Below are positions 1 through 64,000 of a DNA stretch of 64,000 nt, piece by piece. Made by a program: the position numbers and the translations under genes. A model generated the notes under the pieces. That model made no database searches. It saw only the letters and a list, made by a program, of their open reading frames with translations, and had not been told where the DNA came from. Every line of letters starts with the position of its first letter. Position 1 is the first letter of the stretch. Origin of the DNA: Pseudomonas azotoformans (lineage in GTDB: Bacteria > Pseudomonadota > Gammaproteobacteria > Pseudomonadales > Pseudomonadaceae); the NCBI RefSeq assembly GCF_001579805.1, contig NZ_CP014546.1, forward strand, positions 2,356,001 through 2,420,000, in the 5' to 3' direction.

Positions 1-1
1 G

Positions 2-274
2 CTGGCGAGCCTCTCGCGGATCCTGAGCAACGTCGCCGAGCCTGTGGATATCCAGGCGGGCACGGCGTTGCGACGCTTGTTGTCGGCCTATCAGCAGATC
101 GAACTGATGCTCAAGCTGGGGGAATACCAGCCCGGCAGCGATGCCTTGACCGACCTGGCGGTGGACAGTCGCCAGGCGGTGGATAATTTCCTGCGCCAGG
201 ACTTGCGCGAGCCTGCGCCGATGGCGACGACGCTTGAGCAACTCAAGGAGCTGACGGCCTATGTCCCATTCTGA
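2..274 (+). CDS. hrcN: HrcN/SctN type III secretion ATPase, C-terminal fragment
   Basis: Only the last 90 or so residues are present; the reading frame is open from base 2 and ends at a TGA at 272-274. SctN is the hexameric ATPase at the base of the export gate that unfolds and strips chaperones from substrates. The visible part matches the C-terminal helical domain of the family: a start like LASLSRILSNV, a Leu-rich helix, then LKLGEYQPGSD followed by LTDLAVD, which is characteristic of SctN and FliI. The nucleotide-binding core lies left of the window. It overlaps hrpO by 14 bases, as expected in the hrcN-hrpO-hrpP-hrcQRSTU operon. Confidence 0.9.
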   Translation: MASLSRILSNVAEPVDIQAGTALRRLLSAYQQIELMLKLGEYQPGSDALTDLAVDSRQAVDNFLRQDLREPAPMATTLEQLKELTAYVPF

Positions 275-698
275 TGGGCTGCTCGGCGAAGTCGAGACAC
301 TGCGCCGCCTGCGCCGCCTGCGCCGGCACCGGGCAGACCGGGCTGAGCGTGCCTTGCGTGAGGCGAGGCGGGCCCAGCAGGCCCTGCTTGCCAATATCCG
401 CCAGGCCGAGGCTGCACTTGAGCAGATCCGGCGTGATGAGGCTGAACGAAGCGCCCAGTTGCTCAGTGAGCACCAGGGCCAGGTATTGAACCTGCAGGCG
501 CTGAAGTCCTGGGGCGCGCAGGAACGTTCCTTATCGGCCAATACCCGGCGGGGCATGGGGCAATTGGAAGCCTTGCAGGGCCAGCAGGAAGAACGACAGA
601 CCTGCGTCGGCAGAGCCCAAATGCAGGTCACCGCCTGCCTGCGACAGGTGGAAAAACTTCAGGAGTTATCTCTTTTACTGGCGCAGGAGCCGACATGA
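261..698 (+). CDS. hrpO: HrpO/SctO type III secretion stalk protein
   Basis: A 145-residue, almost entirely helical protein rich in Arg, Gln, Glu and Leu, predicted to form a two-helix coiled coil. This is the FliJ/YscO fold: the stalk inserts into the SctN ATPase ring and links it to SctV. Sequence identity in this family is poor, so the call rests on length, coiled-coil character and its fixed place between hrcN and hrpP. The start overlaps the hrcN stop, and its own stop overlaps the hrpP start (ATGA at 695-698), so translation is probably coupled. Confidence 0.85.
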   Translation: MSHSDGLLGEVETLRRLRRLRRHRADRAERALREARRAQQALLANIRQAEAALEQIRRDEAERSAQLLSEHQGQVLNLQALKSWGAQERSLSANTRRGMGQLEALQGQQEERQTCVGRAQMQVTACLRQVEKLQELSLLLAQEPT

Positions 699-1153
699 CC
701 CAGGTTTCAGATAAACCCGCCGAGCGTCCACGCCCGCGTGACAGACGAGAGGAGCGAGAGCCCGCAATGGTGGGCGTCCTGCCTGCAGAGCTGACGCGAT
801 TGTTTTCCCAGTTGTGGGCGGATGAGGGGGAGGACTCTGGGGCAGGGCCTCAGCTATCGGGAACCAAGGCGTCGGGCGCTGCGGCGATGATCGAGGCGCT
901 GGCCGAGCAACTGGTACCTCGCCTGCAGGCCGCGTCGCAGTGGCCGCTGCAGGCGGTGTTGTACTTGCCTCGCCTGGGGCGGATCAACGCCAGTGTGCGC
1001 CGTGAACAGAACGCCTGGAGTATCGACCTGGACGCACAAGATGATGCGACGGCGCGCTGGCTGAATGGCGTGCGGCAACAGGTTGAGGACCGCTTTACAC
1101 AATTGTTGGGGCAAACGGTCAGCCTGCTGCTTCCCTCTATCGGGGCTGCATGA
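695..1153 (+). CDS. hrpP: HrpP/SctP needle-length or substrate-switch protein
   Basis: A 152-residue protein with a charged, probably disordered N-terminus (many Arg, Glu and Pro up to about residue 30) and a folded C-terminal half containing QWPLQAVLYLPRLGRI and LLGQTVSLLLP. That layout fits HrpP/YscP-family proteins, which are themselves secreted and tell HrcU when to switch from early to late substrates. It overlaps hrpO by four bases and hrcQ by four (ATGA at 1150-1153). The protein is short for the family, as HrpP proteins of Hrp1 systems generally are. The call is mainly from position and the C-terminal pattern. Confidence 0.8.
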   Translation: MTQVSDKPAERPRPRDRREEREPAMVGVLPAELTRLFSQLWADEGEDSGAGPQLSGTKASGAAAMIEALAEQLVPRLQAASQWPLQAVLYLPRLGRINASVRREQNAWSIDLDAQDDATARWLNGVRQQVEDRFTQLLGQTVSLLLPSIGAA

Positions 1154-2163
1154 TGATTCCGGCAGTGCCGCTGCCTCGGGTCAGTGGCGACATAGTTGCC
1201 GCACGCCGTCGTCTCGGGCGCGGCTTGCGCTTGCCCTTCGACGTCGCGGGGCAGCGTGGTGAGTTATGGCTCGAACCGGGTCGTGCGCCCACTGCGGGCC
1301 AGTCATTGTGCTTCGAAACGGCACGCGGGGTGCTGGCGCTGGCCGAGGCTGGTCCCTTGCTCAGTCTGCTGGGCGAATGCCCGGTGACCTTGGCCAAGAC
1401 GGGCAACGATCCGGACTCCTGGTTCTGGGCGTTGTTCCAACACCACCTGAGCCCGCAGGTGCAAACACTGATGGGCCATGTGCGACTGCTGGATGTCGAG
1501 CGCCCCAAGGGGTTTGGTTGCCGACTCAGCGTGACGCTGGGGGCCTCCCGGGCAATGGGCTATCTGTGGCTGACGGCCGAGAGCTTCCTCGCGTTGTGTG
1601 ATGCCGGGTCGTGGCGCAGCAACGCCGCGCCGTTGCCTGCGTCGTTTCAACTGGCAATTGCCGTGACCCTTGGACGCCTGCAATTACCGATTGCACAGGT
1701 ACGTGGCCTGCGGGCTGGGGATGTGCTGATACCAGAACAGAATTTTTTCCAGGCCCAGGGCGCTGGCCACGTACAGGTTGGCAGGCAGCGGCTGCATGGG
1801 CGTATTGACGATGACGCAGGCGCGTTGTGTCTGACACTGACTTCGATTGAGGGTACCTCCATGGATGAAGAATTTATCGCTCCCGACTACTCGGGGTATG
1901 ACGAAGATGAACCCGTTGTGGACGTATTCGGTCATGAACCTTTCGACGAGTTGAGCATGGCGTTGAACATACGCTGCGGAACACTGAACCTCACCCTGGG
2001 CGAGTTGCGCAGCCTCGCCCCCGGTGCCGTACTGGGTGTCGCCGGTTATGCGCCCGGCATGGCGGGTCTCTATTACGGCGACCGGCCGATCGGCCTGGGA
2101 CAGTTGGTGGAAGTCGACGGGCGCCTGGGCTTGCAGTTGTCCCGCGTGATGTTCGCCGGATGA
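1150..2163 (+). CDS. hrcQ: HrcQ/SctQ cytoplasmic C-ring protein (unsplit)
   Basis: A 337-residue SctQ, the FliM/FliN-like subunit of the cytosolic sorting platform. The C-terminal SPOA domain is clear at about residues 265-335 ([19 protein letters not shown], then [10 protein letters not shown] and [15 protein letters not shown]). In P. syringae this protein is encoded by two genes, hrcQa and hrcQb; here one uninterrupted frame covers both. An acidic linker ([12 protein letters not shown]) separates the halves, at the place where the P. syringae genes are split. An in-frame ATG with a good ribosome-binding site lies at 1861. The stop overlaps hrcR (ATGA at 2160-2163). Confidence 0.9.
1849..1863 (+). 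promoter_or_regulatory. Internal ribosome-binding site and start codon in hrcQ
   Basis: GAGGG at 1849-1853 is followed after 7 bases by an in-frame ATG at 1861, codon 238 of hrcQ. Starting here would give a 100-residue HrcQ-C made of the acidic linker plus the SPOA domain, corresponding to HrcQb of P. syringae. Internal starts producing a short SctQ-C are established for YscQ of Yersinia and SpaO of Salmonella. That it is used here is inference. Confidence 0.55.
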
Positions 2164-2813
2164 TCCTTCAAGGGCTGGATCCCTTAGTTCTCGCGGTCTT
2201 CCTGGCGGCATTGTCATTGATGCCCATGCTGTTGATCGTCTGCACTGCGTTCCTGAAAATTGTGATTGTGCTGATGATCACCCGCAACGCCATCGGTGTG
2301 CAGCAGGTGCCGCCCAGCATGGCCATCAATGGCATCGCGCTGGCGGCCACGCTATTCATCATGGCCCCGGTGGGGTATGAAATCGCCGAACACGTCAAAG
2401 CCTCACCCTTGGACTTGAGCAACGTGCAAATGCTTCTGCAGACAGGCAGTGAGGCGATCAAACCGCTACGTGCCTTCATGCTGCGCAACATCGACCCGGA
2501 TGTGCTGACGCACCTGTTGGAGAACTCCAAGCGCTTGTGGCCTGCGCAGATGGCCGAGCAGGTGCGGCGCGAAGACTTGATCCTGGTGATCCCGGCCTTC
2601 GTGTTGTCGCAGCTGCAGGCGGGGTTCGAGATCGGCTTTCTGATCTATATCCCCTTCATCGTAATCGACCTGATTGTCTCCAACCTGCTCCTGTCGCTGG
2701 GCATGCAAATGGTCTCGCCGATGACTATTTCCCTGCCGCTGAAATTGCTGTTGTTCGTGATGGTGTCCGGCTGGTCCCGGTTGCTCGACAGTCTGTTCCT
2801 CTCCTACCTCTGA
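2160..2813 (+). CDS. hrcR: HrcR/SctR export-gate membrane protein
   Basis: A 217-residue member of the FliP/SctR family, which forms the core of the inner-membrane export gate with SctS and SctT. Visible hallmarks are an N-terminal membrane segment ([16 protein letters not shown]), the following [12 protein letters not shown] loop with its conserved Gly and Pro residues, and the C-terminal pair of membrane helices around [16 protein letters not shown] and [18 protein letters not shown]. The length is normal. It starts within the hrcQ stop and is 7 bases ahead of hrcS. Confidence 0.95.
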
Positions 2814-2820
2814 GTGCCGT

Positions 2821-3084
2821 ATGGAACCTATCGTGCTGTTCAAGCAGGGCATGTTGCTGGTGGTGGTGCTGTCGGCGCCGCCGTTGATCGTGGCGGTGGT
2901 GGTGGGGGTGTTGACCTCTCTCGTGCAGGCATTGATGCAGGTACAGGACCAGACATTGCCCTTTGGTATCAAGCTGGTGGCCGTGGGTATCACGCTGATC
3001 ATGACTGGCCGCTGGATTGGCGTGGAGTTGATCCAGTTGATCAACCTCACCTTCGAAATGATCGGCCGTTCGGCCCTGAACTGA
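2821..3084 (+). CDS. hrcS: HrcS/SctS export-gate membrane protein
   Basis: An 87-residue FliQ/SctS-family protein with two membrane helices in a hairpin. The first is LLVVVLSAPPLIVAVVVGVL and the second covers KLVAVGITLIMTGRWIGVEL. The connecting loop LVQALMQVQDQTLPF is the family signature. It forms part of the export gate with HrcR and HrcT, which flank it. Seven bases separate it from hrcR and ten from hrcT. Confidence 0.95.
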   Translation: MEPIVLFKQGMLLVVVLSAPPLIVAVVVGVLTSLVQALMQVQDQTLPFGIKLVAVGITLIMTGRWIGVELIQLINLTFEMIGRSALN

Positions 3085-3094
3085 GGCCCTGCCC

Positions 3095-3883
3095 ATGCTG
3101 CTCTATCTCGAATACCTGCCCAGCCTGCTGATCGGCATGGCGCGTATCTACCCCTGCGGCATCCTGGTGGCGGCGTTCTGTTTTCAACACATCCGGGGCA
3201 TGCCGCGACATACCCTGGTGATGGTGATGGCATTGATGCCCGCACCGGGAATTCATGCCGCATTAGCCAGCCAGGATTACTCCGCAATCATGCTGGTTGC
3301 GTTGCTGCTCAAGGAGGTAGCGCTGGGTATTTTACTGGGTGTGTTGCTGGCAATGCCGTTCTGGATGTTCGAGTCTGTGGGAGCGCTGCTGGATAACCAA
3401 CGCGGCGCCTTGGCCGGTGGTCAACTCAACCCTTCGCTGGGGCCGGATGCGACGCCGATTGGGCATTTGTTCAAGCAACTGGCGATCTTTCTGCTCATAA
3501 CCAGTCTCGGGTTGGGAGCATTAACCCAGGTGATCTGGGACAGCTACCTGATCTGGCCACCCACCCTGTGGTTTCCGCTGCCTGCGGCGAACGGCTTTGA
3601 TGTGTTTATCGGCCTGCTGGGGGATACGTTCACCCACATGATGCTCTATGCCGCCCCCTTTATTGCGGTGTTGCTGTTGCTGGAGTTCGGCATCGCACTG
3701 TTGGGGGTCTACAGCCAGCAGTTACAGGTAAGTACCCTGGCGCCACCGGTCAAGAGCCTGGCGGGCATTGGCATCCTGTTGTTGTACTTTGCGCTGCTGC
3801 AGGATCTGATCGTCGGGCGTATAAGCCTGCTGGGCGACCTTAAACATTCATTGGGCGTTTTGCTCAAGGTCGCAGTGCCATGA
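3095..3883 (+). CDS. hrcT: HrcT/SctT export-gate membrane protein
   Basis: A 262-residue FliR/SctT-family protein with several hydrophobic segments. The cytoplasmic loop after the third segment contains FESVGALLDNQRGA, the strongly conserved SctT motif (xGxxxDxQRG). It completes the R-S-T export-gate core. Its TGA overlaps the hrcU start (ATGA at 3880-3883). Confidence 0.95.
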   Translation: MLLYLEYLPSLLIGMARIYPCGILVAAFCFQHIRGMPRHTLVMVMALMPAPGIHAALASQDYSAIMLVALLLKEVALGILLGVLLAMPFWMFESVGALLDNQRGALAGGQLNPSLGPDATPIGHLFKQLAIFLLITSLGLGALTQVIWDSYLIWPPTLWFPLPAANGFDVFIGLLGDTFTHMMLYAAPFIAVLLLLEFGIALLGVYSQQLQVSTLAPPVKSLAGIGILLLYFALLQDLIVGRISLLGDLKHSLGVLLKVAVP

Positions 3884-4977
3884 GTGACTCAGGCGAAAAA
3901 AAGCACCCGGCGTCCGCCAAGAAACTGCGTGACCAACGCAAGAAAGGCCAGGTCGCCCAGAGCCAGGATGTCGCAAAGCTGCTGGCGCTGACAGCGATCA
4001 GTGAAATTGCCTTGGCCACCGCCGAGACCAGCCTGCAACGCTTCCAGCAATTGATGCTGTTGCCGATGTCACGGCTGAACCAGCCCTTCACGCGTGCGCT
4101 GGAGGAGGTGCTGTTCGACGCGCTGCGGGTGTTCTTTTCATTTGCCCTGTTGATGGCCGGGGTCGCGATTACCACGAAGCTGATCAGCAGTTGGATGCAG
4201 TTCGGACTGCTGTTTGCGCCGGAGGCCTTGAAGATGGATTTCAATCGCCTCAACCCCGTCAGTCAGGTCAAGCAGATGTTCTCTGCCCAGCAGTTGATGA
4301 ACCTGCTGATGAGCGTGGCGAAAGCCTTCCTTATCAGTTTGATTCTGTATGTGGTGATCTGGCCCGCAGTGGGCACGCTGATCAACCTGGCCACCAGTGA
4401 CCTGCAAAGCTACATCGTGGCGTTGATCGCGCTGTTCCGTCATCTGCTGCACGTGTGCCTGGGCATGCTGCTGGTGCTGGCGCTTGTCGACATGATCCTG
4501 TCCAAGCACTTTTTTGCCAAGCGCATGCGTATGACCCAAGTGGAAGTCGTCAAAGAGTACAAGGACATGGAGGGCGACCCCCATGTGAAAGGGCAACGCC
4601 GTTCGTTGGCGTACCAGTTGGCTCAGGAAGAACCAAAGGTCAAGCTGCCCAAGCTCGAGGAGTCCGACATGCTGGTGGTCAACCCGACGCACTATGCCGT
4701 CGCGCTGTATTACCGTCCGGGTAAGACACCACTGCCGATGTTGGTGAGCAAAGGTACGGATGATGAAGCCCGCACATTGATCCGCCGCGCCAAGGCGGCC
4801 GACGTGCCGGTGATCCAGTGTGTCTGGCTGGCGCGCACGCTCTATACGAAAAAACTGGGCGCTGGTATCCCACGCGAAACCTTGCAGGCCGTGGCGCTGA
4901 TTTACCGGACCCTGCGTGAGCTCGATGATGAGGCCAAGCGCGAAACCCTGGAGCTTCCCGAGCTTGAGCGACGCTGA
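3880..4977 (+). CDS. hrcU: HrcU/SctU autoproteolytic export switch protein
   Basis: A 365-residue FlhB/SctU protein. The N-terminal region is basic (DSGEKKHPASAKKLRDQRKKG), as in all members, followed by four membrane segments and a cytoplasmic domain. The self-cleavage motif NPTH is at residues 268-271 (bases 4681-4692). Cleavage between Asn and Pro sets substrate specificity. It is the last gene of the + strand half of the cluster. Its TGA (4975-4977) directly abuts the stop of the convergent hrpV. Confidence 0.95.
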   Translation: MSDSGEKKHPASAKKLRDQRKKGQVAQSQDVAKLLALTAISEIALATAETSLQRFQQLMLLPMSRLNQPFTRALEEVLFDALRVFFSFALLMAGVAITTKLISSWMQFGLLFAPEALKMDFNRLNPVSQVKQMFSAQQLMNLLMSVAKAFLISLILYVVIWPAVGTLINLATSDLQSYIVALIALFRHLLHVCLGMLLVLALVDMILSKHFFAKRMRMTQVEVVKEYKDMEGDPHVKGQRRSLAYQLAQEEPKVKLPKLEESDMLVVNPTHYAVALYYRPGKTPLPMLVSKGTDDEARTLIRRAKAADVPVIQCVWLARTLYTKKLGAGIPRETLQAVALIYRTLRELDDEAKRETLELPELERR

Positions 4978-5316
4978 TCACGTGTCCAAGGCTTGCAGGG
5001 TGGCCAGCGACAGCATCCGGCTGAGGATTCTGTCGAGCGTGCTGGTGGTTGCCGGCAATGCATGCCAGATCACCAGGGCATGCTGAGGGTCGAGGTAGAT
5101 AAAGCAGCCATCGAACGCGACTGCCTGCTCAAAGCGTCGCTCTAGCACCCGTTGCAATTGCCCGGCCTGCAAAGCCTCACGCGCGATGCACAGGGCCAAC
5201 CCTGGTCGCTGGCCGGCGCGTTGTGCGCAAACCTTGATGCCGGGCGCCAGGGGCAGGTGAGCGGGTGCGCCACTCACCAGGTTGTCGAAAAATACCTGCC
5301 GTGGGTCGTCGGGCAT
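4978..5316 (-). CDS. hrpV: HrpV-like regulator of the type III system
   Basis: A 112-residue soluble protein with no recognisable catalytic motif. Position identifies it: in P. syringae the hrpC operon is hrpF-hrpG-hrcC-hrpT-hrpV and converges on hrcU, exactly as here. HrpV binds HrpS and inhibits it as an anti-activator, and HrpG relieves that. The size matches P. syringae HrpV (about 115 residues). No strong ribosome-binding site is seen; it starts 11 bases after hrpT. It abuts hrcU with no spacer. Confidence 0.75.
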   Translation of the reverse strand: MPDDPRQVFFDNLVSGAPAHLPLAPGIKVCAQRAGQRPGLALCIAREALQAGQLQRVLERRFEQAVAFDGCFIYLDPQHALVIWHALPATTSTLDRILSRMLSLATLQALDT

Positions 5317-5327
5317 TTCCGGAGGCC

Positions 5328-5531
5328 TCAGCGTTCCAGTGATACCGTTTGGTAATCCGCCCGCTCACCGGAGGGGGCGGGCTCGACGCGCATCTGCGGC
5401 GGCCACCAGATCACCATTTTGTCTTGGCTCGATTGCGGGCGTGAGCATGAATCACCTTTGCACGTCGGCGTACAGCCGGTGAAGAGCATCGCGGCGCCGA
5501 TCAAGGTGACGCACAACAGTCGGTTCATCAT
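5328..5531 (-). CDS. hrpT: HrpT-like outer-membrane lipoprotein (secretin pilotin candidate)
   Basis: A 67-residue lipoprotein with a type II signal peptide and a lipobox ending LFTGC, so Cys20 would be the lipidated residue. The mature part is about 48 residues, with two further cysteines close by (CKGDSC). HrpT of P. syringae is a small outer-membrane lipoprotein encoded directly after hrcC and is thought to help secretin assembly. The start codon overlaps the hrcC stop by four bases. Confidence 0.8.
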   Translation of the reverse strand: MMNRLLCVTLIGAAMLFTGCTPTCKGDSCSRPQSSQDKMVIWWPPQMRVEPAPSGERADYQTVSLER

Positions 5532-7669
5532 GGTGTGGCCTTCTGAGCTGGAGTGATCAAGGAGGGGCGGGGCACACTGAGGTGTTCATCCTTCACCACC
5601 GGGCGCATGGCGATAAATACCTCGGCTTCTTCACCCGGCTTGAGCCAGGCGCGCGGCCAGACAGTGACCGCCAGGGTCTGCGAGTTGCTGCATTCCTTTT
5701 CATCGATACGCACATTACGTTTGAACTGGTTGCGCAACACCACAACCGCCACGTTGTATTCCGGGCCGGCGTACCACTGGCTGCGCTCGCTATTGAGCGC
5801 CAGCAAATCACGGGTGCTGCACAAGGTGTTCAGCGCCAGAGGCATTGGTGCCGCACTGAAAGACTTGGGGACTTCTCCACTGACCAAGCGCGCCAGCGTG
5901 GTGATGATGTCACTGCGTTTGATCACCGGCTGATGCGGTGAGTAGCGTCTGGCCAACGGTGTGAGGGCCGCTTGCAACTCGGCCTGATCGTCCTGTGGCA
6001 AGTAGCGCGACGGGTCGTCCTGGTCCCCGATCACGCGGGGTGTGAGGATGAACAAGCGCTCACGTCGATTGTTGTGGCGTTCTGTCGAGGAAAACAGCGC
6101 CTTGCCCAGCAACGGAATATCCCCCAGCAGCGGGATCTTCTTTTGCTGGTCGGAACTGTCGGTGACATGGAAGCCACCCACTACCAGCGAACGCTTCTCC
6201 TGCATCACGGCCTGGGTGCTGACCTTGCCCCGGCGAACGTCGGGGTGATTGGGGTCTCGCTCGGGATTGGTTTCGTCGAAATTACCGTCTTCGATATCGA
6301 TGGCCAAATGGATCTGGTGAACGCCTCGGCCCGTCGTTACCCGGGGAACCACTTGGAGGCTGGTGCCCACCGTGACGGGTAAAATGGTTGCGTAATCTCT
6401 ACCGGGGGTGATGTATTGGGTGCGGTTGAAGTCGATCACCGCCGGTTGGTTTTCCAGGGTGAGCACAGAAGGATTGGAGACCATGGTTGCCAGTCCCTTG
6501 GCCTCCAGCGCGCGGATATCGGCGTAGAAACGATCGCGGTTTTCAATCGACACCTGCGACGAGGTGCCAGGCGCCATGTTGACGCCGCCGCGGAAGCGAC
6601 TGTTCTGGAAACCCCAGTTCACCCCGAATTCACGCAATTGCGTCCGTTCGATATCGAGAATGATCGCATCGATTTCGATCAGTTTGCGTGCGACGTCAAG
6701 TTGGGTGATCAACTCGCGGTACATGGCCTGGCGCTCCGGCAGGTCATAGATCAGCACGGCATTATTGCGCACATCGGCTTCGACGCGGATGCGGCTGTTG
6801 GATGTCGGCGCCCGCTTGGTCATTGTGGGGCCGGCGTCCAACTGCCCTGTGTTGCCATTTGCACCGAGCATTTGGCCCAGCAACGGGTTGCCCAGCCGAG
6901 GCGCGTTGAGTGTCAGAGGGGATGGCTGGGATGAGGTGGGTTGGCTCATCCCCGAAAGCGTTGAGGCGGAACGGGGTTCCAAGAGTCCCCGCAAAATGCT
7001 CGCTACGCCGGGAACGACGAGTTTTTCACCTCGGTAATCCACGGTGCGGTCTGCCGCGTTGGCAAATTTGAGCGGGAAGCTGAGAACGCTCTGCTTTTCG
7101 TCCGCCGAGCGGCGTTTGCTGCTGAACTGCTTGATCTGTTCGATGTAGGTTTTGGGGCCGGAGACCAATACGACACCGTCTTCGGGCAATTCGCCCCAGC
7201 CGAAACGGCTATCAAGCAGGCCGATATCGGTCAGCGCTTGCTTGAGGTCTGAAATAGTTTCCGAGGAGACTTCCAGGCGCGCGGATTCCTGCTGGTCCAG
7301 CGTGCTGATGAATAGGGTGTTGTTGTAGAGATACCACTGAAACCGGTGTTCAACCCCGAGTCTATCCAGCATGGACTGTGGGGTATTTGCGCGGATCTTG
7401 CCGTTGACGTCGCCTTCCAGCAGACCTTCGATTTGCAGTTGTGTGCCAAAGGTCTGGGCGAAGTCGTCGAGTACGTCCCGTAGCGGTTTGTGCTCGGCCT
7501 CGTAGGCGTAGGCGGTGTTTTTCCACTCGCTGGGGATGGCCGCCACTGCATGTTCTATTGGGACCAGCAGACAGGAAAGCAGGGCGATGCTGTACCCAAG
7601 TGTTCGTCGGGACGAAGCATCAGGCGAAGTTGGGCGCAAACTGCGCCGCTTGTGGGTCTTATTCTTCAT
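5528..7669 (-). CDS. hrcC: HrcC/SctC outer-membrane secretin
   Basis: A 713-residue secretin that forms the outer-membrane ring of the injectisome. A basic N-terminus and a hydrophobic segment (YSIALLSCLLVP) ending at AVAA form the signal peptide. N0/N1 domains follow (PLRDVLDDFAQTFG), then N3, and the secretin domain with VVGGFHVTD and IPLLGDIPLLG, the family signature, near residues 535-560. An upstream in-frame extension exists to 7789, but it would run through the end of hrpG and precede the signal peptide. The ATG at 7669 lies 14 bases after the hrpG stop and fits better. Confidence 0.93.
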   Translation of the reverse strand: MKNKTHKRRSLRPTSPDASSRRTLGYSIALLSCLLVPIEHAVAAIPSEWKNTAYAYEAEHKPLRDVLDDFAQTFGTQLQIEGLLEGDVNGKIRANTPQSMLDRLGVEHRFQWYLYNNTLFISTLDQQESARLEVSSETISDLKQALTDIGLLDSRFGWGELPEDGVVLVSGPKTYIEQIKQFSSKRRSADEKQSVLSFPLKFANAADRTVDYRGEKLVVPGVASILRGLLEPRSASTLSGMSQPTSSQPSPLTLNAPRLGNPLLGQMLGANGNTGQLDAGPTMTKRAPTSNSRIRVEADVRNNAVLIYDLPERQAMYRELITQLDVARKLIEIDAIILDIERTQLREFGVNWGFQNSRFRGGVNMAPGTSSQVSIENRDRFYADIRALEAKGLATMVSNPSVLTLENQPAVIDFNRTQYITPGRDYATILPVTVGTSLQVVPRVTTGRGVHQIHLAIDIEDGNFDETNPERDPNHPDVRRGKVSTQAVMQEKRSLVVGGFHVTDSSDQQKKIPLLGDIPLLGKALFSSTERHNNRRERLFILTPRVIGDQDDPSRYLPQDDQAELQAALTPLARRYSPHQPVIKRSDIITTLARLVSGEVPKSFSAAPMPLALNTLCSTRDLLALNSERSQWYAGPEYNVAVVVLRNQFKRNVRIDEKECSNSQTLAVTVWPRAWLKPGEEAEVFIAMRPVVKDEHLSVPRPSLITPAQKATP

Positions 7670-7682
7670 AGAAGTTCTCTGG

Positions 7683-8078
7683 TTAGTACGACAGTGAACG
7701 TAGTGAGGTGGGCTTGAGGTGCTGGGGTGTGCGAGCAAGGCGAGTGAACGTGGAGCGCCAGGTGTCGCGTTGGTTGAGCAGGGTTTCAAGGCAGGCAGAT
7801 ACCTCCGTCTCGCTCGGACCGTTGCGCAAGGTTTGCATCAGCCAAAGCTCGCCACTCTCGGCGTTTCGAACCAGAGTGCCTTGGAAGAAGTTCAGGCTGG
7901 CTGCACCTAGGCGCAGCCAGCGTTGCAATGTCGTATTATCTAAGGGGCGCGCGGTCAACTGAACCTCCAATAAAATGAAGGTTTCTTGACGTTTCAAAAT
8001 AATGGTGTCGTCACTTTCGAACACGGTGAGTTGTTGTTGTTCGTGATGGATTAACCAGTCACGGATAAGCGCTTTCAT
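7683..8078 (-). CDS. hrpG: HrpG-like chaperone / anti-HrpV protein
   Basis: A 131-residue acidic-to-neutral protein with the alternating strand pattern of class I (CesT-like) type III chaperones, for example the strands ETFILLEVQLTARPL and GELWLMQTL. In P. syringae HrpG sits between HrpF and HrcC and sequesters HrpV, freeing HrpS. The ATG at 8078 is chosen. A TTG six codons upstream also stays open but has no better ribosome-binding site and would overlap hrpF. One base separates it from the hrpF stop. Confidence 0.75.
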   Translation of the reverse strand: MKALIRDWLIHHEQQQLTVFESDDTIILKRQETFILLEVQLTARPLDNTTLQRWLRLGAASLNFFQGTLVRNAESGELWLMQTLRNGPSETEVSACLETLLNQRDTWRSTFTRLARTPQHLKPTSLRSLSY

Positions 8079-8079
8079 G

Positions 8080-8298
8080 TTATTGAAAACTTTCAATAGT
8101 TGTTTTCAAAGACAATTGCTCAATTCGCAGGTTCTCAGTGAACATTGAATTGGTCGCCGTTGCTTGCATTGATAACTTAAGGAATAGTTCTGCGTCCTGT
8201 TCATTTTCCATACCGCCTTCCGGGAAAGCATCAAGTTTTTTATACACGGAGTCGGCGATTTTGAATGCTTGGTATGAAAGGGCCTTAGGAAGCGTCAT
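8080..8298 (-). CDS. hrpF: HrpF-like small type III secretion protein
   Basis: A 72-residue, mostly helical protein of the size of P. syringae HrpF (74 residues) at the same place, directly before hrpG. The exact job of HrpF is not settled; in P. syringae it is needed for secretion and pilus biogenesis. There is a good ribosome-binding site (AAAGGA, 7 bases before ATG). Eighty bases separate it from hrpE. That gap holds a CCACATA -10-like element but no GGAACC partner, so it may be read through from the hrpA promoter. Confidence 0.75.
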   Translation of the reverse strand: MTLPKALSYQAFKIADSVYKKLDAFPEGGMENEQDAELFLKLSMQATATNSMFTENLRIEQLSLKTTIESFQ

Positions 8299-8378
8299 AA
8301 GAATTCCTTTGAGATTCTATTGTGGGTGTTTTTATTGACCGGGCCGATCTTGTTTTTGAGTGTGCTGGATATGTGGAG

Positions 8379-8975
8379 TCAGATGTCGATCCTGAACTCT
8401 TTACTGTGTTTGAAAAAAGTAGCGCGCATGGAACTCCAGCTAATACGAAAGTCCCCCTCATCCGTCTTCAATACCAGTGTCTTAGGAAGTATTGCTTCGT
8501 CTGCTTGGAGTTTCCAAATGGTTGTCTTCTCATCAACGAGGTGGCGTTTTATTTCATCAAAATCATCTGGGTGGCAGAGTAGGATCGCGCTGATTTCGTG
8601 GACATGATTCGTCAGCAATTGTTTCAAAAGAGCCGCCAGCCTAGTGGGCGCTGGCGTTTCGTCCAGCAAACACCGAATCGCCTCATTGGTGATCGAACTT
8701 GCGTATTGCTCGAGGTTGTCACACATGGTTTGACGGTCATGCTCCCAGCGTTTGAGCTGAGCATCAGCGCGTTGCCAGACGACCAGCGACGCCTCCTCCC
8801 TCAATAGCTCACATCTTTTTTCTGTCAAGCTCAGCAATTCGTCGGCTTGTTCATTGGCGTGCTTCAAGAGTTGCTCTGCTTGCTTCCAATTTTCAAGTTC
8901 TTCCCGTGGGATCAGGGGGCGTGGCAATCCACTCTTGTCCTTGGACAACTCAATCACATACCGGCATAACATCAT
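8379..8975 (-). CDS. hrpE: HrpE/SctL stator protein
   Basis: A 198-residue FliH/SctL-type protein. The N-terminal half is a long charged helix (ENWKQAEQLLKHANEQADEL) and the C-terminal half a compact domain that binds the SctN ATPase. SctL links the ATPase to the SctQ sorting platform. A perfect AAGGAGG precedes two adjacent ATGs at 8975 and 8972; spacing (6 bases) slightly favours 8972. An upstream in-frame extension would overlap hrpD and is rejected. Confidence 0.85.
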   Translation of the reverse strand: MMLCRYVIELSKDKSGLPRPLIPREELENWKQAEQLLKHANEQADELLSLTEKRCELLREEASLVVWQRADAQLKRWEHDRQTMCDNLEQYASSITNEAIRCLLDETPAPTRLAALLKQLLTNHVHEISAILLCHPDDFDEIKRHLVDEKTTIWKLQADEAILPKTLVLKTDEGDFRISWSSMRATFFKHSKEFRIDI

Positions 8976-8983
8976 TGACCTCC

Positions 8984-9556
8984 TTACCCGTATGAGTCTG
9001 GGGCTAGAGAGTGGCTTGGAGAGGCGTTGACACGCCAAATGACTGCTTGCCAGAGCGTGCCTAATCGGCTGCTCGCGCTCTCGAGGCAGGCATGACTCTT
9101 TTCCACCGCATCTACCCTCTGACGGGGAAAGCGCAATCGGAGTCGTTGCCAGATAGCAGGTTCGAGCCAGTTATGCAGCAGTTGTAATGGGTCGGCATCA
9201 AGTGACAGCATTGCAGGCGGTAGTGTCTTGGATAGCCGACTGCACCACTGGTGATGACTTTCACTCAAAAGGGATGCCACCTGAGGATTGAGCGTGTCGT
9301 GTGCGAGCGTCAGCGCCAAGTCGAGTTGTTCATTGGATGCGAGGGCTAGTCGCAGCACAGTGGGTTGGAGGGCAGGAGGTAAGCAGGCATTCACACCCAT
9401 GAATACACCCGGTACTGATCCTCTGCTCCGAGAAAGCGCGTTAATCGCACCGTGCAAACCGTCCTTCCATTCTTCATCGGCATACCGCCAAGGGAATGCC
9501 CACCATTGAACCCAGGCCAGGTATTCACTCATGGGGTATTCGGTGCTATGCGTCAT
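8984..9556 (-). CDS. hrpD: HrpD/SctK sorting-platform protein
   Basis: A 190-residue protein at the position of hrpD. SctK-family proteins connect the SctD inner-membrane ring to SctQ in the cytosolic pods. Visible pattern: a Trp-rich N-terminus (WVQWWAFPWRYADEEW) and a C-terminal PAIWQRLRLRFPRQRVD block. The ATG at 9556 overlaps the end of hrcJ by 11 bases. A second ATG at 9532 is equally plausible, and neither has a strong ribosome-binding site. The family diverges fast, so the call depends on context. Confidence 0.78.
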   Translation of the reverse strand: MTHSTEYPMSEYLAWVQWWAFPWRYADEEWKDGLHGAINALSRSRGSVPGVFMGVNACLPPALQPTVLRLALASNEQLDLALTLAHDTLNPQVASLLSESHHQWCSRLSKTLPPAMLSLDADPLQLLHNWLEPAIWQRLRLRFPRQRVDAVEKSHACLESASSRLGTLWQAVIWRVNASPSHSLAPDSYG

Positions 9557-10346
9557 GTGCAGGGCCGATAGATCCGTTAAGCAGAGACGAGTCGTGTGGA
9601 GGGCGCTGACGCCGACGGTGCAGAAAGAGTGCGGCAACCACAGCTGCCACCACGCCGAGCAGAAACACGATTACGCAGTTCCGCCAAAAGCCAAGATCCT
9701 CGCCAGGTACCAAGAAAGGTCCCAAATACACTAGGCGTTGCTGTTCCTGGTAGACGGTCGCAGGTACGAATATCACGCTGAGTTTTTGCGGGTTGTCGAT
9801 TGCCGTAGCCATTCCTGGAATGCTGCTAGCCACCATCCTGCGAACGCGCGCTCGGATGTTATCGGGATCCAGGCGTGGATCGTGTTTTATGAATACCGAT
9901 GCAGACGCGGGCTGGACCGGCTCACCTGGTGCGATGCGTTCTGGCAGTACCACGTGCACACGGGCAACGATGACACCATCAATGTTGGACAGCGTAGCCT
10001 CGAGCTCTTGGGACAAGGCATAGATGTAGCGCGCCCGTTCTTCCAGTGGCGTGGAGATAACGCCTTCCTTGCGAAACGTAGCGCCCAGTGTGGTCCTCGC
10101 CACCCTGGGCAAGCCTGCGGCTTCCAATGTGCGTACGGCGCGTCCGATGTCGCTTGCGTTGACCGTCACGACCACACCATCTTTGGCCGGGATCTTTTGC
10201 GCGCGGATATGTTTATCTGCCAATTCTGCTATGACTTCATTCGCTTCTTGCTCAGAGAGTTGCCGGTGAAGTTCGACACGATCGCCACAGCCGTTCAGCA
10301 TGATTGCGGCTGCCAATAATAATGTGAGAAGGAAAAAGTTTTTCAT
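9546..10346 (-). CDS. hrcJ: HrcJ/SctJ inner-membrane ring lipoprotein
   Basis: A 266-residue lipoprotein of the YscJ/PrgK/FliF family. It has a lipobox LNGC with Cys20 as the lipidated residue, two periplasmic ring-building domains (VELHRQLSEQEANEV to about 80; IDGVIVARVHVVLPE to about 190) and a C-terminal membrane anchor (NCVIVFLLGVVAAVVAALF) followed by a basic tail. It forms the inner ring of the basal body. Five bases separate it from hrpB. Confidence 0.95.
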   Translation of the reverse strand: MKNFFLLTLLLAAAIMLNGCGDRVELHRQLSEQEANEVIAELADKHIRAQKIPAKDGVVVTVNASDIGRAVRTLEAAGLPRVARTTLGATFRKEGVISTPLEERARYIYALSQELEATLSNIDGVIVARVHVVLPERIAPGEPVQPASASVFIKHDPRLDPDNIRARVRRMVASSIPGMATAIDNPQKLSVIFVPATVYQEQQRLVYLGPFLVPGEDLGFWRNCVIVFLLGVVAAVVAALFLHRRRQRPPHDSSLLNGSIGPAHDA

Positions 10347-10351
10347 GATAA

Positions 10352-10720
10352 CTACTGTAAGTTAGACACTTTATCAATGCCTTGAGTGGTCTTGGCAAGG
10401 CATTTTGCTAGCAGTTGGGAGGTGACTTGGATGTTGGCCAATAAGCCTGGGAACTTACGAAATTGAGCAATATCTAGTTCTTTGCTGGTTGATTTCAGCA
10501 GATGCACCATACTTTTTCTTGACGTTGATAGAGGGCTAATGGCGTCGGCCGCTGCGGGGGGTAAAACAAGGCTGGAGCGGGGGAGGGGGGCCGTTGTTGA
10601 GTGTTCGAGTTGTGATGCAAAAAAACAGGAGTCTCTGCTGCATGTCGACACATCGTCTGCCATATCGGCAGAGGTGAGGCCTGGGTTTTTGCTAGAGCCA
10701 ACGTATTCTATGATTTTCAT
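10352..10720 (-). CDS. hrpB: HrpB/SctI inner-rod protein
   Basis: A 122-residue protein matching P. syringae HrpB in size and place (between hrpA and hrcJ). The C-terminal stretch LLAKCLAKTTQGIDKVSNLQ resembles the inner-rod family, whose last 30 residues form the polymerising helix. A GTG at 10780 would extend it by 20 residues; the ATG at 10720 with AGG a few bases upstream is preferred. In P. syringae hrpZ lies between hrpA and hrpB; here there is no gene in that gap. Confidence 0.8.
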   Translation of the reverse strand: MKIIEYVGSSKNPGLTSADMADDVSTCSRDSCFFASQLEHSTTAPLPRSSLVLPPAAADAISPLSTSRKSMVHLLKSTSKELDIAQFRKFPGLLANIQVTSQLLAKCLAKTTQGIDKVSNLQ

Positions 10721-10801
10721 AAGGTGCCTATTATATGAAACATCTACAAAAGACTTTCGCGAATAGAAGTGAGCGCTCACTGCCGGTTGAGGTAGAGGGC
10801 G

Positions 10802-10829
10802 ACCTCTCGGGCGGAATTGCCCGAGAGGT
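10802..10829 (-). terminator. Perfect 11-bp stem-loop after the pilin gene
   Basis: ACCTCTCGGGC and GCCCGAGAGGT form a perfect 11-bp inverted repeat around a 6-base loop, 8 bases beyond the hrpA stop on the - strand. No T-run follows, so it is more likely a 3' stabiliser or partial terminator that gives more hrpA mRNA than downstream message than a full stop. Confidence 0.65.
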
Positions 10830-10837
10830 ATCGATTA

Positions 10838-11038
10838 TCAGGTCTTAGCAACTTGGAGAAGGTCGTTCATGAATTTTTTATCGACTTGCTGCTTAGCTGC
10901 GGCAAGGTTTTTGGCTTTACTTTCTTCGTTTAGCTGCGACGCATCGCCTGCATCTGCGCCGCCTCCACTCGAGGGGCCACCGAAGCCTCCCTGACCAAAA
11001 TATGGAGAGGGCGGGGCGTAACCGTTGATTGAGCTCAT
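10838..11038 (-). CDS. HrpA-like candidate pilus/needle subunit
   Basis: A 66-residue protein, first gene behind the hrp box, where hrpA (pilin) sits in P. syringae. The first half is rich in Gly, Pro, Ser and Tyr (YAPPSPYFGQGGFGG). The second half is a charged amphipathic helix ending VDKKFMNDLLQVAKT. Pilus and needle subunits share only size, low complexity and a C-terminal polymerising helix, and this fits. The ATG at 11038 with GGAG 7 bases upstream is chosen over an extension to 11071. No convincing sequence similarity to P. syringae HrpA is visible, so the identity is inferred. Confidence 0.6.
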   Translation of the reverse strand: MSSINGYAPPSPYFGQGGFGGPSSGGGADAGDASQLNEESKAKNLAAAKQQVDKKFMNDLLQVAKT

Positions 11039-11133
11039 AGATATACTCCAGTTGTTGATTTCCACGTGCATGTGATGTGCTGTTGATCATGTTAGTGCGT
11101 CAAATTTTCACACAATATAATCTTGGCACTAGA

Positions 11134-11161
11134 TATGTGGTGTGTAAGGCGAAGGGGTTCC
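11134..11161 (-). promoter_or_regulatory. hrp box (HrpL-type ECF sigma promoter) of the hrpA operon
   Basis: Reading the - strand, GGAACC (11161-11156), then 15 bases, then CCACATA (11140-11134). This matches the hrp-box consensus GGAACC-N15/16-CCACNNA at every defined base. It lies 96 bases upstream of the hrpA start, pointing at it. It predicts that a HrpL/RspL sigma factor, expected left of this window, drives the hrpA-hrpB-hrcJ-hrpD-hrpE genes and probably hrpF to hrpV. Confidence 0.92.
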
Positions 11162-11284
11162 GTGCAGCTGTTTTCCTAAATGTTTCAAGGCGTGTGGCTG
11201 AGTCGCCTGATATGTTTATTTGTTGCTTAAGTGCTGAGGCGCTGAGTGAAGTCGATCGGGCCGTTGTAGGGCGGGTATATGCTT

Positions 11285-12223
11285 TTAGCAATGGCGCGAT
11301 CTATCCAGTGATATTTCCAGCTGTTTCATCCTGTAATATAACGTACGCTTGGGAACCCCCAATTCCATTGCCACGTTATCTACACAGTGCTGATGATGAA
11401 GTAACGATTGTTCAATCAGTGTTTTTTCAATTTGTTGCAGGCGTGTTTTCAGGTTCGTCTGCCTATCAGCCTGGTCAATCATGGGGATCAAAAGCGGTGG
11501 CAACCCCAATACGAACCGTTTGGCGGTGGAGCGCAACTCGCGTACATTGCCCAGCCACGCGTGGCACAGCAGTTGTTGCAACAGTTCGCCAGGCGGCGGC
11601 GGTGCACTACATTTGAACTGATCGGCTTCCTCGCGAATCATTTTCAGGAACAGGGGAATGATATGTTCACGCCGGTTCCGGAGTGCCGGAAGTTGGATGT
11701 TCACGACACTCAGGCGAAAGTAAAGATCGCGCCTGAAGGTGCCGTTCTCGACCATCAGGTGCAGCGAGTGCTGTGCCGACGCGATGACGCGCATGTCTAC
11801 CGCGATGAAGCGAGTCGAGCCCAGGCGCTCAACACCACGCGACTCCAGCACACGTAACAGCTTCGCCTGCAGGTTCAATGGCATGCTGTCGATTTCATCC
11901 AAATACAACGTGCCTAAATGAGCCGCCTCGACGAATCCCGCCCGTGATTGCATGGCTCCCGTGAAGGCGCCGCTGTTGACGCCGAACAGCTGGCTTTCTG
12001 CGAGGCTTTCCGGAATCGCTGCGCAATTCACCGCGATGAAGCTCCCCCGTCGCCCGGATAAACGATGGATTCGCTGCGCTAAGGTGTCCTTGCCGGTTCC
12101 CGTTTCTCCCAGCAGCAAAATATCAATATTGAGCGAGGCAGTGCTGCTCAGTATTTCTTCAATGTCGGGGCCTTCAAGCAGTGAAACATTCGCTTTATTG
12201 TCCAGGGTGTCAGAGGCCGACAT
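11285..12223 (-). CDS. hrpS: HrpS-like sigma-54 enhancer-binding activator
   Basis: A 312-residue AAA+ activator without an N-terminal receiver domain. Walker A is GETGTGKD (39-46), the sigma-54 contact loop GAFTGA (85-90), Walker B LYLDEID (106-112), and the C-terminal helix-turn-helix is at about 283-304 (VAMELGVPKRTLYYRMKQLE). HrpR/HrpS of P. syringae have this architecture and switch on hrpL. Here it is the only such gene: upstream is 302 bases without a gene, then ychF. GGAG lies 10 bases before the ATG. Activity is presumably tuned by HrpV and HrpG encoded in the same cluster. Confidence 0.9.
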   Translation of the reverse strand: MSASDTLDNKANVSLLEGPDIEEILSSTASLNIDILLLGETGTGKDTLAQRIHRLSGRRGSFIAVNCAAIPESLAESQLFGVNSGAFTGAMQSRAGFVEAAHLGTLYLDEIDSMPLNLQAKLLRVLESRGVERLGSTRFIAVDMRVIASAQHSLHLMVENGTFRRDLYFRLSVVNIQLPALRNRREHIIPLFLKMIREEADQFKCSAPPPPGELLQQLLCHAWLGNVRELRSTAKRFVLGLPPLLIPMIDQADRQTNLKTRLQQIEKTLIEQSLLHHQHCVDNVAMELGVPKRTLYYRMKQLEISLDRSRHC

Positions 12224-12525
12224 TGCATGATTGCTCCATAATCGTTATTGCTTCGCTATTGGTGTGTAGGCTCGGTTCAGTAGATAGAATTCTATAAGTG
12301 TTGTCACTTGTTGTTGATCGTGTTGGTCGCCAATATTGTGTAGGATAAGTTTGGTTTTGACTTGGATTTAATTTCTCGTCACAAGACTTGGGAATGTAAG
12401 TAGGGGAAGTCTGAAAAACTCTAATGCTTGGCGTGCGTATTGTTAAGTGCAGATAAACAGCGCCCACAAAAAAGCCGATGCAATGCATCGGCTTTTTTAT
12501 TTGCGATATAAACCGCAGTTAACGC
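12224..12525. other. AT-rich spacer between hrpS and ychF
   Basis: No gene is supported here. The spacer holds the bidirectional terminator at 12474-12492 and, 61 bases upstream of hrpS, a perfect 12-base palindrome ATAGAATTCTAT at 12284-12295. No -24/-12 promoter is seen. It is clearly more AT-rich than its surroundings and marks the right edge of the type III cluster. Confidence 0.6.
12474..12492 (-). terminator. Terminator of ychF, bidirectional
   Basis: GCCGATGCA and TGCATCGGC form a stem flanked by six A on one side and six T on the other, so it can work in both directions. It lies 34 bases beyond the ychF stop. Confidence 0.88.
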
Positions 12526-13626
12526 TTACACGTTAAAACGGAAGTGCATCACATCGCCATCTTTAACAATGTATTCCTTACCTTCCAAACGCCACTTACC
12601 CGCTTCCTTGGCACCGGCTTCACCCTTGAATTGGATGAAGTCGTTGTAGGCGATCACTTCAGCGCGGATAAAGCCTTTTTCGAAGTCGGTGTGGATCACG
12701 CCAGCAGCCTGCGGTGCGGTAGCACCGACCTTGACGGTCCAGGCGCGGACTTCTTCGACACCGGCGGTGAAGTAAGTCTGCAGGTGCAGCATTTCATAGC
12801 CAGCGCGGATCACACGGTTCAGGCCAGGCTCTTCCAGGCCCAGGGCCTCGAGGAACATGTCTTTTTCTTCGCCGTCATCCAGTTCGGCAATTTCTGCTTC
12901 GATCTTGTTGCATACCGGTACTACGATCGCGCCTTCTTCGTCGGCGATGGCCTTGACTACGTCGAGCAGCGGGTTGTTCTCGAAGCCGTCTTCGGCAACG
13001 TTGGCGATGTACATTACGGGCTTGGTAGTCAGCAGGTGGAAGCCCTTGATCACCGCTTTTTCGTCGGTGCTCATGTTCTTCATCAAGCTGCGCGCAGGCT
13101 TGCCTTCGGTGAAGTGAGCGATCAACTGCTCCAGCAGGCCTTTCTGGACCACGGCGTCCTTGTCACCACCCTTGGCGTTGCGTGCGACTTTCTGCAGTTG
13201 TTTCTCGCAGCTGTCGAGGTCGGCAAAGATCAGTTCCAGGTCGATGATCTCGATGTCGCGCTTGGGGTCGACGCTGTTGGAGACGTGAATCACGTTCTCG
13301 TCTTCAAAGCAGCGGACCACGTGGGCGATGGCATCGGTTTCACGGATGTTGGCCAGGAACTTGTTGCCCAGGCCTTCACCTTTCGAGGCGCCGGCAACCA
13401 GGCCAGCGATGTCGACGAATTCCATGGTGGTCGGCAAGATGCGCTTCGGATTGACGATGGCCGCCAATGCCGCCAGGCGCGGGTCCGGCATGGCCACGAT
13501 ACCGCTGTTAGGCTCGATGGTGCAGAAGGGGAAGTTCTCCGCTGCAATACCGGACTTGGTCAGAGCGTTGAACAGGGTGGATTTGCCGACGTTGGGCAGG
13601 CCGACGATGCCGCAATTGAATCCCAT
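12526..13626 (-). CDS. ychF: YchF/OLA1 ribosome-associated ATPase
   Basis: A 366-residue Obg-family P-loop protein that prefers ATP. G1 is GLPNVGKS (9-16), G3 is [16 protein letters not shown], and the C-terminal TGS domain contains [21 protein letters not shown]. YchF binds ribosomes and catalase-type targets and modulates stress responses. In Pseudomonas it follows pth, as here: 21 bases separate the pth stop from the ychF start. Confidence 0.96.
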
Positions 13627-13647
13627 GGTGTTTCCCCTCGGTAAGAG

Positions 13648-14232
13648 TCAGGCCTTCTGGCTGTGCAGGTTTTTCATCGCGCGGTTCCATTCACCGGCGA
13701 AGATATCCGGCAGCACGCCGAGGGCAAAGTCGATGCTGGCATCGAGTTTTTCCTGTTCGGCGCGTGGCGCACGACCCAGGACGAAATTTGAAACCATACT
13801 GGCAACGCCTGGGTGGCCAATGCCGAGCCGCAGACGGTAGAAATTATTCTGATTGCCCAGCTGCGCAATGATGTCGCGCAGGCCATTGTGCCCGCCATGC
13901 CCGCCGCCCAGCTTGAGCTTGGCAACACCGGGTGGCAGGTCCAGTTCGTCATGGGCCACCAGGATTTCCTCGGGTTTGATCCGGAAGAAGCCCGCAAGCG
14001 CCGCGACAGCCTGGCCGCTGCGGTTCATGTAGGTGGTGGGAATCAGCAGACGAACATCCTGACCTTGGTGCGAAAAGCGCCCGGTCAGGCCAAAATATTT
14101 GCGATCAGCCACCAGGTTCACACCTTGCGCGTGGGCGATGCGCTCAACAAAAAGGGCCCCCGCGTTATGCCGGGTCTGTTCGTATTCGGCGCCTGGATTT
14201 CCCAGGCCAACGATCAGTTTAATGGCAGTCAC
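13648..14232 (-). CDS. pth: Peptidyl-tRNA hydrolase
   Basis: A 194-residue Pth that recycles peptidyl-tRNAs released by abortive translation. Family motifs: [17 protein letters not shown] near the N-terminus with the catalytic His in TRHN, TYMNRSG around residue 70, and HDELDLPPG followed by [12 protein letters not shown]. The length is normal. It belongs to the rplY-pth-ychF series on the - strand; 168 bases separate it from rplY. Confidence 0.97.
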
Positions 14233-14400
14233 GACAGGGGCCCTTCCTTTGGAGTTGTGGATAACATCACCGCAACCAAGTGTGCGGCGAAAGTGGACGA
14301 CAGAAGCTATTTACTCAAGAGTAAACGCCGCGTTATCGCCCGCTTTCTCGCTACGTTCCGGTCCGCGATGTTTCCTCAAGCTCCGGCAATACAGAGTGAA

Positions 14401-14997
14401 TTACTCTGCAGCGCCTTCTTCAGCTTCTGGAGCAACGCGTGGAGCGTGAACGTTGGCAACCGCTTTGTCATCACCGTGAGCCAGTGCAACAAACTCAACG
14501 CCTTTAGGGGCTTTGAGGTCGGACAGGTGAACGATAGCGCCGATTTCCAGAGCCGACAGGTCGACTTCGATGAACTCAGGCAGGTCTTTCGGCAGGCAGG
14601 TCACTTCGATTTCGTTCAGGACGTGCGAGATCTCGCCGCCTTTCTTGACCGGAGCGTCTTCACCAACAAAGTGCACAGGCACGATAGCGGTCAGTTTCTG
14701 GCCAGCTACAACGCGAACGAAGTCAGCGTGCATGATGAACTGCTTGGACGGGTGACGCTGCATCGCTTTAACGATGACGTTCTGCTTGGCGCCGTCGACG
14801 TTCAGCTCGATAACGTGGCTGTAGGCAGCTTCGTTTTCGAACAGCTTGGCGATTTCCTTGGCCAGGATGGTCACGGATTCAGCAGGCTTGTTACCACCGT
14901 ATACAACGGCTGGGATGTTGGCGGCGTGACGCAGGCGGCGGCTCGCACCTTTCCCCAGGTCAGTACGCGCTTGAGCGTTCAGAGTAAAGTCAGTCAT
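14401..14997 (-). CDS. rplY: 50S ribosomal protein L25 (Ctc form)
   Basis: A 198-residue two-domain L25/Ctc protein binding 5S rRNA. The N-terminal L25 domain begins [20 protein letters not shown], and the C-terminal Ctc domain carries [16 protein letters not shown] and [12 protein letters not shown]. The tail is Glu/Ala-rich. This long form is usual in Pseudomonas, unlike the short L25 of E. coli. It lies between prs and pth, the usual order. Confidence 0.97.
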
Positions 14998-15067
14998 TTT
15001 GTATCTCCAAAATAGCCATCATCGAGGGGCGTTTGCGACCAGCGCCGTACTCGACATGGGCAAAAAA

Positions 15068-15098
15068 GCCCCGCCCCAACAGAATGTCGGGGCGGGGC
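15068..15098 (-). terminator. Terminator of prs
   Basis: GCCCCGCCCC and GGGGCGGGGC form a perfect 10-bp GC stem with an 11-base loop, followed on the - strand by six T. It lies 37 bases past the prs stop, before rplY. Confidence 0.9.
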
Positions 15099-15134
15099 GC
15101 TTTTCGTCAGTGGGATGTGCCGAAGGTGTGACCC

Positions 15135-16076
15135 TTAGCGGAACATCGCGCTGATCGATTCTTCATTGCTGATGCGGCGGACCGCCTCGGCAACGACCGG
15201 TGCGATATCCAGTTGACGGATACGCGCACAGGCTTGAGCAGCGGCGGACAACGGGATGGTGTTAGTCACCACCAGTTCGTCCAGCACGGAGTTCTCGATG
15301 TTCTCGATCGCTCGGCCCGACAGCACAGGGTGTGTGCAGTAGGCGAAGACTTTAGCCGCACCGTGCTCTTTCAAGGCTTTCGCCGCGTGGCACAGGGTGC
15401 CGGCGGTGTCGACCATGTCATCAACCAGAATACAGGTACGCCCTTCGACATCACCGATGATATGCATCACTTCAGAGTGATTGGCTTTCTCACGGCGTTT
15501 GTCGATGATCCCGAGGTCCACGCCCAGGGATTTGGCAACAGCCCGTGCACGCACGACACCACCAATGTCCGGGGACACGATCATCAGGTTTTCAAAGCGC
15601 TGGTCTTCGATGTCATCCACCAATACGGGGGAGCCGTAGATGTTATCTACCGGAATATCGAAGAACCCCTGGATTTGGTCAGCGTGCAGGTCAACCGTGA
15701 GAACACGGTCGATACCTACCACGGTCAGCATGTCAGCGACGACTTTCGCGCTGATAGCCACACGTGCGGAACGCGGACGGCGATCCTGACGGGCATAACC
15801 AAAGTAAGGGATTACAGCTGTGATTCGAGTCGCTGAGGAGCGGCGGAAGGCATCAGCCATCACGACGAGTTCCATCAGGTTATCGTTGGTCGGAGCGCAA
15901 GTCGGCTGAATAATGAAGACGTCTTTACCGCGGACGTTTTCATTGATCTCGGCTGTAATTTCACCGTCGGAAAACTTACCGACAGAGATGTCACCGAGAG
16001 GGATATGCAGCTGACGTACGACACGCCGAGCCAGATCGGGGTTAGCATTCCCCGTAAAGACCATCATCTTGGACAC
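15135..16076 (-). CDS. prs: Ribose-phosphate pyrophosphokinase
   Basis: A 313-residue class I PRPP synthetase that makes phosphoribosyl pyrophosphate for nucleotide, His and Trp synthesis. Visible motifs: [16 protein letters not shown], the flexible-loop KRR region ([12 protein letters not shown]), and the PRPP-binding loop [10 protein letters not shown] near residue 220. Length is standard. It is followed by its own terminator and preceded by tRNA-Gln. Confidence 0.98.
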
Positions 16077-16121
16077 GCGCAGTACCTAGAGGCTGAGGGT
16101 AACCTGGATGAGTATAGAAAA

Positions 16122-16196
16122 TGGCAGGGGCGGCTGGATTCGAACCAACGCATGGCAGGATCAAAACCTGCTGCCTTACCGCTTGGCGACGCCCCT
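16122..16196 (-). tRNA. tRNA-Gln (TTG)
   Basis: A 75-base cloverleaf including an encoded CCA. The acceptor stem is AGGGGCG/CGCCCCT with discriminator G. The anticodon loop in CAGGTTTTGATCCTG gives the anticodon TTG, and the T arm contains GGTTCGAATCC. It sits between ispE and prs, its usual place in Pseudomonas. Confidence 0.97.
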
Positions 16197-16232
16197 GTAT
16201 CTGTTGCAACGAGTGCCTAACACTCGGTTCCT

Positions 16233-17084
16233 TTAGAGCAGACTTTGCAGCTTGCGATGCAACATCGAAACGTTGCTTCCCTTTGCTACAAACCCTGTAA
16301 GGGTCTCTGTAAGAAGGGCCGAGACTTTATCAGCTTCAGCTTTGCTTGGGAAGCCCCCAAACACACAACTTCCAGTTCCGGTTAATTTTGCTTCGGTAAA
16401 TTTACCTAACAAATTCAAAGCGTTACGTACCTCTGGATAACGCCTTGCTACAACCGGTAAGCAGTCATTTCGACTGTTTCCCTTGGGAACGGGGCGCACT
16501 TTAATGGGAGAAGAGTTACGTGTCAACAACGGATCTGAAAAAATTTCTGCTGTACTTACAGATACTTGCGGCACAAGCACGACATACCATGGCTCTTCGG
16601 GGTATTCCGGGCTGAGTTTCTCCCCAACGCCCTCGGCGAAAGCCGCGTGCCCACGCACGAAAACCGGGACGTCGGCGCCCAGTGTCAGGCCCAGCGCGGC
16701 CAGGCGATCATCGTCCCAACCCAGTTGCCACAAGTGATTCAGACCCAGCAATGTGGTTGCGGCATTCGAGCTGCCGCCGCCGATTCCACCGCCCATGGGC
16801 AAAATTTTATCGATCCAGATATCGATACCTAGCCCGCATCCGGATTGTTCCTGAAGTTTTTTCGCCGCCTTCACGATCAGGTTGCTGTCGTGAGGCACGC
16901 CTTCGAATTCGGTATGCAGCTTGATCACGCCATCGTCGCGCACGGCGAAGGTCAGCTCATCGCCGTAGTCAAGAAATTGAAACAGCGTCTGCAACTCGTG
17001 ATAACCGTCTTCACGGCGACCGAGAATGTGCAGCATCAAATTGAGTTTGGCCGGGGAGGGCAGTGTCAGTGTTTGTGCCGTCAC
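16233..17084 (-). CDS. ispE: 4-diphosphocytidyl-2-C-methyl-D-erythritol kinase
   Basis: A 283-residue GHMP kinase of the MEP isoprenoid pathway. N-terminal [20 protein letters not shown] carries the substrate site, and the ATP loop [14 protein letters not shown] lies near residue 95. A C-terminal [10 protein letters not shown] completes the family signature. One base separates its start from the lolB stop, so the two are probably cotranscribed. Confidence 0.97.
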
Positions 17085-17085
17085 G

Positions 17086-17703
17086 TTATTGCCCCAGCTT
17101 GCGCGGTTGCCAGTCCTTGATCACCAGCGTGACGTCAAGGTCGGGGCCATGCAGTTTGATGCGCTCGGGCAGCGAATAACCGCTTTGCTCTACGTAGCTC
17201 AAATATTCCACCTGCCAGCCATCCTGCTCCAGTGTGGCCAGGCGGCTGTCGCCATTGAGGCTCAGGCGGCTCTTGCTGTCAGGCGCGGGCAGGCCGCGTA
17301 CCCACCAGACCAGGTGAGACACCGGCAGCTTCCAGCCAATTTGTTCTTCCAGCAGCGTTTCCGGCGAAGTCGCTTCATAGCGCCCCTGATTGGCCACCTC
17401 GAGGCTGACTTGCCCTGGTCGACCGGTCAGGCGCGCTGCGCCACGCCCCAGCGGGCCGGACAGGCGGATATCGTAGTAGTCCTGGCGTTGCAGCCAGAAC
17501 AAGGTGCCGCTGCCGGAATCCTTCGGCGCGCGAACCCCGACTTTGCCTTCGATCTGCCAGCCGTCGATGCTGCTGAGCTGATCTTTATGCTGCTTCCATT
17601 GCGCCGGGTTGCCCTGGCCTACAACGGATTCACGGGCGCCGAAACCCGCGCAACCGGCGAGCAGGGCGATGAAGCTGAAAACGACAATGTGGCGCAAGAA
17701 CAT
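17086..17703 (-). CDS. lolB: Outer-membrane lipoprotein receptor LolB
   Basis: A 205-residue lipoprotein that receives lipoproteins from LolA and inserts them into the outer membrane. Signal peptide with lipobox LAGC (Cys18). Family features include [20 protein letters not shown] and a C-terminal [13 protein letters not shown]. It lies between ispE and a TPR lipoprotein, the conserved Pseudomonas order; only 4 bases separate it from the upstream gene. Confidence 0.95.
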
Positions 17704-17707
17704 AAGC

Positions 17708-19432
17708 TTAAAGGGTCTCGGATCCGGTCAGGCGCAGGATGGTGCCGCGCAGGATGGGGCTTTCGGGTTGTTCCTTGAGGAATTTTTCCCAGATCTGGCG
17801 TGCTTCGCGCTGTTTGCCATTGGCCCACAGCACTTCGCCCAGGTGAGCGGCAACTTCCTGGTCGGGGAAGCGCTCCAGCGCCTGGCGCAGCAAGCGTTCG
17901 GCTTCGTCCAGGTTGCCCAGGCGGTAATTCACCCAGCCCAGGCTGTCGAGTACGGCCGGGTCTTCCGGGTTGAGCTTGTGGGCTTGTTCGATCAACACCT
18001 TGGCTTCGTCATAACGCGTGGTGCGGTCGGACAAGGTGTAACCCAAGGCGTTGAGGGCCATGGCGTTATCGGGGTCGCGCTTGATGATCAGGCGCAGGTC
18101 TTTTTCCATTTGTGCCAGGTCATTGCGTTTTTCCGCCTGCATGGCGCGGGTATACAGCAGGTTCAAATCGTCGGGGAATTGCAACAAGGCTTGTTGCAGC
18201 AGTTTCCAGGCGCGCTCGCCCTGATTGTTGGCCGACAAGGTCTCAGCCTGAATCAGGTACAGCTGGATCGCATAGTCCGGCTCGGCATCGCGGGCCGCAG
18301 CCAGGCGTTTTTCCGCCTCGTCGGTGCGGCCGTTGCTCATCAGGATATCGGCCTGGCGCAACTGGGCTGGCAGGTAATCATTGCCGGGGCCAACCTGGGC
18401 GTATTCGAGCAGGGCGGCCTGTGGATCGTTGCGCTCCTCGGCGATGCGGCCAAGGTTCAGGTGCGCCGAATCCACGTGGCTCTCGCGCTGGATCAACTCT
18501 TCCAGGTAGCCCTTGGCCTCGTCCCAGGCCTTGGCTTCCAGGCACACCAGTGCCAGGGAATAGCGCAATTCGTCATCGTCCGGGTATTGCTGGACCAAGC
18601 TGGCGAACTGCACTTTGGCGTCCTCCATGCGGTCCTGCTCCACCAGCATGCGCGCGTAGGTCAGGCGCAGGCGTTTGTCTTCCGGATACTTCTTGATGCT
18701 TTTTTCCAGCAGTGGAATCGCTTCCTTGCCGCGATTGAGGTTCTGCAGCAGGCGCGCACGCAACAGGATCGGGGCGATTTCGCCTTCTTCCGGCGGATTC
18801 TGCTCCAGCAGTTTCAGCGCGGCGTCGGCTTCGTCATCCTGTTGCAGCAGCAAGGCCTTGCCGAAAATCAGTTGGCTGTTCTTCGGATGTTTTTGCAGCA
18901 GGCGGTCGAAGCTCTTCATCAAACCGTTGCGCGTGTCCTGGTCCGTGTCGGCCGCCGACAGCGCGAGGAAGTCGAAATGGGTGTCGCCCTTGCCCTGCAG
19001 GACCTTCTCCATATAGACCATGGAGTCGTCATAGCGCCCGGCGCGTGCCAGTTGAACGGCCGCCGCGCGTTGGGCTTCCAGGTCGTCCGGTGCGTTTTTG
19101 GCCCAGATCAGCGACGTGTCCAGCGCAGCCTGGTCGGCGCCCAGGTACTCGGCGATGCGGAACGCGCGCTCGGAAATCCCCGGATCCTGAGTGTTGATGG
19201 CCTGGGTCACGTAGTTATCCAGGGCAATGTCGAAACGATTGCGCTGGCCGGCCAGCTCCGCGCTCAGCAGGCTGAACACCGTTTCTTCAGTGAACGAGGA
19301 ATAAACCTTGGGCTTTTCAGGGGCGGGGGTGCTGTCTTCCACCGGCGGCGTACCGTCCGGCGACACGGGTGCCATGGCCTGGCAGCCGCTGAGGAAGACA
19401 AAAGCAAGGAGCAACGCGGAAGATCTATTCAT
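17708..19432 (-). CDS. Tetratricopeptide-repeat lipoprotein
   Basis: A 574-residue secreted protein with a lipobox LSGC (Cys17) and a Pro-rich linker, then TPR-type helical repeats to the end (for example [59 protein letters not shown]). It is the conserved Pseudomonas TPR protein encoded next to lolB and divergent from hemA. No enzyme domain is visible; a periplasmic scaffold role at the outer membrane is likely but unproven. Confidence 0.88.
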
Positions 19433-19614
19433 ATAGGAAAAGGACGACTAACCTGCGGTCGGATCATCATGACACAAGCCTTCGGCCAAACATAACCGAG
19501 TCTCAATGGGTGCCTTTATAGACACAAGGCATTAGGACAATAGCTTACGGTGGTTGTTCTGAATCTTTCGAAGTAGGACAATTGTCGGCTTCCCGACATC
19601 ATCAGCGATATTGA

Positions 19615-20904
19615 ATGGCCTTCCTCGCACTCGGTATTAACCACAAGACTGCCTCCGTAGACGTGCGCGAGCGCGTGGCGTTTACGCCAGAGCAGTTGGT
19701 TGAGGCCCTGCAGCAGCTCTGCCGGCTCACCGACAGTCGCGAAGCTGCGATCCTTTCGACCTGCAATCGCAGCGAGCTTTATATAGAGCAGGAACATCTT
19801 TCAGCGGATGTCGTACTGCGCTGGCTCGCCGATTACCACCATTTGGATCTCGACGACCTGCGCGCGAGCGCTTACGTGCACGAAGAGGATGCGGCAGTTC
19901 GTCACATGATGCGTGTGGCGTCCGGTCTCGATTCGCTGGTGTTGGGCGAACCGCAGATTCTTGGCCAGATGAAGTCCGCCTATGCCGTGGCGCGCGAGGC
20001 CGGTACTGTTGGCCCGTTATTGGGTCGTTTGTTCCAGGCCACCTTCAATTCCGCCAAGCAGGTACGCACTGATACCGCCATCGGTGAAAACCCGGTATCC
20101 GTGGCGTTTGCTGCCGTCAGCCTGGCCAAACAGATTTTCAGTGACTTGCAGCGCAGCCAGGCCCTGCTGATCGGCGCCGGCGAGACCATCACCCTGGTCG
20201 CCCGCCACCTGCATGACCTGGGCGTGAAGCGCATTGTGGTCGCCAACCGTACCCTGGAGCGGGCGAGCATCCTTGCCGAGCAGTTCGGTGCGCATGCCGT
20301 GTTGCTGGCGGATATCCCGGCCGAGCTGGTGCGCAGCGATATCGTCATCAGCTCGACCGCCAGCCAGTTGCCGATCCTGGGCAAGGGCGCGGTCGAGAGC
20401 GCCTTGAAGCTGCGCAAGCACAAGCCCATCTTCATGGTGGATATTGCCGTTCCACGGGATATCGAACCCGAAGTCGGCGAGTTGGACGACGTTTACCTCT
20501 ATAGCGTCGACGATCTGCACGAAGTGGTCGCCGAAAACCTCAAGAGCCGCCAGGGCGCCGCCCAGGCGGCCGAAGAGATGGTCAGCACCGGCGCCGAAGA
20601 CTTCATGGTGCGCCTGCGTGAATTGGCGGCGGTGGATGTGCTCAAGGCGTATCGTCAGCAAGGCGAACGCCTGCGCGACGAAGAGCTGATCAAGGCCCAG
20701 CGTTTGCTGGCCAACGGCAGCAGCGCCGAAGAAGTGCTGATGCAACTGGCGCGCGGTCTCACCAACAAATTACTCCATGCGCCCAGCGTACAATTAAAAA
20801 AGCTTACCGCCGAAGGCCGCCTCGATGCGCTGGCCATGGCCCAGGAACTCTTTGCCCTCGGTGAGGGCGCGTCAGATAGCTCTTCGGATAAAAAACCGCA
20901 ATGA
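19615..20904 (+). CDS. hemA: Glutamyl-tRNA reductase
   Basis: A 429-residue enzyme for the first step of C5 tetrapyrrole synthesis. The catalytic Cys is in STCNRSE (about residue 50), and the NADPH domain begins [10 protein letters not shown]. The C-terminal dimerisation helix is present. It is divergent from the TPR gene across a 182-base promoter region and overlaps prfA by four bases. The order hemA-prfA-prmC is widespread in gammaproteobacteria. Confidence 0.98.
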
Positions 20905-21983
20905 AAGCGTCACTGCTCAATAAACTGGACGTGCTCCAGGACCGTTTCGAAGAACTGACCGCCTTGCTTGGTGATGGCGAAGTCATCTCTGATCAGGCCA
21001 AATTCCGTACGTATTCCAAGGAGTACGCGGAAGTTGAGCCAATTGTGACCACCTATGGGCAGTGGCTTAAAACCCAGGCCGACCTCGAAGGCGCCCAGGC
21101 ACTGCTCAAGGATAGCGACCCGGACATGCGCGAAATGGCCGTGGAAGAAGTCCGCGAAGCCAAGGACAAGCTGGCTGCGCTGGAAGGCGACCTGCAACGC
21201 ATGCTGCTGCCCAAAGACCCGAATGACGGACGCAACGTATTCCTTGAAATCCGTGCCGGCACCGGCGGTGACGAGGCGGCGATTTTCTCCGGCGACCTGT
21301 TCCGCATGTATTCGCGGTATGCCGAGCGTCGCGGTTGGCGGGTAGAAATCCTCTCCGAGAACGAAGGCGAGCACGGCGGCTATAAAGAAGTCATCGCGCG
21401 GGTTGAAGGCGACAACGTCTACGGCAAGCTTAAGTTCGAGTCCGGCGCACACCGCGTACAACGTGTGCCGGCGACCGAGTCCCAGGGCCGAATCCACACC
21501 TCGGCGTGCACCGTGGCCGTGCTGCCCGAGCCGGATGAGCAGGAAGCCATCGAGATCAACCCGGCCGACTTGCGCGTCGACACCTACCGCTCGTCGGGCG
21601 CTGGCGGTCAGCACGTCAACAAGACCGACTCCGCCATCCGCATCACTCACTTGCCGTCGGGCATCGTGGTGGAATGCCAGGAAGAACGCTCCCAGCACAA
21701 GAACCGTGCACGGGCCATGTCCTGGCTGTCGGCCAAACTCAACGACCAGCAGACCAGCGCCGCCGCCAACGCGATTGCCAGCGAACGCAAGCTGTTGGTG
21801 GGCTCGGGCGACCGCTCCGAGCGCATCCGTACCTACAACTTTGCCCAGGGCCGGGTCACCGACCACCGGGTCAACCTCACGCTTTACTCCCTGGACGAGA
21901 TTCTCGCCGGTGGCGTGGACGCCGTGATCGAGCCGTTGCTTGCCGAATACCAGGCCGACCAATTAGCGGCGATAGGTGAATAA
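20901..21983 (+). CDS. prfA: Peptide chain release factor 1
   Basis: A 360-residue class I release factor reading UAA and UAG. The catalytic GGQ loop is [15 protein letters not shown] at about residues 230-245. The next gene, prmC, encodes the methyltransferase that modifies that Gln. It overlaps hemA by four bases and directly abuts prmC (stop TAA at 21981-21983, ATG at 21984). Confidence 0.98.
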
Positions 21984-22814
21984 ATGACCATCATCGCCAG
22001 CCTGCTGCGCGCCGCCGACCTGCCTGACTCGCCTACCGCGCGCCTGGATGCCGAATTGTTGCTGGCGGCGGCCCTGGGTAAGTCCCGCAGCTACCTACAC
22101 ACCTGGCCCGAGAAAATCGTCAGCAGCGAACACGCGCTGACGTTTGCCGGCTACCTGCAACGCCGTCGCAGCGGTGAGCCGGTGGCGTATATCCTGGGCC
22201 AGCAAGGTTTCTGGAAGCTGGACCTGGAGGTCGCGCCCCACACGCTGATCCCGCGCCCGGACACTGAGTTGCTGGTGGAAGCCGCCTTGGAGTTGTTACC
22301 GGCCACGCCCGCCAAGGTCCTTGACCTGGGCACTGGCAGTGGCGCCATCGCCTTGGCCTTGGCCAGCGAACGCCCGGCCTGGCAAGTCACCGCCGTCGAC
22401 CGTGTGTTGGAAGCCGTGGCCCTGGCCGAGCGCAACCGTCAGCGATTGCACCTTAATAACGCCACTGTGTTGAACAGCCATTGGTTCAGTGCGCTGCAAG
22501 GTCATGCCTATGACCTGATCATCAGCAACCCGCCGTACATCGCCGCCAACGATCCGCACCTGGTAGCGGGCGATGTGCGCTTTGAGCCGGCCAGCGCGCT
22601 AGTGGCTGGCCATGATGGCTTGGACGACCTGCGCCTGATCATCAAACAGGCCCCCGCTCATCTGAATGCGGGCGGCCGCCTACTGTTGGAGCATGGTTAC
22701 GATCAGGCCCCGGCTGTGCGCGACCTGCTGCTGAGTGAAGGTTTCGAAGACGTGCACAGCCGCATCGACCTCGGCGGCCACGAGCGCATCACCCTGGGAC
22801 GCCGGCCGTGCTGA
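21984..22814 (+). CDS. prmC: Release-factor glutamine methyltransferase
   Basis: A 276-residue SAM-dependent methyltransferase that N5-methylates the GGQ glutamine of release factors. The SAM loop is LDLGTGSGAIALALA, and the substrate motif NPPY appears in IISNPPYIAAND. It sits immediately after prfA and overlaps moeB by 7 bases. Confidence 0.97.
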   Translation: MTIIASLLRAADLPDSPTARLDAELLLAAALGKSRSYLHTWPEKIVSSEHALTFAGYLQRRRSGEPVAYILGQQGFWKLDLEVAPHTLIPRPDTELLVEAALELLPATPAKVLDLGTGSGAIALALASERPAWQVTAVDRVLEAVALAERNRQRLHLNNATVLNSHWFSALQGHAYDLIISNPPYIAANDPHLVAGDVRFEPASALVAGHDGLDDLRLIIKQAPAHLNAGGRLLLEHGYDQAPAVRDLLLSEGFEDVHSRIDLGGHERITLGRRPC

Positions 22815-23563
22815 CCGATCAGGAGCTGTTGCGCTATAGCCGACAGATTCTGTTGCAGCATGTCGACATCGACGGCCAAATACGCCTGAAAAATGGCCGA
22901 GCCTTGATCGTCGGCCTCGGTGGCCTGGGCGCGCCCGTTGCGCTGTACCTGGCGGCGGCGGGCGTGGGCGAATTGCATCTGGCGGACTTCGACACCGTCG
23001 ACCTGACCAACCTGCAACGCCAGATCATCCATGACACCGACAGCGTCGGGCAGACCAAAGTCGATTCGGCCCTGCGCCGCCTGACGGCCTTCAACCCCGA
23101 AATCACGTTGATTGCCCACCGCGCCGCGCTGGATGCCGATTCACTGGCAGCAGCGGTCGAAGCGGTGGACGTGGTGCTTGATTGCAGTGACAATTTCTCC
23201 ACCCGCGAAGCGGTCAACGCGGCTTGCGTCGCGGCCGGCAAACCGTTGATCAGCGGTGCCGCCATTCGCCTTGAAGGGCAACTGTCGGTGTTCGATCCGC
23301 GCCGCGCCGAGAGCCCGTGCTACCACTGTTTATATGGGCACGGTAGCGATACCGAACTCACCTGCAGCGAAGCCGGCGTGGTCGGCCCGCTGGTGGGGCT
23401 GGTCGGTAGCCTGCAAGCGTTGGAAGCCTTGAAACTGCTGGCCGGTTTCGGTGAGCCCCTGGTGGGCCGTTTGTTGCTGATCGATGCCTTGACCACGCGT
23501 TTTCGCGAGTTGCGCGTCAAGCGTGACCCCGGTTGCAGCGTGTGCGGGAAGCAACATGGTTAA
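22808..23563 (+). CDS. moeB: Adenylyltransferase MoeB/ThiF family
   Basis: A 251-residue E1-like enzyme that adenylates the C-terminal Gly-Gly of a sulfur-carrier protein (MoaD or ThiS). The nucleotide loop is [15 protein letters not shown], the Arg-finger region NLQRQIIHD is present, and the zinc cysteines appear as SPCYHC and CSVCG. There is no C-terminal rhodanese domain. Located in the hemA-prfA-prmC-moeB-murI operon; it overlaps murI by 8 bases. MoeB and ThiF are hard to separate by sequence; context favours MoeB. Confidence 0.92.
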
Positions 23564-24350
23564 GGGCGCGCCAATCGGTGTGTTCGATTCCGGTATCGGC
23601 GGGTTGACCGTGCTGGACGAAATCCAGCAACTGCTGCCCCACGAATCACTGCTGTATGTGGCCGATTGTGGGCACATCCCCTACGGTGAGAAAAGCCCGG
23701 CATTTATCCTTGAGCGTTCGCGGCGGGTGGCGGCGTTTTTCCGGGAGCAGGGCGCCAAGGCGTTCGTGATTGCCTGTAATACCGCCACGGTCGCCGCCGT
23801 TGCCGACTTGCGCCTGGATTTTCCCGATTGGCCGTTGGTAGGCATGGAGCCCGCCGTCAAGCCCGCAGCTGCCGCTACCCGCAGTGGCGTCGTCGGCGTG
23901 CTTGCCACCACCGGCACGCTGCAAAGTGCCAAGTTCGCCGCCTTGCTCGACCGCTTCGCCACCGATGTGAAGGTCGTGACCCAGCCGTGCCCGGGCTTGG
24001 TCGAGCTGATTGAAAGCGGTGACCTGAACAGCCCAGCCCTGCGCCAGATGTTGCAGGGTTACATCGAACCGCTGCTCAGCGCCGGCTGCGACACCATCAT
24101 CCTCGGCTGCACCCACTACCCCTTCCTTAAGCCACTCCTGGCGCAGATGCTGCCCCCCAGCATCACCCTCATCGATACCGGCGCCGCCGTAGCCCGCCAG
24201 CTCAAGCGTCTGCTGGACGAGCGCGACCTGCTGGCCGACGGCAACCCTGAACCCGCGCAGTTCTGGACCAGCGGCGATGTGTATCACCTAAGAAATATCC
24301 TACCGACACTATGGAAATATCCGGGCGATGTGCGAAGCTTCGCTTCGTGA
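23556..24350 (+). CDS. murI: Glutamate racemase
   Basis: A 264-residue racemase supplying D-glutamate for peptidoglycan. Both catalytic cysteines are visible, in ACNTATVAA and [10 protein letters not shown]. The N-terminal [13 protein letters not shown] is the family signature. The ATG at 23556 (GGGAAG upstream) is chosen; a GTG at 23523 would lengthen it by 11 residues into moeB. Last gene of its operon. Confidence 0.96.
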
Positions 24351-24462
24351 AAAATTCGTGAAATACCGGCGTTATAAGCTGGAACTTCTGACTACACGCC
24401 AGCTTCTATAGCGAGATAGCCTGTACAAAACCATATAACTTCGTTTGGAAAGGATGTTTCTT

Positions 24463-24981
24463 ATGAAGCGCTTGTTCTGTTTGGCCGCGATTGCGGCCGC
24501 TGTAGTGGGGCACTCTGTTTCGGCGCAGGCCGCTGGCCTGGAGTTCGGTGTGGGGAGCACCAGCGATTCGACCATGACCTATCGGCTGGGGCTGACATCG
24601 GACTGGGACAAAAGCTGGTGGCAGAGCGATACCGGTCGACTGACCGGCTACTGGAGCGGCGCCTACACCTATTGGGACGGTGACAAGCGCGCCAGCGTCA
24701 GCAGCCTGTCGTTCTCGCCGGTGTTTGTGTATGAGTTTGCCGGGGAGAGGGTCAAACCGTACATCGAAGCGGGGATTGGCGTGGCGGTGTTCTCGCGCAC
24801 CAAAGTGGAAGACAACAACATCGGCCAGGCTTTCCAGTTCGAAGACCGCTTGGGTTTCGGCCTGCGCTTTGCGGGCGGACATGAAGTGGGCATTCGTGCC
24901 ACGCATTATTCCAACGCGGGCATCAGCAGCAACAACGATGGGGTAGAAAGTTACTCGGTGCACTACACCCTACCGCTGTAA
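24463..24981 (+). CDS. pagL: Lipid A 3-O-deacylase PagL-like
   Basis: A 172-residue outer-membrane beta-barrel enzyme with a Sec signal peptide ending SAQA. The C-terminal catalytic area reads RATHYSNAGIS, with the His and Ser (HxS) of PagL, and a Glu follows in DGVES. PagL removes the 3-linked acyl chain of lipid A, which lowers immune recognition and alters envelope permeability. The ATG at 24463 with AGGA 8 bases upstream is chosen; two upstream in-frame starts (24445, 24454) lack a signal-peptide layout. A single TGTACAAA lies 35 bases upstream. Confidence 0.88.
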   Translation: MKRLFCLAAIAAAVVGHSVSAQAAGLEFGVGSTSDSTMTYRLGLTSDWDKSWWQSDTGRLTGYWSGAYTYWDGDKRASVSSLSFSPVFVYEFAGERVKPYIEAGIGVAVFSRTKVEDNNIGQAFQFEDRLGFGLRFAGGHEVGIRATHYSNAGISSNNDGVESYSVHYTLPL

Positions 24982-24995
24982 CCCTCCAAAAGAAC

Positions 24996-25041
24996 TGTGG
25001 TGAGCGAGCTTGCCTCGCGCGGGGCAAGCCCGCTCACTACA
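24996..25041. repeat. REP-like imperfect palindrome
   Basis: TGTGGTGAGCGAGCTTGCC faces GGCAAGCCCGCTCACTACA across 8 bases, an inverted repeat with two mismatches. It lies between the convergent pagL and ykgJ-like genes. Such elements, with the GTGGNGAGNGAGCTTGC core, are abundant in fluorescent pseudomonads and may act as a weak transcription barrier here. Confidence 0.75.
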
Positions 25042-25053
25042 AAAGCCAAGGGA

Positions 25054-25359
25054 TCAGCGGTAGGCCGTTGCGATCCCTTCGCGCTCGGTCAGGCACTCCG
25101 GCGCCCCCATCTCGAACTCCCGGCAGATCAGCGGCCGTCGCTCGTAGATCGTGCACATCATCGTGTCCCGATCCAGCGCCGCGCACCAGCCGTCGTCCAG
25201 ACGCAACATCACTTCGCCGCCCCAGTCATCGGTATCGATATAGCGTTCCGGCACACCGGTGTCGGTGATCAGCATGACTTCCAGCTGGCAGCAGCAGGCC
25301 GCGCACGTCGAGCAGGTGACGGCGGGTTCGGTGATTTGGGTGTGGGGGATGTTGGACAT
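25054..25359 (-). CDS. YkgJ-family cysteine-cluster protein
   Basis: A 101-residue protein with eight cysteines in the YkgJ (zinc- or iron-chelating) arrangement: CSTCAACCC near residue 20, then single Cys in WCAAL, MCTIYERRPLICREF and PECL. Function is unknown in the family; metal or Fe-S binding is likely. The ATG at 25359 is chosen because the 43-residue extension upstream lies in repeat-like sequence. It follows the DUF2878 gene after 52 bases, so it may be the last gene of the light-associated operon. Confidence 0.8.
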   Translation of the reverse strand: MSNIPHTQITEPAVTCSTCAACCCQLEVMLITDTGVPERYIDTDDWGGEVMLRLDDGWCAALDRDTMMCTIYERRPLICREFEMGAPECLTEREGIATAYR

Positions 25360-25411
25360 GGCGGCAGCTTCAAGCTTTGAGCGGCAAGCTGCAAGTAAAA
25401 GCCGACCGACT

Positions 25412-25897
25412 TCAGTTTTTTGTGGCAGCGTTTGCGAGCAGGATAAAGAGCAAAGCCCACAGCAGTGCCAATGCGACCAGGCTTGCACCCAAGGAATAAC
25501 CGAAGTTCACCCCGGCAAGTTGACTACCGGCGTAGTAAGACATCGGGCCGCCCACGCTGCCCAGTAAAGCGGCACGCCACCAAGGCTGAGTGCTCCAGGC
25601 CAGGCAATGACGCAGTGTGGTCGCCAATAACGCCCAGAGCATTATCAACCACAGCGGAATCAACGGCCCAGGCTCGCTGAACTGGAAAAACCCCACGGTG
25701 CGTAACAACGTATCTATCAACGTGCCCAATAAGGTCACGCCCAGGATCAACCTGCCGTCCTCAGCCCACGAACTTATCCACAGCAGGTGAATCGCCAGCG
25801 CAGCCAGCCCAACGAGAAGCCACAAACTGTCGCCACCCAGCACACACGCAAACCAACCGCACTGAAACAGCACGGCGTTGGCCAGCGTCTTAAGCAC
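25412..25897 (-). CDS. DUF2878 membrane protein
   Basis: A 161-residue protein made of about five or six hydrophobic segments (for example LWLLVGLAALAIHLLWI; LIPLWLIMLWALLATTL; ASLVALALLWALLFILLA), of the DUF2878 family. Start is GTG at 25897, overlapping the end of the cfa-like gene by 8 bases; the longer open frame upstream is only the cfa shadow. It recurs next to DUF1365 and cfa-like genes, so a role in membrane-lipid modification is inferred. Confidence 0.85.
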   Translation of the reverse strand: MLKTLANAVLFQCGWFACVLGGDSLWLLVGLAALAIHLLWISSWAEDGRLILGVTLLGTLIDTLLRTVGFFQFSEPGPLIPLWLIMLWALLATTLRHCLAWSTQPWWRAALLGSVGGPMSYYAGSQLAGVNFGYSLGASLVALALLWALLFILLANAATKN

Positions 25898-27161
25898 TGA
25901 AGCGCCCGAGCAGCGGCGGGTTGATCGCGGACGGCTTGGCCAGCAGCAATTGCGCGGTGCCGATGGTGCGCTCCATAAAGCCACCTTCGCAGTAGCACAG
26001 GTAGAACTCCCACAGCCGCAGGAAGTATTCGTCGTAGCCCAGTTCTGCAAGGCGGCCGTGTGCGCGGCGAAAGTTCTCATGCCACAGGCGCAAGGTTCGC
26101 GCGTAGTGCAGGCCGAAATCTTCCATGTGCAGCAGGTTCATGTCGGTGTCGCGGCTGACGATCTGCAGCATCTTTTGCACGCAAGGCAGAGCGCCGCCGG
26201 GGAAAATGTAGCGCTGGATAAAGTCGACGTTGGTTTTCGCCTGTTCGTAGCGTTGGTCACGAATGGTGATGGCTTGCAGCAGCATCAGGCCGTCGCTCTT
26301 GAGCAGGTGCGCGCACTGTTTGAAGTAGGTCGGCAGAAAGCGATGGCCCACCGCCTCGATCATCTCGATGGACACCAGTTTGTCGTACTGGCCAGTAAGG
26401 TCGCGGTAATCCTGCAACAGCAGCGTGACCTGGTCCTGCAAGCCCAGGGCTGCGATGCGTTTTTCGGTGTAGGCGAACTGCTCCTTGGACAAGGTCGTGG
26501 TGGTGACCTTGCAGTCATAATGCTGCGCGGCATACAGCGCCATGCTGCCCCAGCCGGTGCCGATCTCCAGCAGGTGGTCGCTCGGTTTGAGCGCCAGCTT
26601 CTGGCAGATGCGCTCCAGCTTGTTCAGTTGCGCCTGCTCCAAAGTGTCGTCGGCGGTCAGGAATTGCGCCGCCGAGTACATCATGGTCGGGTCGAGGAAT
26701 TCTTCGAACAGGTCATTGCCCAGGTCGTAGTGGGCGGCGATATTTTTCTGCGAGCCCTTGCGTGTATTGCGATTGAGCCAGTGCAGGCCCTGGGTGAACG
26801 GACGGGCCAGGCGAGCGAGGCCGCCTTCCATTGCGTCGAGCACATCGAGGTTGCTGACCATCACGCGAACCACTGCTGTGAGGTCCGGGCTGCTCCAGTA
26901 ACCGTGGATAAATGCCTCACCGGCGCCGATAGAACCGTTGGCTGCCACCAGGCCCCACACGGCCGAATCAAGGATCTGGATTTCGCCCAGCAGGTGCGCT
27001 TCGCGTGCGCCGAAGACTTGCCGCTCGCCGTCCTCGATCACCACCAACTGGCCATGGCGCAATTGGCTGAGTTGACGCAGCACGGCCTTGCGCAGCAGCG
27101 CGGCGGTCATGCCGTTGACGTTCAGGCGATGGGTCTTGACCGATAAGCTAGGGGATTTCAT
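25890..27161 (-). CDS. Cyclopropane-fatty-acyl-phospholipid synthase family methyltransferase
   Basis: A 423-residue Cfa-family enzyme that transfers a methyl or methylene group from SAM to an unsaturated acyl chain in membrane phospholipid. The SAM loop is LLEIGTGWGSMALYAA, followed by the Cfa motifs EMIEAVGHR and RYIFPGGALPC; C-terminal LWEFYLCYCEGGF completes it. Start at 27161 overlaps the DUF1365 gene by 14 bases. This light-cluster paralogue may methylate fatty acids in another way than the housekeeping Cfa, for example on the route to furan fatty acids. Confidence 0.9.
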   Translation of the reverse strand: MKSPSLSVKTHRLNVNGMTAALLRKAVLRQLSQLRHGQLVVIEDGERQVFGAREAHLLGEIQILDSAVWGLVAANGSIGAGEAFIHGYWSSPDLTAVVRVMVSNLDVLDAMEGGLARLARPFTQGLHWLNRNTRKGSQKNIAAHYDLGNDLFEEFLDPTMMYSAAQFLTADDTLEQAQLNKLERICQKLALKPSDHLLEIGTGWGSMALYAAQHYDCKVTTTTLSKEQFAYTEKRIAALGLQDQVTLLLQDYRDLTGQYDKLVSIEMIEAVGHRFLPTYFKQCAHLLKSDGLMLLQAITIRDQRYEQAKTNVDFIQRYIFPGGALPCVQKMLQIVSRDTDMNLLHMEDFGLHYARTLRLWHENFRRAHGRLAELGYDEYFLRLWEFYLCYCEGGFMERTIGTAQLLLAKPSAINPPLLGRFSA

Positions 27162-27957
27162 GGCGGCGATCCTTGGTGTACCCGACTGCAGTGCGAGAGG
27201 CGCCATCGGCGGCCCGGTGGGAAAAAATCGGTGTGCGTTTGAGCAACAGGCGCAGGGCCTGCCAATAGATCGCGAGGCAGGTCTTGGCGGTCATCCAGGG
27301 AAAGCGCCACAGGTAGCGGTGCAGGCTCGCGCGGTTGAGCGTCTCTTTTTGCAGGCTCAAGGTCGCATCGAAGACTTTCAGTTCGCCTTGCCAATCGGCC
27401 ATGTGCACGCCGAGTCTGGCGGCGGGCGGGCTGAAGCTCATGCGGTATTCCAGGTCGCGCGGCAAGAATGGCGAGACATGGAAGGCCTTGGCCACGGCGA
27501 AGTGTTGGTGCTCCTCCGCAGCCAGGGCCTGGGCCGGCAGCACGTAGTGATAACGCTCGCGCCATGGGGTGTTGGTCACTTCACACAGGATCGCGGCCAG
27601 ACGTCCGTCGCTCTCGAAGCAGTAGAAGAAACTCACGGGATTAAAAGCCAGGCCCCAACTGCGGGCCTGGGTCAGTAGGCAGATAACGCCCTGGGGTGTG
27701 CGCCCCAGCGCCTTGCCGACTTCCTGGCGCACCGCATCGCTCAAACTCATGCCGGTGCGCGTCAATTCACGCAGGTAGTCCTGCTGGCGAAAACCGAAGG
27801 GCGCCAGGCGGCTACGTCCGGCCAGGGGCGAAAGGCCAAGCACTTCGTGTTCTTCGCTCAAATCCAGGTACAGCAAGCCGATGCGGTAGCGAAAGGCATG
27901 GGCCTTGGGCGCAAACCGGCGATGGGCAATCCAGCCGCTGTACAGGGCGCTGTTCAC
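27148..27957 (-). CDS. DUF1365 protein
   Basis: A 269-residue soluble protein of the DUF1365 family, with SGWIAHRRFAPKAHAFRYRI at the N-terminus and the conserved FNPVSFFYC and VTNTPWRERYHYVL blocks. Function is unknown, but it is almost always found with a Cfa-like enzyme and an FAD amine oxidase. It starts with GTG at 27957, overlapping the previous stop as GTGA. The upstream extension to 28185 is out of frame with the real neighbour and low-complexity. Confidence 0.9.
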   Translation of the reverse strand: MNSALYSGWIAHRRFAPKAHAFRYRIGLLYLDLSEEHEVLGLSPLAGRSRLAPFGFRQQDYLRELTRTGMSLSDAVRQEVGKALGRTPQGVICLLTQARSWGLAFNPVSFFYCFESDGRLAAILCEVTNTPWRERYHYVLPAQALAAEEHQHFAVAKAFHVSPFLPRDLEYRMSFSPPAARLGVHMADWQGELKVFDATLSLQKETLNRASLHRYLWRFPWMTAKTCLAIYWQALRLLLKRTPIFSHRAADGASRTAVGYTKDRRHEIP

Positions 27958-29201
27958 AGGGTTTCCCCAAAGGCTTGGGCCACGTGCAGCGCGCTGACCA
28001 CGCCGTCTTCGTGGAAGCCGCTGGCCCAATAGGCGCCGCAATAAAAGGTATTGCGTACGCCCGAAATTTCTTCCCGACGCCCTTGAGCGGCCACCGCCGC
28101 CAGACTGTATTGCGGGTGGGCGTAGGTGTAGCGGGCGAGCACCTTCAGCGGGTTGATCATCGGCGTCTGGTTGAGGCTGACGCAAAAGGTGGTGGCGCTG
28201 TCGATGCCTTGCAGGATGTTCATGTCATAGGTCACGGCCGCCTGCTTCTGCGCCGTGCCGCTCAGCCGGTAGTTCCAGCTGGCCCAGGCCAGTTTGCGGT
28301 CGGGCAGCAGACGGGTATCGGTGTGCAGCACCACGTCGTTGTCGGCGTAGGGCAGGGCACCGAGGATGTCTTGTTCGGCCTGGCTCGGGTCGGCCAATAA
28401 CGCCAGGGCTTGGTCGCTGTGACAGGCGAAGACCACGCGATCGAATGCCTCACTACCGGCCAGGCTGTGGATAACCACGCCGTCGTCGCTGCGCTCGACG
28501 TTATGCACAGGGCAATTGAGGCGGATCTGTTCACGAAAGCTGCGGGTCAGCGGTTCGATGTAACGGCTGGAGCCCCCCTCGATCACGCACCATTGCGGGC
28601 GGTTGCTCACTGACAGCAAACCGTGGTTCTTGAAGAAACGCACGAAGAACTGCAAGGGGAAACCCATCATGTCGGCCAGGGACATCGACCAGATCGCCGC
28701 GCCCATCGGTACGATGTAATGGCGGATAAACCGCTCGCCATAACCGTTGGCGTCGAGGTAGTCGCCCAGGGTCATCTCGGCGCTGATGCGCTGTTCCTGC
28801 AGGTCGAGCGGCGCCTCGCGATTGAAGCGCAAGATGTCACGCAGCATGCCCCAGAACCCCGGCGACAAAATATTGCGACGCTGGGCAAACAAGCTGTTGA
28901 GGTTATTGCCGTTGTATTCGAACCGAGTGTTTTCGTCGCACACCGAAAAGCTCATCTCGGTAGGTTTGAACGTCACCCCGATCTGCCCAAGCAGGCGAAT
29001 GAAGTTGGGGTAGGTCCAGTCGTTGAATACGATGAAGCCCGTATCCACCGCATAGCTTTTACCCTCGACAGTCACGTTGACCGTGTGGGTATGCCCGCCG
29101 ATGCGGTCGCCCGCTTCGAACAGCGTGACCTCATGCTGGCGGCTGAGCAGGTAGGCACTGGTCAGCCCCGCGATACCGCTGCCGATGATAGCGATCTTCA
29201 C
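27954..29201 (-). CDS. FAD-dependent amine-oxidase-like protein
   Basis: A 415-residue flavoprotein of the amine oxidase/desaturase superfamily. The Rossmann motif GSGIAGLTSAYLLS is right at the N-terminus, followed by FEAGDRIGGHTHT, and the C-terminal FAD motif is FYCGAYWASGFHEDGVVSA. Members of this group are found with Cfa-like and DUF1365 genes and probably oxidise a modified acyl chain. Starts with GTG at 29201 in a GTGA overlap with the SDR gene. Confidence 0.9.
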   Translation of the reverse strand: MKIAIIGSGIAGLTSAYLLSRQHEVTLFEAGDRIGGHTHTVNVTVEGKSYAVDTGFIVFNDWTYPNFIRLLGQIGVTFKPTEMSFSVCDENTRFEYNGNNLNSLFAQRRNILSPGFWGMLRDILRFNREAPLDLQEQRISAEMTLGDYLDANGYGERFIRHYIVPMGAAIWSMSLADMMGFPLQFFVRFFKNHGLLSVSNRPQWCVIEGGSSRYIEPLTRSFREQIRLNCPVHNVERSDDGVVIHSLAGSEAFDRVVFACHSDQALALLADPSQAEQDILGALPYADNDVVLHTDTRLLPDRKLAWASWNYRLSGTAQKQAAVTYDMNILQGIDSATTFCVSLNQTPMINPLKVLARYTYAHPQYSLAAVAAQGRREEISGVRNTFYCGAYWASGFHEDGVVSALHVAQAFGETL

Positions 29202-29980
29202 AGGTCGTCCTTCTTCGGCGGTGGGCTGCGTAGCATGCGCTTGCCGATGACCAACTGCGCGCGATTCGGCAGTTTCGACAGCGGCCAGAGGGCGGCAATG
29301 AACAGCGCGGGAAAGGCAATCTCCAGAGGACGCTTTTCCAGCTTGTTGAAGATATGCTTCGCAGCCTTGTCCGCCGGCCAACTGAGTGGCATGGGGAAGT
29401 CATTGCGTTCGGTGAGCGGCGTGTCGACAAACCCCGGGCTGATCACTGTAACGTCGATATTTTCCGGCGACAGGCTGATGCGCAAGGATTCGAACAGGTA
29501 GCGCAGGCCGGCCTTCGACGCACCGTAGGCTTCGGCGCGGGGCATCGGCAGGTAGGTCACGGCGCTGGCGACTCCCACCAGATGTGGCGTGTGCCCTGCG
29601 CGCAACAGTGGCAGCGCGGCTTCGATGCAATAACTGCTGGCCAGCAGGTTAGTGCGCACCACGTGCTCGATGATCGATGAATCAAACTGCTGTGCGTCTA
29701 CGTACTCACAGGTGCCTGCATTGAGGATTACGGTGTCCAGCGAACCCCAGACCACGCCAATATGTTCACCGATCTCGCGCACGGTCTGGCTGTTGGTCAG
29801 ATCGCCCGCTACTACCAGCACTTGGCCGGGATAACGTTGCGCGAGCGCTTCCAGAGGCCCTTTGGTTCGGGAACTCAGCGCTACATGGGCGCCGCTGTTG
29901 AGCAACTCCACGGCCAGCGCGGCCCCGATGCCACTGCTGGCGCCGGTCAGCCAATAACGACGGGGCACTGTGCTGCTCAT
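29198..29980 (-). CDS. Short-chain dehydrogenase/reductase
   Basis: A 260-residue SDR. The cofactor motif TGASSGIGAALAVEL is near the N-terminus, NAGT near residue 90, and the catalytic Tyr-Lys appears as AYGASKAGL. A hydrophobic C-terminal segment suggests membrane association. AAGGAG 6 bases before the ATG at 29980 fixes the start, which overlaps the previous gene as ATGA. Substrate unknown; lipid-derived carbonyls are a reasonable guess from the operon. Confidence 0.92.
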   Translation of the reverse strand: MSSTVPRRYWLTGASSGIGAALAVELLNSGAHVALSSRTKGPLEALAQRYPGQVLVVAGDLTNSQTVREIGEHIGVVWGSLDTVILNAGTCEYVDAQQFDSSIIEHVVRTNLLASSYCIEAALPLLRAGHTPHLVGVASAVTYLPMPRAEAYGASKAGLRYLFESLRISLSPENIDVTVISPGFVDTPLTERNDFPMPLSWPADKAAKHIFNKLEKRPLEIAFPALFIAALWPLSKLPNRAQLVIGKRMLRSPPPKKDDL

Positions 29981-30399
29981 CCCATTCTCCTTTTCAGCCA
30001 ACTGATGACGCTGCCCAGTACGGGCAAGTGTTCGTACAGCAGGGCGCCGGCATCGAAGTAATCTCGATGGCGGTACACCTTGTCACGCCACATCAAGTGC
30101 GAGCAGCCTTCCACGCGGATGACCTTGCCGCCCGCCAGGCGCGGGTGGCAGAAACTCATTTTCCAGCGCAGGTAACCTTCGCCTTCGGCCACCTGGTCGA
30201 AGCCGTGGAAGTCGAAGCGCAGTTGGCTGACGTTGCTGTACAGCTCTGCGAAGTAGCGGTGCAGGGCGGGCAGGCCGTGGACTTCGTGCAGCGGGTCGGC
30301 AAAGGCGATGTCCGGGCTGTACAGGTTGTCGAGCAAATGCAGGTTGTGCTTGTCGAGCGTGGCGAACGCCTGGGCGAATCGGCGCAGGAAATCACTCAT
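29977..30399 (-). CDS. NTF2-like (SnoaL-fold) protein
   Basis: A 140-residue protein of the NTF2-like alpha+beta barrel superfamily: LLDNLYSPDIAFADPLHEVHG, then GEGYLRWKMSFCHPRLAGG and RDYFDAGALLYEHLP. It may bind or isomerise a small hydrophobic ligand. The ATG at 30399 overlaps the photolyase stop by 8 bases; an ATG at 30417 is the alternative. It is part of the light-associated operon in other gammaproteobacteria too. Confidence 0.85.
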   Translation of the reverse strand: MSDFLRRFAQAFATLDKHNLHLLDNLYSPDIAFADPLHEVHGLPALHRYFAELYSNVSQLRFDFHGFDQVAEGEGYLRWKMSFCHPRLAGGKVIRVEGCSHLMWRDKVYRHRDYFDAGALLYEHLPVLGSVISWLKRRMG

Positions 30400-31837
30400 G
30401 TTCGCCCCCGACAGCATGGCGCGAAGGTAGGCTGCGGAAGGCGGCCAGGGCGCGTTCGCGGGATTTCTTCAGGTCGACAATCGAACGCGGGTAGTCGGCC
30501 ACGCCGAACAAGCCGCCGACGGCTTCGGGGTTGTGCACTTCTTTTTTATTCAGCGCGGCCAATTCCGGCAGCCAGTGCTTGATGAAAATGCCCTCGCTGT
30601 CGAATTTCTCCGACTGACTCAACGGGCTGAATATCCGGAAGTACGGCGCCGAATCAGTGCCGGTGGACGAGCTCCACTGCCAGCCGCCGTTGTTGGCAGC
30701 TAGGTCGCCATCGATCAAGTGGCGCATGAAGAAACGCTCGCCTTCGCGCCAGTCGATCAGTAGGTTCTTGGTCAGGAACATCGCCACCACCATGCGCAGG
30801 CGGTTGTGCATCCAGCCGGTTTCCAGCAGTTGGCGCATGGCGGCGTCGATGATCGGCAAGCCGGTACGCGCTTCCTGCCAGGCGGCCAGGTCCTTGGGCG
30901 CGTTGCGCCAGGCCACGGCTTCGGTCTCGGGGCGGAACGCGCGATGGCGTGAGACCCGTGGGTAACCCACCAGGATATGTTTGTAAAACTCTCGCCAGAG
31001 CAGTTCGTTGATCCAGGTGATGGCGCCCATGTCGCCACTTTCGAACTCGCCGCCGTTGGTTTGCAGCGCGGCATGCAGGCACTGGCGCGGCGAAACCACG
31101 CCCGCCGCGAGGTAGGCAGAGAGCTGGCTGGTGCCGGGCTTGGCGGGGAAGTCGCGCTCGTCCTTGTAGTAGCTGATTTGCTGGTCGGCGAAGGCGTCGA
31201 GGCGACGCCGGGCTTCGTCTTCACCGGCAGGCCAGAGGGCGCGCAGTGCTTCGCTGGGTGGTTCGAAACCATCGACCGTGTTCGGCACGGGATCGCTTTT
31301 GAGCTTGATCGGTGCCTGGGCTTTTGGTGCTGCGACCATGCGCGGCAGAGCGCTGTGCAGGCGGGTGTAGCAAACCTTGCGGAACTGGCTGAACACCTGG
31401 AAATACGTGCCCGTCTTGGTCAACACGCTGCCGGGTTGGAAGAACAGTTGATCAAGGTAGCTGTGGAACGTCACGCCATCGGCTTCCAAGGCCTTGGACA
31501 CCGCAGCGTCCCGACGACTTTCGTGGATGCCGTATTCCTCGTTGACGTGGACCGACTCAACCGACAGTTCACGGCACAGTTTGCTCAATACGTCGGGCGC
31601 CTTATCCCAGGTGGCCGCAGTGCGAATCAGCAGGGGGATGTTCCGCGCGCCCAGCGTCTTGCTCAGGTCTTGCAGGTTACGTAGCCAAAAGTCGACTTTG
31701 CACGGCGCATCGTCGTGGGCGAGCCATTGCTGCGGCGTGATCAGGTACACGGCGGCAATCGGTCCTCGCTGGCTCGCGGCGGCCAGGGCGGTGTTGTCGT
31801 GTAGGCGCAGGTCGGTGCGCAGCCAGATCAAATGCAT
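30392..31837 (-). CDS. phrB: Deoxyribodipyrimidine photolyase
   Basis: A 481-residue class I CPD photolyase that repairs cyclobutane pyrimidine dimers with blue light. The antenna domain begins IWLRTDLRLHDNTAL. The FAD domain carries WMHNRLRMVVAMF, DGDLAANNGGWQW and TGTDSAPYFRIFSP, all diagnostic. Its ATG (31837) directly abuts the stop of the LitR-like regulator, so the regulator and the repair enzyme are cotranslated from one message. Confidence 0.97.
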   Translation of the reverse strand: MHLIWLRTDLRLHDNTALAAASQRGPIAAVYLITPQQWLAHDDAPCKVDFWLRNLQDLSKTLGARNIPLLIRTAATWDKAPDVLSKLCRELSVESVHVNEEYGIHESRRDAAVSKALEADGVTFHSYLDQLFFQPGSVLTKTGTYFQVFSQFRKVCYTRLHSALPRMVAAPKAQAPIKLKSDPVPNTVDGFEPPSEALRALWPAGEDEARRRLDAFADQQISYYKDERDFPAKPGTSQLSAYLAAGVVSPRQCLHAALQTNGGEFESGDMGAITWINELLWREFYKHILVGYPRVSRHRAFRPETEAVAWRNAPKDLAAWQEARTGLPIIDAAMRQLLETGWMHNRLRMVVAMFLTKNLLIDWREGERFFMRHLIDGDLAANNGGWQWSSSTGTDSAPYFRIFSPLSQSEKFDSEGIFIKHWLPELAALNKKEVHNPEAVGGLFGVADYPRSIVDLKKSRERALAAFRSLPSRHAVGGEHE

Positions 31838-32767
31838 TTAAACGAGTCCACGCTGGATCAATAGCTGGTGGGCCGACAACAGCTCTTCGGCGACGAACAA
31901 ATCAGGGATGTCCTGGGTTAATACGGTCAACTCGGCCTGGTGGATGCATACCGTTGGTCCGACCATCAATTTTGGGCAACTGACGCCACTCAAAAGTTTT
32001 GCGAAAACCGACAGGTGGAGCGCCTTGCTCGAATACAGCAGCACGGCGCGCGGTTGCAGGTGCTCCACTGCCAGCGCCAGTTCGCCGGCAGGCAGCGGCC
32101 AGTCGAACACTTCCACCGGGCAATCGGCGCTGCTGGCGAGCCAGGCGCTGAGCCACAGGTGCGGCTCCAAGGGCAGGTCGGATTGATTCACCAGCAGCAG
32201 CGGCGCGCCATGCAGCTGGCGATTGTTGTGATAGATGCGCGCACCAAACTTGCTACGCAGCCAGGACAGGAAAAACACCCGCTCCATCTGTGCGCCGAAC
32301 TGGCCTTGCCAGCGTTGTTCCAACTCCTGCAGCAATGGCAGCAGCAGTTGCTCGCACAGCGTGCGCGGCGGGTATAGCGCCATGGCTTGGTTGAAGGCGT
32401 CATCCACCCGGCGCTCGGCCAATTCGCTGATGGCCTGCACCAGGGTCTGGCGCAAGGTGTGCCATTCGTTTTCCACGGCATCGGGAACGCTGAGGGCTGA
32501 GTCGATCAGGCCTTTGACCTGGCTCACCGGCACGCCGCGATTGAGCCAGGTGAGGATGGTGTGGATACGTTGCACATGTTCGGCGCTGAACAACCGATGG
32601 CCCTTGGGCGTGCGCTGGGGCACGATCAGGCCATAGCGGCGTTCCCAGGCGCGCAGGGTCACGGCGTTGACGCCGGTCTGGCGCGCCACCTCGCGGATCG
32701 GCAGCCAGCCGTCTTCGAGGGCTTGGGCGATGTCTTCGCCGGGTTCGTCTTGCAGGGCAGCTTTCAT
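31838..32767 (-). CDS. LitR/CarH-like MerR-family light-responsive regulator
   Basis: A 309-residue regulator. An N-terminal MerR helix-turn-helix (WLPIREVARQTGVNAVTLRAWERRYGLI within 21-48) is followed by a C-terminal domain shaped like the B12-binding domain of CarH and LitR. Key cobalamin residues are altered: the Trp-x8-Glu at 153/162 is followed by Arg instead of His, and the ExHxxG motif is E201-P-H203-L-W-L206, with Gly lost. So AdoCbl light sensing is doubtful, as in class II LitR proteins, which work with a LOV photoreceptor in P. putida (recalled from the literature). It is 3 bases after the DUF523 gene. Confidence 0.88.
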   Translation of the reverse strand: MKAALQDEPGEDIAQALEDGWLPIREVARQTGVNAVTLRAWERRYGLIVPQRTPKGHRLFSAEHVQRIHTILTWLNRGVPVSQVKGLIDSALSVPDAVENEWHTLRQTLVQAISELAERRVDDAFNQAMALYPPRTLCEQLLLPLLQELEQRWQGQFGAQMERVFFLSWLRSKFGARIYHNNRQLHGAPLLLVNQSDLPLEPHLWLSAWLASSADCPVEVFDWPLPAGELALAVEHLQPRAVLLYSSKALHLSVFAKLLSGVSCPKLMVGPTVCIHQAELTVLTQDIPDLFVAEELLSAHQLLIQRGLV

Positions 32768-32770
32768 GGG

Positions 32771-33730
32771 CTAGATCGCATTTCGCAGGCTGAGGTTTTC
32801 CGGGTGCGGTTGCAGGTAGGCCTGCTGCGCGATGTAGCAGTCCGGGTGTTGGCGAAAGTGGTGCTTGAGCAGGGTCAGTGGCACCACCAGCGGCACGATG
32901 CCTTGGCGGTACTGGCCGATGACGGTCTGCATTTCCTGCTTGTCGTCGGCACTGATGACTTGTTTGAGGTAACCGCTGATGTGTTGCAGCACATTGGTGT
33001 GGGTGCCGCGGGTGGCGCATTGGCTCAGGCCTGTCATCAGGTCGCTGAAGTAACAGGCGGCCAATTCATCGAGGTGGGTCTCTTTGGTCATGCTGCCCAG
33101 CAGGTGGCCGAGGCTTTTGTAGTGCGCCGGGCTGTGGGCCATCAACAGGTATTTGTAGCGTGAATGGAAGGCCAGTAGGCGGTGGCGGGTCAGCCCTTCA
33201 GCCAACAGCTGTTGCCAATCGGCGTAGACGAAAACGCGGGTCAGGAAGTTTTCCCGCAGCACCGGGTCATTCAATCGACCGTCTTCTTCCACCGGCAGAT
33301 TGGGGTGACGCGCGCAAAAGGCTTGGGCGTAGATGCCGCGCCCACCACCGTCGACTGGGGTGCCGTTGTCGCGGTAGACCTTGACCCGCTCCAGGCCGCA
33401 CGAGGGTGACTTTTGCATGAAAATGTAACCGCACAGGTCGGTGTGTTCTGACGCCATCTGCTGGCCGTAATCGTCCAGCGGCTGGGTGACGTTCAGTTCG
33501 CGGTGCACCGTGCCGACAGCTTGCGGGTGGGCCGGGTCACCCACCAGGCGGATCGGTTCGCGGGGAATGCCCAGGCCGATGGCGACCTCGGGGCACAGCG
33601 GCACGAAGTCGAAATAGTCGGCAAGGGTCTGGCTGCACAGCAGGGATTGTTTATGGCCGCCGTTGAAGCGCACGTTCTCGCCCAGGAGGCAGGCGCTGAT
33701 GGCGATCTTTGGTTTGGTGGGGCTGGACAT
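32771..33730 (-). CDS. DUF523-DUF1722 fusion protein (TudS-like plus YbgA)
   Basis: A 319-residue two-domain protein. The N-terminal DUF523 domain (about 1-150) has the three conserved cysteines in ISACLLGENVR, LCPEVAIG and KSPSCGLERVK. DUF523 includes TudS, a [4Fe-4S] thiouracil desulfidase. The C-terminal DUF1722 (about 190-305) is the domain of E. coli YbgA, whose gene also neighbours phrB. AGAGG lies 7 bases before the ATG. It is the first gene behind the TGTACA promoter and leads the litR-phrB operon. Confidence 0.9.
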   Translation of the reverse strand: MSSPTKPKIAISACLLGENVRFNGGHKQSLLCSQTLADYFDFVPLCPEVAIGLGIPREPIRLVGDPAHPQAVGTVHRELNVTQPLDDYGQQMASEHTDLCGYIFMQKSPSCGLERVKVYRDNGTPVDGGGRGIYAQAFCARHPNLPVEEDGRLNDPVLRENFLTRVFVYADWQQLLAEGLTRHRLLAFHSRYKYLLMAHSPAHYKSLGHLLGSMTKETHLDELAACYFSDLMTGLSQCATRGTHTNVLQHISGYLKQVISADDKQEMQTVIGQYRQGIVPLVVPLTLLKHHFRQHPDCYIAQQAYLQPHPENLSLRNAI

Positions 33731-33752
33731 AAACGAACCTCTGCAAGATTCC

Positions 33753-33827
33753 TGTACAAGGCTTAAATCTTGTACAACTAAATCCCATCATAGATTCGAT
33801 GCTGTACAAGTCAAATTTTTTGTACAA
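33753..33827 (-). promoter_or_regulatory. LitR operon promoter with four TGTACA operators
   Basis: TGTACA occurs at 33753, 33771, 33803 and 33821. Each pair is 18 bases start to start (TGTACA-N12-TGTACA), and all four continue as TGTACAA. On the - strand, TTGACT (33814-33809), 16 bases, then TATGAT (33792-33787) make a good sigma-70 promoter for the DUF523 gene. One operator pair overlaps the -35 region and spacer; the other lies just downstream of -10. This is a repressor layout, presumably for the LitR-like protein encoded second in the operon. Confidence 0.85.
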
Positions 33828-33843
33828 GTTTTTCGCAGGGCAA

Positions 33844-35072
<1,229 letters not shown>

Positions 35073-35091
35073 CTACGCCGACACCAATAGC

Positions 35092-35115
35092 TGTACAATA
35101 TTGTTTTTTGGTATA
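35092..35115 (-). promoter_or_regulatory. Probable LitR operator pair upstream of the renalase-like gene
   Basis: TGTACA at 35092-35097 and the degenerate GGTATA at 35110-35115 are again 18 bases apart. A further partial copy, GGTACA, lies at 35065. On the - strand TTGTAC within this element could serve as a -35 hexamer with TAGTCT 17 bases on. Weaker than the litR operator set. Confidence 0.5.
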
Positions 35116-35239
35116 AGTTTTGGCTTACCTGTTCTTACGGCGTGACCTATTGTTAAAGCAGAGGCTTAATCCAACGTTACGCCCGCTGCTTATAAAATAG
35201 ACCAGTGCGGGGCGGCGAACGTTACATGAGGAAGATCCC

Positions 35240-36139
35240 ATGCACATTTTGCTGACCGGCGGTACTGGCCTGATCGGCCGCCAACTCTGCCAACACTGGC
35301 TTGCGCAGGGGCATCGGCTGACGGTGTGGAGTCGTCAGCCGGAACAGGTTGCCAAGCGATGCGGCGCTCAAGTCGCAGGCGTCGAACACCTGCAACAGGT
35401 GATCGGCCCGGTGGATGCGGTCATTAACCTGGCCGGCGCGCCCATTGCTGATCGCCCCTGGACCCACAAGCGCAAGGCGTTCTTGTGGAGCAGCCGCATC
35501 AGTCTGACTGAAAACTTGCTGGCATGGCTTGAAGGTCTGGAGCAAAAACCAGCGGTGTTGATTTCCGGTTCAGCGGTTGGCTGGTACGGCGACGGCGGCG
35601 AGCGGGAATTGACCGAAGCCAGCGGCCCGGTGCAGGACGATTTCCCCAGCCAGTTGTGTATCGCCTGGGAAGAAACCGCCCAGCGCGCCGAAGCCTTGGG
35701 CATTCGTGTCGTGTTGGTGCGGACCGGCCTGGTGCTGTCGGCCGAGGGCGGCTTTTTGTCGCGGCTGTTGCTGCCCTTCAAACTGGCGCTGGGCGGGCCT
35801 ATCGGCGATGGTCGGCAGTGGATGCCGTGGGTGCATATCCAGGATCAAATCGCCCTGATTGATTTTCTTCTGCACAAGCCGGATGCCCGTGGTCCTTATA
35901 ATGCCTGCGCGCCACACCCGGTGCGCAATCGCGAATTTGCGAAAACCCTGGGCCAGGTGCTGCACCGTCCGGCGTTCATGCCGATGCCGGCCTTTGCATT
36001 GAAGGTGGGCCTGGGCGAGTTGTCTGGCCTGTTGCTGGGTGGGCAGAAGGCGGTGCCCGAACGCTTGCTGGCCGCCGGTTTCACTTTCCAGTTCACTGAG
36101 TTGCGCGCGGCCTTGGACGACTTGTCCAGCCGCCTCTAG
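35240..36139 (+). CDS. TIGR01777 family NAD-dependent epimerase (YfcH-like)
   Basis: A 299-residue extended SDR. The NAD motif is [16 protein letters not shown], then [13 protein letters not shown], and the active-site region [13 protein letters not shown], where the Tyr is offset as in this family. The C-terminus has the DUF1731 block ([29 protein letters not shown]). Physiological substrate unknown. Fourteen bases before hemH; the pair is conserved in Pseudomonas. Confidence 0.93.
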
Positions 36140-36153
36140 AGATAGGATGTTGC

Positions 36154-37176
36154 ATGACGGATCACGCGTTGTTACTGGTCAACCTGGGCTCGCCAAAGTC
36201 CACCTCGGTGGCCGATGTGCGCAGTTACCTCAATCAGTTCCTGATGGACCCTTATGTGATCGACCTGCCGTGGCCGGTGCGGCGCTTGCTGGTGTCGCTG
36301 ATCCTGATCAAGCGCCCCGAGCAGTCGGCCCACGCCTACGCGTCCATCTGGTGGGATGAGGGCTCGCCGTTGGTGGTACTCAGTCGTCGTTTGCAGCAGC
36401 GGATGACTTCGCAGTGGACCCAAGGCCCGGTGGAGTTGGCGATGCGCTATGGCGAGCCGTCCATTGAAACTGTGCTGACACGTCTCGCCGCCCAGGGCAT
36501 TCGCAAGGTTACCCTGGCGCCGCTTTACCCGCAGTTCGCTGACAGCACCGTGACCACGGTGGTGGAAGAAGCACGGCGTGTGGTGCGAGAGAAAAAACTC
36601 GACCTGCAATTCGCCACCCTGCAACCGTTCTACGATCAACCCGAATACCTCGACGCCCTGGTGGCCAGTGCCAAGCCGCATTTGCAGCAGGACTACGATC
36701 ATCTGCTGTTCAGCTTCCACGGCCTGCCGGAACGCCATCTGCAAAAACTCAACCCTGGGCATACCTTCGATGGCGCCACCGATTGCTGCGTGAACGCGTC
36801 CCCCGAAGTGCGCGCCACCTGCTATCGCGGGCAGTGCTTCAGCGTCGCGCGGGACTTTGCCGCGCGCATGGGTCTGCCGGAGGATAAATGGTCAGTGGCC
36901 TTTCAATCGCGCCTGGGCCGGGCCAAATGGATCGAACCCTACACCGAAGCTCGCCTGGAAACCCTGGCCCAGCAAGGTGTGAAAAAGCTGCTGGTGATGT
37001 GCCCTGCGTTCGTTGCTGATTGCATCGAAACGCTGGAGGAAATCGGCGATCGCGGGTTGGAGCAGTTCCGCGAGGCCGGGGGGGAGGAATTGGTGCTGGT
37101 GCCGTGTCTGAATGATGACCCGCAGTGGGCGAAGGCGCTCAATACCTTATGTGAAAGAGCGCCGGGCTCCCTATAG
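36154..37176 (+). CDS. hemH: Ferrochelatase
   Basis: A 340-residue enzyme inserting iron into protoporphyrin IX. Conserved features: [21 protein letters not shown] at the start, the catalytic His in [26 protein letters not shown], and the C-terminal Glu-rich [19 protein letters not shown]. Its end overlaps the convergent TonB receptor gene by 6 bases. Confidence 0.97.
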
Positions 37177-39267
37177 GCTCAGCGTCAAACTGACTGTTAG
37201 ATTGCGCGGCTCACCGGGGTTGATCCAATAGTTGCTGTAGGACCGCTCGAAGTACTTCTCATCAAACAGGTTGTTGAGGTTCAGGCCCACGGTGACGTTC
37301 TCCGTGGCCTTGTAATGCGCCAGCAGATCGACCGTGTGATAGGCCGGCAGCTCGAAATTCGTGCCGGCCTCACCGGAACGATCGCCCACATACGTGAACG
37401 CCGCGCCCAGGTCCGAGCCGCGCAATGCGCCATCCTGGAACTCATACACGCCCAAAAGACTGCCGCTGCGCTTGGCCACGCCAAGGATGCGGCTGCCGGC
37501 CGGAATGGCTTTTTCGCCTTTGGTTACTTCAGCGTCGATGTAGGCAAACGCGCCAATCACCCGTACGGCATCGGTCACTTGCCCAGTCAGTTGCAGGTCA
37601 AAACCCTGGCTGCGCGCCTTGCCCACGGCGCGGTTGAGGTTGGTGGCCGGGTCCAGGGTCAGCACGTTTTCCTTTTCGATATGGAAGGCGGCGAGGGTGG
37701 CGCTGAGGCGGTCGTCGAACAGCTCGCTCTTGATCCCCACTTCATAACCCACGCCTTCTTCGGGCTTGAAGGATTTGTTGTTGGCGTCCAGGCCGCTGTT
37801 GGGCTTGAACGATGTGGAGGCGTTGGCAAACACCCCGACCTGCGGTGTGAGCTGATAGAGCAGGCCGGCGCGTTGGGTAAAAGCGTCGTGGGTCTGCTGG
37901 CTCTTGGCGTGGTTGCGGGTGAAGTCGTCGATGCTCTGTTCGAAATGCTCGAAGCGCGCACCGAGCATGCCGCGCAGGCGGTCGGTGAAGATGATCTGGT
38001 CCTGCAGGTTCAGCGCGTGGCTTTTGGTCTGTTCGAAGAAGTCGGTGCCGGAGCGCGCGCCGTTGGGTTTGGGCTGGCCGTAGACCGGGCGGTAGATATC
38101 GATGGCGTACGGGCTGCCGGCGATAGCGGTCACGCGCTCCTTCTTGCGGTAGTCCTCGTATTCGGTGCCGACCAGCAGTTCGTGTTGCCAGCTGCCGATG
38201 TCGAACAGGCCGCGCAGCTCCAGCTGGGTAATGCTGTCGTGCCAACCCGTCGAGCGTTCGCGGTAGCGGCGGTTGACGGTGTGGCCGTCGGCGTTCAGCG
38301 CGCGGTTTTCCGAGGCGTCGCCCCACAGGCTGCCTTGCTTGTAGTGGCTGGCCAGGCGCAGTTTCCAGGCGTCGTTGAGGTGATGTTCGAGGGTCGCCTG
38401 AATGCGGTTGTTGTGGTTGTCGATGTCGCCGTCGTTGGGTTCGCCGAGGAAGGTGGAGCGGGATATACCGGGGGCGTCGACGATGCCACGGTCGAAGGTG
38501 GAGCTGTGGCGCACGAATTCGCTTTCCACCAGCAGGCTGGTGTCCGGGTCCAACTGCCAACTGAACGAAGGCGCGACGAATACCCGCTTGCTCTGCACCT
38601 GGTCGCGGAAGCTGTGGTTGTCTTCCACTGCCAGGTTGACCCGTGTCAGTACCTTACCTTCGCTGTCCAGCGGGGTGTTGACGTCCACGGCGGTGCGATA
38701 ACGGTCCCAACTGCCGGCGCTGGTTTGCAGGGTGGTGAAGGCTTCAGGCTGGGGCTTCTTGGTGACGATGTTTACGGTGCCGCCGGGATCACCGCGGCCG
38801 TACAAACTGGCGGCGGGGCCCTTGAGCACTTCGATGCGTTCGATGTTCGCCGCGTCCGGTGTGCTGGGGTAGCCACGGTTGGCGCTGAAACCATCCTGAT
38901 AGAACTCCGACGTGGTGAAGCCGCGCACGCTGTATTCGTAGAGGGTCAGGCCACCGAAGTTGTTCTGCTTGGACACGCCGCCGGCAAACTCCAGGGCGCG
39001 TTCTACGTTGGTGCTGCCCAGGTCCTTGAGCACCGTGGCGGGAATTACGCTGATGGATTGCGGGATGTCACGAATCGCGGTGTCGGTCTTTGTCGCGCTG
39101 GCCGAGCGGTTGGCGCGATAGCCTTTGACGGGGCCGGCGGCGGACTCATAGGCGTCGGTGGTGACGCTGATGGTGTCGAGTTCCAGGGTGTTGTCTTCGG
39201 CATAGGCGGGGTCGAGCAGCAAACCCAAGGCCAGGCCAGCCAAGGGGGCGATTCTTCGAGACGGCAT
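37171..39267 (-). CDS. TonB-dependent siderophore receptor
   Basis: A 698-residue outer-membrane receptor. A signal peptide ([18 protein letters not shown] to AYA) is followed by a plug domain with [19 protein letters not shown] and [16 protein letters not shown], then a 22-strand barrel with the [17 protein letters not shown] motif of the ferrichrome-type group. There is no N-terminal STN domain and no FecI/FecR pair nearby, so it is not a surface-signalling receptor. The ATG at 39267 starts the signal peptide. No clear Fur box was found. Ligand unknown. Confidence 0.93.
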
Positions 39268-39379
39268 GATAGAGCGTTCCAATAGCGATATTGAAACAAT
39301 ATAACATGCCAAATGAGAGTGGCTTGCCTTGAAACATCAACTTACAGGTGCCCGCGAATGGGCACCTGGACGAGGCGCT

Positions 39380-40534
39380 TTATTCCTCTTCTTTGATCGG
39401 TGCCGGCGGTGGACGCAAACCGATTTCCGCCAGCAACTTGATCTCCTTGCCGTTGCGCATCACCTGGATCGCCACCTTGTCGGTCGGCTTGATCCGCGCC
39501 ACCTGGTTCATCGACTTACGGCCATCACCCGCCGGTTCACCATTGATGCTGAGGATCACATCCCCTAGTTGCAGGCCGGCTTTCTGCGCCGGGCCATCGC
39601 GGAAGATCCCGGCGACCACGATGCCTGGGCGTCCGGTCAAGCCGAAGGACTCGGCCAGTTCCTTGGTCAACGGTTGCACTTCAATCCCCAGCCAGCCACG
39701 GATCACCTGCCCGTGCTCGATGATCGACTTCATCACTTCCATCGCCAGCTTCACGGGGATCGCAAAACCGATGCCCTGTGAGCCGCCGGACTTGGAGAAA
39801 ATCGCCGTGTTGATACCGGTCAGGTTGCCATTGGCATCCACCAGCGCACCGCCGGAGTTGCCCGGGTTGATCGCCGCATCGGTCTGGATGAAATCTTCGT
39901 AGCTATTAAGGCCTAACTGATTACGCCCGGTGGCACTGATAATGCCCATGGTCACGGTCTGGCCCACACCGAACGGGTTGCCGATGGCCAATGCCACGTC
40001 ACCGACGCGCAAGCCATCGGAACGGCCGAGGGTGATGGACGGCAGGCTTTTCAGGTCGATCTTGAGTACCGCGAGGTCGGTTTCCGGGTCGCTGCCCACC
40101 ACGCGGGCCAGGGTTTCGCGGCCGTCACGCAGGGCCACCACGATCTGGTCGGCGCCGGTGGTCACATGGTTGTTGGTGAGGATGTAGCCTTCTGGGCTCA
40201 TGATCACGCCCGAACCCAGGCTGGATTCCATGCGCCGCTGCTTGGGCCCGTTGTCGCCGAAGTAGCGGCGGAACTGCGGGTCTTCAAACAGCGGGTGCGC
40301 CGGTTTGTTGATGACCTTGGTCGTGTACAGGTTGACCACCGCCGGGGCGGCGATGGTCACCGCGTCGGCATAAGTCACCGGGCCTTGCACCACCGCGCTG
40401 GTCTGCGGTGCCTGTTGCAGGTTCACATCCAGGCTGGGCAGGCCCACCAGCTCGGGGTAACGCTGAATAATCAGCATCGCGATCAGCACGCCAGCCAACA
40501 ATGGCCATCCAAAAAAACGCAGCGCCTTGAGCAT
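39380..40534 (-). CDS. algW: AlgW/DegS-like site-1 serine protease
   Basis: A 384-residue periplasmic HtrA protease anchored by an N-terminal helix (FFGWPLLAGVLIAMLII). Catalytic triad: His in TNNHVTTG, Asp in DPETDLAVLKID, Ser in NPGNSGGALV. One C-terminal PDZ domain (GWLGIEVQPL to VMRNGKE). In Pseudomonas AlgW senses misfolded outer-membrane proteins and cleaves MucA, releasing AlgU for alginate and envelope stress. The ATG at 40534 is preferred to a TTG one codon upstream. Confidence 0.95.
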   Translation of the reverse strand: MLKALRFFGWPLLAGVLIAMLIIQRYPELVGLPSLDVNLQQAPQTSAVVQGPVTYADAVTIAAPAVVNLYTTKVINKPAHPLFEDPQFRRYFGDNGPKQRRMESSLGSGVIMSPEGYILTNNHVTTGADQIVVALRDGRETLARVVGSDPETDLAVLKIDLKSLPSITLGRSDGLRVGDVALAIGNPFGVGQTVTMGIISATGRNQLGLNSYEDFIQTDAAINPGNSGGALVDANGNLTGINTAIFSKSGGSQGIGFAIPVKLAMEVMKSIIEHGQVIRGWLGIEVQPLTKELAESFGLTGRPGIVVAGIFRDGPAQKAGLQLGDVILSINGEPAGDGRKSMNQVARIKPTDKVAIQVMRNGKEIKLLAEIGLRPPPAPIKEEE

Positions 40535-40635
40535 CAAGTAAGTCCTGACAGGTTGCAGGGGGCGAGAGAGCGCCCATAATGTCGCGCATTATACGAGGCT
40601 GTGACGCCTGCGAACGGGATATTTAGGAGTCTTTT

Positions 40636-41394
40636 ATGGCCGTCCCCCTTACCACCCTCGTCGAGGAAGCGGACCGCTACCTCGGCAGCGCCAAAATTGC
40701 CGATTATTGCCCCAATGGCCTGCAGGTCGAGGGCCGCCCGCAAGTGATGCGCATCGTCAGTGGCGTGACGGCAAGCCAAGCCCTGCTGGACGCGGCCGTC
40801 GAAGCCCAGGCCGATTTGATCCTGGTACACCACGGCTATTTCTGGAAAGGCGAAAACCCCTGCATCACCGGCATGAAGCAGCGTCGCCTCAAGACCCTGC
40901 TCAAGCACGACATCAGCCTGTTGGCCTACCACCTGCCGCTGGACCTGCACCCCGACGTCGGCAACAACGTGCAACTTGCCCGTCAACTCGACATCACCGT
41001 CGAAGGCCCGTTGGACCCGAGCAACCCCAAGATCGTCGGCCTGGTCGGCTCCCTCGCCGAGCCCTTGTCGCCCCGTGATTTCGCGCGCCGCGTGCAGGAA
41101 GTCATGGGCCGCGAACCGCTGCTGATCGAAGGCAGCGACATGATCCGCCGCGTCGGCTGGTGCACCGGCGGTGGCCAGGGCTACATCGACCAGGCGATTG
41201 CCGCTGGCGTCGACCTGTACCTGAGCGGCGAAGCCTCCGAGCAGACCTTCCACAGCGCCCGCGAAAACGACATCAGCTTCATCGCCGCCGGCCACCACGC
41301 CACCGAGCGCTACGGCGTACAGGCCCTGGGTGATTACCTGGCGCGGCGCTTTGCCCTGGAGCATCTGTTCATCGACTGCCCCAACCCGATTTGA
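40636..41394 (+). CDS. Nif3-like dinuclear metal protein (YbgI)
   Basis: A 252-residue protein of the NIF3/YbgI family, which forms toroidal hexamers with a two-metal site. Metal ligands are visible in LILVHHGYFWKGE, AYHLPLDLHPDVGNN and FIAAGHHATERYG. True function unsettled; E. coli YbgI has GTP cyclohydrolase-like proposals. It is divergent from algW across about 100 bases, the usual Pseudomonas arrangement. Confidence 0.93.
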   Translation: MAVPLTTLVEEADRYLGSAKIADYCPNGLQVEGRPQVMRIVSGVTASQALLDAAVEAQADLILVHHGYFWKGENPCITGMKQRRLKTLLKHDISLLAYHLPLDLHPDVGNNVQLARQLDITVEGPLDPSNPKIVGLVGSLAEPLSPRDFARRVQEVMGREPLLIEGSDMIRRVGWCTGGGQGYIDQAIAAGVDLYLSGEASEQTFHSARENDISFIAAGHHATERYGVQALGDYLARRFALEHLFIDCPNPI

Positions 41395-41530
41395 GGGCCA
41401 AACCTGGGGGCATATTCATATACCGTTTCGATCTAGCTGGCTCCCTGAATAGAAGCAGGTGCTGTGCTAGCATGCCCCGCTCGAACACGGCCCGCTGGCC
41501 GTCCATAAGATCGTTTTTCCGTGAGTAACC

Positions 41531-42448
41531 ATGGTCGACAAACTGACGCATCTGAAACAGCTGGAGGCGGAAAGCATCCACATCATCCGCGAGGTCGCCG
41601 CCGAGTTCGACAACCCGGTGATGCTCTACTCGATCGGTAAAGACTCCGCCGTGATGCTGCATCTGGCACGCAAGGCCTTCTTCCCGGGCAAACTGCCGTT
41701 CCCGGTGATGCACGTCGACACCCGCTGGAAATTCCAGGAGATGTACAAGTTCCGCGACAAGATGGTCGAGGAGCTGGGCCTGGACTTGATCACCCACGTG
41801 AACCCGGACGGCGTGGCGCAGGGTATCAACCCCTTCACCCACGGCAGCGCCAAGCACACCGACATCATGAAGACCGAAGGCCTCAAGCAGGCGTTGGACA
41901 AACATGGTTTCGACGCCGCTTTCGGCGGTGCCCGTCGCGATGAAGAGAAATCCCGCGCCAAAGAGCGCGTGTATTCGTTCCGCGACAGCAAGCACCGCTG
42001 GGACCCGAAAAACCAGCGGCCCGAGCTGTGGAACGTCTACAACGGCAACGTCAACAAGGGCGAGTCGATCCGTGTGTTCCCGCTGTCCAACTGGACCGAG
42101 CTGGACATCTGGCAGTACATCTACCTCGAAGGCATCCCGATCGTGCCGCTGTACTTCGCCGCCGAGCGTGAAGTGATCGAGAAGAACGGCACGTTGATCA
42201 TGATCGACGACGACCGCATCCTCGAGCACCTGTCCGACGAAGACAAAGCCCGAATCGTCAAAAAGAAAGTACGTTTCCGTACCCTTGGCTGCTACCCGTT
42301 GACGGGCGCGGTGGAGTCCGAAGCCGAGACGCTGACGGACATCATTCAGGAAATGCTCCTGACGCGAACTTCCGAGCGCCAGGGCCGTGTCATCGACCAC
42401 GATGGTGCAGGCTCGATGGAAGATAAAAAACGTCAAGGCTATTTCTAA
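41531..42448 (+). CDS. cysD: Sulfate adenylyltransferase subunit 2
   Basis: A 305-residue ATP sulfurylase subunit of the PAPS-reductase fold. PP-loop [18 protein letters not shown] is near residue 35, and the C-terminus ends [10 protein letters not shown] as in the family. It makes APS together with the GTPase CysN. The next gene, 9 bases on, is cysNC. Confidence 0.97.
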
Positions 42449-42457
42449 GGGGCTGTC

Positions 42458-44357
42458 ATGTCGCATCAATCTGATTTGATCAGCGAGGACATCCTCGCCT
42501 ACCTGGGCCAGCACGAGCGCAAGGAAATGTTGCGCTTCCTGACCTGCGGCAACGTCGACGACGGCAAGAGCACCCTGATCGGGCGCCTGCTGCACGACTC
42601 CAAGATGATCTACGAAGATCATCTGGAAGCCATCACCCGCGACTCGAAGAAGTCCGGCACCACCGGCGACGATATCGACCTGGCACTGCTGGTCGACGGC
42701 CTGCAGGCCCGAGCGTGAGCAAGGCATCACCATCGATGTCGCCTACCGCTACTTCTCCACCGCCAAGCGCAAATTCATCATCGCCGACACCCCCGGCCAT
42801 GAGCAGTACACCCGCAACATGGCCACCGGTGCCTCCACCTGTGACCTGGCGATCATCCTGATTGACGCACGTTATGGCGTGCAGACCCAGACCCGTCGCC
42901 ACAGCTTCATCGCCTCGTTGCTGGGCATCAAGCACATCGTGGTGGCCGTCAATAAGATGGACATCAACGGCTTCGACCAGAGCGTATTCGAGCAGATCAA
43001 GGCCGATTACCTGAAGTTCGCCGACGGTATCGCGTTCAAGCCGAGCACCCTGGCGTTCGTGCCAATGTCGGCGCTCAAGGGCGACAACGTGGTGAACAAG
43101 AGCGAGCGTTCGCCTTGGTACACCGGGCAGTCGCTGATGGAGATCCTCGAAACCGTCGAGATCGCCAACGACCGCAACTACACCGACCTGCGTTTCCCGG
43201 TGCAGTACGTGAACCGTCCGAACCTGAACTTCCGTGGTTTCGCCGGCACCCTGGCCAGCGGCATCGTGCACAAGGGCGACGAAGTCGTGGTGCTGCCGTC
43301 GGGCAAGAGCAGCCGCGTCAAATCCATCGTCACCTTTGAAGGTGAGTTGGAACACGCCGGCCCAGGCCAAGCCGTGACCCTGACCATGGAAGATGAGATC
43401 GATATCTCCCGTGGCGACCTGCTGGTACACGCCGACAACGTGCCGCAAGTGACCGATGCCTTCGACGCCATGCTGGTGTGGATGGCCGAAGAGCCGATGC
43501 TGCCGGGCAAGAAATACGACATCAAGCGCGCCACCAGCTACGTGCCGGGTTCCATCACCAGCATCGTGCACCGCGTGGATGTGAACACCCTGGCCGAAGG
43601 TCCGGCGAGTTCGCTGCAACTGAACGAAATTGGCCGGGTCAAGGTCAGCCTCGACGCCGCCATCGCCCTGGACGGTTACGACAGCAACCGCACCACCGGC
43701 GCGTTCATTGTCATCGACCGTTTGACCAACGGCACCGTGGCAGCGGGCATGATCATCGCGCCGCCGGTCACCCACGGCAGCTCGGCGCAACACGGCAAGC
43801 TGGCTCACGTCGCCACCGAAGAACGCGCACTGCGCTTTGGCCAGCAACCGGCCACCGTGTTGTTCAGTGGCCTGTCGGGCGCCGGCAAGAGCACCTTGGC
43901 CTACGCGGTTGAGCGCAAGCTCTTCGACATGGGCCGTGCGGTGTTCGTGCTGGATGGCCAGAACCTGCGTCACGACCTGAACAAAGGCTTGCCGCAGGAC
44001 CGGGCTGGGCGTACCGAGAACTGGCGTCGTGCCGCTCACGTAGCGCGTCAGTTCAACGAGGCGGGCCTGCTGACCCTGGCCGCGTTCGTGGCGCCGGATG
44101 CCGAAGGCCGCGAACAGGCCAAGGCGCTGATTGGCAGTGATCGTTTGCTGACCGTCTACGTGCAAGCGTCGCCGTTGGTGTGCGCCGAGCGTGATCCGCA
44201 GGGCCTGTACGCGGCGGGTGGGGATAACATCCCTGGCGAATCCTTCCCGTACGACGTGCCGTTGAATGCCGACCTGGTGATCGACACCCAGGCCTTGTCG
44301 TTGGAAGAAAGCGTCAAGCAAGTGCTAGAGCTGTTGCGTCAGCGCGGCGCGATCTAA
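42458..44357 (+). pseudogene. cysNC: CysNC (ATP sulfurylase GTPase + APS kinase), frameshifted
   Basis: Two frames together encode one bifunctional protein of about 632 residues. The first (42458-42718) holds the start and the G1 loop [19 protein letters not shown], and breaks after GLQA. The second covers G3 ([14 protein letters not shown]), G4 (VVAVNKMD), the EF-Tu-like domains, and the C-terminal APS kinase with P-loop LSGAGKST. The break is a single extra C in the CCC at 42708-42710; removing it restores [16 protein letters not shown]. The rest is intact, so an assembly error is as likely as a real mutation. Confidence 0.93.
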
Positions 44358-44376
44358 AGATCGCAGCCACAAAAAA

Positions 44377-44404
44377 GCCCGCCATCGAGTGATCGATGGC
44401 GGGC
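44377..44404. terminator. Bidirectional terminator between cysNC and the acyltransferase
   Basis: GCCCGCCATCGA and TCGATGGCGGGC form a perfect 12-bp stem with a 4-base loop, flanked by six A and five T. It serves both convergent genes. Confidence 0.92.
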
Positions 44405-44415
44405 TTTTTCATGAA

Positions 44416-45309
44416 TTATCGAGGGTACTGGGTATGCAGCTTTTCCAGTAATGCGTCCTTGTCTTCCCACAACCGGTTGATCCAACCCTGGAACGCCGTC
44501 CGGTACTCCCCATCCTGCTCATAATTCTTGCCAATGAACGCGGCCGGGATCTGCACTTCTTCAAACTGCACCACAACGTCCTGCACATTCCCGCACAGCA
44601 AATCCCAATACCCAGGGCGACCGGCGGGGTAGTGAATGGTCACATTGACCAATGACTTCAACTGCTCACCCATCGCATCCAGCACAAACGCAATGCCACC
44701 GGCTTTAGGCTTGAGCAGATAACGGAACGGCGACTTTTGCTGTGCATGCTTGCCCGGGGTAAACCGCGTGCCTTCGGCAAAGTTGAAAATGCCCACCGGG
44801 TTGTCGCGAAACTTCGCACAGGTCTTGCGGGTGGTTTCCAGGTCCTTGCCTTTCTTTTCCGGGTGTTTTTCCAGGTAGGCCTTGGTGTAGCGCTTCATGA
44901 ACGGAAAGCCCAGAGCCCACCATGCCAGGCCAATCACCGGCACCCATATCAGCTCCTGTTTCAGGAAGAACTTCAGCGGACGAACCCGCCGGTTCAGCAC
45001 GTATTGCAGCACCATGATGTCGACCCAGCTCTGGTGGTTGCTGGTCACCAGGTACGAGTGCTGATAGTCCAGCCCCTCCAGGCCGGTGAGGTGCCAGCGC
45101 GTGCGCCGCACCAGGTTCATCCAGCCCTTGTTGTTGGTCACCCAGGCTTCATGGGTGTGGTTCATCAGCCATTCGCTGAAGCGCTTGGCAAACGGCAACG
45201 CCTTGAACAGCGCCACGATAAACAGGAACGAACACAACAGGATCGTGTTCAGCGCCAACAACAGCGACGCAATCACCCCGCGCACGGCGGCAGGTAGAAA
45301 ATCCAGCAT
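44416..45309 (-). CDS. PlsC-type acyltransferase (YihG-like)
   Basis: A 297-residue 1-acyl-glycerol-3-phosphate acyltransferase family protein. An N-terminal membrane segment precedes the catalytic HxxxxD (NHQSWVD) near residue 92, and the second motif FAEGTRFTPGKH appears near residue 180. It resembles E. coli YihG rather than the essential PlsC, so it may set fatty-acid composition of phospholipids. It starts directly after the pta stop. Confidence 0.9.
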   Translation of the reverse strand: MLDFLPAAVRGVIASLLLALNTILLCSFLFIVALFKALPFAKRFSEWLMNHTHEAWVTNNKGWMNLVRRTRWHLTGLEGLDYQHSYLVTSNHQSWVDIMVLQYVLNRRVRPLKFFLKQELIWVPVIGLAWWALGFPFMKRYTKAYLEKHPEKKGKDLETTRKTCAKFRDNPVGIFNFAEGTRFTPGKHAQQKSPFRYLLKPKAGGIAFVLDAMGEQLKSLVNVTIHYPAGRPGYWDLLCGNVQDVVVQFEEVQIPAAFIGKNYEQDGEYRTAFQGWINRLWEDKDALLEKLHTQYPR

Positions 45310-47409
45310 TTAGATATCCATAGGTCGGTTGGCGGCTTGGATCGCAGTGAGCGCGATGGTGTACACGATGTCGTCTACCTGGGCGCCGCGCGGCAGGTCG
45401 TTGACCGGTTTGCGCAGGCCTTGAAGCATCGGCCCCAGGCTCACGCAATCGGCGCTGCGCTGCACGGCCTTGTGGGTGGTGTTGCCGGTGTTGAGGTCGG
45501 GGAACACAAATACGGTGGCCTTGCCGGCGACCTGGCTGTTGGGCGCCAGTTGCCGGGCAACGTTTTCGTTGGCGGCGGCGTCGTATTGCAGCGGCCCGTC
45601 GATCAACAACGAGCTTTGCTGTTCGTGGGCGAGCAGGGTGGCTTCGCGGACTTTTTCCACTTCCTCGCCGCTGGCCGAGTCGCCGCTGGAATAGCTGATC
45701 ATCGCCACGCGCGGCGTGATGCCGAATGCCGCCGCCGAGTCGGCACTTTGCAACGCGATCTCCGCCAATTCGGCGGCGCTTGGGTGCGGGTTCATCACGC
45801 AGTCGCCGTACACCAGCACCTGCTCGGGGAACAGCATGAAGAACACCGACGACACCAGCGTGCAGCCCGGCGCCGTTTTAATCAGCTGCAGGGCAGGGCG
45901 GATGGTATTGGCGGTGGAGTGGATGACGCCGGACACCAGGCCGTCCACTTCGTCCAGCGCGAGCATCATGGTGGCGATCACCACGGTGTCTTCCAGCTGC
46001 TGCTCGGCCATCGGCGCGTTGAGGCTCTTGCTCTTGCGCAGCGCGACCATCGGCTCGACGTAGCGCTGGCGGATCAGGTCCGGGTCGAGAATCTCCAGGC
46101 CTTCGGGCAATTCGATGCCCTGGGCGCGGGCGACCGCTTCCACGTCCGCCGGCTTGGCCAGCAACACGCAGCGCGCAATGCCCCGCGCCTGGCAGATCGC
46201 GGCGGCTTGCACGGTCAGTGGTTCGCTGCCTTCGGGCAATACAATGCGTTTGTTGGCGGCCTGGGCGCGCTGGATCAACTGATAGCGGAACACCGCCGGC
46301 GACAGGCGCATCTCCCGTGGCGTGCCGCAACGCTGATGCAACCAGCGCGCATCCAGATGGCTGGCGACGAAGTCGGTGATGATCTCCGCACGTTCGCGAT
46401 CATCAATCGGGATTTCCTTGTTGAGGCTGTTGAGCTGGTTCGCCGTGTCGTAGGAACCGGTGCTCACCGACAACACCGGCAGCCCGGCCTGGAACGCGCC
46501 ACGGCATAACTCCATGATGCGCGGGTCGGGCAGGGTGTCGCTGGTCAGCAGCAGGCCGGCCAGGGGCACGCCGTTGATCGCGGCGAGGCTGACGGCGAGG
46601 ATGATGTCGTCGCGGTCGCCGGGGGTCACCACCAATACGCCGGGCTTGAGCAGCTCCACGGTGTTACGCATGGTGCGGGCGCAGATGATGATTTTGGTCA
46701 TGCGCCGGGTTTCGTAGTCGCCGGCGTTGAGGATCTGCGCGCCCATCAGGTCGGCCACGTCACGTGTGCGCGGGGCGTTGAGTTCCGGTTGATAGGGAAT
46801 GCAGCCGAGCAGGCGGAAATCACCGCTGCGCAACAGGGGCGAATGCTCTTTGAGGCGCGCCGCGAAGGCTTCCATGCTTTCGTCGGTGCGCACCTTGTTG
46901 AGGATCACGCCGAGCACTTTCGGGTCTTTCGGCCCGCCGAACAGTTGGGCCTGCAATTCCACGCGCCCGGAGAGTTCGGTGAGCACTTCGTTTTCCGGGG
47001 CCGAGACCAGGATCACTTCCGCATCCAGGCTCTTGGCCAGGTGCAGGTTGACCCGCGCCGCATAGCTGGCGCTGCGGGTCGGCACCATGCCTTCGACGAT
47101 CAGTACGTCCTTGCCCACGGCGGCTTGTTGGTACAGCGTGATGATTTCTTCGAGCAGTTCGTCGAGCTGGCCGTCGCCGAGCATGCGCTCCACGTGGGCC
47201 AGGCCCAGGGGCTGTGGCGGCTTGAGGCCATGGGTGCGCGCCACCAGTTCGGTGGAACGCTCGGGGCCGGTATCGCCGGGGTGTGGTTGGGCAATCGGCT
47301 TGAAGAACCCGACTTTCAGCCCGGCCCGCTCAAGGGTACGCACCAGCCCCAGGCTGATGGAGGTCAGACCCACACCAAAATCGGTGGGCGCGATAAAAAA
47401 AGTCTGCAT
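45310..47409 (-). CDS. pta: Phosphate acetyltransferase
   Basis: A 699-residue long-form Pta converting acetyl-CoA and phosphate to acetyl phosphate. The N-terminal P-loop-like domain begins TFFIAPTDFGVGLTS, a DRTGG domain follows (LNAGDYETRRMTK), and the C-terminal catalytic PTA_PTB domain has VLPEGSEPLTVQAA and FPDLNTGN. The ATG at 47409 gives the usual MQTFF start; an ATG 7 codons upstream is possible. Acetate kinase is not adjacent in this window. Confidence 0.95.
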   Translation of the reverse strand: MQTFFIAPTDFGVGLTSISLGLVRTLERAGLKVGFFKPIAQPHPGDTGPERSTELVARTHGLKPPQPLGLAHVERMLGDGQLDELLEEIITLYQQAAVGKDVLIVEGMVPTRSASYAARVNLHLAKSLDAEVILVSAPENEVLTELSGRVELQAQLFGGPKDPKVLGVILNKVRTDESMEAFAARLKEHSPLLRSGDFRLLGCIPYQPELNAPRTRDVADLMGAQILNAGDYETRRMTKIIICARTMRNTVELLKPGVLVVTPGDRDDIILAVSLAAINGVPLAGLLLTSDTLPDPRIMELCRGAFQAGLPVLSVSTGSYDTANQLNSLNKEIPIDDRERAEIITDFVASHLDARWLHQRCGTPREMRLSPAVFRYQLIQRAQAANKRIVLPEGSEPLTVQAAAICQARGIARCVLLAKPADVEAVARAQGIELPEGLEILDPDLIRQRYVEPMVALRKSKSLNAPMAEQQLEDTVVIATMMLALDEVDGLVSGVIHSTANTIRPALQLIKTAPGCTLVSSVFFMLFPEQVLVYGDCVMNPHPSAAELAEIALQSADSAAAFGITPRVAMISYSSGDSASGEEVEKVREATLLAHEQQSSLLIDGPLQYDAAANENVARQLAPNSQVAGKATVFVFPDLNTGNTTHKAVQRSADCVSLGPMLQGLRKPVNDLPRGAQVDDIVYTIALTAIQAANRPMDI

Positions 47410-47488
47410 GCGAATTCTCTGAAGGTGCATGGCTTCGGTGAGGCTCTATGGTTGAACGTCTACCGGGAATCAGGCGCCAAGGTTATCG

Positions 47489-47725
47489 TTATTCGTGTGC
47501 TTGCGCACACCAGCCGCAGGCAAAGGGCTGGCCTATTTTTTCAAGGCGTTGCGCGGGGTCGAGTACCCAGGCGCGGGACTGCCAGGGTGGCTGGTGGCGC
47601 AGGTGCTGGGTGTGGCCACAGGACAGCTCCGCAACCCAGTGCTGGTCGTCATCCTGATGGAACCCGATGATGAAGGATGCCGTTGATCGGTCCCGTCTGT
47701 CCGGGTTCTGTTCGCTTTCGGGCAA
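47489..47725 (-). CDS. DUF3565 protein
   Basis: A small protein of the DUF3565 family: FIIGFHQDDDQHWVAELSCGHTQHLRH, then PPWQSRAWVL and a final CGWC. Paired Cys-Gly-His and Cys-x-x-Cys suggest a zinc site. The start is uncertain. A TTG at 47725 is used here; an ATG at 47779 would overlap the start codon of the divergent slyD, which leaves no room for separate promoters. Function unknown. Confidence 0.72.
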   Translation of the reverse strand: MPESEQNPDRRDRSTASFIIGFHQDDDQHWVAELSCGHTQHLRHQPPWQSRAWVLDPAQRLEKIGQPFACGWCAQAHE

Positions 47726-47777
47726 ATCCTTGTTTAGACTTGTCCGTTCTTCATTCTTATGCAAAAGGTCTCGCCCC

Positions 47778-48263
47778 ATGACGATCGCCGCTAACAAGGC
47801 TGTCTCCATCGACTATACCCTGACCAACGACGCTGGTGAGGTCATCGACAGCTCCGCCGGCGGCGCGCCGCTGGTCTACCTGCAAGGCGCAGGTAACATC
47901 ATCCCAGGCCTGGAAAAGGCTCTGGAAGGCAAGAACGTCGGTGATGAGCTGACCGTTGCCGTAGAACCTGAAGATGCCTACGGCGAGTACTCGGCCGAAC
48001 TGGTCAGCACCCTGAGCCGCAGCATGTTCGAAGGCGTTGACGAACTGGAAGTGGGCATGCAGTTCCACGCTTCCGCGCCAGACGGCCAAATGCAGATCGT
48101 GACCATCCGTGATCTGGACGGCGACGACGTGACCGTCGACGGCAACCACCCTCTGGCTGGCCAGCGCCTGAACTTCCAAGTGAAGATCGTTGCTATCCGC
48201 GACGCTTCCCAGGAAGAGGTGGCCCACGGCCACGTCCACGGTGAAGGCGGTCACCAGCACTGA
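47778..48263 (+). CDS. slyD: SlyD-like FKBP peptidyl-prolyl isomerase
   Basis: A 161-residue FKBP with an inserted chaperone flap. Core motifs: VSIDYTLTNDAGEVIDSS, GAGNIIPGLEKALEGK, and DGNHPLAGQRLNF. The His-rich tail (HGHVHGEGGHQH) can bind nickel, as in SlyD. AAAGG precedes the ATG at 47778; an upstream extension to 47667 is not supported by a ribosome-binding site. It is followed by its own terminator. Confidence 0.94.
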   Translation: MTIAANKAVSIDYTLTNDAGEVIDSSAGGAPLVYLQGAGNIIPGLEKALEGKNVGDELTVAVEPEDAYGEYSAELVSTLSRSMFEGVDELEVGMQFHASAPDGQMQIVTIRDLDGDDVTVDGNHPLAGQRLNFQVKIVAIRDASQEEVAHGHVHGEGGHQH

Positions 48264-48290
48264 TTGATGTAGTAATCAGTTGCTAGCAAA

Positions 48291-48321
48291 AACGCCCCGA
48301 CTGGTTCGGGGCGTTTTTTTT
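48291..48321 (+). terminator. Terminator of slyD
   Basis: AACGCCCCGA and TCGGGGCGTT form a 10-bp stem with a 5-base loop, followed by eight T in total. It lies 28 bases after the slyD stop. Confidence 0.92.
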
Positions 48322-48353
48322 GTGCCCAAAAAGTGACTCAGGCGCGGCTCTTT

Positions 48354-48456
48354 TGTGGCGAGGGAGCTTGCTCCCGCTGGGGCGCGAAGCGGCCCCCGCT
48401 CTTTGAAAAGACTAGGACTGCTACGCAGTCCAGCGGGAGCAAGCTCCCTCGCCACA
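48354..48456. repeat. REPIN element 1 (paired REP palindromes)
   Basis: Identical 27-base arms, beginning TGTGGCGAGGGAGC and ending GCTCCCTCGCCACA, face each other across a 49-base centre. The centre includes a second small hairpin (GGACTGC-TAC-GCAGTCC). It lies between two terminators, in a stretch that separates convergent slyD and rpsT. Its arms are identical to those of the element at 55500. Confidence 0.92.
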
Positions 48457-48467
48457 GGCACAAACAA

Positions 48468-48499
48468 AAATGCCCCACACCTTTCGGTCCGGGGCATTT
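48468..48499 (-). terminator. Terminator of rpsT
   Basis: AAATGCCCC and GGGGCATTT form a 9-bp stem with a 14-base loop and a T-run on the - strand. It lies 43 bases after the rpsT stop. Confidence 0.88.
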
Positions 48500-48542
48500 C
48501 TTAACTGTTGCGTAACCTGGGTTACGCGGCAGTTGTTACCAC

Positions 48543-48821
48543 TTAGGCTGCAGCAGCGACGCTCAGAGCCTTGATGTGGCCATTCAGACGGCTCTTATGA
48601 CGAGCGGCCTTGTTCTTGTGGATGATGCCTTTATCGGCCATGCGGTCGATAACTGGCACAGCCAGAACGTAAGCTGCTTGAGCTTTTTCAGCGTCTTTGG
48701 TGTCGATGGCTTTAACTACATTCTTGATGTAGGTACGAACCATGGAACGCAGGCTGGCGTTGTGGCTGCGACGCTTCTCAGCCTGTTTTGCACGTTTTTT
48801 GGCGGAAGGTGTGTTGGCCAC
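48543..48821 (-). CDS. rpsT: 30S ribosomal protein S20
   Basis: A 92-residue basic S20. Typical N-terminus ([20 protein letters not shown]) and the conserved [13 protein letters not shown] near the C-terminus. It binds 16S rRNA early in 30S assembly. Divergent from murJ across 253 bases, the usual Pseudomonas layout. Confidence 0.98.
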
Positions 48822-49074
48822 CGTCGAGCTCCTCGAAAGACTTTTTAGGAAATAGCAAACAAAATAGGCCGCGAATCATGCCGATGACTTGATGGGTTGT
48901 CAAGGGCGGCTGATGCGAACTGCTGAGTGGTCGATCTGAAGAGGCGGGTGATTTATTTCCGGCGCTTGACCTGTAAACTCGCGAGCTTTGGCTCTGTGCT
49001 GTTGCAGGCGCGCAGTATCGCATAAACAGGCGCTTTGTTCGCCTGCTCTTTATCTAAAGGCGCAAACTCTTTCA

Positions 49075-50613
49075 ATGAATCTGCTCAAATCGTTGGCTGC
49101 CGTCAGCTCTATCACGATGATCTCCCGGGTTTTGGGGTTTGTGCGTGACACCCTGCTGGCGCGCATTTTTGGCGCCAGCATGGCCACGGATGCGTTCTTT
49201 ATTGCCTTCAAACTGCCCAACCTGCTGCGGCGGATCTTTGCCGAAGGCGCGTTTTCCCAGGCCTTCGTGCCGATCCTGGCCGAATACAAGACCCAGCAGG
49301 GCGAAGAAGCCACCCGCACCTTTATTGCCTACGTCTCAGGCCTGTTGACCCTTGTTTTGATGCTGGTAACCGTCCTCGGCATGCTCGCCGCGCCCTGGGT
49401 GATCTGGGCCACGGCGCCTGGTTTTGCCAATACCCCGGAAAAATTTGCGCTGACCACCGACCTGCTGCGGGTGACCTTTCCTTATATATTGCTGATCTCC
49501 CTGTCTTCCTTGGCTGGTGCGATCCTCAACACTTGGAACCGTTTCTCAGTGCCGGCCTTCGTGCCGACCCTGCTGAACGTCAGCATGATCATCTTCGCGC
49601 TGTTCCTCACGCCTTACTTCGATCCACCGGTGATGGCCCTGGGCTGGGCCGTACTGGCCGGCGGCCTGGCGCAATTGCTCTACCAACTGCCGCACTTGAA
49701 AAAGATCGGCATGCTTGTGCTGCCGCGCCTGAACCTCAAGGACACCGGCGTATGGCGCGTGATGCGCAATATGCTGCCGGCGATCCTCGGTGTGTCGGTC
49801 AGCCAGATTTCCCTGATCATCAATACGGCGTTCGCCTCGCTGCTGGTGTCCGGCTCGGTGTCGTGGATGTACTACGCCGACCGTCTGATGGAGTTGCCGT
49901 CCGGCGTGCTGGGCGTGGCGTTGGGCACGATTCTGCTGCCGACCCTGGCGCGCACCTATGCCAGCAAGGATCGCCAGGAGTATTCACGCATTCTCGACTG
50001 GGGCCTGCGCCTGTGCTTTGTATTGGTGCTGCCATGTGCCCTGGCGCTGGGGATCCTGGCCGAGCCGTTGACCGTGTCGCTGTTTCAATACGGCCAGTTC
50101 GATGCCCATGACGCCTTGATGACCCAGCACGCGCTGGTCGCCTATTCCGTCGGCCTGCTTGGCATTATCGTGATCAAAGTGCTGGCTCCCGGCTTCTATG
50201 CCCAGCAGAACATCCGTACGCCGGTGAAAATCGCGATATTCACGCTGATCGTCACGCAACTGCTCAACCTGGTGTTTATCGGCCCGCTGGCCCACGCCGG
50301 CCTGGCCCTGGCGATCAGTGCGGGTGCGTGCATCAACGCCGGGCTGTTGTTTTACCAATTGCGTAAGCAGCAGATGTTCCAGCCGCAGCCAGGCTGGGGC
50401 CTGTTTGCCCTCAAGTTGCTGGTGGCGGTGGCCATGATGTCGGCCGTGCTGCTGGGCCTGATGCACTTCATGCCGGCGTGGGATGAAGGCCAAATGCTGG
50501 AGCGCTTCATGCGTCTTGGCGTGTTGGTCGTCGCGGGCGTGGTGGTGTACTTCGGGATGTTGCTGCTGCAGGGCTTCCGCCTGCGGGATTTCAATCGCAA
50601 GTCCCTGGGTTAG
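49075..50613 (+). CDS. murJ: Lipid II flippase MurJ
   Basis: A 512-residue membrane protein with 14 predicted helices that flips lipid II to the periplasm. N-terminal [23 protein letters not shown], with the essential Arg residues, and the central [15 protein letters not shown] match the MviN/MurJ family. The ATG at 49075 is chosen; the extension to 48988 is not hydrophobic and lacks a ribosome-binding site. It leads the murJ-ribF-ileS-lspA-fkpB-ispH series. Confidence 0.95.
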
Positions 50614-50732
50614 AGAGTTTGCCGCGATAAAACCGTTGTTTTATCGATTCGATCCATTTGGCCTGTGCTGTTGCCTGTCGTCCGGGGCCGGGTGTGGTTA
50701 TAATCGACCACTTTATGAGCAAGAAGCGCGTT

Positions 50733-51671
50733 ATGCAGCTGGTTCGAGGTCTCCACAACCTGCGCCCCGAGCATCGGGGCTGCGTCGCCACTATTGGCAA
50801 CTTTGACGGTGTTCACCGTGGCCACCAGGCTATCCTGGCTCGGCTGCGCGAACGCGCGGTCGAGTTGGGCGTGCCCAGCTGCGTGGTGATTTTCGAGCCA
50901 CAGCCGCGGGAATACTTCACCCCCGAAACCGCGCCAGCCCGCCTGGCCCGCCTGCGGGACAAGCTGCAATTGCTGGCTGAAGAGGGCGTGGACCGTGTCC
51001 TCTGCCTGGCCTTCAACCAGCGTTTGCAAAGCCTGAGCGCTGCCGAGTTCGTCGACCGTATCCTGGTCGATGGCCTGGGCGTGCAGCATTTGGAGGTCGG
51101 TGACGATTTCCGCTTCGGTTGCGACCGTGTCGGGGATTTCGATTTCCTGCAACACGCGGGCGTCAACCAGGGTTTTACCGTCGAAGCCGCGCAAACCGTC
51201 GAACTGGACGGCCTGCGCGTGAGCAGTACCCAGGTGCGTAACGCCCTGGCTGCTGCCGACTTCGCCTTGGCCGAGCGTTTGCTCGGTCGCCCGTTCCGCA
51301 TTGCCGGGCGGGTCCTGCACGGCCAGAAGCTGGCGCGCCAATTGGGCACGCCAACCGCCAACGTGCAACTCAAGCGCCGTCGTGTGCCGCTGACCGGGGT
51401 CTACCTGGTGAGCGTCGACATCGACGGCCAATCGTGGCCCGGAGTCGCCAACATAGGCGTCAGGCCCACGGTTGCAGGTGATGGCAAGGCCCACCTGGAA
51501 GTACACCTGCTGGATTTTGCCGGTGATCTGTATGACCGGCGTTTGACGGTGGTTTTCCACCAGAAGCTGCGTGAAGAGCAGCGTTTCGCCTCCCTTGAGG
51601 CGTTGAAAACGGCGATCAATGCGGATGTCGCCGCCGCCCGTGCACTAGCCGCACCTAGCGCCCATCGCTAA
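50733..51671 (+). CDS. ribF: Bifunctional riboflavin kinase/FAD synthetase
   Basis: A 312-residue enzyme making FMN and FAD. The N-terminal adenylyltransferase has CVATIGNFDGVHRGHQ and VSSTQVRNAL; the C-terminal kinase has RVLHGQKLARQLGTPTANV and GVANIGVRPTV. The ATG at 50733 (MQLVRGLHNL) is the usual start; an ATG at 50715 is possible. It lies just before ileS, the conserved order in gammaproteobacteria. Confidence 0.96.
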   Translation: MQLVRGLHNLRPEHRGCVATIGNFDGVHRGHQAILARLRERAVELGVPSCVVIFEPQPREYFTPETAPARLARLRDKLQLLAEEGVDRVLCLAFNQRLQSLSAAEFVDRILVDGLGVQHLEVGDDFRFGCDRVGDFDFLQHAGVNQGFTVEAAQTVELDGLRVSSTQVRNALAAADFALAERLLGRPFRIAGRVLHGQKLARQLGTPTANVQLKRRRVPLTGVYLVSVDIDGQSWPGVANIGVRPTVAGDGKAHLEVHLLDFAGDLYDRRLTVVFHQKLREEQRFASLEALKTAINADVAAARALAAPSAHR

Positions 51672-51685
51672 CCGAAGAGCCTTAA

Positions 51686-54517
51686 ATGACCGACTATAAA
51701 GCCACGCTAAACCTTCCGGACACCGCCTTCCCAATGAAGGCCGGCCTGCCACAGCGCGAACCGCAGATCCTGCAGCGCTGGGACAGTATTGGCCTGTACG
51801 GAAAGTTGCGCGAAATTGGCAAGGATCGTCCGAAATTCGTCCTGCACGACGGCCCTCCTTATGCCAACGGCACGATTCACATCGGTCATGCGCTGAACAA
51901 GATTCTCAAGGACATGATCCTGCGCTCGAAAACCCTGTCGGGCTTCGACGCGCCGTACGTGCCGGGTTGGGACTGCCACGGCCTGCCGATCGAACACAAA
52001 GTCGAAGTGACCTACGGCAAGAACCTGGGCGCGGATAAAACCCGCGAACTGTGCCGTGCCTACGCCACCGAACAAATCGAAGGGCAGAAGTCCGAATTCA
52101 TCCGCCTGGGTGTGCTGGGCGAGTGGGACAACCCCTACAAGACCATGAACTTCAAGAACGAGGCCGGGGAAATCCGTGCCTTGGCCGAGATCGTCAAGGG
52201 CGGTTTCGTGTTCAAGGGCCTCAAGCCTGTGAACTGGTGCTTCGACTGCGGTTCGGCCCTGGCTGAAGCGGAAGTCGAGTACGAAGACAAGAAGTCCTCG
52301 ACCATCGACGTGGCCTTCCCGATCGCCGACGACGCCAAGCTGGCCGAGGCCTTTGGCCTCTCTTCCCTGGCCAAGCCGGCCGCCATCGTGATTTGGACCA
52401 CCACCCCGTGGACCATCCCGGCCAACCAGGCGCTGAACGTGCACCCGGAGTTCACCTATGCCCTGGTGGACGTCGGTGATCGCCTGCTGGTGCTGGCCGA
52501 GGAAATGGTCGAGGCCTGCCTGGCCCGCTACGAGCTGCAAGGTTCGGTCATCGCGACCACCACCGGCAGCGCGCTGGAGCTGATCAACTTCCGCCACCCG
52601 TTCTATGACCGCCTGTCGCCGGTGTACCTGGCTGACTACGTTGAGCTGGGTTCGGGCACCGGTATCGTTCACTGCTCGCCTGCCTATGGCGTAGACGACT
52701 TTGTGATCTGTAAGAAGTACGGCCTGGTCAACGACGACATCATCAACCCGGTGCAAAGCAACGGCGTGTATGTACCGTCGCTGGAGTTCTTCGGCGGTCA
52801 GTTCATCTTCAAGGCCGATCAGCCGATCATCGAAAAGCTGCGTGAGGTCGGTGCGCTGATGCAAACCGCCACCATCCAGCACAGCTACATGCACTGCTGG
52901 CGCCACAAGACCCCGCTGATCTACCGCGCCACCGCGCAGTGGTTCATCGGTATGGACAAAGAGCCCACCAGCGGCGACACCCTGCGTGTGCGCTCGCTCA
53001 AAGCCATCGAGGACACTAAGTTCGTCCCGGCCTGGGGCCAGGCGCGCCTGCACTCGATGATCGCCAACCGTCCGGACTGGTGCATCTCCCGTCAGCGTAA
53101 CTGGGGCGTGCCGATCCCGTTCTTCCTGAACAAGGAAAGCGGCGAGCTGCACCCACGTACCGTCGAACTGATGGAACAAGTGGCCCAGCGCGTTGAACAG
53201 GAAGGCATCGAGGCCTGGTTCAAGCTGGACGCCGCCGAACTGTTGGGCGACGAAGCGCCGCAGTACGACAAGATCAGCGACACCCTCGACGTGTGGTTCG
53301 ATTCGGGTACTACCCACTGGCACGTGCTGCGCGGCTCGCACCCGATGGGTCACGAGACCGGCCCGCGTGCCGACCTGTACCTGGAAGGCTCCGACCAACA
53401 CCGTGGCTGGTTCCACTCGTCGTTGCTGACCGGTTGCGCCATCGACAACCACGCGCCGTACCGCGAACTGCTGACCCACGGCTTCACCGTCGACGAGACG
53501 GGCCGCAAGATGTCCAAGTCGCTGAAGAACGTGATCGAGCCGAAAAAGATCAACGACACCCTGGGCGCCGACATCATGCGCCTGTGGGTTGCGTCGACCG
53601 ACTATTCGGGCGAAATCGCCGTATCGGACCAGATCCTGGCCCGCAGCGCCGATGCCTACCGCCGCATCCGTAATACCGCACGCTTCCTGCTGTCGAACCT
53701 GACCGGTTTCAACCCGGCCACCGACATCCTGCCGGCCGAGGACATGCTTGCCCTCGACCGTTGGGCCGTGGACCGTACCTTGTTGCTGCAACGCGAGTTG
53801 CAGGAAAACTACGGCGAATACCGCTTCTGGAACGTGTACTCGAAGATTCACAACTTCTGCGTGCAGGAGCTGGGTGGTTTTTACCTCGACATCATCAAGG
53901 ACCGCCAGTACACCACCGGCGCCAACAGCAAGGCTCGCCGCTCGGCGCAGACCGCGCTGTATCACATCTCCGAAGCGCTGGTGCGCTGGATCGCACCGAT
54001 CCTGGCCTTCACCGCCGACGAACTGTGGGAATACCTGCCGGGCGAGCGTAACGAGTCCGTGATGCTCAACACCTGGTACGAAGGCCTGACCGAATTGCCG
54101 GCCGACTTCGAACTGGGTCGCGAGTACTGGGAAGGCGTGATGGCCGTGAAGGTTGCGGTGAACAAGGAGCTGGAAGTGCAACGTGCGGCCAAGGCCGTCG
54201 GTGGCAACCTGCAAGCCGAAGTCACCCTGTTCGCCGAAGACGGCTTGACCGCCGACCTGGCCAAGCTGAGCAACGAGCTGCGCTTCGTGCTGATCACCTC
54301 CACCGCGAGCCTGGCGCCATTCGCCCAGGCCCCGGCGGACGCGGTCGCCACCGAAGTGCCGGGCCTCAAGCTCAAAGTGGTCAAGTCGGCCTTCCCTAAG
54401 TGCGCCCGTTGCTGGCACTGCCGTGAAGACGTCGGCGTGAACCCTGAGCATCCGGAAATCTGTGGTCGCTGCGTCGACAACATCTCGGGTGCTGGTGAGG
54501 TTCGCCACTATGCCTGA
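51686..54517 (+). CDS. ileS: Isoleucyl-tRNA synthetase
   Basis: A 943-residue class I synthetase. HIGH motif in [15 protein letters not shown] (about residue 65), the editing domain with [16 protein letters not shown] in [10 protein letters not shown] (about residue 610), and C-terminal zinc cysteines in CARCWHC and CGRC. It overlaps lspA by 8 bases. Confidence 0.98.
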
Positions 54518-55019
54518 TGCCAGCCGTTTCGGACGTCTGGGCTGGCTCGTACTGAGTCTGCTGGTCCTGGTCATCGACCAGGTCAGCAAGGCTCATTTCG
54601 AAGGCTCCCTGCAGATGTTCCAGCAGATCGTGGTGATCCCGGATTACTTCAGCTGGACCCTGGCCTACAACACCGGCGCCGCTTTCAGCTTTTTGGCTGA
54701 TGGCGGTGGCTGGCAGCGCTGGCTATTTGCCCTGATCGCCGTGGTGGTCAGTGCGGTGCTGGTGGTGTGGCTCAAGCGTCTTGGTCGCGATGACACCTGG
54801 CTGGCGGTCGCCTTGGCCCTGGTGTTGGGCGGCGCGCTGGGCAACCTGTACGACCGCATCGCCCTTGGCCATGTGATCGACTTTATCCTGGTGCATTGGC
54901 AGAACCGCTGGTACTTCCCGGCGTTCAACTTTGCCGACAGCGCCATCACCGTTGGTGCAATCATGCTGGCGTTGGACATGTTCAAAAGTAAGAAAACCGG
55001 AGAGACCGTTAATGACTGA
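54510..55019 (+). CDS. lspA: Lipoprotein signal peptidase
   Basis: A 169-residue, four-helix aspartyl protease that cleaves prolipoproteins. Catalytic Asp residues are in [15 protein letters not shown] and FNFADSAIT. The ATG at 54510 overlaps the ileS stop by 8 bases, and the stop overlaps fkpB by 8, so expression is coupled. An upstream open frame to 54462 lies in ileS. Confidence 0.97.
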
Positions 55020-55464
55020 TCAGGTATTGGCTGAGCAACGCATCGGCCAGAACACGGAAGTCACCTTGCATTTCGCACTGCGCCTGGAGAATGGCGATAC
55101 GGTCGACAGCACGTTCGACAAAGCCCCGGCCACCTTCAAGGTTGGCGATGGCAACCTGCTGCCGGGTTTCGAAGCGGCCCTGTTCGGCTTCAAGGCCGGC
55201 GACAAGCGCACCCTGCAGATCCTGCCGGAAAACGCCTTTGGCCAGCCCAACCCGCAAAACGTGCAGATCATCCCGCGTTCGCAGTTCCAGGACATGGACC
55301 TGTCGGAAGGCCTGTTGGTGATCTTCAATGATGCGGCGAATACCGAACTGCCTGGCGTGGTGAAAACCTTCGATGACGCGCAAGTGACCATCGACTTCAA
55401 CCACCCGTTGGCCGGTAAAACCTTGACCTTTGATGTTGAAATCATCGACGTTAAAGCGATCTAA
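55012..55464 (+). CDS. fkpB: FKBP-type peptidyl-prolyl isomerase FkpB (SlpA)
   Basis: A 150-residue SlyD-like protein without the His-rich tail, the usual gene between lspA and ispH. Motifs: TLHFALRLENGDTVDSTF, GDGNLLPGFEAAL, and DFNHPLAGKTLTF. It overlaps lspA by 8 bases. A REPIN separates it from ispH. Confidence 0.95.
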   Translation: MTDQVLAEQRIGQNTEVTLHFALRLENGDTVDSTFDKAPATFKVGDGNLLPGFEAALFGFKAGDKRTLQILPENAFGQPNPQNVQIIPRSQFQDMDLSEGLLVIFNDAANTELPGVVKTFDDAQVTIDFNHPLAGKTLTFDVEIIDVKAI

Positions 55465-55499
55465 CAGAAGATTCCGGCCTATTGTGGGACGGGGCTTGT

Positions 55500-55618
55500 T
55501 GTGGCGAGGGAGCTTGCTCCCGCTGGAGTGCGTAGCGCTCCCAAACTGATCATAGAGATATGTCTGGACTGTTTTGGGGCTGCTGCGCAGCCCAGCGGGA
55601 GCAAGCTCCCTCGCCACA
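55500..55618. repeat. REPIN element 2 (paired REP palindromes)
   Basis: Identical 27-base arms face each other across 65 bases, with a central hairpin GGGCTGC-TGC-GCAGCCC. The arms match those of the 48354 element base for base; only the centres differ. It sits inside the fkpB-ispH spacer, so it is in the middle of an operon. Confidence 0.92.
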
Positions 55619-55656
55619 AGAGGCTCGCTCCTACAGGGCAAGACACGAGGCACAGC

Positions 55657-56604
55657 ATGCAAATCAAACTCGCCAACCCCCGTGGCTTCTGCGCCGGCGT
55701 GGACCGGGCGATCGAAATCGTCAACCGCGCCCTGGAAGTCTTCGGGCCGCCGATTTACGTGCGTCATGAAGTCGTCCACAACAAATTCGTGGTCGAAGAC
55801 CTGCGCGCGCGTGGCGCCATCTTTGTCGAAGAGCTGGACCAGGTGCCGGACGACGTCATTGTCATCTTCAGCGCCCACGGTGTTTCCCAGGCTGTGCGTA
55901 CCGAAGCGGCAGGCCGAGGCCTCAAAGTTTTTGATGCCACCTGCCCGCTGGTGACCAAGGTGCATATCGAAGTCGCGCGCTACAGCCGCGACGGTCGAGA
56001 GTGCATCCTGATCGGTCATGCCGGCCACCCGGAAGTCGAAGGCACCATGGGCCAGTACGACGCCAGCAATGGCGGGGCGATTTACCTGGTGGAGGACGAA
56101 AAAGACGTCGCCAACCTGCAGGTACACAACCCCGAGCGCCTGGCATTCGTGACCCAGACCACCCTGTCGATGGACGACACCAGCCGCGTGATCGACGCGC
56201 TGCGCAGCCGCTTCCCGGCCATTGGCGGGCCACGTAAGGATGACATCTGCTACGCCACTCAAAACCGACAGGACGCGGTCAAGCAATTGGCCGATGAATG
56301 CGATGTGGTTTTGGTCGTTGGCAGCCCCAACAGCTCCAACTCCAACCGCTTGCGTGAGTTGGCGGAACGTATGGCAACTCCGGCGTACCTGATCGACGGC
56401 GCCGAAGACATGCAGCGTAGCTGGTTCGATGGCGTCGAGCGTATCGGTATCACGGCGGGCGCTTCGGCCCCGGAAGTGCTGGTGCGCGGCGTTATCCAGC
56501 AACTGCATGCCTGGGGTGCCACCGGTGCCGACGAACTGGCTGGGCGCGAAGAGAACATCACCTTCTCTATGCCCAAGGAACTGCGGGTTCGCTCGCTGCT
56601 CTGA
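55657..56604 (+). CDS. ispH: 4-hydroxy-3-methylbut-2-enyl diphosphate reductase
   Basis: A 315-residue [4Fe-4S] enzyme for the last MEP-pathway step. The three cluster cysteines are in [21 protein letters not shown] and [11 protein letters not shown]. The ATG at 55657 has GAGG 7 bases upstream; open frame before it is the REPIN. Its last 38 bases overlap the convergent fimT-like gene. Confidence 0.97.
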
Positions 56605-57139
56605 GTGCCTGTGTGCCGGAGTCACTCCGGCACAACGCCTGCTCGGCACGCTCGCTGCGCAGGCTGATGCGCCCGCTGGGCGCCAGTACGACCTGATACA
56701 GGCTCTGCGCTTGATCCATCTCGCATACATGCACAGTGCCCGCGCGAAAACCTCCCCCTGAAAACACCGGTTCGCCCAATCCGCTGAAGCGCACCTGGCT
56801 CTTGACCGGCCCATTGCCGACTATTGGCCCACGACCGTTATCCTGATGCTCCCGCAGCACGGGGTTGTCGTCATCCAGGTGGCCGCGTCCGCTCACATCC
56901 ACAGTGACCCGCCAGCCCTGGCTCCAGTCTTCTTCCCGTGCATGAATGACCACCGGCTGGTTACGGGCGATGGCTTCAGAGCGCGCGTAGCGCAGGCCTG
57001 CGGTCAAGGACTGTGCGGCGCTGTGTCTCTGCTGTGATTCCATCAATCCCTTGAAATTCGGGGTTGCCAGGCTGGCCAGGATGCCGCTCACGATCAGTCC
57101 GAGCAGCAGTTCGATCAGGGTGAAACCTTGTTGGCGCAT
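56567..57139 (-). CDS. fimT: FimT/GspH-type minor pseudopilin
   Basis: A 190-residue type IV pilin-like protein. Prepilin leader RQQG is cleaved before [20 protein letters not shown], the N-terminal helix, and a GspH domain follows ([17 protein letters not shown]). FimT proteins join the pilus tip complex and, in other bacteria, bind DNA for uptake. AAGGAGGG 8 bases before the ATG at 57139. Encoded opposite to pilV-pilW-pilX-pilE. Confidence 0.9.
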
Positions 57140-57319
57140 GTATCGTCCCTCCTTGGATTCAGGTGCAGTCCTAGGTATAGCGCCCCGTGCGTTACGCTGA
57201 ATGATGGCCTTCATGTCCAAAGTATTTCCCTTTGTTCCGGGAGCAGCGCGAGCGAAAAACCGGCGCTAGTCTTGGGCCGCACAGCAGATTTTTCCTGCTT
57301 TTTTCGGACCTCGACACGG

Positions 57320-57817
57320 ATGACGACGGTAATGCTTGCCTGCCCCAACAGCGGTTTTCCCCAGGATTTTTCTCGACGCCAAATCGGCATGACGCTGATC
57401 GAGGTGCTGGTTGCCGTGCTGGTTCTCGCCATCGGCCTGCTGGGCGCGGCAGTGATCCAGCTCAATGCGCTCAAGTACACAGACAGTTCCCGAATGACCA
57501 GCCAGGCCAGTTTCATTGCCTACGACATGCTTGACCGAATCCGCGCCAATTCCGCTGTCGACTACTCCTGGGGCCGGGCCGAACGTGCGCCGGCCAGCAG
57601 TGCGTCTGCCAGCGTGCGCGATCTGGACCTGCATGATTTCGAGGCCAATATCCTCGGCTTTGCCGGGGCGAGCGCCAAAGGCTCGGTGTCGGTCAGTGCG
57701 GGTGAGGTGACGGTCAGCATCAGTTGGGACGATAGCCGGGGCACGAACAGGCCGGGAGCTCGGGAAACATTCACCCTGACCAGTCGCGTCAGCGATGAAT
57801 CGAGGGGGGCGCAATGA
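57320..57817 (+). CDS. pilV: PilV-like minor pilin
   Basis: A 165-residue minor pilin. The leader RRQIG is followed by MTLIEVLVAVLVLAIGLLGAA, the PilV-type helix, and IAYDMLDRIRANSAVDY is typical. The leader is long (about 23 residues) if the ATG at 57320 is used; 57332 is an alternative. It overlaps pilW by four bases. Confidence 0.9.
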   Translation: MTTVMLACPNSGFPQDFSRRQIGMTLIEVLVAVLVLAIGLLGAAVIQLNALKYTDSSRMTSQASFIAYDMLDRIRANSAVDYSWGRAERAPASSASASVRDLDLHDFEANILGFAGASAKGSVSVSAGEVTVSISWDDSRGTNRPGARETFTLTSRVSDESRGAQ

Positions 57818-58521
57818 GGCGTCGTGTTGGGGGATTCAGCCTGGTGGAATTGCTGCTGGCGTTGGCCACGGGCTTGGTATTGGTGTTGGGGGGGACTCAG
57901 GTGCTGATCGGTTCCAGAGCCACCCACGCCAGCCAGCAGGCTGCGATGTTGCTGCAGGATGACGCACGCTTCGTGCTGGGCAAGATGACCCAGGATATTC
58001 GCCAGGCAGGGATGTTTGGCTGTTTGGCCACGGCGTTTATCGACAATGCCCCGCCGGCCTTCGATCAGCCTGTCAGTTGGAAGATCGAGGCGGGGGCCAA
58101 GTCGCTGACGCTAGTCACGGCAGATGTTGGTAACGAGAATGGCAAGGCTGACTGGACCGTATTGTCCGACTGCACGGGCACCGCCCAGGCCTACGCAGGT
58201 AGTTCTCCTGCGCCTGCCCCCGGACAACTTCGCTTTGCGCTGCGCCAGATCACCTACACCTTCGAAGCCGGTCAATTGAAAGTCAGCACGCCTGCGGCCC
58301 CCGCCAAGGCCGTGCTGGTGGATAACGTGCAGGCTTTCGATATCAGCTATGGCGTGGCTGCCAAACCCTCGTCGACGGAGGTGGCGCGTTACGACGCGAG
58401 CCCGGCGGACCTGGGCTTGATACGCAGCGTGCGCATCCTGATGACGCTGCAAGATCCCGCCGGACGCGTGAAAGATCAAACCTACAGCGTCGTGGCGGCG
58501 CTGCGAAACCGTCTGGGGTAG
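57814..58521 (+). CDS. pilW: PilW-like minor pilin
   Basis: A 235-residue protein with the prepilin leader MRRRVGG before FSLVELLLALATGLVLVLGG and the PilW middle region (GKMTQDIRQAGMFGC). It primes pilus assembly together with PilV and PilX. ATGA overlap with pilV; 7 bases to pilX. Confidence 0.9.
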   Translation: MRRRVGGFSLVELLLALATGLVLVLGGTQVLIGSRATHASQQAAMLLQDDARFVLGKMTQDIRQAGMFGCLATAFIDNAPPAFDQPVSWKIEAGAKSLTLVTADVGNENGKADWTVLSDCTGTAQAYAGSSPAPAPGQLRFALRQITYTFEAGQLKVSTPAAPAKAVLVDNVQAFDISYGVAAKPSSTEVARYDASPADLGLIRSVRILMTLQDPAGRVKDQTYSVVAALRNRLG

Positions 58522-58528
58522 CGCCGCC

Positions 58529-59059
58529 ATGAAGCTTAAAGAACCTATTCGCCTGCGGCAGGCCGGCATGGTGCTGCTGATCAGCCTGGTGTTGTTGCTG
58601 CTTTTGTCGCTGATCGGTCTGTCATCCATGCAAGGCGCGGTCACCCAGCAAAAGGTCACCGCTAGCCTCTGGCACCGCAATCAGTCACTGCAAAGCGCCG
58701 AGAGCGGCTTGCGACGCGGAGAGTCGAGCGTGCAGCGGTCATTTGCGACACTGCTGCCGTGCCGGTCGATTGTCACCTGTGCACCGCCGGCCGCCGCCTA
58801 TTCGGTAGTTGGGGCTGGGCTGGACCCTGTCTCGGGTATCACTTGGACTGCACTGGACGGCGGTCTATACGGCATTCAATCCCTGGGACCTGCGGTGGGG
58901 CTGGCGCATGTACCACCACAAACCGTGGCCGACGTATATCGAGTGACGGCCGTCGGATTAAGCGGCCAATTGCGCACGGTGCTGGAGAGCGTCTATGCGC
59001 GGGTAGAAGAGGAGGGCGGCTCGCGTTTTCAGCGGGTGGCCTGGCGGCAACTTCAATAA
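58529..59059 (+). CDS. pilX: PilX-like minor pilin
   Basis: A 176-residue protein with a short leader (RQAG) before MVLLISLVLLLLLSLIGLSSMQ and the PilX-type EMAxNxxxxxxALQSAE-like pattern seen here as WHRNQSLQSAESGLR. In P. aeruginosa PilX works with the large tip adhesin PilY1, but the next gene here is pilE, not pilY1. Confidence 0.87.
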   Translation: MKLKEPIRLRQAGMVLLISLVLLLLLSLIGLSSMQGAVTQQKVTASLWHRNQSLQSAESGLRRGESSVQRSFATLLPCRSIVTCAPPAAAYSVVGAGLDPVSGITWTALDGGLYGIQSLGPAVGLAHVPPQTVADVYRVTAVGLSGQLRTVLESVYARVEEEGGSRFQRVAWRQLQ

Positions 59060-59070
59060 GGAGCGTTGAA

Positions 59071-59472
59071 ATGGGCATGGACAGCCAGGGCTTTACCCTG
59101 ATCGAGTTACTGATCGCCGTCGTGATCATTGCGGTGCTGGCCGGGATTGCTTACCCCGGCTACACCAGCCATATGAAAAAGGTCTATCGCGCGGAAATCG
59201 TCGCGTTGTTGACCGACCAGGCTCAGCACCTGGAGCGGTTTTATACGAGGAGCGGCACTTTTATTGATGCAAGCGGCGTCAGCGAGGGCAATGATCGCTA
59301 TAGAATCACCGCTGCATTGAACCCTCAGGATTTCCAGTTGGTGGCTACGCCTGGCGTCGGCTCGGTGATGACCGGCGACCTTTGCGGCGACTTCAGCCTG
59401 ACCAGCGCCGGTGCGCGGACCAATCCGGGCGCCGCCCCGGACATGTCGCGCAAGCTGTGCTGGGGGCAATGA
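59071..59472 (+). CDS. pilE: PilE-like minor pilin
   Basis: A 133-residue minor pilin. Leader MGMDSQG, then FTLIELLIAVVIIAVLAGIAYPGYTSHMKK, the PilE/type IVa helix, with two late cysteines (DLCGDF, KLCW) forming the D-region disulphide. AAGGAG lies 8 bases before the ATG. Only 11 bases separate it from pilX. Confidence 0.9.
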   Translation: MGMDSQGFTLIELLIAVVIIAVLAGIAYPGYTSHMKKVYRAEIVALLTDQAQHLERFYTRSGTFIDASGVSEGNDRYRITAALNPQDFQLVATPGVGSVMTGDLCGDFSLTSAGARTNPGAAPDMSRKLCWGQ

Positions 59473-59531
59473 TGAGGGTGCTGGACGACTGGGCGCCAGG
59501 TGCGCGTGTTCCTATTTATCGGCTGGATCAA

Positions 59532-60645
59532 ATGATGGCAGAGCAACAGCAGGTAGTGATTGTCGGTGGCGGGGTCATCGGCTTGTTGACGGCATTCAAC
59601 CTGGCGACCCAAGGGCAAGCCGTGGTGCTGCTGGAGCGCGCGGGGTTGGGACAGGAGTCCTCCTGGGCGGGCGGCGGTATTGTCTCGCCGCTGTATCCGT
59701 GGCGCTACAGCCCGGCTGTCACTGCACTCGCGCATTGGTCCCAGGACTTTTATCCACAGCTGGCGCAGCGCCTGTTCGCCCAGACGGGGGTTGATCCAGA
59801 GGTGCATACCACCGGCCTTTACTGGCTGGACCTGGACGACGAAGCCGAAGCCCTGGCCTGGGCTGCGCGAGAAGGACGCCCCTTGAGCAAAGTGGATGTC
59901 TCGGCTGCCCATGATGCCGTCCCAGTGCTGGGCGGCGGGTACTCCAGCGCGATCTACATGGCTGACGTCGCCAATGTGCGCAATCCGCGCCTGGTCAAAT
60001 CCCTCAAGGCGGCGCTGCTGGCGTTGCCCGGCGTGACCGTTCACGAGCAATCTGAAGTGACAGGGTTTGTTCTGGATGCGGGCAATGTCGTGGGGGTGAA
60101 CACCGCCAATGGGCCGATCTTCGGCGATCAGGTCGTATTGGCGGCTGGCGCCTGGAGCGGTGAATTGCTGGGTACGTTGGGCCTGTCGCTGCCGGTCGAG
60201 CCGGTCAAGGGCCAGATGATCCTGTACAAATGCGCTTCGGATTTCCTGTCGAGCATGGTCCTGGCCAAGGGGCGTTATGCGATCCCGCGGCGTGACGGGC
60301 ACATCTTGATCGGCAGTACCCTGGAGCATGAAGGTTTCGACAAGACCCCCACCGAAACAGCGCTGCAAAGCCTCAAGGCATCCGCGGTGGAGTTGATTCC
60401 CGCCCTGGCGGGCGCCGAGGTGGTTGGGCACTGGGCCGGATTGCGCCCCGGTTCGCCGGAAGGCATTCCTTACATCGGCCCAGTGCCGGGCTTCAGCGGC
60501 TTGTGGCTCAACTGCGGGCATTACCGCAATGGGCCTGGTGCTGGCGCCGGCGTCCTGCCAGTTGTTTACCGACCTGCTGCTGGCGCGTACGCCGATCATC
60601 GACCCCGCGCCTTATGCGCCCGAAGGTCGGATCAACGCTGGATAG
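59532..60645 (+). pseudogene. thiO: Glycine oxidase ThiO, frameshifted near the C-terminus
   Basis: A flavoprotein of about 370 residues that oxidises glycine to the imine used for the thiazole of thiamin. FAD motif VVIVGGGVIGLLTAFNLA, ERAGLGQESSWAGGG, and C-terminal GHWAGLRPGSPEGIPYIGP are clear. After NCGHYRNG the frame breaks: an extra G in GGG at 60531-60533. Removing it gives GLVLAPASCQLFTDLLL to the stop at 60645, the normal family end. Without the correction the frame runs on to 60902 in nonsense sequence. Error or mutation cannot be told apart here. Confidence 0.9.
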
Positions 60646-60865
60646 ACTTCGGTCCTTGTTCCAGATGCGCCTGGGTGCAATACCACTCCTGGCGCGAGCT
60701 CAAGGCGCGATCCTGTGGCAGGTGCACGCCGCAGTGGGCGCAGCGCACCATCAAGGCTGCGTCAGGCTCGCTGGCGCGATGCTGCTTGGCGGCCGGGCTT
60801 TTGAATTTGCGCCAGAACCATACTGCGGCGGCAATGACGGCAATCCAGAACAATAGACGGAGCAT
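60632..60865 (-). CDS. PP0621-like small membrane-anchored zinc-ribbon protein
   Basis: A 77-residue protein with an N-terminal membrane helix (LLFWIAVIAAAVWFW) and a CxxC...C...H pattern (VRCAHCGVHLPQDRA, then WYCTQAH) resembling a small zinc site. It is the conserved Pseudomonas protein of unknown function found next to bamD. Its last 14 bases overlap the restored thiO end. Confidence 0.85.
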   Translation of the reverse strand: MLRLLFWIAVIAAAVWFWRKFKSPAAKQHRASEPDAALMVRCAHCGVHLPQDRALSSRQEWYCTQAHLEQGPKSIQR

Positions 60866-60948
60866 GATGGGCAGTTTCTCGACAAGGAATGCGCCAGTTT
60901 AGCCAAGGACGTGCCAGGCGCACAGCGCAATAAATATCACCCACAAAA

Positions 60949-60970
60949 AAGGAGCCTCGAAAGGCTCCTT
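60949..60970 (-). terminator. Terminator of bamD
   Basis: AAGGAGCC and GGCTCCTT form an 8-bp stem with a 6-base loop and a T-run on the - strand, 20 bases after the bamD stop. Confidence 0.88.
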
Positions 60971-60990
60971 CTTGATGACGCTGGGTGCTA

Positions 60991-62016
60991 TCAGTCAAAC
61001 ACACCGAAGGTCATGTAGCTGAACCACGAACGATCCTGGTTGTTGCCCAGGGCCTCAGGCTCTTCTTCTTTGATCACGTCGCCGTTCTCGTCATGCGGCT
61101 TGAGCTCCGAAGGAATGGCGTCCTTGGCGTCCTGGTACTGCTTGATCACGTCCTGGTTGGCACGAGTTTCGCCAGGCGGCAGCGGTGGACGGGACTCGAT
61201 CAGGCCCAGGGTGTACTTGCTCAGCCACGAACGGTTGTCGGCTTCAGCAACCTGAGGCACGAACTGGCCGTCTTTCAGGCTTGGGTGATCCGGGTAGTTG
61301 AGCTTCAGGGTTTCCAGGCTGGTGCTGGCCAGCTCGTCCAGGTGCAGACGCTGGTAAGCCTCGGTCATCACGGCCAGGCCGTCACCCACCGAAGGGGTTT
61401 CCTGGAAGTTCTCTACGACATAACGACCACGGTTGGCGGCGGCTACGTAGGCCTGACGGGTCAGGTAGTAGTGGGCCACGTGGATCTCGTAGGAAGCCAG
61501 CAGGTTGCGCAGGTAGATCATGCGCTGCTTGGCGTCCGGCGCGTAGCGGCTGTTGGGGTAGCGGCTGGTCAGCTGGGCGAACTCGTTGTAGGAGTCGCGG
61601 GCAGCGCCCGGGTCACGCTTGGTCATGTCCAGCGGCAGGAAGCGCGCCAGCAGGCCGACGTCCTGGTCGAACGAGGTCAGGCCCTTCATGTAGTAGGCGT
61701 AGTCGACGTTCGGGTGCTGCGGATGCAGGCGGATGAAACGCTCGGCGGCGGACTTGGCAGCTTCCGGCTCGGCGTTCTTGTAGTTGGCGTAGATCAGCTC
61801 GAGCTGGGCCTGGTCGGCGTAGCGCCCGAACGGATAGCGCGACTCCAGTGCCTTCAGCTTCGCTGTGGCGCTGGTGAAGCTATTATTGTCCAAGTCTTTC
61901 TGAGCCAGTTGGTACAACTCGACTTCGCTCAGGTTTTCGTCGACGACTTCCTTTGTTGACGAGCAAGCAGCAGTCATGGCGAGGATGGCGATCAGCAGCA
62001 GGTGTTTCACTTGCAT
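60991..62016 (-). CDS. bamD: Outer-membrane assembly lipoprotein BamD (ComL)
   Basis: A 341-residue lipoprotein of the BAM complex that folds outer-membrane proteins. Lipobox TAAC with Cys18, then TPR helices ([58 protein letters not shown]). The tail beyond residue 245 is longer than in E. coli and typical of Pseudomonas. The ATG at 62016 starts the signal peptide; the upstream extension is not plausible. Divergent from rluD. Confidence 0.96.
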
Positions 62017-62165
62017 GGCGGCTTGCGTCCCTATGACGGCCGCTGTCTTGGGCGGGGCCGTCCTGTTATGATGAGCGCCCCGTTGAAAGCCTCGGGGCAA
62101 AAGACGCCGTATTTAACCACAAGCGCGCAGCCGAAACCAAAGGCTGTGCCACGCCTAGTCTGAGC

Positions 62166-63128
62166 ATGTCCGATAAAATTGAACTTCGCGCAGAGGTGCC
62201 GTCCGAATTGGGCGGCCAACGCCTCGATCAAGTCGCCGCACAATTATTCGCTGAGCACTCGCGCTCGCGCCTTTCCGCCTGGATCAAAGACGGCCGCCTG
62301 ACTGTGGATGGAGCGGTTATCCGCCCGCGAGACATAGTCCATGGCGGTGCGATTCTTGAGCTGACTGCCGAGCAGGAAGCCCAGGGAGAATGGGTCGCCC
62401 AGGACATCGAGCTGGATATCGTCTATGAAGACGACGACATCCTGGTCATCAACAAACCCGCAGGCCTGGTGGTTCACCCGGCAGCCGGGCACGCTGATGG
62501 CACCTTGCTCAATGCCCTGCTGCACCACGTGCCGGACATCATCAATGTCCCGCGCTGCGGCATCGTGCACCGTCTGGACAAGGACACCACCGGCTTGATG
62601 GTGGTGGCCAAGACCATTCAGGCGCAGACGCAGTTGGTCACACAATTGCAAAGCCGCAGCGTCAGCCGGATCTACGAGTGCATCGTGATCGGCGTGGTGG
62701 TGGCGGGTGGCAAGATCAACGCTCCCATCGGTCGCCACGGCCAGCAGCGCCAACGTATGGCGGTGATGGAAGGCGGCAAGCAGGCCGTCAGCCACTACCG
62801 TGTGCTGGAGCGTTTCCGTTCCCACACCCACGTGCGGGTCAAGCTGGAAACCGGTCGTACGCACCAGATTCGCGTGCACATGGCGCACATCAACTTCCCG
62901 TTGGTCGGCGATCCGGCCTACGGTGGTCGTTTCCGTATTCCGCCTGCGGCCAGCCAGACCATGGTTGAATCGTTGAAAACCTTCCCACGCCAGGCACTGC
63001 ATGCGCGCTTCCTGGAACTGGACCATCCGACGAGTGGTAAGCGGATGAGCTGGGAATCGCCTCTGCCGGACGATCTGGTCTGGTTGTTGTCGCTGCTCAA
63101 GCAGGATCGCGAGGCGTTTATCGGATGA
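62166..63128 (+). CDS. rluD: 23S rRNA pseudouridine synthase RluD
   Basis: A 320-residue enzyme making pseudouridine at helix 69 of 23S rRNA. N-terminal S4 domain (GQRLDQVAAQLFAEHSRSRLSAWIKDG), catalytic Asp in GIVHRLDKDTTGLMVVAK, and C-terminal RTHQIRVHMAHINFPLVGDPAYGG. It overlaps pgeF by four bases (ATGA at 63125-63128). Confidence 0.97.
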   Translation: MSDKIELRAEVPSELGGQRLDQVAAQLFAEHSRSRLSAWIKDGRLTVDGAVIRPRDIVHGGAILELTAEQEAQGEWVAQDIELDIVYEDDDILVINKPAGLVVHPAAGHADGTLLNALLHHVPDIINVPRCGIVHRLDKDTTGLMVVAKTIQAQTQLVTQLQSRSVSRIYECIVIGVVVAGGKINAPIGRHGQQRQRMAVMEGGKQAVSHYRVLERFRSHTHVRVKLETGRTHQIRVHMAHINFPLVGDPAYGGRFRIPPAASQTMVESLKTFPRQALHARFLELDHPTSGKRMSWESPLPDDLVWLLSLLKQDREAFIG

Positions 63129-63850
63129 GTGACTGGCTGATTCCTGACTGGCCTGCGCCGGCTCAGGTGAAAGCCTGCGTCACCACCCGTGCGGGCGGCG
63201 TCAGCCTGGCGCCGTTCGACAGCCTCAATCTGGGCGATCACGTCGAGGACAGCCTGGAGGCTGTCCTTGAGAATCGCCGTCGTTTAAGTGATGCCTTTGA
63301 TATCCAGCCGGCCTGGCTGCGTCAGGTTCATGGTGTGACTGTGGTCGAAGCTGACCCAGGCCGCACCGCTGAAGCTGATGGCAGTTGGACCAGCACCCCT
63401 GGCATCGCTTGCACCTCAATGACTGCCGACTGCCTGCCCGCACTGTTCTGCAACCGTGCTGGCACTCGCGTCGCCGCAGCCCATGCTGGTTGGCGAGGCC
63501 TGGCGGCGGGCGTGTTGGAAGCGGCATTCGAAAGCCTGGATGTCGAACCCGACGAAGTGCTGGTCTGGCTCGGCCCGGCGATTGGTCCGCAAGCCTTTGA
63601 AGTCGGCCCGGAAGTGCGTGAAGCCTTCATGCAGCAACAGCCGATCAGCGCTGAAGCCTTTGTGCCCAGCCGCAATCCCGGCAAGTTCATGGCCGACATC
63701 TATCAGCTGGCCCGTTTGCGTCTGGCTGCACGGGGTGTCACTGCTGTTTATGGTGGCGGATTCTGCACCGTGACCGACCCGCACTTCTTTTCTTATCGCC
63801 GTAGCCCACGCACCGGTCGGTTTGCCTCCCTTATCTGGCTGGAACGCTAG
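63125..63850 (+). CDS. pgeF: PgeF/YfiH-family peptidoglycan-editing / purine nucleoside phosphorylase protein
   Basis: A 241-residue protein of the DUF152 (multicopper polyphenol oxidase-like) family. The metal ligands are in LRQVHGVTVVEAD, MTADCLPALF and AAAHAGWRGL. Members edit L-Ser from peptidoglycan precursors or phosphorylase purine nucleosides. It starts within the rluD stop, the usual rluD-pgeF-clpB order. Confidence 0.93.
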   Translation: MSDWLIPDWPAPAQVKACVTTRAGGVSLAPFDSLNLGDHVEDSLEAVLENRRRLSDAFDIQPAWLRQVHGVTVVEADPGRTAEADGSWTSTPGIACTSMTADCLPALFCNRAGTRVAAAHAGWRGLAAGVLEAAFESLDVEPDEVLVWLGPAIGPQAFEVGPEVREAFMQQQPISAEAFVPSRNPGKFMADIYQLARLRLAARGVTAVYGGGFCTVTDPHFFSYRRSPRTGRFASLIWLER

Positions 63851-63880
63851 ACTCCTCTGATCTGCGTCAACTGTCCGAAG

Positions 63881-63908
63881 CTTGAAACTCCCAGAATCCA
63901 CCCCATCT
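63881..63908 (+). promoter_or_regulatory. Sigma-32 heat-shock promoter of clpB
   Basis: CTTGAAA at 63881-63887, 13 bases, then CCCCATCT at 63901-63908. This matches the RpoH consensus CTTGAAA-N13/17-CCCCATNT. It lies 73 bases upstream of the clpB start, in the spacer after pgeF. Confidence 0.9.
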
Positions 63909-63981
63909 ATAAGGGTATCTGGCAGGTTTCTTCATTCAGGAATGTTTTATAGCTCCGGCCTGCTCAAAAGGAAGGTGACTA

Positions 63982-64000
63982 ATGCGTATAGATCGTTTAA
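63982..64000 (+). CDS. clpB: ClpB disaggregase, first codons only
   Basis: Only MRIDRL is inside the window. That is the start of Pseudomonas ClpB, and it follows AAGGAAGGTGACTA with a proper spacing, the rluD-pgeF-clpB order and the heat-shock promoter just upstream. The call rests on those, since 6 residues cannot identify a gene alone. Confidence 0.8.

What the first reader, a model, noticed from the sequence alone, without database searches (positions are those of the whole stretch)
25054..33827. Ten-gene light/photo-oxidation operon led by its own LitR-like repressor
Ten - strand genes follow one another from 33730 to 25054. The first nine are within a few bases or overlap: DUF523-DUF1722, LitR-like, photolyase, NTF2-like, SDR, FAD amine-oxidase-like, DUF1365, Cfa-like, DUF2878. 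A YkgJ-like gene comes after 52 bases. Photolyase ties the set to light. Cfa-like, FAD oxidase, SDR and DUF1365 form a plausible acyl-chain modification pathway. Related sets are known to respond to light or singlet oxygen in other proteobacteria. The products of NTF2-like, DUF1365, DUF2878 and YkgJ are not characterised. I infer a photoprotective membrane-lipid pathway.
Basis: partly seen in the sequence, partly recalled or inferred. Interest (0 to 1): 0.85.

Follow-up and report, generated by a model that had tools for sequence, protein, structure and literature searches.

The report
Pseudomonas blue-light protection operon
This is a Pseudomonas gene set, already known from close relatives to switch on in blue light, that very probably erases a light-sensitive tRNA mark, repairs DNA and makes a furan-type membrane fat; the new parts are two more genes that seem to belong to the same light switch.

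Summary
In detail: ten minus-strand ORFs, nine coupled (gaps -14 to +3), then YkgJ after 52 bases. Genes and promoter match the nine-gene blue-light operon PME6650-PME6610 of Pseudomonas mendocina: TTGACT-N16-TATGAT with two TGTACA-N12-TGTACA operators. Corrections: gene 1 is RudS, a tRNA 4-thiouridine eraser; LitR is second. LitR is class II without B12 motifs, so the sensor is probably the short LOV protein encoded near a second LitR. The Cfa-like enzyme lacks two cyclopropane-synthase residues and is UfaM-like; FAD and DUF1365 genes are UfaD- and UfaO-like, so the lipid is probably a furan fatty acid. YkgJ is probably outside the unit. Beyond the papers I could read: (1) renalase-DUF2389 just upstream has its own LitR-type site, at most 2 mismatches in 55 of 59 genus genomes; (2) a DUF3833 gene 0.72 Mb away has one of four exact operators in the genome and occurs in 32 of 59 genomes, all 32 with UfaO; (3) NTF2, SDR, DUF2878 and DUF3833 are recurrent partners of the furan trio. 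Light response, binding and lipid product were not testable here.

The parts
33803..33826 (.). LitR operator Site 1, TGTACA-N12-TGTACA, overlapping the -35 box
   Evidence: Exact match; same arrangement as Site 1 of P6650 in PMC9758184
33787..33814 (-). sigma-70-type promoter TTGACT-N16-TATGAT
   Evidence: Only promoter-like site found in 24000-36500, though shuffles give 2.8 on average; hexamers and spacing identical to the mapped P6650 promoter
33753..33776 (.). LitR operator Site 2, TGTACA-N12-TGTACA, between promoter and start codon
   Evidence: Exact match; at least one site with at most 1 mismatch in this leader in 53 of 56 genus loci, two in 37
32771..33730 (-). rudS: TudS (DUF523)-DUF1722 fusion, tRNA 4-thiouridine desulfidase
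   Evidence: PF04463 + PF08349; Cys14/46/111 correspond to Cys17/49/114 of P. putida RudS
31838..32767 (-). litR1: class II LitR (PplR1/PmlR1 type) MerR-family repressor
   Evidence: MerR + B12-binding_2 only; matches CarH only to residue 173; no DxHxxG or W..EH motif
30392..31837 (-). phrB: photolyase, probably class I CPD type
   Evidence: PRK10674 above cut-off; E. coli photolyase 1dnp E 3.6e-130
29977..30399 (-). NTF2/SnoaL-like protein of the lipid block, probable enzyme
29198..29980 (-). short-chain dehydrogenase of the lipid block
   Evidence: PF00106; TGASSGIG and YGASK motifs
27954..29201 (-). ufaD-like FAD desaturase
   Evidence: Amino_oxidase/NAD_binding_8, GSGIAG; beside ufaO in 35 genus loci
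27148..27957 (-). ufaO-like DUF1365 protein, furan ring-forming oxygenase
   Evidence: PF07103 E 7.9e-75; DUF1365 is the UfaO domain (PMC7380195)
25890..27161 (-). ufaM-like SAM methyltransferase acting on acyl chains
   Evidence: CMAS; cyclopropane-synthase residues C139 and H266 replaced by A and Q
25412..25897 (-). DUF2878 hydrophobic (membrane) protein of the lipid block
   Evidence: PF11086; hydrophobic segments
25054..25359 (-). YkgJ-like CxxCxxCC protein; neighbour, probably not in the operon
   Evidence: PF03692; 52-base gap; present in 10 genus loci without the lipid trio, behind PhrB (3), SDR (5) or DUF2878 (2)
   Evidence: Full-length match to the solved chain named Renalase, 4zcc, E 4e-184
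33844..34059 (-). DUF2389 Trp-rich small protein, 4-base overlap with renalase
   Evidence: PF09493
35092..35115 (.). LitR-type operator of the renalase promoter, TATACC-N12-TGTACA on the - strand
   Evidence: Two mismatches to TGTACA-N12-TGTACA, which alone is within chance; at most 2 mismatches in 55 of 59 genus genomes, 53 of them at -70 to -78

Best explanation
It is the Pseudomonas class II LitR (PplR1/PmlR1-type) blue-light operon in its long form. In the dark, LitR proteins sit on two TGTACA-N12-TGTACA operators covering the -35 box and the leader and block a sigma-70 promoter. Blue light activates a short LOV flavoprotein, encoded elsewhere near a second LitR, which pulls the repressor(s) off (shown in P. 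mendocina for PmlR2; inferred here). One nine-gene mRNA is then made. RudS removes 4-thiouridine, the near-UV crosslinking residue, from tRNA (activity shown for the P. putida orthologue); PhrB repairs CPD lesions; UfaM methylates a cis-vaccenyl chain in phospholipid, UfaD desaturates it and UfaO adds O2 to give a methylated furan fatty acid (shown in Rhodobacter and Rhodopseudomonas; inferred here), which would scavenge photo-oxidants in the membrane. NTF2-like, SDR, DUF2878 and an unlinked DUF3833 lipoprotein are recurrent partners of that trio; my guess is that they handle oxidised acyl products. LitR also controls the renalase-DUF2389 promoter just upstream and the distant DUF3833 gene (inferred from operators). 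YkgJ is a neighbour.
For: Same named genes and order, promoter hexamers and spacing, and operators as the light-induced P6650 unit (PMC9758184). Second LitR with a short LOV two genes away (7yx0 E 8e-93; Cys in QDCRFLQ), the arrangement described. RudS cysteines kept. UfaM signature: Q at H266 in 38 of 38 sequences. At the locus, RudS-LitR-PhrB in 54 and UfaD-UfaO-UfaM in 35 of 59 genus genomes. NTF2-SDR-UfaD-UfaO-UfaM with DUF2878 and DUF3833 nearby in four other families of the class (loci picked because both DUFs lay on one contig). In putida-type clusters LitR2-LOV, operator, module and DUF3833 are often side by side. DUF3833 in 32 of 59 genus genomes, all 32 with UfaO, P 4e-7 uncorrected for kinship.
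Against: No expression, binding or lipid data for this strain. PmlR2, not PmlR1, was the repressor studied in vitro. I saw no furan fatty acid reported from Pseudomonas in what I read (search listings; passages). R. sphaeroides mutants in RSP1087-1089, three other genes of the ufa operon, made normal furan fatty acid, so a catalytic role for NTF2/SDR/DUF2878 is not given. The renalase unit is not among the transcription units listed for P. mendocina in the section read. UfaO occurs without DUF3833 in 12 of 44 genus genomes.
Confidence: 0.85

Rival explanations
1. The Cfa-like gene makes cyclopropane fatty acids and the operon is an ordinary membrane-hardening stress operon.
For: CMAS family match; best three PDB hits are cyclopropane synthases.
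Against: C139 is A or S in 37 of 38 and H266 is Q in 38 of 38 non-redundant UfaM-like sequences, while the three solved synthases aligned keep C and H there (the role of these residues is recalled). The gene sits beside DUF1365 (UfaO) and FAD (UfaD) genes.
Confidence: 0.06
2. LitR here is itself the photosensor through adenosyl-B12, as CarH/LitR class I.
For: HTH plus four-helix B12-binding_2 domain align to CarH.
Against: No B12-binding Rossmann hit, alignment ends at residue 173, motifs DxHxxG and W..EH absent in both LitRs (motifs recalled). PMC9758184 states that B12 is not needed for PplR-dependent light induction.
Confidence: 0.05
3. The unit is induced mainly by singlet oxygen through an RpoE-ChrR pair, as related sets in Rhodobacter and Vibrio.
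For: Related genes belong to ChrR-linked responses: furan lipid rises in R. sphaeroides chrR mutants (PMC7380195); V. cholerae VC1122 rises in blue light, in a genome-wide response that needs ChrR and a MerR-like protein (PMC5241685).
Against: The one promoter-like site found is a sigma-70 type embedded between LitR boxes, matching a mapped start in P. mendocina. ChrR itself was not searched for here.
Confidence: 0.08
4. The operator in front of renalase only stops dark read-through into the light operon; renalase has no role in the light response.
For: In the three genomes where the operon is not next to renalase (L169, L184, L210) the site is gone although a LitR is present elsewhere; no terminator-like site was found between DUF2389 and rudS.
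Against: These three may be one evolutionary event. Either way LitR would control renalase. In P. putida PP_0738-PP_0742 were up together in a co-culture (PMC11014904), though its authors reason that light per cell was lower there; PP_0741 is rudS, so PP_0742 should be the renalase gene by gene order (8 genomes with FAD2-RudS-LitR-PhrB-SDR).
Confidence: 0.35
5. All ten genes including YkgJ are one transcript.
For: Same strand, 52-base gap, hairpin that folds no better than shuffles, no promoter-like site in the gap. YkgJ lies downstream in 42 of 59 genomes.
Against: The DUF2878-YkgJ gap varies from 32 to 406 bases while inner gaps are near-fixed overlaps; YkgJ is kept in 10 genomes without the trio; the P. 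mendocina unit has nine genes and ends at the place of DUF2878.
Confidence: 0.25

Closest known systems
Pseudomonas mendocina PME6650-PME6610 light-inducible operon (PmlR1/PmlR2, PmSB-LOV; PMC9758184)
   Same: Nine genes, named ones in the same places, same -35/-10 and spacing, two TGTACA-N12-TGTACA sites, second LitR near a short LOV
   Different: Here renalase and DUF3833 leaders also carry sites; the fol and cryB units of P. mendocina did not come up in the operator scan and were not looked for by sequence; no expression data here
P. putida KT2440 PplR1 regulon (PP_0738-PP_0742 and a separate ufaM set; seen only through citing papers)
   Same: RudS-LitR-PhrB core with renalase before and SDR behind by gene order, same operator consensus
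   Different: In putida-type loci the furan module sits in a second cluster, often with LitR2, LOV and DUF3833; here it is inside the photolyase operon and DUF3833 is alone
Furan fatty acid genes ufaM, ufaD, ufaO of Rhodobacter sphaeroides and Rhodopseudomonas palustris (PMC7380195)
   Same: SAM methylase, FAD desaturase, DUF1365 oxygenase
   Different: Product raised in chrR mutants there; NTF2, DUF2878 and DUF3833 partners are not described in the sections read
RudS (PMC11417400)
   Same: TudS-DUF1722 fusion with three cysteines, gene in a LitR-photolyase operon
   Different: Activity not tested; this is an orthologue
Bacterial renalase of Pseudomonas (4zcc; Hoag 2015, title seen in a reference list only, link to 4zcc recalled)
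   Same: Full-length match, 328 of 328 residues aligned
   Different: No light-dependent control of renalase turned up

Membership tests
P. mendocina-type nine-gene light operon | Nine genes RudS-LitR-PhrB-NTF2-SDR-FAD-DUF1365-UfaM-DUF2878 with overlapping or abutting starts | tested here: met
   against the description (the paper calls four of the nine hypothetical; these positions are inferred from order)
P. mendocina-type nine-gene light operon | TTGACT-N16-TATGAT promoter with two TGTACA-N12-TGTACA sites | tested here: met
P. mendocina-type nine-gene light operon | Induced by blue light through LitR and LOV | not testable with these tools
   Needs RNA and protein work; only the parts list was checked
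Class II LitR | MerR HTH plus B12-binding_2, no B12-binding Rossmann domain or its motif | tested here: met
   LitR1. LitR2 showed only the HTH at E<=0.001 and is placed by similarity and its LOV neighbour
Class I LitR/CarH (B12 photosensor) | DxHxxG cobalamin ligand motif and W..EH motif (recalled) | tested here: not met
   Absent in LitR1 and LitR2
RudS tRNA 4-thiouridine desulfidase | TudS fused to DUF1722 with three cluster cysteines | tested here: met
Cyclopropane fatty acid synthase | Bicarbonate-site residues C139 and H266, E. coli numbering (roles recalled) | tested here: not met
   A and Q in the window; C in 1 of 38 and H in 0 of 38 UfaM-like sequences
UfaM/UfaD/UfaO furan fatty acid pathway | CMAS methylase, FAD desaturase and DUF1365 oxygenase encoded together | tested here: met
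UfaM/UfaD/UfaO furan fatty acid pathway | Sequence orthology to the proven Rhodobacter/Rhodopseudomonas proteins | not tested
   Those sequences were not retrieved; none of the 80 loci kept (of 574 relatives) is titled R. sphaeroides or R. palustris
UfaM/UfaD/UfaO furan fatty acid pathway | Methylated and furan acyl chains in phospholipid | not testable with these tools
   Needs GC-MS
Bacterial renalase | Full-length match to the solved Pseudomonas renalase | tested here: met
   4zcc, residues 1-328, E 4e-184; activity not testable
Nitrobindin/lipocalin-like barrels (considered for UfaO) | Clear structural match | tested here: inconclusive
   [not shown]

The most novel reading that the evidence does not exclude
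The LitR light switch of Pseudomonas governs a wider photoprotection programme than the published operon: besides tRNA 4-thiouridine erasure, DNA repair and furan lipid synthesis it controls renalase, an NAD(P)H-isomer repair enzyme whose purpose in bacteria is, to my knowledge, unexplained, and a DUF3833 lipoprotein. This would make light damage to nicotinamide cofactors a testable reason for bacterial renalase. It would also make NTF2, SDR, DUF2878 and DUF3833 the missing downstream half of bacterial furan-lipid metabolism, for example the handling of the ene-diones formed when furan chains absorb singlet oxygen.
Probability: 0.5. Interest if true: 0.6.

Novelty: new member of a known kind. 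Interest (0 to 1): 0.42.

Why it matters
The operon itself confirms in another species a known light response, with better gene names than the usual annotation carries (DUF1365 = UfaO, DUF523-DUF1722 = RudS, Cfa = UfaM). What could matter is the extension: a conserved LitR-type site in front of renalase gives this enzyme a possible physiological setting, and the strict co-occurrence of DUF3833 with UfaO in the genus sample, together with the recurrent module, names four further proteins to test in furan fatty acid metabolism, whose reason to exist in bacteria is open.

Tried and rejected
Rejected: cyclopropane synthase reading (residues); B12 photosensing by this LitR; an Rfam RNA element in 24000-36500 (none at gathering score); a hairpin terminator before YkgJ (z +1.08, 174 of 200 shuffles fold at least as well). 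The terminator scan as a whole is near chance (14 found, 12.0 in shuffles).

Of the 51 distinct places that I listed, I judged by local G+C and overlapping frames that the two rudS sites, the renalase site and the DUF3833 site lie in AT-rich leaders; the exact place 1151899 lies in an OprD-like reading frame and is probably chance; 62732 lies in a low-GC methyltransferase-like frame. No gene caller was available, so weaker true sites may be missed. The LitR2-LOV region has no match with fewer than two mismatches; it holds 16 matches with two or three mismatches where shuffles give 2.9 (0 of 200 reach 16), and the window 20 with up to three where shuffles give 11.3 (3 of 100 reach 20). I have no explanation for this surplus and did not use it.

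DUF3833: the site is not universal; 10 of the 30 loci examined (of 32 genomes with the gene) have at most one mismatch within 250 bases.

UfaO structure: no trustworthy match. The protein search with UfaO listed 120 of 7644 relatives, named DUF1365, hypothetical or uncharacterised where named. 'PhrR' in PMC5343134 turned out to be a different, TyrR-family regulator (passages); a MerR-family 'PhrR' regulon in RegPrecise is mentioned in PMC12971978 (passage) and may already list some of these genes in Vibrio. Sumi et al. 2020 (P. putida) is not held, and supplementary tables could not be read, so I cannot say whether renalase or DUF3833 is among the published light-induced genes. 'Not found in print' for renalase and light rests only.

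Full report
OBSERVATION. The ten ORFs are present on the - strand at the stated places. Pfam assigns RudS (2-thiour_desulf + DUF1722), MerR + B12-binding_2, photolyase, SnoaL_2, adh_short, Amino_oxidase, DUF1365, CMAS, DUF2878 and CxxCxxCC. Gaps are 3, 0, -8, -4, -4, -4, -14, -8 and then 52 bases. Gene 1 is RudS, so the operon is not led by LitR.

PROMOTER. On the - strand the leader holds TGTACA-N12-TGTACA (33803-33826), TTGACT-N16-TATGAT (33814-33787) and TGTACA-N12-TGTACA (33753-33776). The published P6650 promoter of P. mendocina has the same hexamers, the same N16, and two TGTACA-N12-TGTACA sites, one over the -35 box and one between start site and start codon (PMC9758184, section read). 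The hexamer match by itself is not above chance. The genome of the window (6.86 Mb) has four exact places for the operator consensus, two of them here, and none for the reversed control; composition predicts about 0.14.

WHAT IS KNOWN. PMC9758184 (sections read) describes nine genes PME6650-PME6610, taken as one polycistron, with pmlR1, phrB, SDR, FAD oxidoreductase and ufaM (Table 1, light over dark: pmlR1 5.7-10.1x, phrB 26.7-33.2x, ufaM 25.0-33.2x), and shows in vitro that the second class II LitR, PmlR2, loses DNA binding with lit short LOV (a gel shift in the same paper showed a complex still on DNA; its authors favour the other assay). PMC11417400 (abstract and passages) shows that TudS-DUF1722 proteins erase tRNA 4-thiouridine and lower UVA growth delay in E. 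coli, and notes that rudS sits with LitR and PhrB. PMC7380195 (abstract, two sections, passages) shows that UfaM, UfaD and UfaO (DUF1365) make methylated furan fatty acids on phospholipid.

SENSOR. This genome has two LitRs at E<=1e-20. The second (C1:342444) lies two genes from a short LOV protein that matches 7yx0 with E 8e-93. Neither LitR has the recalled cobalamin motifs, and LitR1 aligns with CarH only to residue 173. I therefore infer LOV-driven release; which LitR acts at this promoter is open.

CONSERVATION IN THE GENUS. Renalase (FAD2) is in 59 of 59 genomes of the genus sample, the window's own included, so I took 58 further loci around it and mapped them with the window. Tallies: RudS, LitR and PhrB in order 54 of 59; UfaD-UfaO-UfaM at the locus 35 of 59; UfaO anywhere 44 of 59; YkgJ downstream 42 of 59, of which 10 lack the trio (behind SDR 5, PhrB 3, DUF2878 2). 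The lipid block thus behaves as a cassette between PhrB and YkgJ. Of the 80 named loci kept, 52 have RudS-LitR-PhrB ahead of UfaD-UfaO-UfaM; the UfaO nearest to the window's is that of P. simiae (97%).

SECOND CLUSTER TYPE. Thirteen named loci (L294-L299, L301-L306, L308) carry the module without RudS or PhrB, with 52-57% identical UfaO: by the listing, 12 of 13 have an operator with at most one mismatch just upstream, 10 of 13 a convergent DUF3833, 7 of 13 a LitR2-LOV pair upstream; some contigs end within the stretch. In five of the 30 DUF3833 loci examined in the genus such cluster genes lie beside DUF3833 (L101, L108, L117, L120, L123), in L120 and L123 as truncated or broken pieces although a full operon exists at the renalase locus of the same genomes. 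The lone DUF3833 of the window genome (C1:3109148-3109669, 719 kb from the operon) is best read as the survivor of such a cluster. Its leader has an exact operator.

CO-OCCURRENCE. In 114 genomes of the class: DUF1365 32, DUF3833 18, DUF2878 18 (17 over the family cut-off); DUF3833 with DUF1365 in 16 of 18 (P 5e-9), DUF2878 with DUF1365 in 12 of 18 (P 2e-4) (uncorrected for relatedness). In 13 of the 16 the DUF3833 and DUF1365 genes lie within about 10 kb on one contig; the three exceptions are the window genome, G106 and G085. Four loci, chosen because DUF2878 and DUF3833 lay on one contig, were read in full: all four have NTF2-SDR-UfaD-UfaO-UfaM in order with DUF2878 behind and DUF3833 behind, ahead or within 11 kb (in L066 DUF2878 was found by the Pfam profile, not by tblastn). 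In the genus, DUF3833 is in 32 of 59 and UfaO in 44 of 59; all 32 have both, 12 have UfaO alone.

RENALASE. The gene upstream (34056-35042) belongs to the bacterial renalase family (4zcc, E 4e-184) and overlaps DUF2389 by 4 bases. Its leader holds TATACC-N12-TGTACA. One such two-mismatch site is within chance for a 64 kb window; the evidence is conservation: a site with at most two mismatches lies within 200 bases in 55 of 59 genomes, 53 at -70 to -78. The four without are L169, L184, L210, where the operon is not next to renalase though a LitR exists elsewhere, and L183, where the operon leader has no site either. Control windows drawn from the same loci reach two mismatches in 42 of 1180, a rate raised by the real sites among them. 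In P. putida, PP_0738-PP_0742 were up together in a co-culture (PMC11014904 passage), where the authors think light per cell was lower, so this points to joint control and not to light induction; PP_0741 is RudS, so PP_0742 is by order renalase. Against: P. mendocina's listed light-induced units do not name it. Whether the site serves renalase or shields the operon from read-through is undecided.

OTHER LITERATURE. V. cholerae VC1122, a putative cfa gene, is up in blue light, in a genome-wide response that needs ChrR and a MerR-like regulator (PMC5241685 passages); DUF2878 VC1123 is listed in a RegPrecise MerR-type PhrR regulon (PMC12971978 passage); in Aeromonas salmonicida NTF2, SDR, FAD, DUF1365, cfa and DUF2878 genes form one predicted operon lowered by riboflavin (PMC10012899 passages). 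P. cichorii phr is called light-inducible (PMC13274461 passages).

SHOWN AND INFERRED. Shown here: gene content, promoter and operators, residue signatures, conservation and co-occurrence. Shown elsewhere for orthologues: light induction, LitR-LOV release, RudS activity, furan pathway chemistry. Inferred: that this strain does all of this, the roles of NTF2, SDR, DUF2878, DUF3833 and renalase in it, and the protective benefit.

Noticed in passing
   Followed up: yes
L007:933-1524 (genome C1:3109148-3109736): DUF3833 lipoprotein gene behind one of four exact LitR operators in the genome, about 0.72 Mb from the operon.
   Followed up: yes
L120, L123: Truncated or broken pieces of a second UfaD/UfaO/UfaM/DUF2878 cluster beside DUF3833 in genomes that also hold the full operon: decay of a duplicate.
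   Followed up: partly
L307, L311: Halopseudomonas loci have renalase, RudS, PhrB and the lipid block in order but no LitR hit between RudS and PhrB.
   Followed up: no
L312, L313, L314, L316-L322, L324: Outside Pseudomonas the UfaD-UfaO-UfaM core often has a second, 27-31% identical CMAS gene nearby, possibly FufM or a true cyclopropane synthase.
   Followed up: no
L171 (G128): RudS-PhrB-SDR without LitR1 between them, yet operators remain in front of RudS; the only LitR found is a LitR2-like copy elsewhere, suggesting that LitR2 can serve this promoter alone.
   Followed up: partly
L362 and window: More two- and three-mismatch matches to the LitR consensus than dinucleotide shuffles give (16 against 2.9; 20 against 11.3); unexplained.
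   Followed up: no
window 24445-24981 (+): Convergent ORF downstream of YkgJ that looks like a PagL-type lipid A deacylase (recalled resemblance, not tested).
   Followed up: no
[not shown]
   Followed up: partly
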